From contig NZ_LT706940.1 in assembly GCF_900155525.1 (NCBI RefSeq), forward strand, positions 1 through 64,000: DNA of 64,000 nt, given 5' to 3'. Under the pieces are notes generated by a model. That model was not told the DNA's origin. It ran no database searches and saw only the letters and a list, made by a program, of their open reading frames with translations. The stretch is from Mailhella massiliensis (GTDB taxonomy: Bacteria; Desulfobacterota; Desulfovibrionia; Desulfovibrionales; Desulfovibrionaceae). A program made the position numbers and the translations under genes. Positions 1-64,000 of this stretch are shown here, in pieces. Position 1 is the stretch's first letter. The number at the start of each line of letters is the position of its first letter.

Positions 1-32
1 TCAATCTGAGCCAGAATCAAACTCTCCAGTTG
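1..32 (-). rRNA. rrs: 16S ribosomal RNA, 5' end only (partial)
   Basis: The complement of the first 25 bases reads AGAGTTTGATTCTGGCTCAG plus ATTGA, the universal 5' end of bacterial 16S rRNA. The gene therefore runs off the left edge on the minus strand and only its first ~32 nt are in the window. The 5' limit is placed by aligning the AGAGTTTG block to positions 8-15 of the E. coli molecule, so it may be off by a few bases. Confidence 0.95.
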
Positions 33-105
33 AAAAGTATTTGATTCAGAGAACCAAAGTTCTCAAATCGAACTCAAAGCTCTATTTCCCAACTCGCTCT
101 TCACT

Positions 106-117
106 TGTCAAAGAACC
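106..117 (-). promoter_or_regulatory. rrn leader boxA-like antitermination site
   Basis: On the minus strand the leader contains GTTCTTTGACAA, close to the E. coli boxA TGCTCTTTAACA. It lies between the proximal promoter and the 16S start, where NusB/S10 antitermination complexes load on rRNA transcripts. Assignment is by similarity and position. Confidence 0.6.
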
Positions 118-143
118 GTGCCGCTCACTCGCGGCGGTGTTGC

Positions 144-172
144 TTTATGCAACTTTTCGTTTCCGCTGTCAA
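144..172 (-). promoter_or_regulatory. rrn proximal promoter
   Basis: Minus-strand TTGACA (167-172), a 17-nt spacer and CATAAA (144-149), about 110 nt upstream of the 16S start. The -35 is a perfect sigma70 hexamer and the spacer is ideal; the -10 is weaker. Confidence 0.72.
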
Positions 173-251
173 CAACTTTTTTCAAAGTTTTTTCAGCGAA
201 GCGCCTTCGGCGTGAGCTCGTTTGAGCCGCTGTGCCTCAGCGCGTTTTCGA

Positions 252-280
252 GTTATGCCCGTTTCACCCCGTTCTGTCAA
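252..280 (-). promoter_or_regulatory. rrn distal promoter
   Basis: A second minus-strand TTGACA (275-280), 17-nt spacer and CATAAC (252-257). It has the same architecture as the proximal promoter 108 nt downstream, and A/T-rich blocks resembling an UP element lie just upstream (281-330). Tandem promoters are the usual arrangement for rRNA operons. Confidence 0.72.
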
Positions 281-299
281 ACACTTTTTTCGAATTTTT

Positions 300-738
300 C
301 GGGAAATTTTTCGCTGATTCTTCGTATCCTGCCGATAAAACTTGCCATAGGGAAAAAAATTCTTCGTTTTTCCTCTTCCGAAGGACCGCCTTTTTCCCCG
401 GAAAACAGAAAAACAGCCTCATCCCTCCCTTCTGAGCTCTGCCTCCAAGCTGAAGAACTCTTACCGGTGAGCCATGCACACGCAGAACCTTCGCGGCTTC
501 TCGAAACAGTCCTCCCGGACAACGCCCTTCATGATGAAACGGCTGCGCGCCCCTTCCGTAAAAGAATTATCTTCCTCTCAGAAGAGTCCCCCATGCTCTT
601 CCTTATGCGCGGTCTCTCAAAAAGCCTGTTCGTCTCCGGGCAACCGCCTTCCCGACAACCATTCACGCGGACCGGAAATTTTCCGATACCGTTTTCATCC
701 AGACGGCCAGAAGGCCGTCCTTTTCCGGTACGACTCTT
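300..738. other. intergenic, no gene recognised
   Basis: About 440 bp between the rrn promoters and the terminator of the flavin reductase gene. Open frames exist on both strands but none has a recognisable domain, a convincing ribosome-binding site or a family-like composition. I see nothing specific here. Confidence 0.55.
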
Positions 739-771
739 AAAAACAGAGGGAGAACTGCCGGCAGCTCTCCT
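739..771 (-). terminator. terminator of the flavin reductase gene
   Basis: Minus-strand stem GGAGAGCTGCC / GGCAGTTCTCC followed by CTCTGTTTTT, about 30 nt after the stop codon at 798. Confidence 0.7.
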
Positions 772-797
772 TCTCACCGGAACGACTCCGGTATTTC

Positions 798-1376
798 TCA
801 TATATTCCGCTTTACCGTTTTCCCCACGGCGAAGGCACGCGCCACGAATTCTCCGACAGCGTAATATTCCTTGGTCAACGGGGCGAAGGAAAGCGCGTCG
901 ATACGGGCAGGGTCGGGCAGGCCTTCCGGGGTAAGACAGTTTCTGTTGACCTTCACGTCCATGATTTCTCCCACGAACTGGATGTGGGAGCCGAGTTCCA
1001 GGGAGTGGCGGAGCAGAAGTTCCAGCACCACGGGGCATTCCGCCACAAAAGGCGCATCGACATGCTCCCCTGCACGCGGTGTGAGGCCGAGAGTCTTAAA
1101 CTTTTCTTCCTGCCTGCCGGAAACCAGGCCTGCAAAGTCCGCCTGTCCCACCATATTTCTGCTGGGAATGCTTACGGTAAAGGCCTGCTTCTGCTGGAGA
1201 GAACGACAGGTCCAGGAGGAACGCCGAAGAGATACGGACAGACACGGGGGCTGAGAACAACACAGTCCGCCCCAGGCAGCCGTCATGATGTTAGGCTGCC
1301 CTGCCTCGTCATACGTCCCCACAAGAAGCACGGGAGCGGGAGAAAGAAAAGCCTGAGGGCCAAGAGAAATGAACAT
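798..1376 (-). CDS. flavin reductase-like (flavoredoxin-type) FMN-binding protein
   Basis: 192 aa with the split-barrel FMN-binding fold of the flavin reductase/flavoredoxin family. Visible hallmarks are the N-terminal PVLLVGTYDEAGQPNIMTAAW strand region, the middle VSIPSRNMVGQADFAG segment and the C-terminal LELGSHIQFVGEIMDVKVN strand. Such proteins bind FMN and shuttle electrons between NAD(P)H or ferredoxin systems and acceptors; in Desulfovibrio, flavoredoxin has been linked to thiosulfate and sulfite metabolism. The start has GAGG seven bases upstream. It is transcribed alone, with terminators on both sides. Substrate and partner cannot be deduced from sequence. Confidence 0.85.
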   Translation of the reverse strand: MFISLGPQAFLSPAPVLLVGTYDEAGQPNIMTAAWGGLCCSQPPCLSVSLRRSSWTCRSLQQKQAFTVSIPSRNMVGQADFAGLVSGRQEEKFKTLGLTPRAGEHVDAPFVAECPVVLELLLRHSLELGSHIQFVGEIMDVKVNRNCLTPEGLPDPARIDALSFAPLTKEYYAVGEFVARAFAVGKTVKRNI

Positions 1377-1493
1377 GTTCGCCTCAAATCACGCTATGTT
1401 TCCATGAAAAGCGAAGACTCGAAACCGGAATCGGACCAAGCGGAGCGCTCCGCCGCCGTGTTGCTTCCGGTAAAAACACGCCTCCGACTTCAA

Positions 1494-1520
1494 AAAATCC
1501 GTCCGCCGGACAATCCGAAA
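1494..1520 (-). terminator. possible terminator downstream of the HTH regulator
   Basis: Minus-strand hairpin TTGTCC-GGC-GGACGG followed by ATTTTTT, ~150 nt after the stop codon at 1666. The stem is short and includes G-T pairs. Confidence 0.45.
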
Positions 1521-1665
1521 GCCTGTGCCCTTCCCTCATACACAGCAGACACCATGCGAACGATGCGGCTCCGCAGCCTCAACCGGGAGGACAGGAAAGA
1601 AACGCCCTGCTTCCGGCCCGGAACCGCATACATCGGATGCCGCCGCAGCATTTCTGAAAGATATC

Positions 1666-2346
1666 CTACAGGGGCTGAAAGGCCCAGACGGCCTTTCCGT
1701 AATAACGCGAAGACCATTCGGCGGCTGCGACAGATATATCCGCTTCCAGATCCCTGCGTTCCGCCCTGAGTTCATAGCCCTCCGGCGTCATGAAAACGCG
1801 GCGGAACTGGAGTCCGCTGCCTCCCAGTACGGCGACCACATCCCCCTCTTCCACATCCGCACCCGGCATCACGGCCACAAGCGCGCCCTTATTGAGGGCG
1901 GGGGCCATGCAGCGTTCCAGCAGACGGAATACCTGCAGGCCCTCCCGAATGACTTCCTGGGGAAAAATCTGCGTGCCCGCTTCGGGGAAAGATCCGTCGC
2001 GCTGCCGAACCGTACTGAAAATGGACAGTTCTCCCGGGCGCACGGTTTCCAGAAGCGGGGGCGGCGGTTCATGCAGCCCCGCCTCGGAAAGCTCTTCCTG
2101 TTGCTTCATTTCCGCGCTCATGTACACGGGCGGCTCTCCGAAGCGCAGCCAGTCCATGCGTACATTGAAAAGATCGCAGATATATACACACCACGGCAGG
2201 GGAATCGCTCCTCGTCTCTTGGCTTCCGATATGCTCCCCTGTTGCAGGTTGAGCAGATCCGCCAGTTCGGCCTGTGTACGCCGCTGGGAAACGAAAAGCA
2301 TCCTGGCATAGACAGGTTCAAATTGATCGATATCCGGCCGTTCCAT
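1666..2346 (-). CDS. CI-type helix-turn-helix regulator with degenerate S24 peptidase-like domain
   Basis: 226 aa. Residues ~12-65 form a CI-repressor-like helix-turn-helix (TQAELADLLNLQQGSISEAK). Residues ~105-226 resemble the LexA/CI S24 self-cleaving domain. The usual catalytic Ser of the GDSMEP motif is replaced by Cys146 (ERCMAPALNKG), and the position of the catalytic Lys appears to be Arg182 (LQFRRVF), so classical autocleavage looks impaired. The gene begins 12 nt after hflC and is probably co-transcribed with hflKC. It may sense a signal affecting membrane-protein quality control, but its target is unknown. Related regulators occur outside prophages, and no phage genes are nearby. 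Confidence 0.75.
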   Translation of the reverse strand: MERPDIDQFEPVYARMLFVSQRRTQAELADLLNLQQGSISEAKRRGAIPLPWCVYICDLFNVRMDWLRFGEPPVYMSAEMKQQEELSEAGLHEPPPPLLETVRPGELSIFSTVRQRDGSFPEAGTQIFPQEVIREGLQVFRLLERCMAPALNKGALVAVMPGADVEEGDVVAVLGGSGLQFRRVFMTPEGYELRAERRDLEADISVAAAEWSSRYYGKAVWAFQPL

Positions 2347-2358
2347 GCACGTCCCCGC

Positions 2359-3210
2359 CTACTTGATAGGCTGAAGCAGGGGGCTGTCCGGTGTGAGTAC
2401 CATGCGGGTATTTTCTCCCAGCGACTTGCGTAACGCTTCCAGGCCACGCTGGAAGGAGAAAAATTCCGGTGAACGGGAAAAAGCCTCGGCATAAATGCGC
2501 GCAGCCTCGGCATCGCCTTCGCCGCGAAGAACCTGAGCCTGCTTTCCGGCCTCGGCCAGAATAAGGGCCCGTTCCTTTTCCGCAGCGGAACGGATCTTGG
2601 TGGCTTCTTCGGAACCTTCGGAACGGTACTGCGTGGCCTGCCGTTCGCGTTCGGCGCGCATACGGTCGAAAATGGCACGCTGGTTTTCGGCGGGCAGGTC
2701 GGTGCGCTTGATGCGCACGTCCACAATGCTGATGCCGAATTCCTTCATCTGCTGCGACGCCTTTTCCGTCACCGATTCCATAATGGAGTTTCTTTCATCC
2801 GCCACCACCTCGGTCAGCGTATGGCGACCTATATGGGCGCGTATCTGCGAATAGATGACGGCATCCAGACGGGCCTGCGCATTCGCTTCCGTACGCATGG
2901 TGCGGTAGAACCGCAGAGGGTCTTCGATTTTCCAGCGTGCGTAATTGTCGAGCACGATGGTTTTGAGATCGCTCGTCAGCGCTTCGGCGGGGCGGGCATC
3001 GTAATCGAGAATACGGGCTTCAAAATACACCACATTCTGAACGAACGGCAGTTTGGCATGAAGACCCGGTCCATATACCTTGTCCAGAGGATGGCCCAAC
3101 TGTATGACCAGCGCCTGCTGCGTCTGATTCACAATGAAAAGCGTCTGCTGCGCGAGCAGCGCCAGAATCAGCAGCGCCGGGATCAGAAGTACGGATTTCA
3201 AACCCTTCAT
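2359..3210 (-). CDS. hflC: HflC, SPFH-domain modulator of FtsH
   Basis: 283 aa. One N-terminal membrane anchor (residues ~5-25, SVLLIPALLILALLA) is followed by an SPFH/prohibitin domain (VIQLGHPLDKVYGPGLHAKLPF) and a charged Ala/Glu-rich coiled coil (ATKIRSAAEKERALILAEAG). HflC pairs with HflK in a large periplasmic-side assembly around the FtsH protease and limits its access to membrane substrates. The ATG overlaps the hflK stop by one base (TGATG), indicating translational coupling. The length is normal. Confidence 0.95.
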   Translation of the reverse strand: MKGLKSVLLIPALLILALLAQQTLFIVNQTQQALVIQLGHPLDKVYGPGLHAKLPFVQNVVYFEARILDYDARPAEALTSDLKTIVLDNYARWKIEDPLRFYRTMRTEANAQARLDAVIYSQIRAHIGRHTLTEVVADERNSIMESVTEKASQQMKEFGISIVDVRIKRTDLPAENQRAIFDRMRAERERQATQYRSEGSEEATKIRSAAEKERALILAEAGKQAQVLRGEGDAEAARIYAEAFSRSPEFFSFQRGLEALRKSLGENTRMVLTPDSPLLQPIK

Positions 3211-4379
3211 CAGCGCTTTTCCTCCTTGGCGCCGTCCTGCCTTTTCCAGGCATCCAGCGGAAGCAGGGGGAGCACGTTGGAACCGGCATCGGAGGGAAGC
3301 ACCAGCTTTTCCATGCCCGGCTTGCTCAAGATATCTTCAAACGCTTCATACATCATACGTTTTCTGGTCACATCCTCGGCTTTTTCATACTCGGCAAGCA
3401 CGGAAAGGAAACGCTGCGCCTCGCCTTCGGCCTCGCGCACACGCGTTTCCCGATAGGCTTCGGCCTTGTTCACCATTTCCGAAGCCTGGCCCTGCGCCTT
3501 GGGAAGAATGTCGCGCCGGTAGGCCTCGGCCTCGTTGATGCTGCGCTGCTTGTCTTCGCGGGCACTGGCAACATCTTTAAACGCGTCGCGCACTTCCTGC
3601 GGGGGCTGCACGTCCTGCATCTGCACGGCAACCACCTGGACGCCCACCTGGTAGCGGTCCAGAATGCTCTGAAGCAGCTCCGCCACATCGTTCTGTATCT
3701 TCACACGGCCGTCCGTGAGAGCAGAATCCAGCGTATTCTTGCCGATGACTTCGCGCATGGAGGCTTCCGCCGCACGCTTGACCACCTGATCGGGCCGGAT
3801 GACGTTGAACAGGTAGTCCACCGCGCCGTCAGGCTTGATCTGATACTGAATATTGAACTGTACGTTGATGATGTTCTCATCCCCCGTGAGCATGGAGGAT
3901 TCCTCATCCACGGCCTGCACGCGCCCCTGCTGAAACACACCGCCCACGGACTGGGCTCGATATCCCACCGCCGTCTGGCGCACCTGCGAAACCTTGGGCT
4001 TGAACACCTGCTCGATGGGATACGGCAGATGAATATGGGGGCCGGGAGCTTCCGTACGCACATAACGGCCGAAACGGAGCACCACACCGGCCTCATCGGG
4101 CTGCACGATATAAATGCCGGAAAGCGCCCAGACAAGCAACGCGCCGCCGATCCACCAGTGCACCCCCGGCACACCCTCTATCTTCGGGAGCTTAGGCCAT
4201 GAGAAAGAAGGACGATTCGGCCCGGAAGGCCCGCCTCTTCGCTTCTGCTGATCATCATTGTCCTGGGGATCGTCGCGATCATCGTCGCGCCTGCCCCAGT
4301 TGCCCTTGCCGGCGGAACCCCAGCCCTGTTTCTGCTGTTGTTGCCGCTTTTCCTGTAATTTATCCCAGTCCCAGTTCAT
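3210..4379 (-). CDS. hflK: HflK, SPFH-domain modulator of FtsH
   Basis: 389 aa. A Gly/Gln/Arg-rich cytoplasmic N-terminus (KRQQQQKQGWGSAGKGNWG) precedes one membrane segment (WWIGGALLVWALSGIYIV) and an SPFH domain (EAGVVLRFGRYVRTEAPGPH), as in other HflK proteins. The ATG at 4379 is chosen because a good promoter ends only 9 nt upstream of it. An upstream in-frame GTG at 4430 would lie before the -35 box. No Shine-Dalgarno sequence precedes the ATG, so the mRNA may be leaderless. First gene of the hflK-hflC-regulator unit. Confidence 0.93.
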   Translation of the reverse strand: MNWDWDKLQEKRQQQQKQGWGSAGKGNWGRRDDDRDDPQDNDDQQKRRGGPSGPNRPSFSWPKLPKIEGVPGVHWWIGGALLVWALSGIYIVQPDEAGVVLRFGRYVRTEAPGPHIHLPYPIEQVFKPKVSQVRQTAVGYRAQSVGGVFQQGRVQAVDEESSMLTGDENIINVQFNIQYQIKPDGAVDYLFNVIRPDQVVKRAAEASMREVIGKNTLDSALTDGRVKIQNDVAELLQSILDRYQVGVQVVAVQMQDVQPPQEVRDAFKDVASAREDKQRSINEAEAYRRDILPKAQGQASEMVNKAEAYRETRVREAEGEAQRFLSVLAEYEKAEDVTRKRMMYEAFEDILSKPGMEKLVLPSDAGSNVLPLLPLDAWKRQDGAKEEKR

Positions 4380-4388
4380 AGTAGGAGT

Positions 4389-4417
4389 AAAGTAGGACAC
4401 GTTCTTTTTATGGTCAA
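4389..4417 (-). promoter_or_regulatory. hflK promoter, predicting a leaderless transcript
   Basis: Minus-strand TTGACC (4412-4417), 17-nt spacer and TACTTT (4389-4394). The usual start point 6-8 nt downstream falls about 1-4 nt before the hflK ATG at 4379. Confidence 0.65.
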
Positions 4418-4506
4418 GGCGGAACTGCACGCCACGGCTCCATCCTGACGGAAAAGACCGTCCTCTCCCACCCGAACAATCTTTTTAAAAAAACAGAAAA
4501 AAATGC

Positions 4507-4535
4507 TTGACGACCCGACCCGTTTTCCCTATGTT
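4507..4535 (+). promoter_or_regulatory. promoter of first tRNA-Arg
   Basis: TTGACG (4507-4512), 17-nt spacer, TATGTT (4530-4535), ending 12 nt before the tRNA 5' end. Confidence 0.75.
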
Positions 4536-4547
4536 TGCCGTTGTCGG

Positions 4548-4624
4548 GCGCTCGTAGCTCAGCTGGATAGAGCAACAGGCTACGAACCTGTAGGTCGGGA
4601 GTTCGAATCTCTCCGGGCGCACCA
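4548..4624 (+). tRNA. tRNA-Arg (ACG), copy 1
   Basis: 77 nt cloverleaf with encoded CCA. The acceptor stem is GCGCTCG/CGGGCGC with one G-U pair, the anticodon loop is CTACGAA (anticodon ACG) and the T arm contains GGGAG-TTCGAAT-CTCTC. A34 is expected to be converted to inosine so that CGU, CGC and CGA are read. All stems pair properly in this copy. Confidence 0.97.
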
Positions 4625-4634
4625 TTTCGAGAGC

Positions 4635-4666
4635 AAAGGCTTATGAGCAATCATAAGCCTTTTTTC
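4635..4666 (+). terminator. terminator of first tRNA-Arg
   Basis: Perfect 11-bp stem AAGGCTTATGA / TCATAAGCCTT with a GCAA tetraloop, then a run of six T. Confidence 0.92.
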
Positions 4667-4699
4667 TTATCCGTTCCGCAAAAAAAGTAAAAAAAACGC

Positions 4700-4728
4700 T
4701 TGACGTTTTCACGAAGGACGACTAATGT
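4700..4728 (+). promoter_or_regulatory. promoter of second tRNA-Arg
   Basis: TTGACG (4700-4705), 17-nt spacer, TAATGT (4723-4728), ending 13 nt before the second tRNA. The spacer sequence differs from that of copy 1, so the promoter has diverged while the hexamers were kept. Confidence 0.75.
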
Positions 4729-4741
4729 CCTTTTTCACCAA

Positions 4742-4818
4742 GCGCTCGTAGCTCAGCTGGATAGAGCAACAGGCTACGAACCTGTAGGTCGGGAGTTCGA
4801 ATCCCTCCGGGCGCACCA
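4742..4818 (+). tRNA. tRNA-Arg (ACG), copy 2
   Basis: 77 nt, identical to copy 1 except for one T-to-C change in the 3' strand of the T stem (CCCTC instead of CTCTC). This puts an A-C mismatch opposite A52 of GGGAG. Anticodon ACG and CCA are intact. The copy sits in a tandem duplication with its own promoter and terminator. Confidence 0.96.
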
Positions 4819-4827
4819 TTTGAGAGT

Positions 4828-4858
4828 AAAGGCTTATGAGCAATCATAAGCCTTTTTT
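4828..4858 (+). terminator. terminator of second tRNA-Arg
   Basis: The same hairpin as after copy 1 (AAAGGCTTATGA-GCAA-TCATAAGCC then T-rich), showing that the duplication included the terminator. Confidence 0.92.
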
Positions 4859-5714
4859 CTTATCCGTTCTTCTCCGCCCCGGTCACGGGTATTCTGCACG
4901 ATAATCCCGGGTTCCGGCCGCCCGGTCTGCGTACCTCCGCCCGGCCCAAAAACGGAAGCCTTTCCCGAATCCGGTTTCCGACGACGTCCTTGCCGCCACG
5001 GCATGAACGACTGCGCACATCATCCACCACAGGATGTTCTTTCCCTCCGACTTCTTCCACAGCCGTCCCAGCCTCCGAAAGCTTTCCCGTTCACACTGTA
5101 CATGTACTGAACGAAGCGCGAAAGAGTCCCCTCCCATGCTTCTGCGCACCTGCGGGCACAGGCAGGCATACGGCGGCTCTTCCAGCCGACCTGCGGTTGC
5201 AATGGCGAGACGGAAGTCCCCCTGCCCTTCTTCCAGCGCCGTAAATAATCTCCGGCTGGCGCCGAGGCTCTTCCGTGCCGAAGATCGAAAAAAGAAGAGG
5301 CTGTGCATCCACCGCCGTCCTGCCCCCTCTGCCGGGCAGGGGTTGCCCGAAAACGTATAGTTATGAGAATGTGATGACACTCCTTTGGGTTTGCTGAAAA
5401 TGAGGTGCGGCCTGACAAGGACGCCTGAGCAAATCAGAAAGGAGCAACGGGTGACGCAAAAAAGCCGGCTCATACGATAGCCCGGTAAACGGACTTTCAC
5501 ATATCACAGACATGAGGTTTGGCGTCGCGGTTGCCATGCCGATACGGCAGGATAACCGGCTACATGGGACATCCGTCAGCCGCGAGCAGCCCCGGAGGCA
5601 GTCGGCATTCCGTATGCCGAAAAGCGCTTACGGGGCTCCGGCGGCAGAAATGACGCTCTCGGATCGTCCATGCGCCTGCCAGGCGCATCTGATAAGATCC
5701 CTTAAAGCACACAA
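4859..5714. other. gene-poor stretch, no gene recognised
   Basis: About 860 bp. The longest frames (for example minus 4883-5500, 205 codons) have no known domain, a biased Arg/Ser/Gly composition and no good ribosome-binding site, so I leave them out. No RNA motif was recognised either. Confidence 0.5.
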
Positions 5715-5744
5715 GAGGCCCCCCGGCATAGCCGGTGGGGCCTC
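5715..5744 (-). terminator. hairpin 3' of the GH144-like gene, probable terminator
   Basis: GAGGCCCC / GGGGCCTC outer stem with an inner CCGGC-ATA-GCCGG stem, 25 nt beyond the gene's stop. T residues (TGTTTTG) follow on the plus side and only weakly (CTTGTGTGCTTTA) on the minus side, so the direction of action is uncertain. Confidence 0.5.
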
Positions 5745-5769
5745 TGTTTTGCAAACGGTAAAAGAGAAA

Positions 5770-7476
5770 TCAGTTCAGACGGATGGGCAGCCCCGCCGTC
5801 AGATCACCAATATGCATGGTAAGCTGCAACGTCTCTCCGTTCTTCGGCATGAACTGAGGAAATTCCAGCAGGTTGTCGCCCTTGCGGCCTTCACGGGTGT
5901 ACTGGCTGAGCACCTTTCCCGAAGCATCGGCAATGGTGAAGAACACGATGCAGTCCTTTTCGCAGCTGTAGGGCAGGGTATAAAGTCCCGTATCGGGATG
6001 ACGGCGCAGGTCCAGAGCATCCAGTTCATAACCGGCTTCCGTCTTCTTCAACGGAACGACCACATGCGGGAAACCGTTGGTGGCGGGCAGCGGCTGCACT
6101 CCCATACGCTCCAGACCTTCCTTGACCTCGGGCACATTCATGAACAGAGACCACAAAAGCCCGCTGCGATAGTTTTCCACCATGCTCACGATGGGGAGCT
6201 GGTCAATGGCCAGGTAGCTGTTGTCGAACCAGTCATCCTTAAGGCTGAACGCGTCGTACGGACCGTAGGGGCCCCACATCTTGTCCTTATAGTTGTCCTG
6301 AATGTTCCAGAGTACGCGCATGGAATATTCAGGAGTATAGGGCATGGAAGAAAGGGCCGCCGTGGGAGCCACGGTACCCACCTCGTTGTAGGCGGACTGA
6401 TAGCGGTAGCCGCCCTTGATATCGCAAGCCGTCAGCCCCCAGAATCCTTCACTGAACTGATGTTCGGCAGGCGCGGACTCCAGAGCATAGGCACGGTTCA
6501 TAAGCGTATGGGTGATGTTGCGGACCATATAGCCGCGCCGCACATGACTGTCGGCCATACGCCTCGGATCCAGCCCTATGAAGGAGTAATGAGATAGGAA
6601 CATGCAGCCGCCGTAGGCGTTGGCGGCTTCGATGGTGTAGCCGTTGCCGGTTTTGGGCTGGTATTCTTCGGTGGAATACCAGTACTGTGCGGCTTCACGG
6701 GAAATGGGATGCGTGGGGGACCCCAGAGCCAGCACATAGGCCACCATGGCCTCGTTGAACCCGGAAATCTTCATGCCCATGCCGAACTCATGCTGCGGGC
6801 TCCAGTGCCAGAACAGTCCGTTGTTCTCGGAACGGGTGAACCAGTGCCAGTCCACATCGTGCCACAGTTCCGTAATGCAGGCACGCAGTTCCTTTTCCAG
6901 TTCCGTATCGGCGGAAAAATACGCGCGGGCAATAAGCAGCCCCTGCATCATGAAGGCCGTTTCCACAAGGTCGGCCCCGTTGTCCTGCTCACCGAAGGAA
7001 ATGGTCTTGCCGGTACGTCCGTCGAGCCAGTGGGGGAAGGCGCCGTGCAGATTCTTGCGGTCCGTCTTGTCCCGCAGGAAGGTGGCCATGGTGAGAATAC
7101 GCTTTGCTGCGTCCTCGCGGCTTATCCAGCCCCTTTCGGCAGCCACCACGATGGCGGCCACGCCGAAGCCGGAACCGCCGATGGTGGCCTGGCCGCTGTC
7201 CTTGTTGCGGCTGTCTTCATAGGCAAGACCGGATTCGGGGAACGTATGTTCCCACATGTAGCGGAAGGCGTCGAATTGCAGCCTGTCCAAGAGGAATCTG
7301 TCCTTGCGGAACGCATCGTCGGGCTGAAAAGTCTTCAGCGTCGCCGTCTGCTGCTGTTCCACCGCAGGTTCCGCAGGGGTTGCTGCCTTCTTCTCATCCT
7401 GCGCGGCGGAAGCGTTGCCGGAAAGAAGGAAGAAAATTCCCGCCACGACCAGAAAAACAAAATTTTTCAGTTTCAT
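5770..7476 (-). CDS. exported glucoamylase-family protein (GH144-like, probable beta-glucan hydrolase)
   Basis: 568 aa from the second ATG (7476), chosen because GGTGG lies six bases before it; an ATG at 7482 is the alternative. A signal peptide (MKLKNFVFLVVAGIFFLLSGNASA) targets it to the periplasm. The mature part has the (alpha/alpha)6 glucoamylase-family pattern, with a FRYMWEHTFPESGLAYEDS start, the ATIGGSGFGVAAI loop, WHWSPQHEFGMGMKISGFNEAM and GPYGPYDAFSLKDDWF. In this family (Pfam Glycoamylase, GH144) characterised members hydrolyse beta-1,2-glucans, so periplasmic glucan turnover is a reasonable guess. The gene stands alone. Confidence 0.8.
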   Translation of the reverse strand: MKLKNFVFLVVAGIFFLLSGNASAAQDEKKAATPAEPAVEQQQTATLKTFQPDDAFRKDRFLLDRLQFDAFRYMWEHTFPESGLAYEDSRNKDSGQATIGGSGFGVAAIVVAAERGWISREDAAKRILTMATFLRDKTDRKNLHGAFPHWLDGRTGKTISFGEQDNGADLVETAFMMQGLLIARAYFSADTELEKELRACITELWHDVDWHWFTRSENNGLFWHWSPQHEFGMGMKISGFNEAMVAYVLALGSPTHPISREAAQYWYSTEEYQPKTGNGYTIEAANAYGGCMFLSHYSFIGLDPRRMADSHVRRGYMVRNITHTLMNRAYALESAPAEHQFSEGFWGLTACDIKGGYRYQSAYNEVGTVAPTAALSSMPYTPEYSMRVLWNIQDNYKDKMWGPYGPYDAFSLKDDWFDNSYLAIDQLPIVSMVENYRSGLLWSLFMNVPEVKEGLERMGVQPLPATNGFPHVVVPLKKTEAGYELDALDLRRHPDTGLYTLPYSCEKDCIVFFTIADASGKVLSQYTREGRKGDNLLEFPQFMPKNGETLQLTMHIGDLTAGLPIRLN

Positions 7477-7482
7477 AACCAT

Positions 7483-8670
7483 CCACCGAGGTTAAGTGCA
7501 TCACTTCCTGAAACAGTACCGTCAACGGCACATACCGGAAGTCTGCGGGGAATTCTCCCCGCCGATATACCTATCCGCAATTTTTCCGCCGTGCAAGCGG
7601 GAGTTCCCTGCCCCCCGTGCTGCGGGTTTCCTCGGCATGATTCCCCACTCCGATCCCACTCCGTCTCTACAGGTCGTTGCCCCTTCCATGGTGCTGCACA
7701 AGGCTTCACCGCGCAGCCCCTCCCAACTGCCCGAAAAACGCTTCTCCGCTGCGCTTTCTGCTGAAGAGGGATACGTTCTTTCACGCTCCCGGTATGTACA
7801 CCATGCACACCGTCATGGGTTGAAGCATAGCCTGCTTATCAGGACGCTTTCCCTGCTTCGGCCTGAGCGGATCGATATGTTCTTTGCTCGTTTATCTGCG
7901 GAACCTGCTTCCCCTCATGCAATACGCTTTTTCTGCCTGCAACGCCCGTTCGGCAAAGGCAAAGGAACATCCCTGATTCATATGTGCTGCATCCGAGAAA
8001 AACATTGCACGTTTTCCTGGACAGGACAGACAGTTCTCTCAGGGAATATCGGGCATGTTTTCCTGTAGATGATAGGGACCCGCCGAAGATGGCAATACCG
8101 ACAAGCAACTCTTCAGAACAGACGGACATGCGGGCAGGAGCTGCATCTCCAGGGAATATACGCACGCGCTTCTGCAAAAACAGTCCTTCCAAGACAGGGA
8201 AGAGACGAAGCATGGCACCGGACTTTCCCTGTTCCCCAGACAGTCCTGAGACCCGACTCCCGGTACTCCGCAGCGCTTTCGCCCTGTTTCTCCCATCTCT
8301 TTTTCCCCGGATGAAAAGCGGTGAAAGAGACGCCCCCGGCGGCTTTTCCAGAAAGGGACTTCGGAACTCCCTTGTCGCGTATCGGAACATCTGCCGGGCG
8401 AGCGGAGTTGCACTTCCCGGCGAGATCAGCCGGGCAGTGCTGCCGCCATCCGCGATCCGGCAGCGACGTTTTCGCGCAGAAACAACACTGCCTTTCCGCC
8501 TTCCTCTCTCCAAACAGAAGGGCAGAGCAGCACAGAAAGAGCCTCAAGATATCCGTTCCCCATTCTGCCGTATAAAAAAACACCGTGAACGCCGCCGAAA
8601 CCGGAAATTCCGTATGCTTTCAAGGTGCCTGTTCTGCCGCGGCCGCAGCCCGGACGTGCCGGAACACGAT
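7483..8670. other. gene-poor stretch, no gene recognised
   Basis: About 1.19 kb between the GH144-like gene and the terminator of the ribosomal operon. Several frames of 120-230 codons are open on both strands, mutually overlapping and without recognisable domains. They look like the open frames expected from GC-rich non-coding DNA. A degenerate gene or an untranslated RNA cannot be excluded. Confidence 0.5.
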
Positions 8671-8703
8671 TAAAAGAAAAAGGGAGTCACAAGGTGACTC
8701 CCT
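8671..8703 (-). terminator. terminator of the S10-spc-alpha operon
   Basis: Minus-strand stem GGGAGTCAC-CTT-GTGACTCCC followed by TTTTTCTTTT, 24 nt after the rplQ stop. Confidence 0.93.
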
Positions 8704-8726
8704 CCATCCGCTCTATCTAAAGCAGC

Positions 8727-9116
8727 TTACGCCTGAGCTTCGGCGGGCGCTTCAGCAGCCTGCCGGGTCAGTTCGATGATGGCCATCGGGGCGCAGTCGC
8801 CGGGACGGGGCATCGCAAGCTTCACCACGCGGGTGAATCCGCCGGGGACGCCGGCGAAACGGGGAGCGATTTCGTCAAACAGCTTCTGCACGAGCTGATG
8901 GCTGCCAAGCTCACGATAAGCCTGACGACGGGCGGCCACGTCGTTGCGACGGGCCAAGGTGATGAGGGATTCGACCACGCCGCGCAGCTCCTTGGCCTTG
9001 ACCTCGGTGGTACGAATCCGGCCGTGCGTGAGCAGGGCCTTGGACATATTGCGGAGCAGAGCCTTGCGATGAGAAGGATTTCTGCTCAGTTTCTTACCAG
9101 AGTTGCTATGCCTCAT
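8727..9116 (-). CDS. rplQ: 50S ribosomal protein L17
   Basis: 129 aa, full length, with the family N-terminus [20 protein letters not shown] followed by [25 protein letters not shown]17 binds 23S rRNA near the exit-tunnel region. It is the last gene of the operon and its start overlaps the rpoA end by 11 nt, a typical coupling. Confidence 0.98.
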
Positions 9117-10149
9117 GGTGCTGCTTCCTCTTCCATTCCTGGTATTTCTTATCGAAAGATTCGACCTTCATGCCGAAATCAAGCCCCATGTCCACAAGCA
9201 CGTTCTTGATTTCGTCCAAGGACTTCTTGCCGAAGTTCTTGGTCTTGAGCATTTCATTTTCGGAGCGCTGCACCAGTTCGCCCACCAGCGCGATATTCGC
9301 GCTGCGCAGGCAGTTGGTAGCGCGCACGGAAAGCTCAAGATCGTCGATGCTTTTGAAGAGATTCTCGTTGAATTCCCCGTTGTCGCAGGCGCCGAGACCG
9401 CTTTCGTCAGAAATGTGTTCGTCGAAGTTGATGAACACGGAAATCTGATCCTTGATGATCTTCGCGCTGTAGGCAATGGCGTCTTCAGGGGTCACGGAAC
9501 CGTCCGTCCAGACTTCGAGGATCAACTTGTCGTAGTTGGTCATCTGGCCTACGCGGGCGGCTTCGATGGTATAGGCGACCTTGCGCACGGGAGAGAAGCT
9601 GGAATCGAGCTTGATGATGCCGATTTCATCGGTGAGGCCTTCGTGCATGTCGGCGGGGACGTAGCCCTTGCCCATGCGGACCTCGAATTCAAGGTTGAAT
9701 TCCACATCTTCCGTGAGCGTGGCGATATGCAGCTCGGGATTCAGCACGGAAACGTGCTGATTGCCCTGGATGTCGCCGGCGGTCACTTCACCCTTCTTGT
9801 TGACGTTGAGGGTGATCGTCTGAGGAACGTCTGTATCCATCGCAAGGCGCACCTGCTTGATGTTCAGGATGATGTCCGTCACATCTTCAAGCACGCCGGG
9901 GATGGTAGTGAACTCATGCTGTACGCCCGCAATTTTGACGGACACAAACGCTGCGCCCTGAAGGGATGCCAAAAGCACTCTGCGCAACGCGTTGCCGATG
10001 GTGGTGCCATAGCCGCGTTCCAGAGGTTCGCACACGAACTTGCCGTACATGGTATCGGCAGGGTCGTTCTCGCGGACGATCTGTTCGGGCTTGACGAGCA
10101 CCGCCCAGTTGCGGGCGTTGATGAGCCTGTTGGCTTGTTTGCTGAGCAT
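9106..10149 (-). CDS. rpoA: RNA polymerase alpha subunit
   Basis: 347 aa. The N-terminal dimerisation/assembly domain (residues ~20-245) includes [21 protein letters not shown] linker leads to the C-terminal domain (~265-335) with [15 protein letters not shown] and [18 protein letters not shown], which contacts UP elements and activators. Encoding it between rpsD and rplQ is the conserved alpha-operon order. Confidence 0.98.
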
Positions 10150-10161
10150 GGGGGTTCCTGC

Positions 10162-10788
10162 TTATTTCGAGTAAAGTTCGACGATAAGGGATTCTTCGAT
10201 GGGAGTCTGGATATCGTCGCGCTGGGGAAGGGCCTTGATCACGCCCTTGAAGGACGCACCGTCAACTTCCACCCAGGCAGGGCAGCCGCGACGGGCGATG
10301 ACGTCCTGAGCGGCGGCGATCACGGGGATGTTGCGGTTCTTTTCAGGCACGGCGATTTCGTCGCCCACGCGGACCTGGAGGGACGGAATGGTCACCTTGT
10401 GGCCGTTGAGGGTGAAGATACCGTGGCGGACGAGCTGGCGGGCCTGGCTGCGGGAGTTGGCGAAGCCCATGCGGTACACGACGTTGTCGAGACGGCGTTC
10501 GAGAATGGTCAGCAGGTTGGCGCCGGTGACGCCCTTGGCCATTTCGGCATCTTCAAAGTAGCCGTGGAACTGCTTTTCCAGCACGCCGTAGATGCGGCGG
10601 ACCTTCATCTTTTCACGAAGCTGCAGAGCGTATTCGCTGAGCTTCTTGCGGGCACGGCCATGCTGGCCGGGAGCATAGGGGCGGCGTTCCTGAGCGCATT
10701 TGTCAGTGAAGCAGCGGTCGCCCTTCAGAAACAGCTTGGTGCCTTCACGACGGCAGAGCCGGCATTTGGCGTCATTATATTTTGCCAA
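10162..10788 (-). CDS. rpsD: 30S ribosomal protein S4
   Basis: 208 aa, primary 16S rRNA binder and assembly initiator. The N-terminal Cys set (CRLC at residues 9-12, then RCFTDKC) marks the zinc-binding form. An S4 RNA-binding domain follows ([20 protein letters not shown]). In many bacteria S4 represses its own operon; no such site was identified here. Confidence 0.98.
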
Positions 10789-10814
10789 GGCTAGTTCTCC
10801 TTGCCTTCAATGCG

Positions 10815-11204
10815 TTAGACGCGGCGCCGCTTGGGAGGACGGCAACCGTTGTGGGGAATGGGCGTGACATCACGGATGAACGCAACCTTGAAACCGGCGG
10901 CGTTGATAGCGCGCAGGGCGGATTCACGGCCGGCGCCCGGACCCTTCACATACACGCCAACAGTCCGCATGCCGTTTTCCTGGGCACGACGGGCGGCATT
11001 TTCAGCAGCGACCTGAGCAGCGAAGGGAGTGGACTTGCGGGATCCCTTGAAGCCGCTCTGACCGGCGGAAGACCAGCTCACGGTATTGCCGCGAGTGTCG
11101 GTGAAGGTAACAATAGTATTATTGAAAGAAGCCGCGATATGGGCCACGCCCAGCGGAATATTCTTCTTTTCCTTCTTTTTGACTGCACGTTTGGCTCTTG
11201 CCAT
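10815..11204 (-). CDS. rpsK: 30S ribosomal protein S11
   Basis: 129 aa with the platform-protein core [18 protein letters not shown] and the conserved C-terminus [16 protein letters not shown]. The N-terminus is basic ([14 protein letters not shown]). It sits between rpsM and rpsD as in most bacteria. Confidence 0.98.
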
Positions 11205-11269
11205 CTTGCACTTCCTTGGAGCTATGGTGTCTCGATCAGCCGAAGTATGGCTGCATCAGATACAGCTTC

Positions 11270-11638
11270 CTACTTCTTTTTACCCACATTGCCACGACGC
11301 GGACCCTTGCGGGTACGAGCGTTCGTGTGAGTACGCTGACCATGGACGGGCAGACCACGGCGGTGCCGCAGGCCACGGTAGCAGCCGATATCCATCAGAC
11401 GCTTGATATTCGAAGCCACTTCACGGCGGAGGTCGCCTTCCACCTTGTGGTTCGTTTCGATTTCCTTACGGACTTCGTTCACTTCATCGGCGCTCAGATC
11501 GTCGATGCTGCGGTTCCAGTCGACGCCGGAAGCAGCAAGGATCTCAAGGGCAGTAGCCCGGCCGATGCCATAAATATAGGTAAGTGCGATATCCGCTCTT
11601 TTACCACGGGGCAGTTCAATGCCTGCAATTCTGGCCAC
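11270..11638 (-). CDS. rpsM: 30S ribosomal protein S13
   Basis: 122 aa, starting [20 protein letters not shown]. It contains [14 protein letters not shown] and the C-terminal [20 protein letters not shown] tail that reaches toward the P-site tRNA. First gene of the alpha segment, 18 nt after rpmJ. Confidence 0.98.
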
Positions 11639-11656
11639 GTTAAGACTCCTGCAAGG

Positions 11657-11770
11657 TTAGCCCTGGCGCTGTTTATGCCGGGGGTTTTCGCAGATCACTC
11701 TCAAAACACCCTTGCGCCGGATAACCTTGCACTTAGGGCAGATTTTTTTGACGGACGGCCTGACTTTCAT
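11657..11770 (-). CDS. rpmJ: 50S ribosomal protein L36 (zinc-binding form)
   Basis: 37 aa: [20 protein letters not shown] continuing to a [13 protein letters not shown] end. The CPKC...C...H set is the zinc ribbon of the C+ form. The gene is short and easily missed; it lies between map and rpsM, the standard place. Confidence 0.97.
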
Positions 11771-11887
11771 CGCTCACTCCGCTAGTTACTTTTCGATAAA
11801 CGATTAAGGCGAAAAAAATCGCCTGGAACCGTCTCTCTTATCTTGTTCTCATCACCCTGTCAAGGACAGTGTTTCACGACGCGAAAA

Positions 11888-12688
11888 TCACGGTCTGTAG
11901 TTGGACGCGACGCTGAGAATCTCAGCTCCGTCGGGTCGTATGGCTACAGTATGCTCCCAATGGGCGGACAGGCTGCGATCCTTGATCTTCGTCGTCCATC
12001 CATCGGCCATGATTTCCACCTCATGGGTGCCGATTGCCAACATGGGCTCAATGGCCAAAACCATACCAGGTTTCAGCGGAACACCGCCCGGAACGCCGTT
12101 TTCCATGCCGCCGCGTGGCACGAAGTTCGGTACTTCCGGCTTTTCGTGAAGGCTGGCGCCTATGCCGTGCCCCACGAAATCACGGATGACATGAAGCCCT
12201 TCCATTTCGGCATGACGCTGCACCGCCGCCGAAATCGCATAAAGATTGTTGCCGGGACGAGCCTCGGCGATTCCGAGTTCAAGACAGCGCTTCGTCACAT
12301 CGGAAAGATGCCTGGCCTCTTCCGACACCTCGCCGCAGAACGCGGTGCGGGCGGAGTCCCCATTGAAACCCTTGTAATTCACGCCCATGTCAAAACTGAC
12401 GATGTCGCCTTCCTTCAAAATGATGTCCTTGGAAGGAAAGCCGTGAATGATGGTCTCGTTGACGGAGCAGCACAGCGCAAAAGGATAGCCGCAGTAGTTG
12501 AGGAAGTTGGGCACAACTCCCATGTCGCGGCACATCTTGCGGGCCAGCTCGTCGAAAAATATGGTGGGAACGCCGGGACGCACGTTGGCCACCAGTTCGT
12601 CAAGAATGGTCGCCGTCATGCCGTTGGCCACGCGCATGAGTTCGATCTCATGCTCATTCTTGATAAAAATGCCCCGAAACTTTTTCAT
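11888..12688 (-). CDS. map: methionine aminopeptidase, type I
   Basis: 266 aa. Removes the initiator Met from nascent proteins. The metal-binding ligands are in the expected blocks: DMGVNYKGFNGDSARTAF (two Asp), VGHGIG (His), IEPM (Glu) and the final HWEHTVAI (Glu). It has no N-terminal zinc finger. It starts just after secY, and the secY-map-rpmJ order is common. Confidence 0.97.
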   Translation of the reverse strand: MKKFRGIFIKNEHEIELMRVANGMTATILDELVANVRPGVPTIFFDELARKMCRDMGVVPNFLNYCGYPFALCCSVNETIIHGFPSKDIILKEGDIVSFDMGVNYKGFNGDSARTAFCGEVSEEARHLSDVTKRCLELGIAEARPGNNLYAISAAVQRHAEMEGLHVIRDFVGHGIGASLHEKPEVPNFVPRGGMENGVPGGVPLKPGMVLAIEPMLAIGTHEVEIMADGWTTKIKDRSLSAHWEHTVAIRPDGAEILSVASNYRP

Positions 12689-12690
12689 GC

Positions 12691-13992
12691 TTATCCCTTT
12701 CTGGCTTTGCTCATGAGGCCTTCATACTGCTGGGAGATGAGGTGGGATTCCACCTGGCTCATGAAGTCGATGGCCACGCCGACGAGGATCAGGAGGCTGG
12801 TCCCGCCGAAGTAGAAAGGCACATTGAACTGAGCGATCAGCAGCATGGGCAGCACGGAGATGATGGAAATGTAGATGCCGCCCCACAAGGTAAGACGAGT
12901 AAGCACGTTGTCGATGTATTCACGGGTCTTGTCGCCGGGACGGATGCCCGGAACGAAGCCGCCCGCCTTCTTCAGGTTCTCCGCGATATCCTTGGGATCA
13001 AAGATGATGGCGGTATAGAAGAAGCAGAAGAAGAAGATCAGCGCCACGAAGATGATGTTGTACACGATGGACGTGGGCTGGAACCACGACACCACTCTCT
13101 GCAGCCACTCGGCGGTGGAGAAGCCCGCCACCGTCGCCGGGAAGAGCAGAAGGCTCTGGGCGAAGATGGGAGGAATAACACCGGCGGTGTTGATGCGGAG
13201 AGGCAGATGCGTGGTCTGACCGCCGTACATCTTCCGGCCGATCTGACGCTTGGCATACTGGATGGGTATCCTGCGCTGGGCGCGTTCGACAAAAACGATG
13301 CCCACGGTGACTGCCAGCATCATTATAAGGATAAAGATGGCAAAGAGCACATTCATGTCGCCGGCCTTGATCAGCTGATAGGAGCGCATGAGCGCGCTCG
13401 GAATGCCGACCACGATACCGGAGAAGATGATGAGCGAAATGCCGTTCCCTATGCCTTTGGCGGTTATCTGCTCGCCAAGCCACATGATGAGGATGGTACC
13501 AGCCGTCAGGGTGACGATGGTCACCAGACGGAATTCCCAGCCGGGATTCATGACGACGGGAGCGTTCTCAGGGCTGACCATGCCTTCCAGAAGGGCGGCG
13601 ATGCCGAAGCCCTGTATAAGGGTGATCGCGACAGTAAGATATCGCGTGTACTGCGTGATCTTGCGCCTGCCGGCCTGCCCTTCTTCCTTGGCCATGCGCT
13701 TGATGTCGGGGCTCACCACCTGCAGAAGCTGCAGGATGATGGACGCCGAGATGTAAGGCATGATGCCGAGAGCAAACACGGAGACATTTCTCAGGCCGCC
13801 GCCGGAGAACATGTCGAGCAGAGCGAAGACCGAACCCTGCATACTGGCGAAAAAGTGAGACAGCGCGCCGGCATCAATGCCAGGCACAGGGACATGGACC
13901 CCCACCCTGTACATGCACAGGATGAAAAGGGTCCATGCCAGCTTTTTACGCAGCTCAGGCATTTGCGCCATTTTGTCCACGCCGTTCGCCAC
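12691..13992 (-). CDS. secY: protein translocase subunit SecY
   Basis: 433 aa with ten predicted membrane helices, forming the SecYEG export channel. Recognisable segments are VHVPVPGIDAGAL near the first helix, the ALGIMPYISASIILQLLQVV block, and the C-terminal GVAIDFMSQVESHLISQQYEG. The start codon is GTG at 13992, supported by GAGGAA seven bases upstream inside the end of rplO. Its position between rplO and map is normal. Confidence 0.98.
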   Translation of the reverse strand: MANGVDKMAQMPELRKKLAWTLFILCMYRVGVHVPVPGIDAGALSHFFASMQGSVFALLDMFSGGGLRNVSVFALGIMPYISASIILQLLQVVSPDIKRMAKEEGQAGRRKITQYTRYLTVAITLIQGFGIAALLEGMVSPENAPVVMNPGWEFRLVTIVTLTAGTILIMWLGEQITAKGIGNGISLIIFSGIVVGIPSALMRSYQLIKAGDMNVLFAIFILIMMLAVTVGIVFVERAQRRIPIQYAKRQIGRKMYGGQTTHLPLRINTAGVIPPIFAQSLLLFPATVAGFSTAEWLQRVVSWFQPTSIVYNIIFVALIFFFCFFYTAIIFDPKDIAENLKKAGGFVPGIRPGDKTREYIDNVLTRLTLWGGIYISIISVLPMLLIAQFNVPFYFGGTSLLILVGVAIDFMSQVESHLISQQYEGLMSKARKG

Positions 13993-13995
13993 GTC

Positions 13996-14502
13996 TTATT
14001 CCTCGGAGGTAGCGGGTTCTTCGTCGGCGAGAAGTTCCTTCACTTCGCCGCCGGCCGCAAGGATCTTGTCCTTGGCGGACTGGCTGAAGCGGAAGGCTTC
14101 GATGCTGACGGGACGGGTCACTTCGCCTTCGCCAAGGATCTTGACGAGAGCGCTCTTGACCAGACCGCGGCTGTAGATGTCTTCCAGGGTGATTTCCTTC
14201 TGATCGGGGAAGGCCGCCAGAAGACGATCGAGGTTAATGACTTCGTAGGTCACCTTGAACAGATAGTTCTTGAAGCCACGCTTGGGCAGACGGCGCTGCA
14301 GGGGCATCTGGCCGCCTTCGAAGCCGGGGCGGACACCGCCGCCGGAACGGGCGTTCTGGCCCTTGTGGCCCTTGCCGGAAGTGCCGCCGAGGCCGGAACC
14401 GGCCTTGCCGGAAGTGCCGCCGAGGCCGGAACCGGCGCCGCGGCCGACGCGCTTGCGGCCCTTGCGTTCTTCAGGGAAAGGATACAGATCGTTAAGTCTC
14501 AT
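13996..14502 (-). CDS. rplO: 50S ribosomal protein L15 with internal 11-residue duplication
   Basis: 168 aa. It starts MRLNDLYPFPEERKGRKRVG and has the glycine-rich loop and GHKGQNARSGGGVRPGFEGG of the family. The loop contains AGSGLGGTSGK twice in direct succession, encoded by a perfect 33-bp tandem repeat (14371-14436), so the protein carries one extra unit. The reading frame is kept. The ATG overlaps the rpmD stop (TAATG). Confidence 0.97.
   Translation of the reverse strand: MRLNDLYPFPEERKGRKRVGRGAGSGLGGTSGKAGSGLGGTSGKGHKGQNARSGGGVRPGFEGGQMPLQRRLPKRGFKNYLFKVTYEVINLDRLLAAFPDQKEITLEDIYSRGLVKSALVKILGEGEVTRPVSIEAFRFSQSAKDKILAAGGEVKELLADEEPATSEE
14371..14436 (-). repeat. perfect 33-bp tandem duplication inside rplO
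   Basis: Two identical adjacent 33-bp units (14371-14403 and 14404-14436). The absence of any synonymous difference suggests a recent duplication or continuing slippage/recombination. Confidence 0.95.
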
Positions 14503-14678
14503 TATGCAATGACCTCAACCAGGTGGGACACGCTGGCGATCATGCCGCGGGTGGCGGCGTTATCCTTAAGGGTTTTTTCCATCTCACGACGGCGCAGGCC
14601 CATGGCGTCCAGAACCTTCTTCTGGGCAGGGGTCGTACCGATGCGGCTTTTGATGAGCTTCACCTTGATTTCAGACAT
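14502..14678 (-). CDS. rpmD: 50S ribosomal protein L30
   Basis: 58 aa, read directly from the sequence: it begins MSEIKVKLIKSRIGTTPAQK, continues with KVLDAMGLRRREME and ends RGMIASVSHLVEVIA. It contains the L30 signature (RIGTxPxQKKxLxALGLR-like). It is too short for many gene callers and fills the gap between rpsE and rplO. Confidence 0.96.
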   Translation of the reverse strand: MSEIKVKLIKSRIGTTPAQKKVLDAMGLRRREMEKTLKDNAATRGMIASVSHLVEVIA

Positions 14679-14697
14679 GGTAATCTACCTTATGACC

Positions 14698-15204
14698 CTA
14701 CTTGCGGGGGGCTTCCAGTTTCTTACCGCGCACTTCGGACACTTCCTCGGCGCTGCGCAGGGAGCTCAGGCCGGCCACGGCGGCGCGAAGGACGTTGTGC
14801 GGGTTGTTGGTGCCGATGGCCTTGGCAAGCACGTCGGTGACGCCGGCGGCTTCCATGACGGCGCGGACGGCGCCGCCGGCGATGATGCCGGTACCACGGG
14901 AAGCGGGCTTCAGGAGGACGCGGCCTGCGCCGAAGCGGCCAAGCACTTCATAAGGCAGGGTGCCTTCCACCAGGGGAACCTGAACCATGGACTTGCGGGC
15001 GCGTTCGGTAGCCTTGCGCAGGGCTTCAGGCACTTCCTGAGCCTTGCCGAGGCCGTAGCCGACACTGCCCTTGCCGTCGCCAACGACGATGAGGGCGCTG
15101 AAGCTGAAACGACGGCCACCCTTCACGACCTTGGCAACACGGTTCAGACTAACGATCTTTTCAATGTAGCCGGAATCCTGCTGCGTTTGCTGCTGCTGTT
15201 CCAT
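14698..15204 (-). CDS. rpsE: 30S ribosomal protein S5
   Basis: 168 aa from the ATG at 15204, which has AGGA five bases upstream. A longer frame from GTG 15237 lacks a site. The double-stranded RNA-binding half contains [20 protein letters not shown] and the second half [22 protein letters not shown]5 contributes to decoding fidelity and mRNA unwinding. Confidence 0.97.
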
Positions 15205-15236
15205 ATCAATCCTGCTCTTGTTGTCCTTGCGGACCA

Positions 15237-15596
15237 CTAGAATTCGAGGCCGCCTTCACGGGCGCCTTCGGCAACAGCCTTCACGCGACCATGATACAGA
15301 TAGCCGTTACGATCGAAGACAACCTTATGGATGTCCTTCTCCAGGGCCAGGCGGGCAATTTCCTTGCCCACGAGTTCCGCGCCGGCCTTGTTGCAGGAGG
15401 CCTTCTCACCGCCCTTGGAAAGAGCGAGGGTGGAAGTGGCCACCAGCGTGTTGCCGGACGCATCATCCACAACCTGGGCGTAGATATGCAGGTTGGAACG
15501 GTACACAACCAGACGGGGTCTTTCGACCGTGCCGGAAATCTTCTTCCGGATATGCACCTTGCGGCGCTTCCGGCTTTCATTCTTGGAAAGAATCAT
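15237..15596 (-). CDS. rplR: 50S ribosomal protein L18
   Basis: 119 aa, 5S rRNA-binding. It shows [24 protein letters not shown] near the start (basic arm plus core) and ends [28 protein letters not shown]. It lies between rplF and rpsE as usual. Confidence 0.98.
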
Positions 15597-15607
15597 GTCC
15601 GTTACCC

Positions 15608-16150
15608 CTATTTGCCCTTGCCGCCGGACTTACCGGCCTTGCGACGGATGATTTCGTTTTCATACTTGATGCCCTTGCCCTTGTAGGGTTCGGGCTCGCG
15701 CACACGGCGGATGCGGGCGGCGAACTCGCCCACCAGTTCCTTGTCAATACCGGAAATGGTGAGCTTGGTGCCTTCCGCCTTGGCTTCCAGACCCTTGGGA
15801 AGCTCGATCAGCACGGGGTGGGAGTAACCGACGGAAAGGTCAATGATGTTGCCCTTCACGGCCACCTTGAAGCCCACGCCGATGACTTCGAGAGTCTTGG
15901 AGAACCCCTTGCTCACACCTTCCACGCAGTTGGCGATGAGGGTACGGCGCAGGCCGTGCTGAGCGTTGCTCTCGCGGGTATCGTCCTTGCGGGTGATGGT
16001 GAGGTGACCATCGGCGAGTTCGTAGTTCAGCAGGCTGCAAATCGGAGTCTGCAGGGTCCCTTTGGGGCCTTTCACTTCGACCATATCTTCACCCAACTTA
16101 ACTTCCACACCCTTGGGAAGCTCGATGGGCTGTTTACCTATTCTCGACAT
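15608..16150 (-). CDS. rplF: 50S ribosomal protein L6
   Basis: 180 aa from ATG 16150 ([14 protein letters not shown]), the canonical L6 start; the upstream in-frame codons are not typical of the family. The C-terminal signature [22 protein letters not shown] is present. L6 lies near the sarcin-ricin loop. Confidence 0.97.
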
Positions 16151-16194
16151 ATGTTTTCTACCTTGGCTGAAGGTCAACGGCTGTTACGCCGCGA

Positions 16195-16575
16195 TCACCA
16201 GACTTCGCAAAGAAGTTCGCCGCCAGTCTTGTCCGCATGGGCGGTCATGCCGTCCAGAACGCCACGAGAGGTGGACAGGATGCAGATGCCAAGACCATTC
16301 TGAACGCGGGGAATCTGATGAGCGCCCACATAGACACGGCGACCAGGCTTGCTGATACGCTTGAGGCCCGTAATGGCCGGACGCCCCTTCACATACTTCA
16401 GCGCAATGGTGATGTTACGGTCATCGACGGTAACATCTTCCACATAGCCTTCCTGCTTGAGGATGGACGCCATGGCTTCCTTCATCTTCGAGCGCGGCAC
16501 ACTTACTTCCTTGTGAAGGGCCAGGTGTGCGTTGCGGATACGCGTGAGCATATCGGCAATGGGATCGGTCAACAT
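16195..16575 (-). CDS. rpsH: 30S ribosomal protein S8
   Basis: 126 aa from ATG 16575 ([19 protein letters not shown]), with AGGAG seven bases upstream. The open frame reaches back into rpsN, but that extension is not S8-like. The C-terminal [24 protein letters not shown] block is conserved. S8 binds 16S rRNA helix 21 and in enterobacteria represses the spc operon. Confidence 0.97.
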
Positions 16576-16601
16576 GGTATAACTCCTGAAAGTTAGCTGG
16601 A

Positions 16602-16787
16602 CTACCAGCTGGATTTGCGGACGCCGGGCAGTTCGCCGTTCAGCGCCTTTTTGCGGAAGCAGATACGGCACAGGCCGAACTGACGCATGAAAGCATGGGG
16701 ACGACCGCACACAGGGCAGCGATTGTAAGCGCGAACAGCAAACTTGGGCTTGCGGGCGGCTTTTACTTTAAGAGCAGTACGAGCCAT
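16602..16787 (-). CDS. rpsN: 30S ribosomal protein S14, short zinc-binding type
   Basis: 61 aa, the short type with a CPVC...CRIC zinc finger ([21 protein letters not shown]). It is followed by the usual [17 protein letters not shown] end. Long-type S14 would be about 100 aa and lack the cysteines. Confidence 0.98.
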
Positions 16788-16797
16788 TGCTCACTCC

Positions 16798-17337
16798 TTA
16801 CTTGCGGAAAGGCATGCCGAGCTGTTCGAGCATCAGCTTGCTTTCCTTGTCCGTGGTTGCGGAGGTCACGATGGTGATGTTCATGCCCACGGGGTTTTCC
16901 ACACGGTCGGATTCCATTTCGGGGAAGATCGTGTGTTCCTTGATGCCGAGGGTGAAGTTGCCACGACCATCGAAGCCACGATCCGGGATACCGCGGAAGT
17001 CGCGGACGCGGGGCATGGCGAAGTTCATGAGTTTGTCAAGGAAGTCCCACATGGCGTCCTTGCGCAGGGTGACGCGCACGCCGATGGGCATGCCTTCACG
17101 CAGCTTGAACGCGGCGATGGACTTCTTGGCGCGGGTGACTACGGCCTTCTGGCCGGCAATGGCGGACAGGTCGGCCACGCAGTCGTCGATCAGCTTCTGG
17201 TTCTGGTTGGCAGAACCAAGACCGATATTCAGGGAGATCTTTTCGATCCCAGGGATCTGCATAGGAGACTTGTACGCGAACTCCTTCTGCAATGCCGGGA
17301 CCACCTTCTCACGATATATCGTTTCCAGACGGGTCAT
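16798..17337 (-). CDS. rplE: 50S ribosomal protein L5
   Basis: 179 aa, 5S rRNA- and P-site tRNA-contacting. It contains [20 protein letters not shown] and the [20 protein letters not shown] block characteristic of L5. Confidence 0.98.
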
Positions 17338-17350
17338 CGTCGTTCACCTT

Positions 17351-17671
17351 CTAGAGGGTTTCGTTGCACTTCTTGCAGAAACGGACTTTCTTCCCGTCTT
17401 CGGTCGCCCGATAGCCAACGCGGGTGGGCTTTGCACAGTGCGGGCAAACCACCATCAGGTTGGAGACGTGAATCGGCATTTCCTTTTCAACGATGCCGCC
17501 GGCTTCGCGCTTGTAGGGGTTGGGGCGGACGTTGCGCTTCACGACGTTCACCTTTTCCACCAGAATGCGGTCGGACTTGCGAAGGACCTTCAGCACCTTG
17601 CCGATCTTGCCTTCGTCCTTGCCGGCGATCACCATCACCTTGTCGTCTTTATGAATACGAAACTGTTTCAT
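17351..17671 (-). CDS. rplX: 50S ribosomal protein L24 with CxxC pairs
   Basis: 106 aa. The N-terminal KOW motif ([20 protein letters not shown]) initiates 50S assembly by binding 23S rRNA. The C-terminal part has CPHC and CKKC (residues ~75-103), suggesting a small zinc-binding element seen in some L24 proteins. Confidence 0.97.
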
Positions 17672-17682
17672 AGCCTTGGCTC

Positions 17683-18051
17683 CTACAGCACTTCAGGGGC
17701 AAGGGACACGATCTTCATGAAGTTGCGGGCGCGAAGTTCGCGGGCAACGGGTCCGAAGATACGGGTTCCCACAGGTTCACCCTGCTTGGTCAGAAGCACG
17801 GCGGCGTTCGTATCGAACTTGATGTAGGAACCGTCGGCGCGGCGCACTTCCTTGGCGGTACGCACGACCACGGCTTCCATGACATCGCCCTTCTTCACCT
17901 TGGCGTGGGGGATGGCGTCCTTCACGGACACCATGATGATATCGCCCACCGTGGCATAGCGACGGTGAGAGCCGCCCAGCACCTTGATGCAGGCCACTTC
18001 CTTGGCGCCGGAGTTGTCGGCCACCTGGAGTCTGGATTCTACCTGGATCAT
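17683..18051 (-). CDS. rplN: 50S ribosomal protein L14
   Basis: 122 aa, full length: [20 protein letters not shown] start, [16 protein letters not shown] core and the [19 protein letters not shown] end. L14 forms an intersubunit bridge and binds the silencing factor RsfS. Confidence 0.98.
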
Positions 18052-18081
18052 AGTGTTTCCTTTTAGTCAGCCCGAATGGGA

Positions 18082-18348
18082 CTAGACGGCCTTTTCAAGC
18101 ACGGACACCAGGTGCCAGCGCTTGTTCCGGCTCATGGGCCGGTATTCCACAATCTTGACCTTGTCGCCGATGCCGCACTCATTCATGGGATCGTGGGCGG
18201 TGAACTTCTTACGCCGACGAATGTACTTCTTGAGCAGCGGATGCTGAACCAGAGTTTCAACCAGCACGACAATGGTCTTGTCGCACTTGTCGCTGACCAC
18301 AGTTCCGACGAGCGTTCTGCCGTTGCGCTTCTCGATTGCGCTGTTCAT
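18082..18348 (-). CDS. rpsQ: 30S ribosomal protein S17
   Basis: 88 aa, primary 16S rRNA-binding OB-fold protein. [20 protein letters not shown] and [19 protein letters not shown] are family blocks. It begins 8 nt after rpmC. Confidence 0.98.
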
Positions 18349-18356
18349 ATCCGCTC

Positions 18357-18548
18357 CTAGTTCTTCGCGGCTGCGGCAAGAGCCGTCAGCACACGGGCAA
18401 TATCTTTCTTGGTGGCCGGAATGGACGCCGTCTTTTCCAACTGAGCAGTGGCATGCTGGAAGCGCAGGTTGAAGAGTTCCTGACGCAGTTCAGTCAGCTT
18501 GGCCTGGAGCTGCTCGACGCTCATTTCGCGAAGTTCCTTCATTTTCAT
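18357..18548 (-). CDS. rpmC: 50S ribosomal protein L29
   Basis: 63 aa helical hairpin protein ([20 protein letters not shown], then [18 protein letters not shown]). It lies at the tunnel exit, where it forms part of the docking platform for nascent-chain factors. The start overlaps the rplP stop by 4 nt. Confidence 0.97.
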
Positions 18549-18963
18549 GCGAAGGCCCCCTCTCTCACCACGATCACGGTCTTCACGGGCAGCTTGTGGC
18601 TGGCCAGGGTCAGAGCGCGCTTGGCGAGTTCAAGGTCGACACCCTTGATTTCATACAGCACGCGGCCGGGCTTGACCGGTGCGCACCAGCCCACAGGGGC
18701 ACCCTTACCGCTACCCTGACGAGTGGCCAGAGGCTTGGCGGTCACGGGATGATCGGGGAACACCCTGATCCAGACTTTGCCGCCGCGGCGGATGTGGCGC
18801 ATCATGGCGATACGGGCGGCTTCAATCTGCTGACTGGAAAGCTTGCCATGTTCGACAGCCTTCAGGCCAATTTCACCAAACGCGATGGTAGCGCCACGGT
18901 TGGCCGGGCCACGCAGGCGGCCTTTCTGCCACTTGCGGAATTTGATTCTCTTGGGAGCAAGCA

Positions 18964-18964
<1 letters not shown>
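18545..18964 (-). CDS. rplP: 50S ribosomal protein L16
   Basis: 139 aa. [19 protein letters not shown] start, the [20 protein letters not shown] block and [20 protein letters not shown] near the peptidyl-transferase/A-site region are all present. It overlaps rpsC by 1 nt. Confidence 0.98.
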
Positions 18965-19606
<642 letters not shown>

Positions 19607-19608
19607 GC

Positions 19609-19947
19609 CTATTCCTGTCCTTCCGCGAGAATTACGGTAATGTGGCTGGTACGCTTGCGAATGTGCATAGCACGACCCTGAGAACGAGGCATGAAGCGCT
19701 TCCAGGTGGGGCCTTCGTTGACCACCACGTCCTTGACGTACATGGAGTCCACATCGATGCCAGGGAACTGGGAGGCGTTGGCCAGCGCCGAACGCACCAC
19801 TCCGTAAAGAACACCGGCAGGCTTGTTGGGCGTGAACTTGAGCTGGTTCAGGGCATCTTCCACAGGAAGACCCTTGATGTTCTGGGCAACCAGACGGGTC
19901 TTGCGGGGAGAAACGCGCTGAAACTTGCAGATTGCTTTCGATTCCAT
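19609..19947 (-). CDS. rplV: 50S ribosomal protein L22
   Basis: 112 aa. It contains SPRKTRLVAQNIKGLPVEDA and the loop-end signature GPTWKRFMPRSQGRAMHIRK. The extended loop lines the nascent-peptide tunnel and is a known macrolide-resistance target. It is separated from rpsC by 3 nt. Confidence 0.98.
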   Translation of the reverse strand: MESKAICKFQRVSPRKTRLVAQNIKGLPVEDALNQLKFTPNKPAGVLYGVVRSALANASQFPGIDVDSMYVKDVVVNEGPTWKRFMPRSQGRAMHIRKRTSHITVILAEGQE

Positions 19948-19959
19948 GAACGTTACTCG

Positions 19960-20244
19960 CTATTTTTTGACCGCTTTCGTCTTCTTGTCCGCAGCGTGGC
20001 CGTGGAACGTACGGGTGGGCGCGAATTCGCCCATCTTGTGTCCGACCATGTTTTCCGTCACGAAGACCGGGATGAACTTCTTGCCGTTGTGCACGGCGAA
20101 CGTCAAACCAACCATTTCAGGCAGAATCATGGAACGACGGGACCAGGTCTTGATGACCTTGTGATCGTTGCTGGCAACGGCCGCGTCTACCTTCTTCATG
20201 AGGCTGCCGTCCACAAAGGGACCTTTTTTAAGAGATCTGGGCAT
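19960..20244 (-). CDS. rpsS: 30S ribosomal protein S19
   Basis: 94 aa. [20 protein letters not shown] start, [20 protein letters not shown], and [16 protein letters not shown] near the end are diagnostic. S19 pairs with S13 in the 30S head. Confidence 0.98.
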
Positions 20245-20256
20245 GTCCGGCTCCTC

Positions 20257-21087
20257 TTACTTCTGACCGCGGCTCTTGATGATGAGGCGGCCGGAAGGCT
20301 TCTTCTTTGCGCGGGTCTTGTAGCCCTTGGTAGGAATACCCCAGGGAGTCACAGGATGACGACCACCGGAGCTGCGACCTTCACCACCACCCAGAGGATG
20401 GTCGACAGGGTTCATCGCGACGCCGCGGACCTTGGGACGACGGCTCAGCCAACGGTTGCGGCCGGCCTTGCCAAGGCTGATGTTTTCATGCTGCACATTG
20501 CCGACCTGACCCACCGTGGCGATGCAGGAAGCGAGCACCTTGCGCACTTCGCCGGAAGGCAGGCGCAGGATGACGTACTTGCCGTCCTTGCCCACGAGCT
20601 GGGCGTAGGTGCCGGCGGCGCGGCACATCTGGCCGCCGCGGCCGGGATGCATCTCGATGTTGTGCACGTTGGTGCCCACGGGGATGCGGCCCAGGGTGAG
20701 GGCGTTGCCGGGCTTGATGTCGGCCTTGTCGCCGGCTTCGATCACGTCGCCCTGCTGAATGCCCACGGGAGCGAGGATGTAGCGCTTTTCACCGTCGGCA
20801 TAGTTCAGAAGAGCGATGCGGGCGGTACGGTTGGGATCGTATTCGATTTCGGCGACGCGGGCGGAGATGCCCATCTTGTCGCGCTTGAAGTCGATGATGC
20901 GATACAGGCGCTTATGACCGCCGCCACGGCGACGGCTGGTAACGCGGCCGTTGTTGTTGCGGCCGCTCTTCTTGGTAAGACCTTCGGTGAGGGACTTTTC
21001 CGGCGTGGATCTGGTGATCTCAGCGAAGTCGGACACAGTCTGGAAACGACGTCCAGCCGAGGTCGGTTTCATCTTCAGAACAGCCAT
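20257..21087 (-). CDS. rplB: 50S ribosomal protein L2
   Basis: 276 aa, full length. The family blocks [40 protein letters not shown] and the C-terminal [20 protein letters not shown] are visible, including the conserved His of DHPLGGG. L2 is needed for subunit association and peptidyl-transferase assembly. Confidence 0.98.
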
Positions 21088-21090
21088 TGA

Positions 21091-21378
21091 CTAGACTCCC
21101 TCGAAGAAATCGATTTTGTTGTCAGCGGCGAGGGTGACATAGGCCTTGCGATAGCCCGGAATGCGACCCTTCACGCGGCCCTGACGCACGCGACGGCGCG
21201 GCTTGACCGTAATGACATTGACATTGGTGACCTTGACCTTGAAGGCTTCTTCCACTGCCTTACCGATCTCGATCCTGTTGGCCTTGGGGTCGACGAAGAA
21301 GGCGTACACGCCTTCTTCACGAAGGGCGGTAGCCTTTTCGGTCACCACGGGCCGAAGAAGAATTTTCGTGTAATCCAT
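21091..21378 (-). CDS. rplW: 50S ribosomal protein L23
   Basis: 95 aa from ATG 21378 (MDYTKILLRPVVTEKATALR). AAGGA lies six bases before this ATG, whereas the ATG two codons upstream directly abuts it. The RRRVRQGRVKGRIPGYRKAY block is typical. L23 is the tunnel-exit docking site for trigger factor and SRP. Confidence 0.96.
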   Translation of the reverse strand: MDYTKILLRPVVTEKATALREEGVYAFFVDPKANRIEIGKAVEEAFKVKVTNVNVITVKPRRRVRQGRVKGRIPGYRKAYVTLAADNKIDFFEGV

Positions 21379-21402
21379 GTCCATTCCTTTCAAGGCGAGC
21401 GA

Positions 21403-22032
21403 CTACTTCAGTCTCTCTTCCAGGTGGGGCAGAGCACCTTCCAGAACCACGAGCTGCTTGCAGTTGAGCACATCGTACACAGTGACAGCGTCGGGAGTGA
21501 CAAGGGTGATGCCGGGGAGGTTGCGGGCGGCGAGAGCCAGCGTGGGATTCACGCCGTTTTCTTCGGGAGCGGCCACCACGAGGGCCTTGGTGAGACCAAG
21601 GTTCTTGGCGACGCCGGCGAAGAGCTTCGTCTTGGCTTCGGCAAGTTCAATGCCCTTCACCACCATGAGGCCGTCGGCCACGCGGGAGGAAAGAGCCATG
21701 CGCAGAGCCAGAGCGCGCACCTTCTTGTTGACCTTGAAGCTGTAGTCACGCGGCTGAGGTCCGAAAATGATCGCGCCGCCACGCATGATGGGGGAGCGAT
21801 TGGAACCCTGACGCGCATTACCAGTGCCCTTCTGCTTGAAGGGCTTCTTGCCGCCGCCGGACACGAAGGCGCGGGTCTTGGCGGCGTGAGTACCGGCACG
21901 CTGGGCGGCGCGATAGGCACGAACCACAAGGTTCAGAATCTCCGGCCTCACTTCGACTTCGAACACTTCGGGAGCGAGGGTGACTTCCCCGGCTTCCTGC
22001 TTGTTCTGATCGTAAACTTTCATAACAGCCAT
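21403..22032 (-). CDS. rplD: 50S ribosomal protein L4
   Basis: 209 aa from ATG 22032, with AGGAG eight bases upstream. It contains RAYRAAQRAGTHAAKTRAFV, KPFKQKGTGNARQGSNRSPI and the LVVLEGALPHLEERLK end. In E. coli L4 represses the S10 operon by binding its leader; this operon also has a long structured leader, but binding is not shown. Confidence 0.97.
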   Translation of the reverse strand: MAVMKVYDQNKQEAGEVTLAPEVFEVEVRPEILNLVVRAYRAAQRAGTHAAKTRAFVSGGGKKPFKQKGTGNARQGSNRSPIMRGGAIIFGPQPRDYSFKVNKKVRALALRMALSSRVADGLMVVKGIELAEAKTKLFAGVAKNLGLTKALVVAAPEENGVNPTLALAARNLPGITLVTPDAVTVYDVLNCKQLVVLEGALPHLEERLK

Positions 22033-22055
22033 TGCTTCATCTCCTGTGTTGCGCA

Positions 22056-22685
22056 CTACTGCTTGCGCACCAGCACCAGACCGTTCTTCGGTCCGGGCAC
22101 GGCACCCTTGATAAGGATGACGTTATCCTCGGGGCGAACTTCCACGATCTTCAGGCCCTGCTGCGTGACGCGTTCGGCGCCCCACTGACCGGCCATCTTC
22201 TTGCCCTTGAACACATGGCCCGGGAAGGTGTTGTTACCGATGGAACCACCGGAACGATGCACCTTTTCGTCGCCATGGCCATCGTCCATGCCATGGAAGT
22301 TCCAACGGCGCATAACGCCCTGATAACCTTTACCAATGCTGGTACCCGTCACCTTCACGGTGTCGCCGGCGGCGAACACTTCGGCGGTGAGCACCTGGCC
22401 GACTTCAACGGAGGCCGGTTCGGCGAGACGGATCTCGCGGACCTCGCGGCAGGGAGCCACGCCGGCCTTGGCGAAGTGACCGCGCAGAGCCTTGGTCACC
22501 TTCTTTTCAGCCACTTCTTCAAAGGCGATCTGAAGAGCGTTGTAGCCGTCCTTTTCCACCGTCTTTACCTGGGTCACGGGGCAGGGACCTGCCTTGACCA
22601 CGGTAACGGCAACAGCGCTGCCGTCGTCGGCGAAAATACGGGTCATGCCCAGCTTTCGTCCAATAATACCCATTTTTTCAGACAT
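22056..22685 (-). CDS. rplC: 50S ribosomal protein L3
   Basis: 209 aa. The start [17 protein letters not shown], the [20 protein letters not shown] block and the [20 protein letters not shown] region identify L3, whose central loop reaches the peptidyl-transferase centre. It lies 11 nt downstream of rpsJ. Confidence 0.98.
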
Positions 22686-22696
22686 GACGCCCCTCT

Positions 22697-23014
22697 CTAG
22701 AGCTTAATTTCCACATCCACGCCGGCGGGCAAGGAAAGCTTGCCCAGAGCGTCCACGGTCTGCTGCGTGGGGTCGAGGATGTCCATAAGGCGCTTGTGGA
22801 CCCTCATCTCGAACTGTTCACGGGACTTCTTGTCCACATGGACCGAGCGCTGAATCGTGTACTTGTGAATGTTGGTGGGCAGAGGAATAGGCCCAGCCAC
22901 ACCGGCGCCGGTATTGCGCGCCGTGTCCACGATTTCCGCCACAGCCTTGTCCAGGATGCGGTAATCGTAAGCCTTAAGCTTGATACGGATACGATCACTG
23001 CCAACTGTCGTCAT
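22697..23014 (-). CDS. rpsJ: 30S ribosomal protein S10 (NusE)
   Basis: 105 aa. [40 protein letters not shown] and the conserved C-terminal [11 protein letters not shown] are present. S10 also acts as NusE in antitermination complexes. It is the first gene of the operon; no fusA or tuf precedes it, so the str genes must be elsewhere. Confidence 0.98.
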
Positions 23015-23042
23015 TGCGAATCTCCATTTTCTGGCAAACCCG

Positions 23043-23121
23043 CTCCGGCTGATCCCTGTCGGAGTATTTCAGCCGGAGAATCCACCGCCGAAAGGGCGGC
23101 TGACCGGTCGAAACGCCGGTC
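23043..23121 (-). promoter_or_regulatory. structured leader directly upstream of rpsJ (three hairpins)
   Basis: Read on the minus strand: GACCGG/CCGGTC (23102-23121), a CCGCC/GGCGG stem (23085-23099), and a perfect 10-bp stem CTCCGGCTGA/TCAGCCGGAG (23043-23052 with 23069-23078). They lie back to back 29-107 nt before the rpsJ start. The placement suits an r-protein-sensing leader like that bound by L4 in enterobacteria, but there is no clear sequence match. Confidence 0.5.
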
Positions 23122-23338
23122 ATTTCATGAGGCCTCTTTCCATGCTCACCTTGCGGGGAAAAACGCCCTTCGTTCCTACACCTCAAAGTCAGGATACGAC
23201 CAAAGACGCCTTTGAAAGTTCAAAGTCGTTCGGCTCATGTGGATATGTATGCGGGGGATAAAAAGAAGAACGGAACCAACGGCGACCGCTTCGAGCCCTG
23301 CAAAAGTCCATAAAAGCCGATCCTGGTCGCCAACCTGG

Positions 23339-23370
23339 CCTGTACCGGAAAAAAATTTCCGTCAAACAGG
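23339..23370 (-). repeat. inverted repeat in the rpsJ upstream region
   Basis: CCTGT...ACAGG flanks an inner CGGAAA-TTTT-TTTCCG dyad. It may be a hairpin in the long leader or a protein-binding site. No function is assigned. Confidence 0.4.
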
Positions 23371-23413
23371 TGGTCCCGCAGGAGCCAACACATACCCGGT
23401 ACAAGGATTGCCC

Positions 23414-23444
23414 AATATACCGGAAAACCCTTTGCGATCCGCAA
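23414..23444 (-). promoter_or_regulatory. candidate promoter for the S10-spc-alpha operon
   Basis: Minus-strand TATATT (23414-23419) with a weak TTGCGG (23439-23444) at a long 19-nt spacing. A perfect TTGACA also occurs farther upstream (23495-23500), but with no good -10 at standard spacing. Either way the leader before rpsJ would be about 390-470 nt. Low confidence in the exact site. Confidence 0.3.
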
Positions 23445-23838
23445 GACGCGAACCGCTGTGGTCTGACATCTTAGGCATGTGTGACGCCTGCAAATGTCAA
23501 AACCCTGATCGAATGCTCAGAGTACAGCAGGACAGATTCCATCTGCCCTTCCCTGCCGTCCAGGGAAATGCCCATCGGATGGGCGAGGTCTATTTGTAGC
23601 TTCACCGCCCCCCGGAGTCAAGTTTTTTTTGTTTTTTCCGTTTTTTTTTCCAAGGTGCGCGAAAAGCCGGTTTTTTTCAGCGATTCCGGCATGCGGCGCA
23701 CGCTCTCTTCCGCCCTGACCGGCACTCTTTCCCCCTTGATCGTAGGGGAAAGTCCGCAGGAGCCGGCTGCTCTCTGCCCCCGCGTTCAGGCCGCAGGCGC
23801 ATTTCTGCGGAAAGCAGATTTTCCCTCTTCTGCAGAGC

Positions 23839-25626
23839 CTAGAGAGAAAACCACCCTTCTCCCGGTTCGTGCAGCCTCTTCCCGGAGGCGGACAGGCCGG
23901 AATTCTCGCCGCTCTGTCCGCGGTCCGGCCAGTAGGTTTCATAGTAGGCCGTTTCGGAGGCGGCGTCGCCTATGAGGAAAAGCTCGTCCGCAGCCTGAAA
24001 TTCCCGCTGAGGATCGGGGTTGACCAGCATTTCGCCGGAGGCTGTCTTCACCGCCACCACATTGCAGCGCAGATTCCTGCGGATGCCGCTGTTGACGAGG
24101 TTCTTTCCGGCAAGGCCCACGCCTGCCGCCGCACGGAAGATGTTCAGCCCTTCGTTGAGCATGAACACCCTGCCAGGCTCCAGCAGATTGATGATCTGAT
24201 TGGCCACGAGAGAGGCCAGGGAAAGCACGAGATCGGCCCCGGCCATGTGCAGCACATGCACGTTGCGGTCGAGATTGGTGCGGGTGATGATCTGCACGTC
24301 GGGCCGCAGCTTTCGGCAGTAGATGGTAAGATAGATGTTGATGTCGTCGTCGTGGGTGGTGATGATAATGGAGGGTGACGTCTTTATGCCCGCCTTTTCC
24401 AGCGTGACGGGATCGGACGCATCGCCCACCTGCACGCGCACGCCGGGGATGCGGGAGGCGATGTTGGACCTGTCCACCACCACGACATCCTGCCCGCGCT
24501 CCTTGAGCGCCAGAGCCGCGGCCGTCCCTACGCGACCGCCGCCGAGCACCAGCACGGGGCCGGGATGTTCGGGCGCGGCATTCTCCCTTGCAAGGGTGCG
24601 GGAAAAATTATCCATCTGCCTGCGGGAACCGGCCATGACGAGCACCTTGTGTTCCTCAAGCACCGTATCCGGGCCGGGATGCTCGAACACGCCGTGATTC
24701 CAGAGGCCTACCACGTTGATGCCCGTTCTTCCGCGCAGATTGCTTTCCCGGAGAGTCTGCCCGGCGAGGGAGGTCTGCTTCACCGGAGCTTCCGCAATGA
24801 CGAGCGGCCCGAAGGTGGCCAGAGGGCTGACCGTGAGGCGGCCGCTGATGACTCTGCGCGTAAGCGACTGGCCGAGCACCTTGCGGAACTGAAAAACCTG
24901 AGAACAGCCCGCAAGCTTGAGGATTTCTATGGATTCATCCTTTTCCGCACGGGAAACCATGGGCACGTTCTTGTCCAGCTCCCGCAGAGTGAAGGCCACG
25001 TTGATGTTGCGCACGTCGGCATCAAGAGCCACCACGATACGGGCGTTCTGGGCATGCAGGCCCCGGTAGACCTGCACGTCGTCGTAATCGCCCACCACGG
25101 CGTGCAGCCCGAGATCCATGAGATCGAGTGCCTGCTGGGTATTGGCGCACAAAAGCACGCTGTGAAACCCGTAGCGGGAGAGCACCTGCGCAAGGTTGCG
25201 CGTCACGGGGCTTATGCCCACGATGAGGATGTGATTGCGTACCGAAGCAGGCAGACTGTGCTGCACTTCCTTTTTCTTCTGCGCCTCCAGCCACGGCGTA
25301 TAGACGAACTGGATGAACGAGGACGGCAGCACGATGAGCAGCCCCACGATACCGGTGAGCAGCACGATGATGGAAAAAAACCTGCCCAGATCGGAATTGA
25401 AGGTGATGTCGCCGAACCCCAGCGTGGACATGACCGTAAGCGTCCAGTACAGACCGGTGATCCATGAATATTCGCGCCCTTCATACTCCATGATGTAATG
25501 GAAAAGAACGCTGAATACGAACACGCACACGGTGAGAACGGCGATGACGCGGAAGAAGTAACCGAAGTTACGACGCGCCCCCTTCCCCTGGCTCAACAGA
25601 GAAAACTGACTGGGAAAAAATTTCAT
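23839..25626 (-). CDS. two-TM potassium channel with tandem RCK (TrkA) domains
   Basis: 595 aa. Two membrane helices (residues ~25-47 and ~83-105) flank a pore loop with filter TLGFGD (68-73), a variant of TVGYGD. Two RCK units follow: RossmannNAD domains at ~132-250 (HILIVGISPVTRNLAQVL) and ~352-470 (VLVLGGGRVGTAAAL), each with a TrkA-C part (~280-345, ~500-575). The order pore-RCK-TrkA-C-RCK-TrkA-C matches ligand-gated K+ channels such as GsuK of Geobacter. It probably acts in K+ homeostasis in the inner membrane. The first RCK lacks a full GxGxxG, the second has it. It is a single-gene unit. Confidence 0.9.
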   Translation of the reverse strand: MKFFPSQFSLLSQGKGARRNFGYFFRVIAVLTVCVFVFSVLFHYIMEYEGREYSWITGLYWTLTVMSTLGFGDITFNSDLGRFFSIIVLLTGIVGLLIVLPSSFIQFVYTPWLEAQKKKEVQHSLPASVRNHILIVGISPVTRNLAQVLSRYGFHSVLLCANTQQALDLMDLGLHAVVGDYDDVQVYRGLHAQNARIVVALDADVRNINVAFTLRELDKNVPMVSRAEKDESIEILKLAGCSQVFQFRKVLGQSLTRRVISGRLTVSPLATFGPLVIAEAPVKQTSLAGQTLRESNLRGRTGINVVGLWNHGVFEHPGPDTVLEEHKVLVMAGSRRQMDNFSRTLARENAAPEHPGPVLVLGGGRVGTAAALALKERGQDVVVVDRSNIASRIPGVRVQVGDASDPVTLEKAGIKTSPSIIITTHDDDINIYLTIYCRKLRPDVQIITRTNLDRNVHVLHMAGADLVLSLASLVANQIINLLEPGRVFMLNEGLNIFRAAAGVGLAGKNLVNSGIRRNLRCNVVAVKTASGEMLVNPDPQREFQAADELFLIGDAASETAYYETYWPDRGQSGENSGLSASGKRLHEPGEGWFSL

Positions 25627-25670
25627 GGCGGCAGTATGCCCCGTGCATTCCTTCTCTAAGCAGGAATCCG

Positions 25671-25704
25671 CAAAAAGCCGCCGCCCCGTTGCCGGGGCGG
25701 CGGC
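25671..25704 (-). terminator. terminator of gapA
   Basis: Minus-strand 12-bp stem GCCGCCGCCCCG / CGGGGCGGCGGC with a 4-nt loop, followed by TTTTTG, about 55 nt after the stop. Confidence 0.92.
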
Positions 25705-25757
25705 CCGTCTGTCTGTCAGGAGGCGCCTTCAGGGGCGCCGGATCCGTCATTCAAGGC

Positions 25758-26804
25758 TTAGAAGCCCTTGGACTGCATGTAGTGGATGAGGTCGGTGACG
25801 CGGACGGAGTAGGCCCATTCGTTGTCGTACCAGCTCACCACCTTGGCGAGGTTGCCGTCCTGCACGGTGCAGTATTCGGATTCCACGATGGAGGAACGGG
25901 AATCGCCCTTGAAGTCCATGGACACGAGGGGAAGGTCGTTCACGCCGAGGATGCCCTTCAGATAGGTATCGGAAGCGGCGCGGAAGGCGTTCACCAGGGT
26001 TTCGGCGTCGGTGGACTTTTCAAGCACGGCGGTGAAGTCCACGATGGACACGGTGGGGGTGGGCACGCGCAGAGCATAGCCGGCGAAGCGGCCCTTCAGG
26101 GAAGGAATGACTTCGGCCACGGCCTTGGCGGCGCCGGTGCTGGTGGGGATGATGTTCAGAGCGGCGGCGCGGGCGCGGCGCAGGTCCTTATGAGGCAGGT
26201 CGAGGATGCGCTGGTCGTTGGTGTAGGAATGCACGGTGACCATGCTGCCGAGCTTGATGCCGAATTCCTGATGCATCACCTTGGCCACGGGGGCGAGGCA
26301 GTTGGTGGTGCAGGAGGCGTTGGACAGGATGTTGTGCTTGGCGGGATCATACATGTCCTGGTTCACGCCCATGACCACGGTGAGATCGGGCTGCTTGGCG
26401 GGAGCGGAAATGATGACCTTCTTGGCGCCGCGTTCCAGATGCACGCCGGCCTGGGGAGCGCTGCGGAAGATACCGGTGGATTCCACCACCACGTCCACCT
26501 CGAGTTCCTTCCAGGGGAGCTTGTTGGGATCGCGTTCGGCGAGGCAGGCCACGTTCCAGTCGCCGACCTTGACCATGGTGCATTCCACGCCGCCCACGGA
26601 GGTCTTTTCAGAAGCCACTTCGCAGGTGAAGGCGGCGGGACCGTAGGCGCTGTCGTGCTGGAGCAGATGGAAATTGGTGTTGGCATCCATCAGGTCGTTG
26701 ATGGCCACGATTTCGGCGGTTTCGCCGTACTTGCCATACATGGCGCGGAAGACCTGACGGCCGATACGGCCGAAGCCGTTGATAGCAACTCTTACCTTTT
26801 TCAT
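25758..26804 (-). CDS. gapA: glyceraldehyde-3-phosphate dehydrogenase, type I
   Basis: 348 aa from ATG 26804 ([20 protein letters not shown]), preceded by AAAGGAAAGGAACC. The catalytic [12 protein letters not shown] (nucleophilic Cys) and the C-terminal [17 protein letters not shown] motif are intact. An Asp at the end of beta-2 (VAINDLMD) points to NAD+ rather than NADP+. It acts in central glycolysis/gluconeogenesis. Monocistronic. Confidence 0.97.
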
Positions 26805-27104
26805 GGTTCCTTTCCTTTGCCCGGAAAAGACGGGCACTTCCGGTGGAATATGTCTTGCGCGACGCCTGCACCATGCGTACGGATCAGCCTTTCCGTGGGC
26901 GTCCCGAGCCATCAGCCACCGCGTTAAAAATCACAAGAGCGAAAAACAGGGTATCAGAAAGTTTCGGAATACGCAAATACCCGCCGCCCCCCTCCGCCTT
27001 CTTTTTCCGCAGACACGCGCCCGGAACCGGTTCCGTCCCATGCTTCTGCCCGACTTTTCTCCGTCGGGGAGGAAACTTTCCCCCGATCGGACGCCGTTCT
27101 TCAC
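26805..27104. other. intergenic between divergent gapA and the GNAT-argF unit
   Basis: About 300 bp upstream of both genes. No clear gapA promoter was recognised. The frames through this stretch (including the upstream extension of gapA) lack coding character. Confidence 0.5.
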
Positions 27105-27141
27105 GCCCTGCGGGGGGCCGCCTGCGCCGCAGGGCTTTTTT
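27105..27141 (+). terminator. orphan terminator-like hairpin on the plus strand
   Basis: GCCCTGCGG / CCGCAGGGC stem followed by six T. No plus-strand gene lies upstream, since gapA runs away on the minus strand. It may end a short untranslated transcript or block read-through toward the argF unit, whose promoter lies 38 nt downstream. Confidence 0.6.
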
Positions 27142-27178
27142 CCGGGCAGCTCCGCGCCCTCCCGATGCGGGGAAAGCC

Positions 27179-27208
27179 TTGCCAAATACGGGCAAAGGGG
27201 GCTATTGG
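27179..27208 (+). promoter_or_regulatory. promoter of the GNAT-argF unit
   Basis: TTGCCA (27179-27184), 18-nt spacer, TATTGG (27203-27208), 35 nt upstream of the ATG at 27243. Confidence 0.55.
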
Positions 27209-27242
27209 TTCGGACTCATCCATATTTTCAGAGGGGGAACCC

Positions 27243-27797
27243 ATGCATCCTTTCGCTTCCGCCCCGAAGAAGGCGCTGCCCGGCAACCAGTCCACGCTGC
27301 CCGACATCAGTGCCGTGACGCTGCCGACCCGCTTCACCAGCCGCAAGGCCAGGATTCAGGACGTGGACGGCATGTCCAGCCTCATCAACGAGTTCGCCGC
27401 CGCCCGCATCATGCTGGCCCGAGGGCCGCTTTATCTTTATCAGAATATTCAGGATTACCGCGTCATCACCGCCATGATGGGCGAGAGGGAAGTCGTTCTC
27501 GCCTGCGGCGGCCTGCATGTGCTGTGGGAAGACCTTGCCGAAGTCCGATCCGTGGCCGTTCACCCCGGCCTGCAGCACAAGGGCATAGGCCGGCTCATCG
27601 TGCAGGATCTCATTGCCGACGCGCGCGCCCTCGGCGCGGCCCATGTGTTCACCTTCACGCTGGCCCCGGGCTTTTTCTCCTCTCTCGGCTTTTCCGCCGT
27701 GGACAGGGACACGCTCTCGCCCGTGGTCTGGGCCGAATGCAGCAAATGCCCGAAATTCTATAAATGCGACGAAGTCGGCATGATGCTGCACTTCTAA
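27243..27797 (+). CDS. GNAT acetyltransferase, probable N-acetylglutamate synthase (short ArgA type)
   Basis: 184 aa from ATG 27243 with GAGGGGGA upstream. A single GNAT domain (residues ~32-180) contains the acetyl-CoA loop [20 protein letters not shown] and the C-terminal [18 protein letters not shown] elements seen in stand-alone N-acetylglutamate synthases that lack the kinase-like domain of classical Arg[17 protein letters not shown] near the end is typical of this subgroup. It is followed 20 nt later by argF, which supports a role in the first step of arginine synthesis. Confidence 0.8.
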
Positions 27798-27817
27798 AGC
27801 CGGACAAGGAGCCTGCC

Positions 27818-28837
27818 ATGAGCAAACTCAAGAATCGTGACTTTCTGAAAATAGCCGACTTCTCCCGCGAAGAACTGGATTATCTGCTCCGCCTCGCCGC
27901 GCGCCTCAAAAAGCTCAACAAGGAAGGAAAGGAACCGCAGTTCCTCAAGGGCAAGAACGTGGCCCTCGTGTTTGAAAAGACCTCCACCCGCACCCGCTGC
28001 GCCTTCGAGACCTCCCTTTTCGATCAGGGCGCGCACAGCACCTACCTGAGCGACGGCTCCCAGATAGGGAAAAAGGAATCCATGGCCGATACGGCCCGCG
28101 TGCTCTCCCGCATGTACGACGGCATAGAATACCGCGGCTTCGGGCAGGAGATCGTGGAAAAGCTGGCGGAATTCTCTTCCGTGCCGGTATGGAACGGCCT
28201 GACCAACGAAGCGCATCCCACGCAGATTCTGGCCGACTTTCTCACCATGCTGGAACACTGCGACAAGCCTCTTCATGAAATCACCTTCGCCTACCTCGGC
28301 GACGCCCGCTACAACATGGGCAATTCCCTCATGATGGGCGCGGCGAAGATGGGCATGAAGTTCCGTTCCGTGGCCCCCGAGGCCCTCCAGACCAGCGACG
28401 AGATCTACAGCCTCTGCCTTGCCGAAGCCGAAAAGTCGGGCGCGGAAATCATCCGCACGAGCGACGTGGCCGAAGGCGTGAAGGGCTGCGATTTCATCTA
28501 TACCGACGTGTGGGTGTCCATGGGCGAACCCGACGAGGTGTGGAAGGAACGCATCGATCTGCTTCTGCCCTATCAGGTGAACGCCCGCGTCATGGAGCTG
28601 ACCGGCAATGCCGGATGCAAGTTCATGCACTGCCTGCCCGCCTTCCACAACAGGGAAACCGCCGTGGGCGAATCCATCTACCGGAAATTCGGCCTCGAGG
28701 CGCTGGAAGTGACGGAAGACGTGTTCGAATCCCCCAGCTCCATCGTGTTCGACGAAGCGGAAAACCGCAAGCACACCATCAAGGCCGTCATGGTCGCCAC
28801 GCTGGCGGACATTCCGCCCATCTTCTTCGAAGACTAG
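27818..28837 (+). CDS. argF: ornithine carbamoyltransferase
   Basis: 339 aa from ATG 27818 ([20 protein letters not shown]), preceded by AAGGAG. It converts ornithine and carbamoyl phosphate to citrulline. The carbamoyl-phosphate motif [12 protein letters not shown], the [12 protein letters not shown] block and the catalytic [10 protein letters not shown] (Cys) are intact. Second gene of the arginine unit, followed by a strong terminator. It could also be of the catabolic ArcB class, but the neighbouring synthase gene favours biosynthesis. Confidence 0.95.
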
Positions 28838-28850
28838 GCATCTCACCTTC

Positions 28851-28890
28851 CGGCGGAAAAGCCCGTGCCCGGGCTTTTCCGCCGTTTTTT
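28851..28890 (+). terminator. terminator of argF
   Basis: Stem CGGCGGAAAAGCCCG / CGGGCTTTTCCGCCG with a short loop, followed by TTTTTT. Confidence 0.95.
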
Positions 28891-29024
28891 CCCCGGGTTC
28901 AGAAAGCGGGTGCCGGCTTTTCCGGCAGAAGGACGCGCCCCCGTAAGCACGGCTCTCTGCCGTCCGCCCGGAACCCTTTTCTTCGGCCGGAAAGGACCGA
29001 AAACGCCGTTTCGAGCTTTTTCGC

Positions 29025-29053
29025 TTGCCTTTTTTAAAAATTCAGGCTATTGC
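29025..29053 (+). promoter_or_regulatory. promoter of rpmB
   Basis: TTGCCT (29025-29030), 17-nt A/T-rich spacer, TATTGC (29048-29053), about 80 nt upstream of rpmB. Confidence 0.65.
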
Positions 29054-29131
29054 TAGCAGTCCTTACGATACAAAAGGTATCGAGTTCAAGCAGCATTCCG
29101 CCCCACTCGGGCTTTTTATGGAGGATATACC

Positions 29132-29344
29132 ATGGGTAAACAGTGTGAGATCTGCGGCAAGAAAGCTCAGGTGGGCAACCTTGTGAGCCATTCCAATATC
29201 AAGACCAAGCGTCGCTTCAATCCCAACCTGCAGGCTGTCCGCCATCAGGACGCCGACGGTACCGTGCGCACCATCAACGTGTGCACCCGCTGCCTCCGTT
29301 CCGGCGCCGTGGTGAAGCCCGTCGTCAAGAACGACGCCGAATAG
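29132..29344 (+). CDS. rpmB: 50S ribosomal protein L28 (zinc-binding form)
   Basis: 70 aa. CEIC (residues 5-8) and CTRC form the zinc ribbon. [20 protein letters not shown] is the L28 core. AGGA-type site before ATG (GGAGGATATACC). It is transcribed alone with its own promoter and terminator, without rpmG. Confidence 0.97.
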
Positions 29345-29365
29345 TCCGGCTTGCCGATCTTTCCA

Positions 29366-29394
29366 AAGGCGGGGATAACATCTCCGCCTTTTTT
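29366..29394 (+). terminator. terminator of rpmB
   Basis: AAGGCGG...CCGCCTT stem with inner GAT/ATC pairing, then a T-run. Confidence 0.88.
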
Positions 29395-29464
29395 GCTTAA
29401 TGAATCCCCGTCCGGGATGATTCCGGGCCGGGGCCTTTCGCGCCCTTTTGCGGCGCACGCGCCT

Positions 29465-30454
29465 ATGAACGACCTACGCGCCCCCTTCCGCCACCGCCCG
29501 AAACGCCGCATCGCCATGTGGCGACGCCCTGCGCGCGTACCGGAATACTGGCGCGTGGTGGATTTCCGCGGGCCGGAATACATGGGCAGACAGTTGCCCG
29601 CCCCCGGCACGAGACAGATGGAACTTCTGCGTCTCGTGCTCGATTCGCGCGACATTCCCTACATCATCACGGGCCACGGTTCGCAGGTACGGGCCTTCGT
29701 GCCCCCCATGTTCGAAACGCTGGTCCGCACGGAACTTGCCGACGTGGCTTCGGAAAAAGCGCCCGCTTCTCCATCGCCGGCCCCAAGACGCAATGCCCAC
29801 TGGGCCATGCTCGTCATGCTCTTTCTCATTTTCTGGCACGGGCTGACCATGGGATGGTGGCCCCTGCCCTTCGAGCATGTCCCCGACCCTGACTACTGGA
29901 AGATGTGCGGCAGGCTGGATGTTGCCGCCGTGCGCGCCGGGGAATGGTGGCGTACGGCCACGGCCCTCACCCTCCACGCCGACAGCCTGCACCTTTTCAG
30001 CAACGTCCTGTTCGGCGCTCCCTTTCTCGTTCTTCTGGCAAGGCGGCTGGGACTCGGCCTCACCCTTGCGGCTACGCTGGTCTCCGGTATGCTGGGCAAC
30101 GCCATGAACGTGCTCTACCGGGAGCCGGGCTATGTGAGCCTCGGCTTCTCCACCGCCATGTTCGCCACGGTGGGACTGCTCTGTGCCGACATCACGGTAC
30201 GCAGTCCGGCGAGGGGATTCCGCCGTCTGGCGCTTCCGGCAGCCGCAGGCATGGCATTTCTGGCCCTTCTCGGCACGGAAGGACAGAACACCGACTATGC
30301 CGCCCATATTTTCGGCCTTCTCTCCGGCTTTCTGGTCGGACTTGCCGTCAGCTCCCGCCTGAGGCATGATGGCGGCCTCCCCCCTTCTCTGGAATACCTG
30401 CTCGGCTTCGCCGCGCCTCTTTTTCTGCTTCTGTGCTGGAATGCAGCACTCTAA
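29465..30454 (+). CDS. rhomboid-family intramembrane serine protease
   Basis: 329 aa if started at ATG 29465; no strong ribosome-binding site is visible, so ATG 29417 or 29516 are alternatives. The N-terminal ~110 residues are soluble. Six membrane helices follow, carrying the rhomboid triad region: Asn180 in HLFSN, catalytic Ser229 in GFSTAMFA (the usual GxSxxxxG glycine is Ala) and His281 in [10 protein letters not shown]. Family members cleave within membrane helices of substrates; none can be named here. The gene ends 19 nt before tgt and the two may be co-transcribed. Confidence 0.8.
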
Positions 30455-30473
30455 CCTTCACTCCGAGGAGACT

Positions 30474-31622
<1,149 letters not shown>

Positions 31623-31636
31623 GCCTGCCTGACACG

Positions 31637-31669
31637 AAGGGCCGCCCCCAGGGGCGGCCCTTTTCTTTT
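31637..31669 (+). terminator. terminator of tgt
   Basis: AAGGGCCGCCCC / GGGGCGGCCCTT stem followed by TTCTTTT. It also lies at the 3' end of the convergent minus-strand gene at 31698 and may act both ways. Confidence 0.9.
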
Positions 31670-31697
31670 CGGCAAAACGGCCTTCCGGGACGCATGT

Positions 31698-32624
31698 TCA
31701 GCTCGGAATGAGCCTGAAAAGCATGGAATTTTCCAGCACCAGCGGACGGGTCTGCATGAAGAAGACGGTGCCGTCCTCGGGAGCGCGCACCTCCCAGCGC
31801 ACGGAACCGTCGTACGGATCGAGAATACAGGCGAGGCGCTGATGACGGCGCACAATGTCGTCGGTCCTGCACATGCCGTACATGATGCCCGCCCGACAGG
31901 CTTTGACGTTGATGAGTTCGTCCTCCTGCACCACTTCGGAGTGATAGCCCGGATGGGGGCGGTGCCGGATAAGGCCGTGCAGCGCCATGAAGCGCAGTAT
32001 GGCCGAAAGGCTGTCGTCGGCCGAGGAGGCGTCGATGACGCCGGTATGACCGGCATAGACGGAAAAGGCCTGCGTCTCCCAGATCTGCCAGTTGTAGTTC
32101 AGCGTCGTGGTGTCTATGGGCAGGGGATTGCGCACCAGCGTGTACGGCAGACCGAAGCCCTGGGCCAGCTCCACGTCCTCATAGCCCGTATGCATCATGC
32201 GCACATGAGGAATGAAGTCTCCGGGCAGATAATAGCTCGCAAGCTGTACGCCGAAACGGTAGCCCTGAATGTGCTCAAACAGGGCGGCGGCGATGCGCTG
32301 CGTGGTTTCCCCCAGAGGATAACCGGGAAACATGCGGTTGATGTCGGTGTTGTCCATGGCCCAGAAGCGTTTGCCTATGTTCATGGCAAAGGGATTGGCC
32401 GAAGGGATGATGAGGATCTCATGTCCGGGCATGAGTTCTCCCCGCTCCTCCAGATCCTGAAGCGTGTGAACGAGGCGGGAACATACGAACTGCTGCTGCA
32501 GCTCGTCGCCGCGCATGGCCCCCACCACGGCCAGACTTTTTCTGCCGGAGCCGAAACGGAAGCCGTGAATGCGGAACTCGTCCCGGAACGGCGAGGACAT
32601 GACGAAGAGCCGTTCGCGTTTCAT
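31698..32624 (-). CDS. AstE/AspA-family protein lacking zinc ligands (probable pseudoenzyme)
   Basis: 308 aa, paralogue of the upstream gene. The NRMFPGYP block (family NRxFPG) is retained. The first zinc motif reads GAMRGDEL where the active paralogue has GTHGDEL, so the His is replaced by Arg38. The DIHSS motif corresponds to VQLAS, and the catalytic Glu188 of the paralogue aligns with Tyr. Hydrolase activity is therefore unlikely. It starts within the last 4 nt of the upstream gene (ATGA overlap), so the two are translated together and may form a heteromer. Substrate unknown. Confidence 0.75.
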   Translation of the reverse strand: MKRERLFVMSSPFRDEFRIHGFRFGSGRKSLAVVGAMRGDELQQQFVCSRLVHTLQDLEERGELMPGHEILIIPSANPFAMNIGKRFWAMDNTDINRMFPGYPLGETTQRIAAALFEHIQGYRFGVQLASYYLPGDFIPHVRMMHTGYEDVELAQGFGLPYTLVRNPLPIDTTTLNYNWQIWETQAFSVYAGHTGVIDASSADDSLSAILRFMALHGLIRHRPHPGYHSEVVQEDELINVKACRAGIMYGMCRTDDIVRRHQRLACILDPYDGSVRWEVRAPEDGTVFFMQTRPLVLENSMLFRLIPS

Positions 32625-33559
32625 GCCCTGCCCTCCCTGTAGACGCGGGCAAGAAGCGAACCTTCATACACCACCGGATACGCCCGTATGGTGAAGACAA
32701 AGCCCGGCTGTTCCGCGGCCACCTCCTGAAGCACGGCGCCGCGCAGAGGATCGACGATGCGCCCTATGGGCTGCCCCGCCTCGACCAGATTGGACTGACG
32801 GATAAGCGGAATGAACACGCCCGAAGCCGAGGCGTTGATGAATTCCACGCTTCCTCCGGTGGAAAGAATGGTCTTATGCCCGGCCGGAGGCTCGGGCACC
32901 TCGCCCTTCCATACGCCGAGATGACGCATGAGGTTCAGTATGCCGCCCACAAGCTGATCGCCGTAGCTTTTGGTGATGCGCATCCCCACGCCCATTTCCA
33001 CCACCAGCGTGGGCGTATCCAGCGTGTTGAGGGAATAGGCCAGCGTGGCTTCCAGCACGGTGGCGGCCTCATGCACCCACAGAAAATCCAGATTCAGATA
33101 GCGGGCCAGCGGCACAAGTCTTTCCGCCGTAAGCTGATTGATGCGGACCTGCGGCACCTCATACAGGAAAATGTTGCTGGAATGGATATCCAGCACAAGA
33201 TCCGCCCCCTTCAGATCCTCGATCAGATTGTAGGCCGTGTTCTCCGCCATGCTGCCCCGGGGATCGCCAGGGAAAATGCGGTTCATGTCCAGATCGAAGT
33301 TGGGAATGCCGCGCGTGATGGAGTCGATGCCCAGGGGATTCAGGGCGGGGTAGATCTCCACCGTGCCGTCGAGCCTGTCGAGATTCTCCTGCAGGATGCT
33401 GCCGATGCGATAGCAGATGTACTGCCCCTCCAGCTCGTCGCCGTGAGTACCGGTGACGATGCAGATGCGCTTCTTCCCGGTTCCTCCCGAAATGCTGTTC
33501 TTGCGGATGAGCAGATGCTCGTCCACCGGCAGCTCCGTGGAAATGACGGTTTTTATCAT
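32621..33559 (-). CDS. succinylglutamate desuccinylase/aspartoacylase-family zinc hydrolase
   Basis: 312 aa, M14-like zinc amidohydrolase fold. The ligands are His39 and Glu42 (GTHGDELEG) and His126 (LVLDIHSS). NRIFPGDP binds the substrate carboxylate and Glu188 (VVEMGVG) is the likely catalytic base. A C-terminal beta-rich domain (~235-312) with GVFIPLIRQSNLVEAGQPIG resembles a lipoyl/biotinyl-like barrel seen in this subfamily. Members hydrolyse N-acyl amino acids; there is no astABCD context, so the substrate is open. Confidence 0.82.
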   Translation of the reverse strand: MIKTVISTELPVDEHLLIRKNSISGGTGKKRICIVTGTHGDELEGQYICYRIGSILQENLDRLDGTVEIYPALNPLGIDSITRGIPNFDLDMNRIFPGDPRGSMAENTAYNLIEDLKGADLVLDIHSSNIFLYEVPQVRINQLTAERLVPLARYLNLDFLWVHEAATVLEATLAYSLNTLDTPTLVVEMGVGMRITKSYGDQLVGGILNLMRHLGVWKGEVPEPPAGHKTILSTGGSVEFINASASGVFIPLIRQSNLVEAGQPIGRIVDPLRGAVLQEVAAEQPGFVFTIRAYPVVYEGSLLARVYREGRA

Positions 33560-33774
33560 GATTCTTCCACTCTATGGCTAGGGTGTTCCGCTGCACGGCC
33601 CTCCCGTGAACACGCTCCGGTTCGCCGTGCAGTCGGCGCGTCGCGCCCATGGTCCGGGATACGGCAGAAAGGGGTGCTCCTCCCTGAAAACGCCGCTGGA
33701 GCGACGCGAAAAACGGCAGGAACCACGGGAGCCCCTGCGGCAGAAGCCTTTCCTGCGTGTATGCTGAGGAGGCG

Positions 33775-35415
33775 TTACGATTTTTCTCCGCTCCACAGCC
33801 CCGTCCACTTCTCGAGAAGTGCCTCTTCCTCTTTCCGCTCCTTTTCCGTCAGGGCGTTCAGAAAATGGCTCACCCCACGGTCCAGCTCCTCCAGCGTACC
33901 CCCGTTGGCAATGAGCAGATCTGCGGCCGCAGCCTTGTCCCGCTGCGTCCACTGCCAGCCTTCCACGGCGGCTATTTTCTCATCGCTCCAGCTTCTGGTA
34001 CGCCGCAGCCTTTCGTGCCGGACCTCATCGGGGCAGACGATGACGGCTATATCCGCTCCGGGACATGTCCAGCCCGTTTCGAACCACAACGGCACTTCCG
34101 CCACGGCAACGGCCTCCCCCCGCGCCCCGGCATACTGAAAGAACCTGTCCATGGAATCTCTCACCAGGGGATGGATCAGCCGCTCAAGCTCGCGCCTCAT
34201 GCCGGGAGTGCGCGAAAGAAGAGCCGTCAGCTTCGTGCGGTCCACCGTTCCGTCCTCGTCGAAAAAGGCGTTGCCCCAGCGCTGACGCATGAGGTGCCAG
34301 CCGTCCGCTCCGGGTCTGTACTGCTCCGCCACGGCCCTGTCCGCACTCCATACGGGAATGGAATGCTCCCGCATTCTCTCCAGCACGGCGGACTTGCCGC
34401 AGCCGGGCATACCGGTAAGTATGACGCGCCGCATCCCCCGTTCCAGCGCCAGCATGGCGCGGGGAAAATCCCCGGGCGGAGGGCAGACGAAATTCATGGT
34501 TCTGCCGCTCACGGGATGCTGAAATTCCAGCTTCCATGCGTGCAGAAGCTGCCTTGCCGCAGGCGAAGCCCTGTCTTCCGGGCCGTACACGGCATCGCCC
34601 CACAGGGGAAAGCCCTCCCGGGCAAGGTGCACGCGGATCTGATGGGTGCGCCCCGTGAAAAGACGAACGGCAAGCAGAGCGAAGCGACCGGAAGACGAGG
34701 CGTAAAGCGTGCTCCATGTCGTAAGCGCATTTCTGCCGCCCTTCTCCTCGGGCACTACGGCCATGCGCGTCTTGATGACGGGGTGACGGCCTATGGGCAG
34801 ATCGCACGTTCCCTCGGAGGGAGGAACGCCGCGCGTTACGGCAAGATAGGTCTTGTGCACCCTCCTTGCGGCAAAATCCTCGATGAGGCGGAGCCTGGCC
34901 CTTTCCGAAAGGGCCACGATCACAAGGCCGGACGTGTCCTTGTCCAGCCGGTGCACGATGCCGGGTCTCGGCCCTTCCTGAAGCGCCAGCTGCGGGAAGC
35001 GGGCCAGCAGCCGGTGCACCAGCGTGCCCTGCGGGCAGCTCGGACAGGGGTGCATGGTAAGATCGGCGGGCTTGTTCACCACCACGATATCCTCGTCGCA
35101 GTACACGATGTCCAGCGGCCCTTCCTCGGGAAGCAGCGCTTCCGAGGCTCCGGGCATACGCAGCGTCACGTTCTGGCCCGGCCGCACACGCATGTCCGCA
35201 TCCGTGCAGAGGGCACCGTCCACGGTGCAGCTCCCCTGCTCCACCAGCTTCTTCACCCTGCTGCGGGAAAGTTCCGCCACGGAGCTGAGAAACACGTCGA
35301 GGCGGACCCTGCGCGTACCTTCGGGCACGGGAAAAAGACGCTCTTCTCCGACGCTCCCGCCCTCTTCTTCCGAAAATTCGATATCCTCGTCGAACGGCGT
35401 CTTTTCTTCAGTCAT
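33775..35415 (-). CDS. fusion of RluD-like 23S rRNA pseudouridine synthase and dephospho-CoA kinase
   Basis: 546 aa. Residues ~35-85 are an S4 RNA-binding domain. Residues ~100-315 are an RluA-family pseudouridine synthase with the catalytic motif HRLDKDTSG (Asp158) and RLFTGRTHQIRVHLA. Residues ~328-530 are a CoaE dephospho-CoA kinase with P-loop GMPGCGKS (335-342), the ADRAVAEQY block and AEVPLWFETGW. One protein thus combines rRNA modification with the last step of CoA synthesis; no frameshift or internal stop separates the parts. It overlaps the thioesterase gene by 8 nt and is probably co-transcribed with it. Confidence 0.93.
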   Translation of the reverse strand: MTEEKTPFDEDIEFSEEEGGSVGEERLFPVPEGTRRVRLDVFLSSVAELSRSRVKKLVEQGSCTVDGALCTDADMRVRPGQNVTLRMPGASEALLPEEGPLDIVYCDEDIVVVNKPADLTMHPCPSCPQGTLVHRLLARFPQLALQEGPRPGIVHRLDKDTSGLVIVALSERARLRLIEDFAARRVHKTYLAVTRGVPPSEGTCDLPIGRHPVIKTRMAVVPEEKGGRNALTTWSTLYASSSGRFALLAVRLFTGRTHQIRVHLAREGFPLWGDAVYGPEDRASPAARQLLHAWKLEFQHPVSGRTMNFVCPPPGDFPRAMLALERGMRRVILTGMPGCGKSAVLERMREHSIPVWSADRAVAEQYRPGADGWHLMRQRWGNAFFDEDGTVDRTKLTALLSRTPGMRRELERLIHPLVRDSMDRFFQYAGARGEAVAVAEVPLWFETGWTCPGADIAVIVCPDEVRHERLRRTRSWSDEKIAAVEGWQWTQRDKAAAADLLIANGGTLEELDRGVSHFLNALTEKERKEEEALLEKWTGLWSGEKS

Positions 35416-35812
35416 GCTCCGCTCCGCTCTTCAGCCTTTTGACGATATAGCCGGTCATCACGGCCTTGGCGATGTTTCTGCCCGCCCCGTCGTACACCAT
35501 GATGTCGAACACGGCGAGGGTACTCCCCAGCTTCACGGGAACGGCCTCGGCCCGCAGCGGTCCCCGCTGACCGGGAAGAAGATAGGAAATGGAGCACTGC
35601 GCGCTCACGCACACCAGTCCCGCCCCCCTGCACCCTGCGGCAAAGGCCATATCGGCCAGGGTGAACACCGCACCCCCGTGGGCGTTGCCCATGGAATTTC
35701 TGTGACGCCCGTCCAGCGGCATGGATACCGCGCCGCGCCCGTCCGCCCCGAAACCTTCGACTTCTATCCCCAGCAGAGCGGACAGCGTGCCTTCCGTGAC
35801 GACTTCGCTCAT
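35408..35812 (-). CDS. hotdog-fold thioesterase (PaaI/YiiD type)
   Basis: 134 aa from ATG 35812 with GAGG six bases upstream; the longer open frame is not family-like. The PaaI-type signature NAHGGAVFTLADMAFAAG is at residues ~43-60. Such enzymes hydrolyse acyl-CoA thioesters. It is the first gene of the two-gene unit with the RluD-CoaE fusion, which may link it to CoA turnover (inference). Confidence 0.85.
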   Translation of the reverse strand: MSEVVTEGTLSALLGIEVEGFGADGRGAVSMPLDGRHRNSMGNAHGGAVFTLADMAFAAGCRGAGLVCVSAQCSISYLLPGQRGPLRAEAVPVKLGSTLAVFDIMVYDGAGRNIAKAVMTGYIVKRLKSGAEHD

Positions 35813-35966
35813 ACGCACCTCATAACACAGATTACAGCGCAAAAGCATACGCATGGGCGCCCCTGCTGACAAGCCCGAAGCCACGGACCGGACGCCGGCC
35901 CCGATCTCTGCCAAAGAAAAAGCGCAGGAAAAAAACGCCCTCCCGCGGCGGACGCCCTTCTTTCGC

Positions 35967-35995
35967 TGGACAGCGCCCGCCGGAGAGTTTATATC
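35967..35995 (+). promoter_or_regulatory. promoter of the 37-residue basic protein gene
   Basis: TGGACA (35967-35972), 17-nt spacer, TATATC (35990-35995), 32 nt before the ATG. Confidence 0.65.
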
Positions 35996-36027
35996 TTCTG
36001 GATACATTTCTTTTAAGGAGCAATCTC

Positions 36028-36141
36028 ATGGCCCATAAGAAGATTGAACGCGCCAAGGAACTTGATCGCCGTCGCCATCGTCGCGCCCAGCGCATCAAGG
36101 AACGCATCCACGAAGCCAAGGCCGCTGCCGCCAAGAAGTAA
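36028..36141 (+). CDS. 37-residue highly basic protein (DUF6800-like)
   Basis: 37 aa: starts MAHKKIERAKELDRRRHRRA, continues QRIKERIHEA and ends KAAAAKK. It is preceded by a strong AAGGAG and its own promoter, and followed by a terminator, so it is almost certainly expressed. The IERxKELxRRRHRR pattern resembles the small DUF6800-type proteins. The charge (about 17 Lys/Arg) and single amphipathic helix suggest nucleic-acid or ribosome binding, which is inference. Confidence 0.8.
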   Translation: MAHKKIERAKELDRRRHRRAQRIKERIHEAKAAAAKK

Positions 36142-36186
36142 GCCTGGCTGCTCGGTTCTGCGGCCTTCCGGTTGCAGTAGGTTTTA

Positions 36187-36227
36187 GGCGTGTCGGCTGC
36201 TCGTGCGGACACGCCGTTTCTTTTTTT
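36187..36227 (+). terminator. terminator of the small basic protein gene
   Basis: GGCGTGTC / GACACGCC stem with a 13-nt loop, then GTTTCTTTTTTT. Confidence 0.85.
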
Positions 36228-36247
36228 GTCCCAACCCTTTCTTTCCC

Positions 36248-36568
36248 ATGCCTATCTACGAATACGCCTGCCCCCAATGCCGCAAGACCTTTGAAGAATG
36301 GCTGCATTCCGGCGACGACGCCGAAACGCAGCCCTGCCCCGACTGCGGGCAGAGCTGCCATCGAGTGATTTCCAACACTTCCTTCATTCTCAAAGGAGGC
36401 GGCTGGTTCGCCTCCTCCTACGGGCACGGTACCAGCAATCTTTTCGACAAAAGCAAGGGCGTTCCCTCCGTTTCCGACAAGAAGCCGGAAGAAAGCGCTC
36501 CCTCCACCCCCAAAGCCGAAAGCCCGGCCCCCGCGAAAAGCGCGGACACCTCCGCCGGTACGAAATAG
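36248..36568 (+). CDS. FmdB-family zinc-ribbon protein
   Basis: 106 aa from ATG 36248 (MPIYEYACPQCRKTFEEWLH), the standard start of the family. The zinc ribbon uses CPQC and CPDCGQSCH. The C-terminal ~40 residues are a Pro/Ala/Ser/Lys-rich disordered tail. FmdB-like proteins are putative regulators; no target is known. It ends 8 nt before purB and is probably co-transcribed. Confidence 0.9.
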   Translation: MPIYEYACPQCRKTFEEWLHSGDDAETQPCPDCGQSCHRVISNTSFILKGGGWFASSYGHGTSNLFDKSKGVPSVSDKKPEESAPSTPKAESPAPAKSADTSAGTK

Positions 36569-36576
36569 AGGCCACC

Positions 36577-37875
36577 ATGATAGAGCGTTACTCCCGGCCG
36601 GAAATGGCCGGTCTCTGGACTCTGGAAAACCGCTACCGCTACTGGTTCAAGGTGGAACAGGCCGTATGCCGCGCCTGGAACGAACAGGGCGTCATTCCCG
36701 ACGAAGATCTGAAGAACATCATGCAGGATGTGGATTTCGATGTGGACAAAATCCTTGAAATCGAATCCGTCACCCGCCACGACGTCATCGCCTTCCTCAC
36801 CTATCTGGAACAGAAGATCGGCCCCTCCGCGCGTTTCATCCACCTCGGCTGCACCTCCTCCGACATGGTGGATACCGCCATGGCCCTGCAGATGGTGGAG
36901 GCGGGCAACATGATCCTCGCCGACTTCGATCTCGTGCTCGACACGCTGAAGAAGTTCGTCCGCGCCCATCAGGGCCTCGTCTGCATGGGCCGTTCCCACG
37001 GCATTCACGGAGAGCCCGTGACCTACGGCTTCAAGTTCGCGGGATTCTACGCCGAATTTCTGCGCGACAAGAAGCGCTTCGCCGACGCCGTGGAAGACAT
37101 CCGCACAGGCAAGCTCTCCGGCGCCATGGGCACCTATACCGTCATCACCCCCGCCGTGGAGGCTCGCGCCTGCGAACTCCTCGGCCTGAAGGCCGACATC
37201 ATCTCCACCCAGATCGTGCAGCGCGACCGCTACGCCCACTACTTCACCTCCCTGGCCATCGCCGCAGGCACGGTGGAACGCATCTGCGTGGAACTGCGTC
37301 ATCTTCAGCGCACGGAAGTGCACGAGGTGGAGGAAGGCTTCGCCAAGGGGCAGAAGGGTTCTTCCGCCATGCCCCACAAGCGCAACCCCATTTCCGCGGA
37401 AAACATGTGCGGCCTTGCCCGCGTCATCCGTTCCAACGCCTTCGCGGCCCTGGAAAACCAGGCGCTGTGGCATGAGCGCGACATCAGCCATTCCTCGGTG
37501 GAACGCATCATCACCCCCGATTCCACCATTCTCATGGACTATGTGCTGCACCGCCTGAACCGTCTGCTGGAAGGGCTGCGCATCCTGCCCGAAAACGTGG
37601 AACGCAATCTCTGGGGCAGCTACGGTCTCTTCTTCTCCCAGAGAGTGCTCACCGCCCTCATCGAAAAGGACATGCCCCGCCAGCAGGCCTATGTGGTGGT
37701 GCAGAAGCGCGCCATGGAAAGCTGGGAGACACGCAAGTCCTTCCCCGATCTCATCCGCGCCGATGAGGAAATCAAAGCCCACCTCACCCCCGCCGAACTC
37801 GACGCCATTTTCGACATCGGGCACTACACCCGCTACGAGTCCGAAATCGTCGACCGCGTCCTCGCGGAAAAATAA
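36577..37875 (+). CDS. purB: adenylosuccinate lyase
   Basis: 432 aa from ATG 36577 (MIERYSRPEMAGLWTLENRY). It catalyses two steps of purine synthesis (SAICAR to AICAR, adenylosuccinate to AMP). The family signature GSSAMPHKRNP, with the mobile catalytic Ser, and the GRSHGIHGEPVT block (catalytic His) are intact. The length suits the short bacterial type. Confidence 0.97.
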   Translation: MIERYSRPEMAGLWTLENRYRYWFKVEQAVCRAWNEQGVIPDEDLKNIMQDVDFDVDKILEIESVTRHDVIAFLTYLEQKIGPSARFIHLGCTSSDMVDTAMALQMVEAGNMILADFDLVLDTLKKFVRAHQGLVCMGRSHGIHGEPVTYGFKFAGFYAEFLRDKKRFADAVEDIRTGKLSGAMGTYTVITPAVEARACELLGLKADIISTQIVQRDRYAHYFTSLAIAAGTVERICVELRHLQRTEVHEVEEGFAKGQKGSSAMPHKRNPISAENMCGLARVIRSNAFAALENQALWHERDISHSSVERIITPDSTILMDYVLHRLNRLLEGLRILPENVERNLWGSYGLFFSQRVLTALIEKDMPRQQAYVVVQKRAMESWETRKSFPDLIRADEEIKAHLTPAELDAIFDIGHYTRYESEIVDRVLAEK

Positions 37876-37885
37876 ACGCCTCCGG

Positions 37886-37937
37886 GCATACGAAGAGCGC
37901 CGCTTCCGGTACCGCCGGGGCGGCGCTCTTCGTATGC
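37886..37937 (+). repeat. perfect 17-bp inverted repeat 3' of purB
   Basis: GCATACGAAGAGCGCCG (37886-37902) pairs perfectly with 37921-37937 across an 18-nt loop. No T-run follows on either side, so it is not a standard intrinsic terminator. It may be a 3'-end stabilising hairpin. Confidence 0.75.
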
Positions 37938-38025
37938 GGCATTGTCAACGCCGAGGATTTTCCTTAAAATACACGTGCCTTCCCCCAAGTCACGAAAAGG
38001 CTCCAACACCTCAAGGAGACTCCGC

Positions 38026-39069
38026 TTGCCCAGGTTCCTCTACGCGCTTCTCATCTGCCTGCTTTTTCCCGCCCCGGCCTCTGCCGAATGGACGACGGGC
38101 CTCTCCTCCCATACGCCGGAGTATTTCCTTGCCGCCGACAAAAGCCGCAAGCTGCTCTTTCAGGTGGAAAGAAGAAAGGCCGACCCCGTCGTGACGCGGA
38201 CATTCGACTGCATTCACGGCCGCAGAGAGGGCGACAAGCAGAAGGAAGGGGACCTGCGTACGCCGGAAGGGGTATATTTCGTCACACACAAGATAGAGCA
38301 GAAGCTCGACTTCATGGAATACGGGCCTCACGCCTTCAACCTCAACTATCCCAATCCCGCCGACCGGCTGCGAGGCAAAACCGGCGGCGGCATATGGCTG
38401 CACAGCAAGGGCCAGCCCATCGAAGGACTCACCACCCGGGGCTGCATGGCCATAGACATGTACGAAATCGAGGATCTCGTGCCCCTGCTCATTCCGGGCA
38501 CGCCCGTCATCATTGCGGAACATCTGCAGGGAGCCCCCTTTGAAACTCCGCCGGAAGGCACGGCCGCGCAAGGCCTCCTTCCCTCCCTGCCGGGCGGAAC
38601 AACCGTGTTCCACAGCGCGGAATCGCCCGCCGATGTCTGCCCTCCTCCCGGGAAGACTTCGGAACAGAATGTCTGCCCTCCCCTCTCCGCAACGCCTGCG
38701 CCGGATACCCGGGCGCTGCTTTCCGCCGAGGAAACGGTGCGCTGCAAGACCCTGCTATGGATGGAAAGACGCCTCGGAAAAACCGACGACATCCTCAAAC
38801 TGTACGACAGAAAAAAATTCCCCCGGGGCAACAGGGAAAAAATTTCCTCCCTGCGCAAACGCCTGCGTTCGGAGTTCCAGCTCCAGCATGACGTCTTTCT
38901 CGACAGGGAAGGCATCCGTATTCTGGAAGGTCCGGGATACTGGGTTTCCTGTTTCATCAAAAGCTATGAGCGCAAGGGCGTGCTCCATCACGGCCTTCAG
39001 GCCCTGTACTGGATGCCGGACGATAAGGGCGACTGCCTCATCATCGGCGAAGTATGGATTTCCAACTGA
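38026..39069 (+). CDS. periplasmic L,D-transpeptidase-family (YkuD) protein with NTF2-like C-terminus
   Basis: 347 aa from TTG 38026. AAGGAG eight bases upstream decides this start, and the protein then begins with a clean signal peptide (PRFLYALLICLLFPAPASA). The YkuD domain (~35-165) has catalytic His126 (WLHSKG) and Cys140 (TRGCMAI). The ~200-residue remainder contains a Pro-rich linker and a C-terminal module ending LQALYWMPDDKGD...IGEVWISN that resembles the NTF2-like domain of Csd6-type L,D-carboxypeptidases. It probably remodels or crosslinks peptidoglycan. Confidence 0.85.
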   Translation: MPRFLYALLICLLFPAPASAEWTTGLSSHTPEYFLAADKSRKLLFQVERRKADPVVTRTFDCIHGRREGDKQKEGDLRTPEGVYFVTHKIEQKLDFMEYGPHAFNLNYPNPADRLRGKTGGGIWLHSKGQPIEGLTTRGCMAIDMYEIEDLVPLLIPGTPVIIAEHLQGAPFETPPEGTAAQGLLPSLPGGTTVFHSAESPADVCPPPGKTSEQNVCPPLSATPAPDTRALLSAEETVRCKTLLWMERRLGKTDDILKLYDRKKFPRGNREKISSLRKRLRSEFQLQHDVFLDREGIRILEGPGYWVSCFIKSYERKGVLHHGLQALYWMPDDKGDCLIIGEVWISN

Positions 39070-39117
39070 AACACCGGAAAAAACGCGCGCCCGTTCCGGC
39101 GATGATTCCCGATACGG

Positions 39118-39146
39118 AAAAAGCCCGTTCGACACGGGCTTTTTTC
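39118..39146 (+). terminator. terminator 3' of the L,D-transpeptidase gene
   Basis: AAGCCCGT-TCGAC-ACGGGCTT stem with T-run on the plus side and A-run on the other. It sits between convergent genes and may work bidirectionally. Confidence 0.9.
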
Positions 39147-39199
39147 TTCATGGCGGAACCTGCCTCTGCTCAGCGCAGGGCTTTTGCGGCGGAACATCC

Positions 39200-39985
39200 C
39201 TACGCCGGAAAGGAAAGGGGCGCACGGCGGAGCTTCGCTCCTCTTCCCGCCTTCTCTTCCCCATCGGGCATGTCGTCGTGCACCAGTTCGGAAAGGCGCA
39301 GGCCCACTTCCTCATAGTGCCCGCGCAGCACCGTTTCTATATGCACAAGATCCCTCTCGCGCACGGCTTCGGCAATGAGATGATGGCGGTCATAGAATTC
39401 CTTGGGCGTGAACAGGGTGCGCCAGTAGGTATAGTACAGAAACTTCGCCAAAGATGAGCAGGACGTGCGCGCCAGCTCGATAAGGCGCTCGTTGGTGCAG
39501 GCGGAAAGCAGCGTCATGTGGAACGCCTCGTCTATTTCGGTGAGCGTGTCGAGATGCACGGCGTAATTCACCTGTTCATCCAGGCGACGCACCACCTCAG
39601 CAAAGGCCGCCTCCTCCTTCGCCGTCCAGCGGTGGAGTGACTGCGCCACGGCAGCGCCTTCCAGAATACCGGCAACCACATAGCTGTCGTAAATTTCCTT
39701 GGCGCTCATGGAACGCACATATTTGCCCTTCTGCGGTTCGGAACAGATAAGCCCCTGATGCGCCAGCATGAGCAGCGCCTCACGGATGGGAGCGCGGCTG
39801 ATGTTGAGCTCTTCCGATATCTGGGCTTCGCGCACGGGCTGGCCGGGTTTGAGCGCGCCGGAACGGATGAGACCGCGTATGTATGCGGCAGCCTGGATAC
39901 TGTAGGTTTCTTTTTTGAACTGCATGGCGGGAAGGGGTGTTTTCCTGGTGAACGCCGCTCCGGGGGCGGAAACCGACAGAGGCAT
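39200..39985 (-). CDS. GntR-family (FadR/FCD subfamily) transcriptional regulator
   Basis: 261 aa from ATG 39985, with a weak AGGG upstream; ATG 39925 is an alternative. Winged helix-turn-helix (PVREAQISEELNISRAPIRE) near residues 40-90, then an FCD ligand-binding domain whose metal-site histidines are visible in DEAFHMTLL, FYDRHHLIAEA and LRGHYEEV. FCD regulators bind small carboxylates or amino acids. It closes a same-strand cluster of a PLP enzyme, a racemase and an amino-acid transporter, so it probably controls them. Confidence 0.85.
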   Translation of the reverse strand: MPLSVSAPGAAFTRKTPLPAMQFKKETYSIQAAAYIRGLIRSGALKPGQPVREAQISEELNISRAPIREALLMLAHQGLICSEPQKGKYVRSMSAKEIYDSYVVAGILEGAAVAQSLHRWTAKEEAAFAEVVRRLDEQVNYAVHLDTLTEIDEAFHMTLLSACTNERLIELARTSCSSLAKFLYYTYWRTLFTPKEFYDRHHLIAEAVRERDLVHIETVLRGHYEEVGLRLSELVHDDMPDGEEKAGRGAKLRRAPLSFPA

Positions 39986-40209
39986 GTAAACCCTGTCGTA
40001 ACAACTTACACTTGAAATGCCTCGTCTTTCAACAGCTACTTCCGCCCGGGCGGCGAAAAATTCCGCCGACTTCCGGGAAAAATGCTCCCAAGCGCCCTTT
40101 TCCGGCTTCCGGCATGGGAAAAACACCGCGTTTCTCTTTTTTCCACGAAAAATACTCTGCCCCCGGGCATCCCGCCGCGCGGCCCATTCTCCCGGAAGAA
40201 CGCGGCCCA

Positions 40210-40258
40210 TAAAAAAGCCCGCCCCCGGAAGCCGTTGCCGACAACCGGAGGCGGGGGA
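40210..40258 (-). terminator. terminator of the PLP-lyase gene
   Basis: Minus-strand long hairpin (CCCGCCTCCGG... / ...CCGGGGGCGGG with a nested GTCGGCAAC element) followed by CTTTTTT, ~30 nt after the stop. It separates this gene from the GntR gene. Confidence 0.85.
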
Positions 40259-40287
40259 GGGGTTGTTGATGCCTGAACGCTCAGATC

Positions 40288-41289
40288 CTACTTACGGAAG
40301 GTGGGCAGGTAGGCGTACAGAGCGGGAGAGCCGCCGGTGTGCAGGAAGAGCACGTTGGCGCCCTTGGGGAAGTGATCCTTGCGGATGAGGTCGATCATGC
40401 CGGCCATGGCCTTGCCGCTGTACACGGGGTCGAGCAGGATGGCTTCGGTACGGGCAAGCATCTTCACGGCTTCGATCATGCCGTCGTTGGGGATGGAGTA
40501 GCCGGGCTGATAGTAGTCGCCGTAGCACACGACCTTTTCTTCAGGAAGCTGCACGCCGGCGCCGATGTAATCGAGGGTGGCCTGGGCCAGCTTGTGCACG
40601 AGAGCCTGCTGCACGTTGCCGGGACGGCTCACGTCGATACCGGACATGGGGATGTCCATGTTGTTGCCGTAGAAGCCGGCGATCATGCCGGCATGGGTGC
40701 CGGCGCTGCCGCTGGGCACGATCACATGGTCGAAGTTGATGCCCATGGAGAACATCTGCTGCATGATTTCCTGCGCGCAGGAAACATAGCCCAGAGCGCC
40801 GATGGGGTTGGAAGCGCCGCCGGGGATGATGTAGGGCTTTCTGCCTTCCGCACGCAGCTTTTCCGCCACCTTTTCCATTTCTTCCATCATGGGAGAGCCG
40901 CCGGGCACCACGGTGATGCTCTTCACGCCCAGAAGCTGATACAGGAAGTTGTTGCCGGAAGCTTCGGGGTTGTAGCTGTCCTTCACGCGTTCTTCCAGCA
41001 CCAGATGGCAGTCGAGGCCTTCATGCACGGCCCAGGCGAGGGTCAGGCGGCAGTGGTTGGACTGCACCGCGCCGCAGGTGATGAGGGTATCGGCGCCCTG
41101 AGCGATGGCGTCGGCGATGCTGAAGTCGAGCTTGCGGGTCTTGTTGCCGCCGGCGCAGCCGGGGAGCAGGTCGTCGCGCTTGATGTACACGTTGACCTTG
41201 TTGCCCAGAGCCTTGGAAAAGTTGGGAAGATACTCGATGGGGGTGACTTCCTTGACATAGCCGCGACGGGGGAACTTGGCGAGATTCAT
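40288..41289 (-). CDS. D-cysteine desulfhydrase / L-cysteate sulfo-lyase / ACC deaminase-family PLP enzyme
   Basis: 333 aa, fold type II PLP enzyme. The PLP lysine lies in AGGNKTRKLDF, the phosphate cup in SGSAGTHAG, and the reactive-Ser region is AVQSNHCRLT. The C-terminal LLDPVYSGKAMAGMIDLI and FLHTGGSPALYAY match D-cysteine desulfhydrases and the related L-cysteate sulfo-lyase CuyA, which release sulfide or sulfite plus pyruvate and ammonia. Homology alone does not decide between them. Neighbouring aspartate-like racemase and dicarboxylate/amino-acid symporter genes would fit an aspartate-analogue substrate such as cysteate (inference). Confidence 0.85.
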   Translation of the reverse strand: MNLAKFPRRGYVKEVTPIEYLPNFSKALGNKVNVYIKRDDLLPGCAGGNKTRKLDFSIADAIAQGADTLITCGAVQSNHCRLTLAWAVHEGLDCHLVLEERVKDSYNPEASGNNFLYQLLGVKSITVVPGGSPMMEEMEKVAEKLRAEGRKPYIIPGGASNPIGALGYVSCAQEIMQQMFSMGINFDHVIVPSGSAGTHAGMIAGFYGNNMDIPMSGIDVSRPGNVQQALVHKLAQATLDYIGAGVQLPEEKVVCYGDYYQPGYSIPNDGMIEAVKMLARTEAILLDPVYSGKAMAGMIDLIRKDHFPKGANVLFLHTGGSPALYAYLPTFRK

Positions 41290-41403
41290 GGTGTTTCCTT
41301 CTCTTCAGGGTGAAAGCGGGACTCAGGGGGCGAATCTGCGGGCCCCGGCGGGAATCCCCGCACGGGAAAGCCCCGGGAAAAGCAGCCTGAGGTGCCGTTC
41401 GTT

Positions 41404-42219
41404 CTAAAAATCCGCAACCTGCTTAAGTCGTTCCGGGCAACTGGCCCGGATCAGTTCCTGCGCGAGCACGCTTGTGGCGTCCACGACGGGAGTATCGTAC
41501 AGAACGGACTCGGTGACCGCTACCGGAATTTCCGTGCAGCCAAGGAGTACGGCATCCACATGCCTTACCTCCACCAGACGGCGCGCGGCGTCAAGCAGTA
41601 TCTGCCGCGCACGGGGAGTCACCGGGTCGGAAAAGGCCTTGATGCCGAAGGCGGGATCGCTGATGGCGCGCTGCACCATGGCGCATTCCTCTTCATCGGG
41701 AAGTACGGGCTCAAGACCCGCCTTTTCCAGCGCATCCTGATACAGACGGGTACGGAGCGTGGCCACCGTGCCCATGAGCCCTATGCGCCCGGAACCGGGG
41801 CAGAGAGCGCTCACATGCTTCACCGCGCTTTCGATGATGGACACGAAGGTCACGTCAAGGCCGGTAGCCTGCAGGCGCTCCAGCGCGGTGTTCAGAATGC
41901 GGGGGCTGTGCGCCGTATTGCACGGCATACCTATGACCCTCGCGCCGTTTTCGGCAAGCTGCGCCATGATGCCGCCGATGTCCTCTCCCGGATTCTCCCT
42001 GGTTTCACCCAGCAGGAAGGCGGGCCTCTCCGGGATCCAGCCGGGGAAGGAATGCAGCATGATGGGCAGGTGCTCCTGATCCGTGCCGGCCTTCGTCCAG
42101 CGGAAGATCTTTCGCACGAGGTCATACCCCGCATAGGGGCCGAGCCCCCCCACGATACCTATGGTGCGGGGCTCGGGCAGATGATCGAAAAAGCGTTGAA
42201 CCACGGTTATTCCCTGCAT
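41404..42219 (-). CDS. aspartate/glutamate racemase-family protein
   Basis: 271 aa. The two catalytic cysteines of the cofactor-independent racemase family are present in GMPCNTAHS and LLGCTEIPVA. IGIVGGLGPYAGYDLVRKI opens the Rossmann-like domain. It interconverts D- and L- forms of an acidic amino acid or analogue. Its start overlaps the transporter gene by 13 nt, so the two are translationally coupled. Confidence 0.88.
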   Translation of the reverse strand: MQGITVVQRFFDHLPEPRTIGIVGGLGPYAGYDLVRKIFRWTKAGTDQEHLPIMLHSFPGWIPERPAFLLGETRENPGEDIGGIMAQLAENGARVIGMPCNTAHSPRILNTALERLQATGLDVTFVSIIESAVKHVSALCPGSGRIGLMGTVATLRTRLYQDALEKAGLEPVLPDEEECAMVQRAISDPAFGIKAFSDPVTPRARQILLDAARRLVEVRHVDAVLLGCTEIPVAVTESVLYDTPVVDATSVLAQELIRASCPERLKQVADF

Positions 42220-43415
42220 TCGCCGTTGTTTTCCAGCTTGGAAACCAGAAGGGCGCCGGTGGCGTCGCCGAGAACGTTGATGGTGGTGCGGGCCATGTCC
42301 ATGATACGGTCCACGCCGGCGATGAGGGCGATGGCTTCCAGCGGAATGCCTACCTGCGTGAAGACCATGGTGATCATGATGAGGGCCGCGCCGGGCACGC
42401 CCATGGAGCCGATGGAGGCGAGCACCGCCAGCAGAATGACGGTGAGCTGCTTATCCAGAGGCATGGGAATACCGTACACTTCCGCCGCGAAAATGGCCGC
42501 CACGCCCATGTAGATGGCCGCGCCGTCCATATTGATGGTGTTGCCGAGGGGGATGGAGAAGCTGGACACGGACTTGGAGGCGCCGAGCTTCTGCACGGAA
42601 AGCAGGTTGGAGGAAAGAGCCGCCGCGCTGGAGCAGGTGGAGAAGGAAATGATGAGAGGTTCGGTCAGTCCCTTCAGGAAGGTGGAAGGCGTAAGCCCGG
42701 CCACGCGGGCGCAGGGCAGATACACCGCGAGCACCTGAATGAGGCAGGCCAGATACATGACCGCCACCAGCTTGATGAGGGGCAGCAGCACGGAGAGACC
42801 GTGGTTGGCCACGGTGAAGGCCATGAGGCCGAACACGCCGATGGGGGCGTAGTGCATGACGATGCCCGTCACCTTGATCATGACTTCGGCGCAGGAGTCG
42901 AAGAACACGAAGGCGGGACGGCCCTTCTCACCCAGCATACTGAGCGCGAAGCCGAACAGGATGGCGAAGAAGATGACCTGGAGCATGTTGCCCTTGGCCA
43001 GGGCGTCGATGGGATTCAGGGGCACGATGTCCATGAGCACCTTGATGAGCGGAGGAGCGGAAACGTCCTTCACCGCAAGATTTTCCATGGAAAGCGTAAG
43101 CCCGAGTCCGGGACGGATGATATTGGCGAGAATGAGGCCGATGACCACGGCCACGGTGGTGGTGAGCAGGTAGTAGATCAGCGTCTTGGAGGCCACGCGT
43201 CCGAGTTCCTTCACGTCGCACACGCTCGCCGCGCCCGCCACAAGGGTGGTGAACACAAGCGGAACCACCACCATGCGGACCAGGGTGATGAACAGATCGC
43301 CGAGAGGTTTGAACCAGCTCGCGTCGATGCTGATGGAAGGAGCCATGGCGCCGACGATGACGCCGAGTAACATGCCGATGCCCATCTGGGCGGGAAGACC
43401 TAAACGCTTTGACAT
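42207..43415 (-). CDS. dicarboxylate/amino acid:cation symporter (DAACS family)
   Basis: 402 aa from ATG 43415. It has about eight membrane helices plus two re-entrant hairpins, with the family signatures SFSTCSSAAAL (serine-rich hairpin) and GNTINMDGAAIYMG (substrate/Na+ site). It probably imports aspartate, glutamate or a structural analogue together with Na+ or H+. First gene of the cluster, read from the promoter at 43705-43732. Confidence 0.93.
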   Translation of the reverse strand: MSKRLGLPAQMGIGMLLGVIVGAMAPSISIDASWFKPLGDLFITLVRMVVVPLVFTTLVAGAASVCDVKELGRVASKTLIYYLLTTTVAVVIGLILANIIRPGLGLTLSMENLAVKDVSAPPLIKVLMDIVPLNPIDALAKGNMLQVIFFAILFGFALSMLGEKGRPAFVFFDSCAEVMIKVTGIVMHYAPIGVFGLMAFTVANHGLSVLLPLIKLVAVMYLACLIQVLAVYLPCARVAGLTPSTFLKGLTEPLIISFSTCSSAAALSSNLLSVQKLGASKSVSSFSIPLGNTINMDGAAIYMGVAAIFAAEVYGIPMPLDKQLTVILLAVLASIGSMGVPGAALIMITMVFTQVGIPLEAIALIAGVDRIMDMARTTINVLGDATGALLVSKLENNGECRE

Positions 43416-43687
43416 AGCAACTCTCAAGGAAAAATACGTTGTACTCTTCGCGCGTCCCGCCTGATCCGAAGAGCGCTTCCGCCTCTGCAGCCATCATACG
43501 CGGACGTCTCTGCCGCCTGTTCTGTCTGCTGCCCCAGCCTCCTTATGTTTCAAACATCGCCCGCTTCCGGGCGGCATGAGGAAAACTCCAGCCTTCGGAA
43601 CATTCCCGGAACACGGCCGCAGTATGCGGCGCTCCGACGAAGAACATTCCGGCCTTCCGGCCGTTTAGAGAAAAACGGCACAAGAAG

Positions 43688-43706
43688 AATGTCGAATGTC
43701 GACATT
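43688..43706 (-). promoter_or_regulatory. palindromic operator candidate for the amino-acid cluster
   Basis: Perfect 12-bp palindrome AATGTCGACATT (43695-43706) extended by a further direct AATGTCG half-site (43688-43694). It overlaps the -10 region and start point of the promoter, the typical place for repression. A GntR/FCD regulator gene lies at the other end of the cluster, making it the likely binder (inference). Confidence 0.6.
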
Positions 43707-43732
43707 TTTAAAAAATTTCTGTGTTTTGTCAA
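43705..43732 (-). promoter_or_regulatory. promoter of the symporter-racemase-lyase cluster
   Basis: Minus-strand TTGACA (43727-43732), 16-nt spacer, TAAAAA (43705-43710). The leader to the symporter ATG is about 280 nt. Confidence 0.65.
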
Positions 43733-43897
43733 GACGGGGATACAGGATGACGCCCCTTCTCCGGCAGTTTCTTCCCATGCCCCGCAAACGGAACGGCCCT
43801 GCGGGGAAACCTGCTTCACAGGCACAGGTTCCGACGCCGACTCCCGGTTCCTTCCTCCCTTCCCGGCAGAAAAAAAATATAAAACGGTCCGGCGGAA

Positions 43898-43923
43898 ACA
43901 AAAAAGCCGCCCGGAGGCGGCTT
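43898..43923 (-). terminator. terminator of the AMP-dependent ligase gene
   Basis: Minus-strand AAGCCGCC-TCCG-GGCGGCTT stem followed by TTTTGTTT, about 50 nt after the stop. Confidence 0.9.
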
Positions 43924-43974
43924 GAGAAAGGCCGGTCCTGCGGTGCGCGCAAGGCGCACCGCAGGGAATGTTCG

Positions 43975-45240
43975 TTAGTCCCAGACGCGCTTGTCTTCGA
44001 TGGGCTTGATCTGAGGAGGCAGGCTGCCCGGAGCAAGAATGCGCAGTTCCGGGCGCAGCTTGATGCGTTCGCGGAACAGATGCTGGAGCTCTTCCTTGCG
44101 CTTGAAGTTGCTCGCTTCCACATACAGCACCATTTCGTCCACACCGCCGGGGTTGGTGACCTCGATCTGCCAGCGCTTGATTTCCTCGAAGCGGGCCATG
44201 ACCTGTTCCACCTGATGGGGGTAGACGAACATGCCCTTGATGCGGGCGGTGGTGTCCACACGCCCCACGATGCTGCCGAGGCGGGGGCTGGTACGGCCGC
44301 AGGAGCAGGGCGTACGGTCAATGTAGGAAAGGTCGCCCGTGGCAAGACGGATGAGCGGATAGGTCTTGTTGAAGGCCGTGACCACCACTTCGCCCACTTC
44401 ACCGTCCTTGAGCGGAATACCGGTATCGGGATGGCAGATTTCCACGTAGCAGCGGTTGGAGATGTGCAGGCCGTTCTTCTGGAAGCACTCGTAGCCTATG
44501 CAGCCCACGTCGGCGGTGCCGTAGCCCTGGCGCATGATGATGTCGTACTTCTTTTCCATCTGGCTGCGGATCTTCTCGGAAAGGCGCTCGCCGGTCACGA
44601 AGGCCACTTCCAGGAAGAGGTCCTTGCGCAGGTTGAGCCCCTTTTCCTCGGCGCGCTGGGCAAGATGCATGAGGAAGCTCGGCGTACCCACATAACCGGA
44701 AACGCGCAGCTTCTGCATGATGTCGAGCTGCGTGGCCGCGTCGGTGGGACCGGCGGGAATGGAGGCGCAGCCCAGGTTGCGCAGAGGCTCTTCAAACATC
44801 AGGCCCGCAGGCGCGAGATGATAGTTGAAGGTCACCTGCACGGCGTCGCCGGGACGGAAGCCCACGGAATAGAAGGCTTCGGTGTAGCCCCAGTAATCGT
44901 CGTTGCGGTCTTCCGGGTCGAAAATGGGACCGGGGGAAAGGAAGACGCGGCGCAGTTCGCCGATATCCTTGGTGAGCAGACCGCCGAGACGCGGGCCCAT
45001 GGTCTGCAGGAAGATGAGTTCCTTCTTCTTAAGGATGGGAATATGCTTGAGGTCGGAAAGCGTCTTGAACTTCTCGACGTTGAACTGGGCACGGTCGAAA
45101 CGCTTCTTCACGTCTTCCGAATAGCGGTAGGCGTAGGAAAGCAGGTCCTTGAGCTGGATAAGGTTATACTGGCGGCGTTCGCTCTCGTCGAGCACTTCGC
45201 GGCGGCTGTAAATTCCTTCCGTACGGTCTTTGCGGGTCAT
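43975..45240 (-). CDS. phenylacetate-CoA ligase-like AMP-dependent synthetase
   Basis: 421 aa from ATG 45240, with GGAG six bases upstream. Similar to PaaK-type adenylate-forming ligases: YSYRYSEDVKKRF-like N-terminus, the GTPSFLMHLAQ and VTGERLSEKI blocks, MRQGYGTADVG, RLATGDLSYID and the RIKGMFVYPHQVEQVM hinge/C-terminal domain (GxVGRVD). Such enzymes activate carboxylates to acyl-CoA via acyl-AMP. The usual glycine-rich P-loop near the N-terminus is not obvious, so the substrate and even CoA ligase activity are uncertain. It stands alone. Confidence 0.82.
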   Translation of the reverse strand: MTRKDRTEGIYSRREVLDESERRQYNLIQLKDLLSYAYRYSEDVKKRFDRAQFNVEKFKTLSDLKHIPILKKKELIFLQTMGPRLGGLLTKDIGELRRVFLSPGPIFDPEDRNDDYWGYTEAFYSVGFRPGDAVQVTFNYHLAPAGLMFEEPLRNLGCASIPAGPTDAATQLDIMQKLRVSGYVGTPSFLMHLAQRAEEKGLNLRKDLFLEVAFVTGERLSEKIRSQMEKKYDIIMRQGYGTADVGCIGYECFQKNGLHISNRCYVEICHPDTGIPLKDGEVGEVVVTAFNKTYPLIRLATGDLSYIDRTPCSCGRTSPRLGSIVGRVDTTARIKGMFVYPHQVEQVMARFEEIKRWQIEVTNPGGVDEMVLYVEASNFKRKEELQHLFRERIKLRPELRILAPGSLPPQIKPIEDKRVWD

Positions 45241-45289
45241 GGCGGGACTCCGTGATAGAGATATGTCTTTCTGGAACGGAAAAAACGTT

Positions 45290-45318
45290 TTTATAGACGA
45301 ATTGAGGAAATATTGCAA
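45290..45318 (-). promoter_or_regulatory. promoter of the AMP-dependent ligase gene
   Basis: Minus-strand TTGCAA (45313-45318), 17-nt spacer, TATAAA (45290-45295), ~45 nt before the ATG. The A/T-rich block at 45319-45358 may also hold the divergent der promoter (for example TATATA 45353-45358), but I could not fix one. Confidence 0.7.
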
Positions 45319-45617
45319 GGATTTTTTTATTTTTTATTATATTTCAATAGGTTATATAGCATATCAGCCCATCTTGATCTTCTCCCGCCGAGGGGGGTAT
45401 CCTGAAAAAGGTTGGACAGAAGCCGCCCTTGGGCGTAAAAGATTGCCTCCGTTCTTTCCGACGGGGAGCATGTTGCGCCTGCCTGAGTCCTCCCGAAACG
45501 CTCCTTCTGCGTGCGGCAGACGTTCCTGAAAAGAGCCTGCGCAGGGTGCAGGCCGTCAGCGCTTCCGGCCCGCCGGAAAACAACGATCCAAACCAAAACA
45601 TAACGAGGTGCCCGCCC

Positions 45618-47042
45618 ATGATGCCCAAAGTCGTTCTGCTGGGACGCCCCAATGTGGGCAAGTCCACCCTGTTCAACCGCCTTATCCGCAGCAACCGCGC
45701 CATCACGCATGACCGCCCCGGCGTCACGCGCGACCGTATGGAAGGCGTGGTGCGTTCGCGCTACGGCCGCGATTTCGCCATCGTCGACACGGGCGGCATC
45801 ACGCTCGATCATCATCAGGCCGTGGCCGAAGGCCCCGCGGGCATACGCGGTTTCGAAGCCGATATTCTGCGCCAGGCCGAAGCCGCCCTGAAGGAAGCCG
45901 ACGTCATCTGCATGGTGGTGGACGGAAAGGACGGTCTCATGCCCTTCGACGAGCACCTCGCCGCATACCTGCGCAAATGCGACAAGCCCATACTGCTGGT
46001 GGTGAACAAGGTGGACGGCGCGGAAAAGGAAGAACTGCTGCTTGCGGAATTCCACGGTCTGGGCTTTCCCCTCATCGCCTGCTCCGCCGAACACGGGCAC
46101 AACCTGCGCGCCCTTGAAGAAGAAATCCGCGATCTTCTCCCCGAAGACGACGATTTCGACGACGAGGAAGAAAGCGAAGAAAAGGAAGACCTGGAAGAAG
46201 ACCGCGACAGACCCGGGGTACGCCGCCGCAAGGTTACCGATCACCTCCGGCTGTGCCTGCTGGGCCGCCCCAACGCGGGCAAGTCGTCCATGACCAACGC
46301 CTTCATCGGAGAAGACCGCATGATCGTGAGCGATCAGGCGGGCACCACGCGCGACAGCGTGGACGTAACGGTGGAAAAGAACGGCAAAACCTACACCTTC
46401 GTAGATACCGCCGGCGTTCGCCGCCGTTCGCGCATCACCGACACGGTGGAACGCTTTTCCGTGAACTCCTCCCTAAAGAGCACCACCAAGGCCGACGTGA
46501 CCTTTCTTCTGCTCGACGCCACGGAAGGACTCACCACGCAGGACAAGCGCCTCATCGAACTTCTCGACGAACGCAAGACGCCCTTCCTCATCATCGTGAA
46601 CAAGATGGACCTCATCCCCGTCAAAGCGCGCACCGAACTCATGAAGAATCTTCAGGAAGAACTGAGCTTCTGCTGCCATGTGCCGCTGGTTCCCACCTCC
46701 GCGCGCACGGGCGAAGGCCTCAACAGGCTCATTCCCCTTGCGGAGCGCATCTATGCCGAATGCGGTACCCGCGTTTCCACCGGTCTGCTCAACCGTGCCA
46801 TGGAAGAAACCCTGACGCGGCATCAGGCTCCCGTGGTGCGCCGCGTGCGGCCCAAGTTCTTCTACCTCACCCAGGCGGAAAGCGAACCGCCCACCTTCGT
46901 CTGCTTCGTGAACGACGCCGACCGCGTGGCCGATTCCTACGCCCGCTATCTGGAGCGTTCCCTTCGCCGCATCTTCGGCATACGGCACGCGCCCATGCGC
47001 CTGCATCTGCGCTCCGCCCACGCCAAGAAGGAAAAAAAATAG
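45618..47042 (+). CDS. der: ribosome-assembly GTPase Der (EngA)
   Basis: 474 aa from ATGATG at 45618 with GAGG upstream. Two tandem G domains: G1 GRPNVGKS (9-16), DTGG, NKVD in the first; GRPNAGKS (216-223), DTAG, NKMD in the second. A KH-like domain at the C-terminus (~385-474) ends HLRSAHAKKEKK. Der acts in late 50S assembly. The linker between the G domains (~174-205) is strongly acidic (PEDDDFDDEEESEEKEDLEE), longer than in the E. coli type. Confidence 0.97.
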   Translation: MMPKVVLLGRPNVGKSTLFNRLIRSNRAITHDRPGVTRDRMEGVVRSRYGRDFAIVDTGGITLDHHQAVAEGPAGIRGFEADILRQAEAALKEADVICMVVDGKDGLMPFDEHLAAYLRKCDKPILLVVNKVDGAEKEELLLAEFHGLGFPLIACSAEHGHNLRALEEEIRDLLPEDDDFDDEEESEEKEDLEEDRDRPGVRRRKVTDHLRLCLLGRPNAGKSSMTNAFIGEDRMIVSDQAGTTRDSVDVTVEKNGKTYTFVDTAGVRRRSRITDTVERFSVNSSLKSTTKADVTFLLLDATEGLTTQDKRLIELLDERKTPFLIIVNKMDLIPVKARTELMKNLQEELSFCCHVPLVPTSARTGEGLNRLIPLAERIYAECGTRVSTGLLNRAMEETLTRHQAPVVRRVRPKFFYLTQAESEPPTFVCFVNDADRVADSYARYLERSLRRIFGIRHAPMRLHLRSAHAKKEKK

Positions 47043-47264
47043 CGCCGAGCCTCTCTTTCCGGCCGGGCCTGCCGATGCGGGTCCGGCCGCGTCGTATATA
47101 CGCCATGGCGCGCCCCGGTTCATCCGGGAAAGGCACCTCCTGCCCCCTTGCGTAAAAATCCGCATCATGCGCCGCCGTCCTGCCGACAGCGGCGGCTCTT
47201 TCTCTCTTCCGGGAGAAAATCACCGGGCCTCTTCTGCCGCAAGGCGGCCGGTACGGGAACAATC

Positions 47265-47705
47265 ATGAACATGGAAAACGTGAAACTTCGCTCAAAAGCG
47301 CTTCTTGAAGAACTTCTTCCTGTCTGGGAATCCTCGGTTCGCGCCACGCACCACTTTCTTTCCCCTCAGGACATCGACATGCTGCGCCCTCTGGTGATGG
47401 ACGCTCTCCGGGAGGTTCCCGAGCTCTTCGTCGCCCGGGAAGAGGGCAGGGCCGTCGCGTTCATGGGCATGGACGGCCGGAATGTGGACATGCTCTTCGT
47501 AGACGCGGCCTTCCGGGGCCGAGGCGCAGGCGGCGCGCTTCTGCGCCTCGCCGTCAGGCTCGGAGCCCGGTTCGTGGACGTGAACGAACAGAACCCGGAG
47601 GCGCTTTCCTTCTACCGGCACATGGGATTCACCGTTGCGGGAAGAGAGGAAAAGGACGGTCTGGGCCTTCCCTTCCCCATACTGCACCTTTGCCTGCATG
47701 TATGA
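47265..47705 (+). CDS. GNAT acetyltransferase, YjaB-like
   Basis: 146 aa from ATG 47265. It follows E. coli YjaB through its length: WESSVRATHHFLSPQDI, the acetyl-CoA loop MLFVDAAFRGRGAGGALLR, VNEQNPEALSFYRHMGF and a final GLPFPILHL. The substrate is unknown. A short leader separates it from der. Confidence 0.85.
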   Translation: MNMENVKLRSKALLEELLPVWESSVRATHHFLSPQDIDMLRPLVMDALREVPELFVAREEGRAVAFMGMDGRNVDMLFVDAAFRGRGAGGALLRLAVRLGARFVDVNEQNPEALSFYRHMGFTVAGREEKDGLGLPFPILHLCLHV

Positions 47706-47812
47706 TATTTTCCCATGATACTCCTTCGTATGAGAGCCGCGTAAACGCCACAGGCCATGCGCTTGTTGAAAAATAAACTTGTACCTTCCAGGCTTTTCTT
47801 TCACAAAACTCA

Positions 47813-47841
47813 TGGATTTTTTTCATCGCTCCTGCTATAGA
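47813..47841 (+). promoter_or_regulatory. promoter of the repeat-tailed DUF1269-like gene
   Basis: TGGATT (47813-47818), 17-nt spacer, TATAGA (47836-47841) with an extended TGC in front, 19 nt before the ATG. Confidence 0.6.
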
Positions 47842-47860
47842 AAAGAAAAAAGGAGGTTCC

Positions 47861-48724
47861 ATGAGTACTCTCGTTGTTGTTGCCTACCCCAATGAGTTTC
47901 AGGCAGAAGAAGTGCGTCTGCGCCTTCTTAAAATGCAGAAGGAATATCTTGTCGACCTGGAAGATGCGGTCATCGCCATCCGCAAGGAAAACGGCAGGAT
48001 CAAGCTGCTCCAGCTCCACAATCTCACCGGCGCGGGTGCGCTTTCCGGCGGCTTCTGGGGCCTTCTCGTCGGCCTTCTGTTCATGAATCCTCTGCTCGGC
48101 GCAGCCGTAGGCGCGGGAGCGGGCGCCGTTTCCGGGGCGCTGGCCGACGTGGGTATCGACGATGCCTTCATGAAGGACCTGGGCCGGAACCTCAGACCCG
48201 GCGGTTCCATGCTCTTCGTGCTTTTCCGCAGCATCACCATGGACAAGGCCCTGAAGGAACTGGAAGGCACGGGCGGCACCATCATACAGACCTCCCTTTC
48301 CCATGAAGATGAGGAACGCCTCCGCAAAGCCATGGACGGCGCCGACGCCGGCCATGAATGCGATGCCGCGGAAGAGGCCATCTCCCGCAATGCGGGCAAA
48401 AGTTCCAACCTGCGCTGCGCGCCTGTGGAAAACGCCCCCGACGATGAAAGCGAGTGCGACGCGGCGGAAGAAACCATCTCCAGAAACGCGGGCAAGGCGT
48501 CCAATCTCCGCTGCGGCGGCTCCGCCGGAGAAAAAGACGCTCCTGCGGAAGAATTTGCCGTGAACACCGAGTGCGACGCCGCGGAAGAAGCCATTTCCCG
48601 CAATGCCGGCAAGAACTCCAACCTGCGCTGCGCCCCGGCCGAAGAATCCGCCGGAAGCGAATGCGATCCTGCGGAGGAGGCCATTTCCAGAAACGCCGAC
48701 AGGAGCTCCAATCTGCGCTGCTGA
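47861..48724 (+). CDS. DUF1269-like glycine-zipper protein with four C-terminal C-x18-C repeats
   Basis: 287 aa behind a strong AGGAGG. Residues 1-155 match the DUF1269 layout: [20 protein letters not shown], a Gly/Ala-rich hydrophobic stretch (~56-95, [20 protein letters not shown]), then a charged helix. Residues 166-287 hold four copies of a 21-residue unit of the form ECDxAEEAxSRNA...SNLRC, at 166-186, 198-218, 237-257 and 267-287, separated by acidic linkers of 9-18 residues. All eight cysteines of the protein (167/186, 199/218, 238/257, 268/287) are the unit ends, and the last is the C-terminal residue. The DNA copies differ at many synonymous sites. The function of the tail is unknown; disulfide-linked loops, metal binding or modification are possibilities. 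Confidence 0.85.
48356..48721 (+). repeat. four diverged coding repeats (63 bp each) in the DUF1269-like gene
   Basis: Units at about 48356-48418, 48452-48514, 48569-48631 and 48659-48721. Protein identity between units is high, while codons vary (for example SRN as TCCCGCAAT or TCCAGAAAC), indicating old copies held by selection on the peptide. Confidence 0.9.
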
Positions 48725-48748
48725 ACCTGAGGCGCTCCGAACTATACC

Positions 48749-48776
48749 GGCCGGGAATCTTTCCCGGCTTTTTTTT
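48749..48776 (+). terminator. terminator of the DUF1269-like gene
   Basis: GCCGGGAA-TCT-TTCCCGGC stem followed by eight T. Confidence 0.95.
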
Positions 48777-48898
48777 CGCCACCTTCCCCGGCATCACCGG
48801 GAAGAGACGCTCCGGCATCGACAAAAAAACGCCGGAAAACGCCAGGCCGGGAACGCCCCTCCCCGCGCCCGCTTTCGGGGAAGGGGCGGCGGCCAAGG

Positions 48899-48927
48899 TT
48901 GACAGTGGCAGGTCTCATAGATATTCT
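48899..48927 (+). promoter_or_regulatory. promoter of guaB-guaA-guaA2
   Basis: TTGACA (48899-48904), 17-nt spacer, TATTCT (48922-48927), 43 nt before the guaB ATG. Confidence 0.75.
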
Positions 48928-48969
48928 GACCTATCTTTTTCCGAATTTAATCCAACCCTGGAGGAAAAT

Positions 48970-50427
48970 ATGGCCACTGTGCTTGGCAAGGCATTGACAT
49001 TCGACGATGTCCTTCTGGTTCCCGAGTATTCGGAAGTCACCCCGGACATGGTCGACGTGTCGGCATGGCTGACTCCCAGCATCAAACTGGGCGTACCCTT
49101 CATCTCCGCCGCCATGGATACCGTGACGGAAGCGGAAATGGCCATCTCCATGGCCCGTCAGGGCGGCATCGGCATCATCCATAAGAATATGGACGTCGCC
49201 CGTCAGCGCCTTGAAGTGGAAAAGGTCAAGAAGTCCGAAAGCGGCATGATCCTCGACCCCGTCACCGTGGCTCCCGACGACACGGTGCAGCACGCCCTGG
49301 ATCTCATGTCCGACTTCCGCGTTTCCGGCCTGCCCGTGGTAAAGAACAGCGCACTTGTGGGCATTCTGACCAACCGCGACGTGCGCTTCGTCACCGAGCC
49401 GCAGACCACCCTCGTCTGTGAAGTGATGACCCGCGAAAACCTCGTTACCGTGCCCGTGGGCACCACCCTCGAGGAAGCCAAGCATCACCTGCACGCCCAC
49501 CGCATCGAAAAGCTCCTCGTGGTGGATGAAAACCGCCAGCTGCGCGGCCTCATCACCATGAAGGACATCGACAAGGTGCAGCAGTACCCCTACGCCAGCA
49601 AGGACGACAAGGGCCGTCTGCGCGTGGGCGCCGCCGTGAGCATCAGCAAGGACTGCGAATACCGCGCCTCCGAACTGCTCGCCGCCGGTGTGGACGTTCT
49701 GGTGCTCGACTGCGCTCACGGCCATTCCGCCAACGTGCTGCGCAGCGTGGAAATGCTGCGTTCCACCTTCCCGAACTGCCAGCTCATCGCGGGCAACATC
49801 GCCACCTATGAAGGCGCCAAGGCCCTCATCAAGGCCGGCGCCGACACCGTGAAGGTGGGCATCGGACCCGGCTCCATCTGCACCACCCGCGTGGTGGCCG
49901 GCGTGGGCGTGCCCCAGGTCACGGCCGTCATGGAAGGCAGCCGTGCCGCCCGTGAAGCCGACCGCTGCTGCATTGCCGACGGCGGTCTCAAGTTCTCCGG
50001 CGACATCGTGAAGGCTCTCGCCTGCGGCGCCCATTCCGTCATGATCGGCAGCATGCTTGCCGGTACCGACGAAAGCCCGGGCGAAACCATTCTCTACCAG
50101 GGCCGCGCCTACAAGACCTACCGCGGCATGGGTTCCATCGACGCCATGCGTTCCGGCAGCGCGGACCGCTACTTCCAGAACCCCACCAAGAAGCTGGTGC
50201 CCGAGGGCATCGTGGGCCGCGTGCCCGCCCGCGGCCCCGTGGCCGACACCGTCTTCCAGCTTGTGGGCGGCCTGCGTTCCGGCATGGGCTACCTCGGCGC
50301 CGCCACGCTTGATGAACTGTACGAAAAGGCCCACATGGTGGAAATTTCCGCCTCCGGCCTGCGCGAAAGCCACGTGCACGACGTCATCATCACCAAGGAA
50401 GCCCCCAACTACAAGGTCGAAAACTAA
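48970..50427 (+). CDS. guaB: IMP dehydrogenase
   Basis: 485 aa from ATG 48970, preceded by GGAGGAAAAT; the open frame runs farther upstream but across the promoter. It oxidises IMP to XMP with NAD+. The TIM barrel ([17 protein letters not shown] start) is interrupted by a CBS pair (~95-205). The catalytic loop GPGSICTTR (Cys), the mobile flap and [10 protein letters not shown] are intact. First gene of a guanine-nucleotide operon. Confidence 0.97.
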
Positions 50428-50433
50428 CCGAAC

Positions 50434-50466
50434 GGCCCTGCCCAGCCTGCACAGGCGGGCAGGGCC
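50434..50466 (+). terminator. hairpin between guaB and guaA (possible attenuator)
   Basis: GGCCCTGCCC / GGGCAGGGCC 10-bp stem enclosing a smaller GCCTG/CAGGC stem, followed by only TTACTTT. It fills most of the 57-nt gap. It may partially terminate transcription or shield the guaB message. Confidence 0.5.
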
Positions 50467-50484
50467 TTACTTTCCGGAACACTC

Positions 50485-52044
<1,560 letters not shown>

Positions 52045-52083
52045 TCCAGAGAATCTTCAATCCTTCCTTTTGAGGAGAACATC

Positions 52084-53064
52084 ATGTCCAGCAATGTCCG
52101 CCCCGAATCCATGGCCCGCATCAACACCGAGGCTCTCGCCCAGGCCTTCATCGAAGAACAGGTGAAGGCTCTGCGCGAACAGATCGGCGACAAGAAGGTG
52201 CTGCTCGCCCTTTCCGGCGGCGTGGATTCCTCCGTTGTGGCCGCCCTGCTCATCAAGGCCGTCGGCCGGCAGCTCGTCTGCGTGCACGTCAATCACGGCC
52301 TCCTGCGCAAGGGTGAACCCGAACAGGTGGTTGAAGTCTTCCGCAATCAGATGAAGGCCAACCTTGTGTATGTGGACGCCGTGGAACGCTTCCTGAACAA
52401 GCTCGAAGGCGTTTCCGAACCGGAGCAGAAGCGCAAGATCATCGGCGCGGAATTCATCCGCGTGTTTGAAGAAGAAGCCCGCAAGCAGGAAGGCATCGAA
52501 TTCCTGGCTCAGGGCACCATCTATCCCGATATTCTGGAAAGCGGCACCGTCAAGGCCCACCACAACGTGGGCGGCCTGCCCGAAGACCTGCAGTTCTCCC
52601 TCGTGGAACCGCTGAAGTTCCTGTTCAAGGATGAAGTGCGCGTGGTGGGCAAGGCCCTCGGCCTGCCCGACGGCATGGTGTACCGCCAGCCCTTCCCCGG
52701 CCCCGGTCTCGGCGTGCGCTGCCTCGGCGCCATCACCCGCGACCGCCTCGAAGCCGTGCGTGAATCCGACGCCATTCTGCGTGAGGAATTCGCCAAAAAC
52801 GGCCTGGAAGGCAAGGTATGGCAGTACTTCACCGTGGTGCCGAACTTCAAGTCCGTGGGCGTGTCCGACGGCAAACGCACCTTCGCCTACCCGGTGATCA
52901 TCCGTGCCGTCAACACCGTGGACGCCATGACCGCCACCGTGGAAGACGTGCCCTTCTCCCTGCTGCAGCACATCACCGACCGCATCACCAAGGAAGTGAG
53001 CGGCGTCAACCGCGTGCTCTTCGACCTTACGCCGAAGCCCGTGGGCACCATCGAGTGGGAATAA
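52084..53064 (+). CDS. stand-alone GMP synthase ATP-pyrophosphatase subunit (second copy)
   Basis: 326 aa. It corresponds to the ATP-pyrophosphatase plus dimerisation domains of GuaA (P-loop LSGGVDSS at 43-50, [49 protein letters not shown], end GTIEWE) with no glutaminase domain. The segment after the P-loop reads [11 protein letters not shown] instead of the [11 protein letters not shown] of the full-length protein. The start has GAGGAG (TTTTGAGGAGAACATC). It follows guaA by 39 nt. It could use free ammonia, pair with a separate glutaminase, or have another role. Confidence 0.9.
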
Positions 53065-53072
53065 GAACCTCC

Positions 53073-53103
53073 GCCCCGAAGGCCTAAGGCCTCCGGGGCT
53101 TTT
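53073..53103 (+). terminator. terminator of the gua operon
   Basis: GCCCCG-A-AGGCCT / AGGCCT-C-CGGGGC stem followed by TTTT, directly after the stop codon. Confidence 0.88.
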
Positions 53104-53326
53104 CGTATCTGAAAGGCGCGTGCAGGGTCGCGAGCATGACACCGCGGCACGGAAAGCCCGCGAAGCGCCCGGACGGGCTTTCCGGCGCATCAGCAGAGCA
53201 TGACCGGGCCCCCGGAGACACGGAAGGAACCTGTCTTCCCCGCCTCGGCCGTACCCGGCCCTCGCGCCTTGCGGAGAAACCTTTCCCTGCGGAAAACGCC
53301 TTGTTCATCCCCTTGCAGGAAACGCC

Positions 53327-53800
53327 ATGAATTGCCTCATCCGCCCCATGAAGGAAGAGGAATACCCGCTTCTGGAAGACTTTCTCCATGAAGCAGTATT
53401 CCAGAAGGAAGGGGAAGAAAAAGCCCCCCGGAGCATCATCCGTCTTCCCGCCCTTTATGCGTATATCGAAGAGTTCGGCGCCAGAAAAGGCGATCTCTGT
53501 TTCTGCGCCGAGGCGGAAGGAAGGGTGGTCGGGGCAGTATGGGTGCGCCTCATGCAGGGCTTCGGACATGTGGATGAGGAAACGCCGGAACTTGCCGTGG
53601 CCCTGTATGCGCCCTTCCGGGGCAGAGGGTGGGGAAGCGCCCTCATGACGCGCATGCTCAGGGAGCTGAAGGCCCGGGGCTGCACAAAAACTTCTCTTTC
53701 CGTGCACAGGGAAAACCCTGCGCTGAAGCTGTACCGCAGACTCGGCTACCGCACGGTAAAAGAACGGGACGAAGACCTGATCCTGGAATATGTTTTCTGA
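53327..53800 (+). CDS. GNAT-family N-acetyltransferase
   Basis: 157 aa. The GNAT fold is visible in LAVALYAPFRGRGWGSALMT (acetyl-CoA loop, R/Q-x-x-G-x-G/A type) and SVHRENPALKLYRRLGYRTV. The N-terminal part NCLIRPMKEEEYPLLEDFL is typical of ribosomal- or antibiotic-type GNATs, but no specific substrate can be named. No partner genes are nearby. Confidence 0.82.
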   Translation: MNCLIRPMKEEEYPLLEDFLHEAVFQKEGEEKAPRSIIRLPALYAYIEEFGARKGDLCFCAEAEGRVVGAVWVRLMQGFGHVDEETPELAVALYAPFRGRGWGSALMTRMLRELKARGCTKTSLSVHRENPALKLYRRLGYRTVKERDEDLILEYVF

Positions 53801-53973
53801 CACGGCGCAAAAACGCGCTCCAAGGCACGTCGCCGGCTTCTGGCGCAGAAGAAAAACGGCCGGCGAGGCAGAAAAACAAAAACGTCCCCTTCCCTCTTCC
53901 GGCGGCTTTTTCGTGCCGCCTTTCCGGTACCCCAAAACCGGCCAAGCCCCTTTTCCCTTTGACGGAGAGCGTC

Positions 53974-54291
53974 ATGAACTTTTTTGAAAGAGTGTACGAC
54001 ATCGTCCGTTCGGTTCCGCCCGGGCAGGTCATCAGCTACGGGCAGGTGGCGTTTCTCGCGGGCAACGGACGCATGGCCCGCCAGGTGGGGTGGGCGCTGC
54101 ACGTCTGCCCAGAGGAAGGCGTGCCCTGGCACAGAGTCGTACGCAAGGACGGTTCCCTTCCTTCTCTTTCCGAAGAAAGCGCCGCAAGACAGCGCCGTCT
54201 GCTGGAAGAAGAAGGCGTTGCCTTCGATGGGGAGGGACGCGTTCTGCGCATATACTTTGAGGGCGGCCCGGAGAAAGCGCTCCCGGCGTGA
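53974..54291 (+). CDS. alkyltransferase-like (ATL) DNA-lesion-binding protein
   Basis: 105 aa from ATG 53974 with GGAG six bases upstream. Homologous to the DNA-binding domain of O6-alkylguanine transferases (FFERVYDIVRSVPPGQVISY, GNGRMARQVGWAL). The active-site PCHRV cysteine is replaced by Trp (VPWHRVV), the hallmark of ATL proteins such as E. coli Atl. They bind O6-alkylguanine and recruit nucleotide excision repair instead of removing the alkyl group. Confidence 0.9.
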   Translation: MNFFERVYDIVRSVPPGQVISYGQVAFLAGNGRMARQVGWALHVCPEEGVPWHRVVRKDGSLPSLSEESAARQRRLLEEEGVAFDGEGRVLRIYFEGGPEKALPA

Positions 54292-54309
54292 TGCGGAACA
54301 AGGATGCAC

Positions 54310-54338
54310 TTGAAGGCCCACAAACGATATGCTACCGT
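54310..54338 (+). promoter_or_regulatory. candidate promoter of the tatB-tatC-his unit
   Basis: TTGAAG (54310-54315), 17-nt spacer, TACCGT (54333-54338) preceded by TGC, 43 nt before the tatB ATG. Confidence 0.5.
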
Positions 54339-54381
54339 CCAGAGCTGACGGAGAGATAACCCTCGCGAGGAGTTTTTATAG

Positions 54382-54660
54382 ATGTTCGGCATCGGCAGTA
54401 CAGAATTGCTGGTCATCCTGGTTGTGGCGCTTCTGGTTCTCGGCCCCAAGAACCTGCCCAAGATAGCCCATACCCTTGGCCGCGCCATGGGCGAGTTCCG
54501 CCGTGTTTCCACGGAGTTCCAGCGCACCCTCAATACGGAAATCGCCTTTGAGGAAGAAGCGGAGAAGGCAAAGGCCAGAAAGGCCGCCGCCGGAGCCGAA
54601 ACGGAAAAGGCCGCAGCACAGGTCAAAAATGCTGAGACGGATACGGAAAACAAGGCCTGA
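54382..54660 (+). CDS. tatB: Sec-independent translocase subunit TatB
   Basis: 92 aa. N-terminal membrane helix with the conserved Glu (MFGIGSTELLVILVVALLVL), the GPKNLP hinge and an amphipathic helix (RAMGEFRRVSTEFQRTLN), then a charged Ala/Glu/Lys tail. With TatC it binds twin-arginine signal peptides. Classed as TatB rather than TatA from its start and its position before tatC. GAGGAG lies upstream. Confidence 0.88.
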   Translation: MFGIGSTELLVILVVALLVLGPKNLPKIAHTLGRAMGEFRRVSTEFQRTLNTEIAFEEEAEKAKARKAAAGAETEKAAAQVKNAETDTENKA

Positions 54661-54673
54661 GCGGGCGGACGGC

Positions 54674-55909
54674 ATGGAAAACAAAGACATCATCAATCCC
54701 CCTGTGACTGGAGGGGAGCCCTCCGACGACGCCGTGAACAAGGCTGAGCCGGATATGGCTTCCTATTACGCTTCCGCAGCTTCGGCCGCCTCCACGGGGT
54801 ACGAATTTTCCAAGGATGAAACCGGAAAAGGCGACGATTCCGGTGAAAGTTCCGCCCCTGCGGCTCCGGGAGAAGATGCTCCCGCTGAAAACGCCGACAA
54901 AAACGAAGGGGACGCGCCCGCCGACACCGCCGATATTTTCGACGACGGCAGCCCCCACGGGCCGCTGAATCTCTTCGGAGAAAATGCCGGAGAGGACGGT
55001 CGGGAGCAGCCTGAGAAAGAGCCGGAAACTCCCGTGGAAAACAGCGGGGAAGAAAAGCCCGCCTCCGAGGTGCCCGCCTTTGCAGCCTTCCAGGCTCCGG
55101 AAAAAAAGCAGGAAGAACCCGAAGAGGACGAGGAGGAAGGCGCGGAAGACGACGTGCCCATGAGCATCATGGGGCATCTCAACGAACTCAGGCGTCGGCT
55201 TTTCCGCATCGTCATCATCGTTCTTCTCGGCTTCGTGGCGTTCTACGGCGTATCCGAACCGCTGTACGCCTTCCTTTCCGCCCCTCTTCAGGCCTGTATG
55301 CCGGAGGGCAGCAAGCTCATCTACACCTCTCCGCAGGGAGCCTTCTTCACCTATATGAAGGTGGCCCTCGTGGCCTCGCTGTTCGGCACGAGTCCCTTCA
55401 GCTTCTATCAGCTCTGGGCCTTCATCGCGCCGGGCCTGTACCGTGAGGAACGGCGGGCGGTACTGCCGCTGGCCTTCTTCTCCTCCATCTTCTTCCTGGC
55501 GGGCGCGGCGTTCTGCTTCTTCCTGGTGTTCCCCATCGCCTTCAAGTTCTTCATGGGCTTCGCCACGGAAACCATCGTGCCCATGATATCGGTGGAGGAA
55601 TACCTCAGCTTTGCGCTCAAGCTCCTCATCGCCTTCGGACTGGTGTTCGAAATGCCGCTGTTCGCGTATTTTCTTTCGCGCTTCGGCCTGCTCACCCCCG
55701 AGTTCATGCGCCGCACAAGGCGTTACGCCATACTGGTCATCTTCATCGTGGCCGCCATTCTCACCCCGCCGGACGTCTTCTCCCAGTGCCTCATGGCCCT
55801 GCCCATGCTGCTTCTCTACGAGGTGAGCATCTATGTTTCGGCCATGGCGTACAAGAAGAAGGATTCCGGCGACGCTTCGGAAAAAAGCGAAGGGAAAAAG
55901 GAGGCCTGA
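54674..55909 (+). CDS. tatC: Sec-independent translocase subunit TatC with long acidic N-terminal extension
   Basis: 411 aa from ATG 54674, 13 nt after tatB. Residues 1-162 are a low-complexity, strongly acidic extension rich in Ala, Glu, Asp and Pro. The TatC domain starts at ~163 ([20 protein letters not shown]) with six membrane helices, including [37 protein letters not shown] and [22 protein letters not shown]. TatC recognises twin-arginine signals. Typical TatC is about 250 aa, so the extension is a clear departure; it is in frame with no stop. Confidence 0.93.
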
Positions 55910-55910
55910 C

Positions 55911-56510
55911 ATGGCGGACTATTCTGAACGCGCGGCAGAGCTTTCGCGCTCCACGGGGGAAACCTCGGTACGGCTGGAACTTCTGCTCGAAGGAGCGGGC
56001 AACTGCACCGTTTCCACAGGCTTCGGGATGCTCGACCACATGCTCACGCTCACGGCGTTCTGGGCCGGGTTCGACCTCCGTCTCACCTCTTCCGGCGACA
56101 TGCATGTGGATGCGCACCACACCACGGAAGATGTGGCCCTGTGCCTGGGCAAAGCGCTGCGTGATGCTCTCGGCAACAGAAAAGGCATAGCCCGCGTGGG
56201 CTGGGCGCGCGTGCCCATGGACGAAGCCCTGGCCGACGTGACCATCGACCTGTCGGGCCGCCCGTGGCTGGAGTTCCGGGGCGACGAACTGCTGCCCCCC
56301 GTCATGGCGGGCGAGGAAAAAGACGTATGGCGGGAATTCTACAAGGCCTTCGCCTCCTCCGCCCAGTGCAATCTTCACATTTCTTTCCAGTACGGCAAAA
56401 ACGGCCATCACCTTCTGGAATCCGCCGCCAAGGGACTGGGCCTTGCGCTGGCGCAGGCTGTGCGCCGCAGCCATGACCGTATGCCCAGCACCAAGGGGAG
56501 TCTCGACTGA
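55911..56510 (+). CDS. hisB: imidazoleglycerol-phosphate dehydratase
   Basis: 199 aa, monofunctional HisB. The metal-binding blocks [25 protein letters not shown] and [16 protein letters not shown] are intact. It catalyses the sixth step of histidine synthesis. The ATG follows the tatC stop by one base, with AAGGAGG upstream, so expression is coupled to tat. Confidence 0.96.
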
Positions 56511-57145
56511 TGTTTTTCCGCCATTTCCTCCTTGCCCTGTGCAGCCTCTGCCTGCTGGCCGGCTGCCAGAAGGGGCCCGAACAGCAGCGCCTCATCATGC
56601 CCGACCTTGTCGTCGCCGTGGCGCCCTTCACCCAGCCTACGCAGACCACGGAACTTCTTTCCGGCTTCATTCCCGAAGACCAGAAGAAAATCTCCGAACA
56701 GACGCTGGCGGCCTTGGACGATCTTTTCCGCGACAAGCTGAAGAAAAGCGGCCGTTCCTACGTCTTTCTGAGTGATGCCGACATTTCGGGCGACATGGCC
56801 AGAGACGCGCGCGGCCGCAGAAACGCCCTCGTCACCTGGGCGACGCGCGCCCGGGCCGCAGGCGCGGACATGATCATCGTTCCGCACATCATCGAGATGC
56901 AGGCCCGCGTGGGCGGCAAGGCCGGCGTCATGTCCGCCGCCTCCGTCAACGAAGACTTCTACCTCATCGATGCGCGCGATCCCGCCACGCTGGTGATGCG
57001 CAGCCACTTTGCCGAAGAGCAGAAATCTCTTGCCAGCGACATCACCAAGATCGGTTCCTTCTTCCGCAGAGGCGGCAGCTGGATCACGGCTGAGGAACTT
57101 GCGGCGGAAGGCATGGACAAGGCTCTGGAGGAATTCGGTCTATGA
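56510..57145 (+). CDS. conserved lipoprotein of unknown function between hisB and hisA
   Basis: 211 aa. Lipoprotein signal with lipobox LLAGC (Cys19), so the mature protein is membrane-anchored in the periplasm. The rest is a soluble alpha/beta-like domain ([62 protein letters not shown]) somewhat like periplasmic proteins of the CsgG/TolB-N-type fold; that likeness is weak. It overlaps hisB by 1 nt and hisA by 4 nt, so it is firmly embedded in the operon. Confidence 0.8.
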
Positions 57146-57879
57146 TCATCTTTCCCGCAGTAGACCTGCAGAACGGCAAGGCCGTGCGCCTGAAACAGGG
57201 CAAGGCCGAAGAGTCCACCGTTTTCAACGATGATCCGGTGGAAGCCGCCCTGCACTGGCAGAAGCAGGGCGCGGAATGGCTGCATCTCATCGACCTCGAC
57301 GGCGCCTTCCAGGGCAAAAGCGTCAACGCCGACCTTGTGGCCCGCATCAGTGCCGCGCTTGACATTCCCATTGAACTCGGCGGAGGCGTCCGCGACGAAG
57401 ACGCCGCGCGCATGTGGTTCGACGCAGGCGTGACCCGCCTCATCATCGGAACCATGGCGCTGGAAAAGCCCGCTGAATACGCCCGCCTCTGTTCCCTGTT
57501 CCCCGGCAGAATAGGCGTTTCCCTCGACGCCGTGGACGGCAGGCTGAAAACCCGCGGCTGGGTGACCGATGCGGGCGTTACGGTGGATGAAGTGCTGCCC
57601 CGCCTTGTGGGCGACGGCACGGCCTTCATCATCTACACCGATATCGCACGCGACGGTATGCAGAGCGGCGTGAACATGCCCATGCTCACGCACCTTGCCG
57701 AAACAAGCCCCGTACCCGTGGTGGCCGCGGGCGGCGTGGCCACGCTTGAAGACATCAAGGCCCTTTATCCCCTCAGTGTGAACGCCAGCCTTCAGGGCGC
57801 CATTTCCGGCCGCGCCATTTACGAAGGCACGCTGAACCTGCCCGAAGCCATGGCCTGGATCCGCGCGCAGAAGGCGTAG
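57142..57879 (+). CDS. hisA: phosphoribosylformimino-5-aminoimidazole carboxamide ribotide isomerase
   Basis: 245 aa TIM barrel. The catalytic Asp pair is in [16 protein letters not shown] and [11 protein letters not shown]. The phosphate-binding ELGGGVRDE and [10 protein letters not shown] loops are present. It catalyses the fourth step of histidine synthesis. Last gene of the unit; hisF and hisH are not in the window. Confidence 0.96.
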
Positions 57880-57898
57880 ACACAGCAGTCGCCGTTTT

Positions 57899-57936
57899 GC
57901 AGGCCCGCGCCGAACAGCGCGGGCCTGCTGCTTTAA
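57899..57936 (+). terminator. terminator of the tat-his unit
   Basis: GCAGGCCCGCGC / GCGCGGGCCTGC 12-bp stem, 6-nt loop, then TGCTTTAATT. Confidence 0.75.
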
Positions 57937-58283
57937 TTCCCTGCGGCAACGTTTTCCCTGCTCCCTATCGACCGCAAAAGCGCGCGCCCCGGCCCCATGC
58001 AGCCCCCTCCGGGCCGTTCCCGCCGCTTCGCCGGGACAGTGTTCCCTTCCCCCCCTGAAAAAACTTACGGCTCCCCCCTGTCCGGCGACGCTGAAGGCAG
58101 AATCGCCTGCGGGCCGAAGTCTCCCCGCCTTCTCCGTACAGCAATACTTCCCCACGGGACGATTTCTTCCCTCCGCCCCTGCCTCCGGTTCCGCCGGCAG
58201 CTTTTCCGGCAGAAAACTCCGCCATTCAAGGCATCGGCCGCGCTCCGCCCCTCGTGCAGAATTCGCGCAGGCGACGCCCGGGC
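57937..58283. other. intergenic, no gene recognised
   Basis: About 350 bp between the tat-his terminator and the mgtE leader promoter. No domain-bearing frame, RNA motif or repeat was seen. Confidence 0.55.
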
Positions 58284-58313
58284 TTGACATCTTCAGCTTT
58301 TACAGGCTATTGG
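58284..58313 (+). promoter_or_regulatory. candidate promoter of the mgtE leader transcript
   Basis: TTGACA (58284-58289), 18-nt spacer, TATTGG (58308-58313). It would give a ~580-nt leader ahead of mgtE. Confidence 0.55.
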
Positions 58314-58347
58314 GGGTCATTCACTCTTTATCTGCAAGGAAGTCGCC

Positions 58348-58401
58348 ATGTCTGCCGACAGTCACAGTCAACATTTCACCTTTCTCGACGCTCTGAACTG
58401 A
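58348..58401 (+). CDS. possible leader peptide 1 upstream of mgtE (17 aa)
   Basis: MSADSHSQHFTFLDALN behind ATCTGCAAGGA, a site spaced seven bases from the ATG. The same 11-nt string precedes leader peptide 3, and both frames share GACAGT a few bases after the ATG, suggesting one derived from the other. Translation is inferred only from the ribosome-binding site. Confidence 0.35.
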   Translation: MSADSHSQHFTFLDALN

Positions 58402-58451
58402 CGGCCTTGCGCGCATCCTCCCGCAGGCCGCAGGCCGGGCGAGGAGGTTCC

Positions 58452-58652
58452 ATGTTTTTCCCCTCTTTTCCACGTGTTCCGCATCCCCACGCGCTCTGTG
58501 CCGCGCGCTGCTCTTTGTTGCGCCCTTTCCTCCGCAAAATACCTGCGGCGGCATTCCCCGTCCCTGCCTCCCGCCTCTTCCGGCAATACAGCCCTCTTCC
58601 CCTGTGCGTAACGCTCCGCTTCCCTGAGGCGGATGCCGTTCCCCTCGTTTAA
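58452..58652 (+). CDS. possible leader ORF 2 upstream of mgtE (66 aa, proline-rich)
   Basis: 66 codons behind a strong GAGGAGG. It begins MFFPSFPRVPHPHA and contains many prolines; it has no known domain and no clear membrane segment. It may be a leader-type ORF or a chance frame. Confidence 0.3.
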   Translation: MFFPSFPRVPHPHALCAARCSLLRPFLRKIPAAAFPVPASRLFRQYSPLPLCVTLRFPEADAVPLV

Positions 58653-58816
58653 TTCCGCCTGTTCCGACCATGGCAGGAGGGCCGGCCCCCGTGCGCCCGC
58701 TACGGCTCCGCCGTGCGTTGCGTCGATTTCTCACGCACGCACAGCGCAGGCCTCCTTCCGGCATCGTCATGCCGCGTTTCCTGCGGCTCACCCTTTCCAT
58801 CTGCAAGGAGCATTCC

Positions 58817-58912
58817 ATGGAAAACCCCGACAGTACCATCGTCCCTTCGGCCCATCGCCCCGAATCCTCCCCTTCAACCGCACAAAAAGAGGAATCATGC
58901 CATGACCCGTAA
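58817..58912 (+). CDS. possible leader peptide 3 overlapping mgtE (31 aa)
   Basis: 31 codons beginning MENPDSTIVPSAHRPESSPS behind AAGGAG, ending inside mgtE (11-nt overlap). Acidic and proline residues right after the start recall the E. coli MgtL leader peptide (M-E-P-D-P), which aborts translation at low Mg2+ and thereby controls mgtA. The overlap would couple its translation to mgtE. Functional assignment is inference. Confidence 0.45.
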   Translation: MENPDSTIVPSAHRPESSPSTAQKEESCHDP

Positions 58913-60281
58913 GGATATCGCTCTCTGCGTCCGTGAACTGTCCCGGAACCGCCGCCACCTCGATTTCACCACCATGGCGGAAACCGGGCATCCCTCCGAC
59001 CTGGCGGAAGAACTCGCCACCCTTCCCCGCGCCTCCGTCCTTTCCCTGCTGAGAGGGCTGGATAGAGAAACGGCCGCCTCCCTGTTCAGCTATTTTTCCG
59101 AAGAACTCCAGACCGGTCTTTTCCACGACATGAACAAAGAGGAGGCCGCCCGTCTGCTGAAGCATCTCCCCGCCGACGAACGCGCCGACCTCTACGGTCT
59201 GCTCGATGCTCAGGCCCGGCGGAACATTCTGCCCTCTCTGGAACAGGGCATCCGGGAAGACATGCTCCATCTGGCATCCTTCCCCGAAGAAAGCACCGGC
59301 TCCGCCACCACTTCCGAATATATTTCCGTTCTTCCCGAAACGCGGGTCGCGGCGGCGCTCAAAACCGTACGGGCTGCGGCGCGCGGCAGCGAAACCGTCT
59401 ATATCGTTTATGTGCTCGACAGGGAAAAGCATCTGCTCGGCACCGTGTCGCTCCGGGAACTGCTGCTTGCGGACGACAACGCCGCCGTGGAAAGCATCAT
59501 GCGCCGCCGTCCCGTTTCCGTACGCGCCTCATGGCCGCGCACCCGCTCCACGGAAATGATACGCCGCTACGACCTGCTGGCCCTGCCCGTCATGGACGAC
59601 GACAACAAGATGATGGGCATCATCACCGTGGACGACGCCATGGACATAGAAAAGGAACAGGACGCCTCCCAGCTCGCCCGCTTCGGCGGCACGGCCACGG
59701 CCGACGACACCGATCTGGACATTCTGAAGTCCTCCCTGCCCGCCATGTTCAGAGTGCGCGTGTTCTGGCTCATCTTCCTTACCGTGTTCGGCGTCATCAC
59801 CAGCACCTTCGTCGCCGCGCAGGAGGAAATACTCTCCCGCGTCATCGTGCTTGCCGCATTCATCGCACCCATCGTGGACATGGGCGGCAATACCGGCAGC
59901 CAGTCCGCCACGCTGGTCATACGCTCCATGGCCGTGGGCGACGTAACGCTCTGCCTGTCCGATCTGTGGCGCGTGCTCCGGCGGGAAATGCCCGTCGCCT
60001 GCGCCCTCGGGCTCAGCGTAGCCGTGCTGGAAGGGATTCTGGCCTGGTTCTCCAAGGGCATCAGCTTCGACGTCATCCTCACCGTGGGGCTCAGCATGTT
60101 CGTCTGCACCGCAGCCGGAGGCGTCATCGGCCTCTGTCTGCCCTTCGTTGCCCGTCGCATGGGCACGGACCCGGCCACGCTCTCTTCCCCGCTCATCACG
60201 TCCATCATGGATCTTTTCGGGGTATGCATCTACTTCGCCTTCGCCTATCTCTTCCTCGGTGATCTTCTGACGGCCGTATAA
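58902..60281 (+). CDS. mgtE: magnesium transporter MgtE
   Basis: 459 aa from ATG 58902, with GAGGA upstream. Cytosolic N-domain (~20-125, superhelical repeats such as LLKHLPADERADLYGLLD), a CBS pair (~130-260) that senses Mg2+, the connecting plug helix, then five membrane helices (~285-459) with the pore motif AFIAPIVDMGGNTGSQSATL. It is a Mg2+ channel/transporter gated by intracellular Mg2+. It is preceded by a long leader with small ORFs; no M-box riboswitch was recognised. Confidence 0.95.
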   Translation: MTRKDIALCVRELSRNRRHLDFTTMAETGHPSDLAEELATLPRASVLSLLRGLDRETAASLFSYFSEELQTGLFHDMNKEEAARLLKHLPADERADLYGLLDAQARRNILPSLEQGIREDMLHLASFPEESTGSATTSEYISVLPETRVAAALKTVRAAARGSETVYIVYVLDREKHLLGTVSLRELLLADDNAAVESIMRRRPVSVRASWPRTRSTEMIRRYDLLALPVMDDDNKMMGIITVDDAMDIEKEQDASQLARFGGTATADDTDLDILKSSLPAMFRVRVFWLIFLTVFGVITSTFVAAQEEILSRVIVLAAFIAPIVDMGGNTGSQSATLVIRSMAVGDVTLCLSDLWRVLRREMPVACALGLSVAVLEGILAWFSKGISFDVILTVGLSMFVCTAAGGVIGLCLPFVARRMGTDPATLSSPLITSIMDLFGVCIYFAFAYLFLGDLLTAV

Positions 60282-60341
60282 GCGAAGAACTTCGGAAAGA
60301 TAACGCAGGCACAGAACATTCCCTCTTCCATCATGCGTATG

Positions 60342-60377
60342 AAAAAAGACGCCCTTCTTCGGAAAGGCGTCTTTTTT
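60342..60377. terminator. bidirectional terminator between mgtE and the EamA gene
   Basis: AAAAGACGCC / GGCGTCTTTT stem with T-run on the plus side and A-run on the opposite side, between two convergent genes. Confidence 0.93.
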
Positions 60378-60396
60378 CATGCAGCGGAAAACAGCG

Positions 60397-61269
60397 TTAC
60401 TTCTTCAGCGCAAGCAGCAGCACGGAGCCGATGACCAGCGCACAGCCCACCCAGCCGATGAAGGAAAAGTTCTCGTTCCAGAAGCACCAGCACAAAAGCG
60501 TGCTCACCACCGGTTCCAGATTGCCCAGAATGGCGGCCTGCACAGGAGAAAGATAGCGCAGCGACTGCCCGTACCAGAAATAGGAAATATAGGTGGACAC
60601 CACGCTGAGAATGAAGAGAGCCCCCATCGCATGCAGCGTCATGGGACCGAACTCCGCGAAGAAGGCCAGCACCAGCGCGGCGGGGAGAAAGGTGAGGGCG
60701 AAAAGCGCCTGTGTGGAATAACGATCCTTGTACCAGGTGAAAAAGAGGAACTGGAAGGCATAGGTAAAACCGGAAAGCAGGCCGCAGCCTATGCCGATAT
60801 AGGATATCTCCTCTCCGAGGCTGCCGCCCGAAAGGCAGACCAGACTGGTTCCCACCATGGCAAGCGCCAGCGCAGCCACCTTCACTTTGTTGATGGCTTC
60901 ATGGAAAATCAGCCGGGAGAAGAAGGCCACCCACGCCGGAGCCGTGAACATGAGAATGATGGCAAGCGCCCCGCCGCTTTTCTGAATGGAAATCTGCAGA
61001 GAGAGAATGACCAGCGACACGTTCACGGCGCCGAAGAGCAGCATGCTTACAAGGTCGCGCCCGCGGGCATGAAGGCCTCCGCTCAAAAGCGCGTGCACAA
61101 GAAAGCACAGGCCGGAAATGGCCAGTCGCCAGAACGCGACGGACGTGGGCCCCATGCCTTCGGCGAAACACACGCGGGAAACAGGACCGATGATGGCCCA
61201 GGCCAGCGCCGCCATGATGCAGTAACCGGTTCCTACCCAGAACCGGCGATCATTCATAAGCTTTTTCAC
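60397..61269 (-). CDS. EamA/DMT-superfamily transporter
   Basis: 290 aa, ten predicted membrane helices in two EamA repeats (first ~12-145, second ~160-288). The second repeat ends with SPVQAAILGNLEPVVSTLLC, a typical EamA segment. Members export amino acids or metabolites, but substrate and direction cannot be read from sequence. The start overlaps the B3/B4 gene by 4 nt, so they are co-translated. Confidence 0.9.
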   Translation of the reverse strand: MKKLMNDRRFWVGTGYCIMAALAWAIIGPVSRVCFAEGMGPTSVAFWRLAISGLCFLVHALLSGGLHARGRDLVSMLLFGAVNVSLVILSLQISIQKSGGALAIILMFTAPAWVAFFSRLIFHEAINKVKVAALALAMVGTSLVCLSGGSLGEEISYIGIGCGLLSGFTYAFQFLFFTWYKDRYSTQALFALTFLPAALVLAFFAEFGPMTLHAMGALFILSVVSTYISYFWYGQSLRYLSPVQAAILGNLEPVVSTLLCWCFWNENFSFIGWVGCALVIGSVLLLALKK

Positions 61270-61943
61270 GCACGCTTCTCCACAATGCCGCAGACGAGAT
61301 TCTCCGCACCCGTCAGCTCCACAAAAAGCGTGCGGGCCAGATCGAGCGCTCTTTCCAGTTCGGCCCTTGGCGAAAAGGAATATATGAGGGTAAGGATACG
61401 GCGGCTTTCGGGGCGCACCATGGCCCGCGTGGAATCGCTGGTGGGGCTGCCCACCGCGCCCGCGTCGTCCGCAAGAAGAGGCATGTTCTCCAGATCCACG
61501 GCATCCTTGCCTATGCCCGGATAGCTCTCCCCGTTACGGCCGCGACGCAGCACAAGCGTGCCTTCCAGCCTGTCCCTGTCGTAGGAACCGAGAGAAAATC
61601 CCGTTTCCAGAGAAATCAGGTTGTTCACATCCACCACGGTGTTGATGCGGTAAAGATCCTTGCCCTGACGCACGCGGCGGTACAGCGCTTCGGAAGAAAC
61701 GCGCCAGCGCCCCGGATCCTTGCCGCAGGCCTTGTATCCGCGCCGGGATTCACCGAGATTGGGCATGTCGGCAAGGGGAGTCGCTTCCAGCCGCGCCTTC
61801 AGACCGGGCAGAAAAAGCGCGAAACGGCTCCATACGGCTTCGCCGGATTCCACAGGCTGCGCCTCATAGCAGAGCCAGCCCAGACGGCATTCCGGGCAAC
61901 GGGAAAGCATGTCGTCGTCGATGCGTATATCAGGTTCGAGCAT
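61266..61943 (-). CDS. B3/B4 domain protein (PheRS beta-like, probable aminoacyl-tRNA or amino-acid binding)
   Basis: 225 aa from ATG 61943, with GGAG six bases upstream. A longer frame extends back through the tRNA-Ala gene and is rejected. It contains the B3/4 editing-like fold of phenylalanyl-tRNA synthetase beta (YRRVRQGKDLYRINTVVDV, NNLISLETGFSLGSYDRDRL). Stand-alone B3/4 proteins are suspected to deacylate mischarged tRNA; experimental support is limited. It is coupled to the EamA transporter gene. Confidence 0.85.
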   Translation of the reverse strand: MLEPDIRIDDDMLSRCPECRLGWLCYEAQPVESGEAVWSRFALFLPGLKARLEATPLADMPNLGESRRGYKACGKDPGRWRVSSEALYRRVRQGKDLYRINTVVDVNNLISLETGFSLGSYDRDRLEGTLVLRRGRNGESYPGIGKDAVDLENMPLLADDAGAVGSPTSDSTRAMVRPESRRILTLIYSFSPRAELERALDLARTLFVELTGAENLVCGIVEKRA

Positions 61944-61967
61944 ATCTCGCTCCGGTGTAAAGATATG

Positions 61968-61996
61968 AAAAAAGCCGCCTGTAGGTACAGGCGGCT
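61968..61996 (-). terminator. terminator of tRNA-Ala
   Basis: Minus-strand AGCCGCCTGTA / TACAGGCGGCT hairpin followed by TTTTTC, just after the tRNA and before the B3/B4 gene. Confidence 0.85.
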
Positions 61997-62003
61997 GAAA
62001 TTC

Positions 62004-62079
<76 letters not shown>

Positions 62080-62090
62080 GTTGCAGGTGT

Positions 62091-62120
62091 ATATTTGCCA
62101 GATTCATTCCCGGCCGTCAA
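62091..62120 (-). promoter_or_regulatory. promoter of tRNA-Ala
   Basis: Minus-strand TTGACG (62115-62120), 18-nt spacer, AAATAT (62091-62096), 11 nt before the tRNA. The -35 is the same as that of the two tRNA-Arg promoters. Confidence 0.6.
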
Positions 62121-62160
62121 GCAAAAAATATGCATCCGGCCGATTTTTCCTCCGAAAAGA

Positions 62161-62466
62161 CTATTCCAGCACGGCAAGGGCGTCGAGCACGCTCTGCAGT
62201 GTGCCTTCCTCGCCCGCCTCGCGCATGAGCCTGCCGATGAACTGCATCTGCCGCCTTCTGGCCTCGTGACCGGAAAGACGGTCGTACTCATCCAGAGCGT
62301 CGCGCAGATCTTCGGGCAGCGGCAGGCGGGCCCTTTTGACGGCGGGAATTTTGGCAAGGCGTTCACCCACTTCCTGAAGGGCCGAGCTGTCGCGCTTTTT
62401 CTGCGAACGGCTCACGCATTCCTTCTCTTCCTCTCCGCCTATCTGGTAACGGTTCCTGCGGGGCAT
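62161..62466 (-). CDS. DUF615/YjgA-like (DarP) protein, short
   Basis: 101 aa. It shows features of the YjgA/DarP ribosome-associated family: a RSQKKRDSSALQEVGERLAK helix, LPLPEDLRDALDEYDRL, and HEARRRQMQFIGRLMR. E. coli YjgA binds late 50S particles. This protein is shorter than the ~180-residue enteric homologues and lacks their C-terminal half. The start directly follows the upstream gene's stop. Confidence 0.85.
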   Translation of the reverse strand: MPRRNRYQIGGEEEKECVSRSQKKRDSSALQEVGERLAKIPAVKRARLPLPEDLRDALDEYDRLSGHEARRRQMQFIGRLMREAGEEGTLQSVLDALAVLE

Positions 62467-62844
62467 TTACTGCTGTACCTCGGGGCCGCCGTCTTCAGGG
62501 TTGAAGTTGGCGCTTTCCTCCATTTCCAGCGTGTCTATCTTCTCTTCCAGCCACTCCATGAGGGCGCGGGCCGTGTGATAGTTGAAAAGCACGCGGGAAT
62601 GGATGTGACGGTTGATGACGCGCTCTTCCTCATCGAAGGGCACCACTTCCGCGCCGAAGGCTCCGTCCGGCTCCACGGCACGTTCGGAAAACGACGGAAG
62701 CTTGTCGCTTTCCACATAAAAATTCACTTCTATCTCGCCCTGCGGATTGATGCCGCCCCACACGCCGTGCGTGTACTGAAGGCGGCAGTCAGGGTCCTGG
62801 CTGTATTCGTAGCGCACCCTGCTGGGATATCTGATCTGACTCAT
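62467..62844 (-). CDS. hypothetical protein in a unit with the YjgA-like gene
   Basis: 125 aa, soluble, acidic. A beta-rich core (CRLQYTHGVWGGINPQGEIE, VNFYVESDKLPSFS) is followed by a helix (HTARALMEWLEEKIDTLE). The last part is a little like DUF3467 proteins, but I do not recognise the family firmly. Only one nucleotide... or less separates it from the YjgA-like start, so they are co-expressed. Confidence 0.7.
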   Translation of the reverse strand: MSQIRYPSRVRYEYSQDPDCRLQYTHGVWGGINPQGEIEVNFYVESDKLPSFSERAVEPDGAFGAEVVPFDEEERVINRHIHSRVLFNYHTARALMEWLEEKIDTLEMEESANFNPEDGGPEVQQ

Positions 62845-63052
62845 GCAAACCTCTCAAAAACGGCCGCCTCGCGGGCTGGCCGGGACATTTCCTCATATCC
62901 CGAACAGCCCTTCAAGTAAAGGATCTTATGCTCTCCCGGGCCGCCTGCGCTTCCGCCGGATACTTGACGGAAGGCCGGTCGCGCGGCACATTGGGTCATT
63001 CAAGACGGCCAGAGGAACCCGGCCTCCGACATCACTCCCAAGAGGAACATAT

Positions 63053-63616
63053 ATGAACAGCTACACCAAGGAAACGCTGCCCGTCCGCCCCATCTTCGAT
63101 TTTGAGCTCATGCTGAACCTTCTTTCCGAAAAGCGACTCGGCGGCAAGGTGGTCGAAGAGCTGGCCGAAACCTGGGAACGCTGGCTGCCCATGCTGCACG
63201 CCCTCAAGCTGGAAACCGGCAAGGGCCGCTATCTCGCCCTGTGGCTGGATGAAGCCGTGGAAAAGGAAGTGGACGAAGAATGGGCCAGGTCCTCCGAATA
63301 CGGCTACCGCCTGAGCGCCCTTGCCCAGACCATGTGCCAGTGCGCGGTGTACCAGCTCATGCCCGAGGTGGAAGAAGCGGGCTGCGCCCCGGCTCCCGAG
63401 CCTACGGCCGCTCTGCGCGAAGTCCTTGCCAGGGAAGGACTGGAATATCAGGACGTGACCCACTCCATGCTGCCCAAGTTCAGCGTGCTCACCCCCTATC
63501 CCTTCCGCGGCGCGTGCGACATCTGCTACCTGCGCAAGGAATGCCCCAAGGCCAACGGCCAGGCCAACCAGTTCCGCTCCTTCGAAATCGGCGGCGAACC
63601 GCAGCAGCAGGCGTAA
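63053..63616 (+). CDS. hypothetical protein with C-terminal CxxC/C motif
   Basis: 187 aa from ATG 63053 with GAGG seven bases upstream. Mostly helical (LMLNLLSEKRLGGKVVEELA, WLDEAVEKEVDEEWARSSEY). The C-terminus holds GACDICYLRKECPKANGQ, a CxxC-x5-C cluster that could bind zinc or an iron-sulfur centre. It is followed immediately by dgkA. I do not recognise the family. Confidence 0.75.
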   Translation: MNSYTKETLPVRPIFDFELMLNLLSEKRLGGKVVEELAETWERWLPMLHALKLETGKGRYLALWLDEAVEKEVDEEWARSSEYGYRLSALAQTMCQCAVYQLMPEVEEAGCAPAPEPTAALREVLAREGLEYQDVTHSMLPKFSVLTPYPFRGACDICYLRKECPKANGQANQFRSFEIGGEPQQQA

Positions 63617-63618
63617 TC

Positions 63619-63993
63619 ATGAACGGCGAACGCTTCAAGGAAGGCTTCTTCCACATCTTCAAGGCCGCGGGCTATTCCCTGGCCGGACTCGGAACGGGCC
63701 TGCGCCTCAGTCTGGCCTTCCGGCAGGAAACGGGCATACTCATCCTTCTCATCATCCTGCTGGCCGTCTTCCAGAAGCCCGCGCTCACCTGGCTCATCGC
63801 CCTGGGTGCCTGGCTTCTGGTCATGATGGCGGAACTCATCAATACCGCCATTGAGGAAACCCTCAATCTCATCACCAAAGAATACAACATCGGAGTGAAG
63901 AACGCCAAGGACATGGCCTCCGCCGCCGTCTTCCTGCTGCTCGTCGTCAATGCCGCGCTCTGGTTCTGCATGTTCGTGCTGAACCTGCTCTAG
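63619..63993 (+). CDS. dgkA: diacylglycerol kinase
   Basis: 124 aa, complete. Small three-helix integral-membrane kinase with the active-site block MMAELINTAIEETLNLIT and KNAKDMASAAVFLLLV. It phosphorylates diacylglycerol to phosphatidic acid in the inner membrane. The ATG is two nt after the preceding stop, so they form one unit; the window ends 7 nt later. Confidence 0.95.
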   Translation: MNGERFKEGFFHIFKAAGYSLAGLGTGLRLSLAFRQETGILILLIILLAVFQKPALTWLIALGAWLLVMMAELINTAIEETLNLITKEYNIGVKNAKDMASAAVFLLLVVNAALWFCMFVLNLL

Positions 63994-64000
63994 CCGGGGC

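Follow-up and report, generated by a model that had tools for sequence, protein, structure and literature searches.

Tandem cysteine-framed 21-residue units on a DUF1269 membrane protein of Mailhella: an apparently undescribed peptide that looks like a functional module

The C-terminal tail of a DUF1269 membrane protein of Mailhella massiliensis, a member of a group of sulfide-producing gut bacteria, consists of four tandem 21-residue units, each framed by two cysteines, and this peptide seems to be a genuine, so far uncharacterised functional module. As a tentative reading, we favour a multivalent docking tail with units closed by a thiol clasp. The protein is encoded in the window, i.e., the whole stretch of 64,000 nucleotides analysed here (contig NZ_LT706940.1, positions 1 to 64,000), which is part of a genome of 3.47 Mb in 28 contigs (G000) with a single DUF1269 match. 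DUF1269 was already known. The repeat unit is apparently undescribed: no description was found in the literature, queries with the unit peptides, with PF06897 and with DUF1269 plus glycine zipper were all without match, and the literature that combines Mailhella and cysteine-rich concerns camel tissue. The gene and its tail comprise the following features.

47850..47856, + strand: Shine-Dalgarno-like aaggagg ahead of the ATG, read from the sequence
47861..48724, + strand: gene encoding the 287-residue DUF1269 protein and its four-unit tail; no other DUF1269 match occurs in G000
48038..48334, + strand: DUF1269 match (PF06897), residues 60-158, E 2.5e-37
48356..48418, + strand: unit 1, 21 residues
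48419..48451, + strand: linker 1, 11 residues, variable
48452..48514, + strand: unit 2, 21 residues
48515..48568, + strand: linker 2, 18 residues, variable
48569..48631, + strand: unit 3, 21 residues
48632..48658, + strand: linker 3, 9 residues, variable
48659..48721, + strand: unit 4, 21 residues, ending at the last residue of the protein
48749..48777, + strand: terminator-like stem and T run 3' of the gene; such sites number two in the region around the gene, not above shuffles (mean 2.4)

The gene looks real because it combines the DUF1269 match with a Shine-Dalgarno-like sequence and with orthologues that adjoin Der or guaB in relatives. Translation of 47861-48724 places the stop codon at 48722-48724, and no promoter-like site was called ahead of the gene. 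In most relatives examined, conservation of the surroundings includes the Der side, the guaB side or both, as far as the contigs extend; the simple gene caller used for this comparison mistook frames on the opposite strand for genes at several points. The second DUF1269 copies of two genus genomes (G001 and G002) are found at a different location.

Membership of DUF1269 is clear from the PF06897 profile, which is matched over positions 1-99 of 100 with 127.7 bits (cut-off 26.9). A glycine-rich stretch is located at about residues 57-95 of this host domain, with a Gly-zipper_YMGG match (E 0.00044) under the cut-off of that family. Of 47 DUF1269 loci collected by a scan of genome contigs, the nearest being uncultured Mailhella and Desulfovibrionaceae records, 35 align with the window protein over the domain, and these 36 rows were used for an AlphaFold2 model of the whole protein. 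The host domain is predicted as strand-helix-strand-strand, a helical glycine-rich stretch and helix-strand-helix-strand-helix, the glycine-rich stretch being modelled poorly. Foldseek returned nothing for the domain at E up to 0.001. With VIA-align, many ferredoxin-like matches were obtained, none above Z 8.0, among them CutA1 (Z up to 7.1), the C-terminal domain of MgtC (Z 6.3) and chain D of two alternative complex III entries (Z 6.5 and 6.3), which we infer to be ActD; for matches in this range of Z, the common fold may suffice as an explanation. According to passages of a structural description (PMC5928083), both termini of ActD are in a small cytoplasmic domain, whose single four-stranded sheet is built from two beta-alpha-beta halves on either side of two membrane helices; these passages do not mention a repeat tail. 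The window protein may be ActD-like, as its predicted order of elements fits two beta-alpha-beta halves flanking two membrane helices, at the Z scores given and with a poorly modelled hairpin. It differs in that its sequence does not match the solved chain and that no complex-III genes are among the nine scanned neighbours. The actinobacterial dormancy proteins Hyp730 / Rv1234 are comparable by topology, being portrayed as double-pass membrane proteins with an ActD-like topology in passages of PMC7856521, where cysteine repeats are not mentioned. By analogy with the ActD layout, the tail is probably on the cytosolic side, where stable disulfides would be less likely.

Each of the four units starts with E-C-D and ends with N-L-R-C, and 18 residues separate its two cysteines. 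In the translation, the 287-residue protein has cysteines at positions 167, 186, 199, 218, 238, 257, 268 and 287 and no others: all eight are unit ends, and the final residue of the protein is a cysteine. The four cysteine-framed units and their coordinates, as put forward in a preliminary description of this DNA, are thus borne out by the translation. Compared pairwise (six pairs), the units share 16-20 of 21 residues, and 6-9 of the 16-20 codons for shared residues differ. NG86 gives dN of 0.02-0.14 and dS of 0.79-1.72 and hence a dN/dS of about 0.03-0.11, which is noisy for units of 63 nucleotides. Since synonymous codons differ widely between units at such ratios, the peptide is under selection. 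This had been proposed from the diverged codons and conserved peptide, and it agrees with the shuffles and with the conservation of units versus linkers described below. Four C-x18-C pairs occurred in 4 of 20000 composition-preserving shuffles of the tail, a test that understates the repeat signal because it ignores the residues inside the pairs. The net charge after residue 158 is -16, and the tail most plausibly consists of short structured peptides joined by flexible, acidic linkers.

Such a tail is not normal for DUF1269 proteins, in line with the earlier claim. When the unit-bearing loci L002-L005 and the fragment L048 are set aside from the 47 loci, 42 unit-less relatives are left, which are short-tailed: 36 are cysteine-free, six have two cysteines, and two of the 42 exceed 200 residues. 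Within the genus, sampled as 19 genomes (Mailhella records), 13 genomes encode 15 DUF1269 proteins, ten of which bear units. The copy number per protein is four in G000, G011 and G014, three in G013, G015 and G016, two in G012 and G018, and one in G003 and G005; both proteins of G001, both of G002 and that of G007 are without units. In the single-unit proteins, the spacing is C-x19-C, two residues follow the last cysteine and a CCC motif lies upstream. In these proteins (L110 of G005, L111 of G003), a conserved YYNNTFE.AH.D..EREAVYGGPS.EAEKAL follows the CCC and precedes the unit. Different, cysteine-free C-terminal tails are found in the unit-less proteins L006 (G002), L007 (G001) and L102 (G007), those of L006 and L007 being alike (SSVVAVEP...ATDPVTRA). 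This tail therefore seems to be a hot spot of change.

A midpoint-rooted tree was built from residues 1-160 of 18 proteins (the 15 of the genus and three outgroups, with outgroup L022 left out). It unites the ten proteins with units in a single group at a support of 94/94, slightly below the 95/80 that earns a star from the tool; the branches among the eight tandem proteins are mostly unresolved. From this grouping, the tail was probably gained once within the genus, with changes in copy number afterwards. Where proteins of equal unit number are compared with units matched in order, the units are conserved far beyond the linkers. The three pairs of four-unit proteins share 74/84, 59/84 and 58/84 unit residues versus 21/42, 12/40 and 18/41 linker residues, the three pairs of three-unit proteins 59/63, 57/63 and 60/63 versus 12/31, 11/31 and 25/28, and the two-unit pair 34/42 versus 4/11. 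Overall, identity is 69-95% in the units and 30-50% in the linkers in six of seven comparisons; the linker value of 89% in the seventh comes from the third three-unit pair, which is nearly identical over its whole length. A lineage-specific tail of little function would agree with the restriction to part of one genus and with its absence from three genomes of the genus that do encode the protein. We consider it very unlikely, as residues are kept despite high synonymous divergence, units are far more conserved than linkers, and the same module recurs on separate proteins. The scenario that repeat copies are absent from close relatives and evolve neutrally holds for its first half, given the unit-less proteins of G001, G002 and G007, and fails for the second, the units being constrained where present.

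These separate proteins, overlooked in the preliminary description, consist almost solely of diverged units and occur in three genus genomes. The first (G005:C14) has 128 residues with four diverged units and no DUF1269; a search of 288 family genomes with it revealed two more, at G003:C71 (124 residues, four units) and G004:C52 (93 residues, three units), in addition to DUF1269 tails. In G004, a genome only 77% complete, no DUF1269 gene was found. Gene neighbours differ among the three genes, and nothing near them names a partner. Of the 11 stand-alone units, six have three cysteines and five have two, the third usually following at a distance of three residues (LYC-x-x-C). The G003 and G004 proteins have lost the first cysteine of their last unit, where a cysteine is found at position 10 instead. 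Even where cysteines have moved, every unit thus retains at least two. All three proteins have histidine-rich N-termini (MRHHRAHQC, MSQHHHQC and MTKHHNHQC). The eight genomes with at least two units on DUF1269 gave no further strong unit match, and weak partial matches in the genus are those in G000 (E 0.44), G018 (0.256) and G005:C167 (0.00116). The occurrence of the same unit on separate small proteins shows that it is a transferable module.

The anatomy of the unit was derived from 38 units (25 tandem, two single and 11 stand-alone). Across both protein types, I/V9, R11, S17 and L/M19 are present in all 38, and each unit has at least two cysteines. Cysteine occupies position 2 in 34 units and position 1 in two, and position 21 in 36. 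R11 and S17 are therefore more constant than either cysteine position, a point that, like the variation in copy number, had also escaped the preliminary description. Position 3 is D/S/T/N and position 6 is E/D in 36 of 38 units each. D/S/T/N followed by E/D at this distance is the pattern of a helix N-cap box, so that each unit may start a capped helix. AlphaFold2 likewise predicts a single short helix in each unit, at about positions 4-12, and leaves the remainder of the tail free of such elements. Confidence is low, the mean pLDDT being 54.7 when the tail is modelled by itself (three rows) and block means being 41-74 beginning with residue 161 when the full-length protein is modelled. The helix is not significantly amphipathic, the mean moment of 0.42 versus 0.31 in shuffles being equalled or exceeded in 23% of them. 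Together, the constant I/V9, R11, S17 and L/M19 and the N-cap pattern point to recognition or fold and not to thiols alone, and copy numbers of one, two, three and four imply that the units function independently of one another.

As a possible but doubtful alternative, the tail would store or shuttle zinc, copper or iron at the membrane in the manner of a metallothionein, its capacity growing with the number of units. It would fit the variable copy number and the extra C-x-x-C in six of the 11 stand-alone units, as well as the CCC motif of the single-unit proteins and the histidines adjoining cysteines. A histidine stands two residues ahead of the first unit's cysteine in seven of the eight tandem proteins, and this, with the histidine-rich starts of the stand-alone proteins, agrees with metal binding as judged from sequence. 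CutA1, to which the fold of the host domain is matched, is a divalent-cation tolerance protein, yet it is one of many ferredoxin-like matches. Storage alone would not need R11, S17, I9 and L19 to be more constant than each cysteine position.

The cysteine at the start of the helix in nearly all units and the terminal cysteine could also indicate a reactive thiolate, the units then carrying sulfane sulfur or acting as a redox switch in a loosely DsrC-like manner in these sulfide producers. DsrC, a thiol carrier in sulfite reduction, has two cysteines on a mobile C-terminal arm, with a spacing and repeat number that differ from those of the window tail. The parallel is functional only: a Pfam scan of the window protein at E up to 1 does not list DsrC, and G000 has a separate DsrC gene. 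DsrC is found in 17 of the 19 genus genomes, with and without units, hence a specific link between DsrC and the units was rejected, and no sulfur-relay gene is among the scanned neighbours. We rate this relay as rather unlikely. A trisulfide form of DsrC is referred to in passages of PMC6470260. Somewhat related is the idea of a new thiol micro-module of sulfide-producing gut bacteria, a helix-capped cysteine loop that would carry sulfane sulfur or a soft metal and hand it to a common partner. A membrane hairpin protein would bear it in one to four copies and a separate small protein in three or four; this idea is about equally improbable.

The nine neighbours scanned with Pfam are a CuyA-like PALP enzyme, a racemase, an SDF symporter, an AMP-binding enzyme, Der, a GNAT protein, GuaB, GuaA and a second GuaA-like protein. 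None of them points to a partner of the tail. Conserved tandem units with variable linkers in between, and serine, threonine and cysteine in every unit, might suggest a precursor whose units are cores to be cut out or modified, either RiPP-like or secreted. Cutting or modification into peptides had been raised in the preliminary description, but no peptidase or peptide-modifying enzyme is recognised among the nine neighbours, which include no modifying enzyme or transporter for a RiPP precursor; the whole unit is conserved, and the 'leader' would be a membrane protein. We consider this idea very unlikely.

Two side observations concern these neighbours. Positions 40291-43415 of the window (- strand) hold a probable cysteate-use cluster of CuyA, a racemase and an SDF-family symporter. 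The D-cysteate sulfo-lyase CuyA scores 520.7 bits in NCBIfam (cut-off 450), and the racemase beside it reaches 173.1, near but below the CuyB cut-off of 190. Such a cluster would supply sulfite to sulfide production. At 50485-53064 (+ strand), two GMP synthase genes lie 39 bases apart, the first encoding a full GuaA and the second a form that lacks the glutaminase domain; at the loci of G003 and G005 (L162, L163), a short GuaA form is recognised next after the guaB region.

Outside the genus, the unit was searched with a 22-row profile built from these units, which makes E-values within the genus good by construction. Of 348 genomes from the order, 11 have matches below 1e-8, and these 11 all belong to the 19 genus genomes; none of the other 329 has a strong match (best 7.4e-4, partial). 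Among 395 phylum genomes, the best match outside G000 is 1.9e-4 and partial. For some genomes, the number of candidates scored in these larger searches was limited to 30, to 25 (order search with the profile) or to 22 (phylum search). The weak partial matches outside the genus were taken as chance; the frames in G133 and G213 have 63 and 246 codons and no further units. Neither the G005 stand-alone protein nor the window tail matches viral contigs, the former has no match in plasmids or phages (tblastn, E 0.1), and the single phage match of the G003 protein (E 0.08, 29% identity) was taken as chance. A mobile or viral origin was set aside, with nothing in plasmids, phages or viral contigs beyond that match. 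A known domain with settled function was looked for in Pfam, NCBIfam and PDB sequences and not found. The unit gives nothing over a curated cut-off in Pfam or NCBIfam, the tandem protein matches DUF1269 only, and the best PDB sequence is a partial match to yeast UPS1 (E 0.24). For the stand-alone proteins, all Pfam matches are under cut-off, the best being Macro (E 0.003), KDM6 GATA-like (E 0.0067) and ZFPM2 CCHC (E 0.024), and NCBIfam had no match for the one protein scanned. A DksA/TraR-type zinc finger, suggested by R..GP.S.LYC..C in stand-alone units, was rejected, being absent from Pfam matches at E up to 5.

Our preferred reading remains the docking tail with clasped units. A two-helix membrane protein with a DUF1269, ActD-like layout would have gained a multivalent cytosol-facing tail, probably once within the genus. 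Each unit may be an independent module in which a short helix with an N-cap, spanning about positions 3-12, turns back into a stretch S-x-L-x-C. Its pre-helix and end cysteines would close the unit, most likely by forming a reversible disulfide or by binding a soft metal ion. I9, R11, S17 and L19, being constant, would hold the fold and dock a partner, several copies would add avidity, and some relatives would put the same module on a separate small protein. The clasp is suggested by the cysteine pair kept in each unit, and recognition by non-cysteine residues that are more constant than the cysteines; clasp chemistry, docking and partner are putative. Against this reading, no partner, ligand or gene that co-occurs with the units was found, the tail models have low confidence and the helix is not clearly amphipathic; moreover, two cysteines per unit and odd numbers of units are hard to reconcile with a four-cysteine metal site of the simple kind.

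DUF1269 is a widespread membrane family that seems sparsely covered in print, the papers found with its name using it once each and none of them in title or abstract. A constrained, lineage-specific tail provides a handle on this family, as its partner or ligand would point to the role of DUF1269. As the unit is a transferable module, short peptides would be directly testable for metal, redox state and partners.
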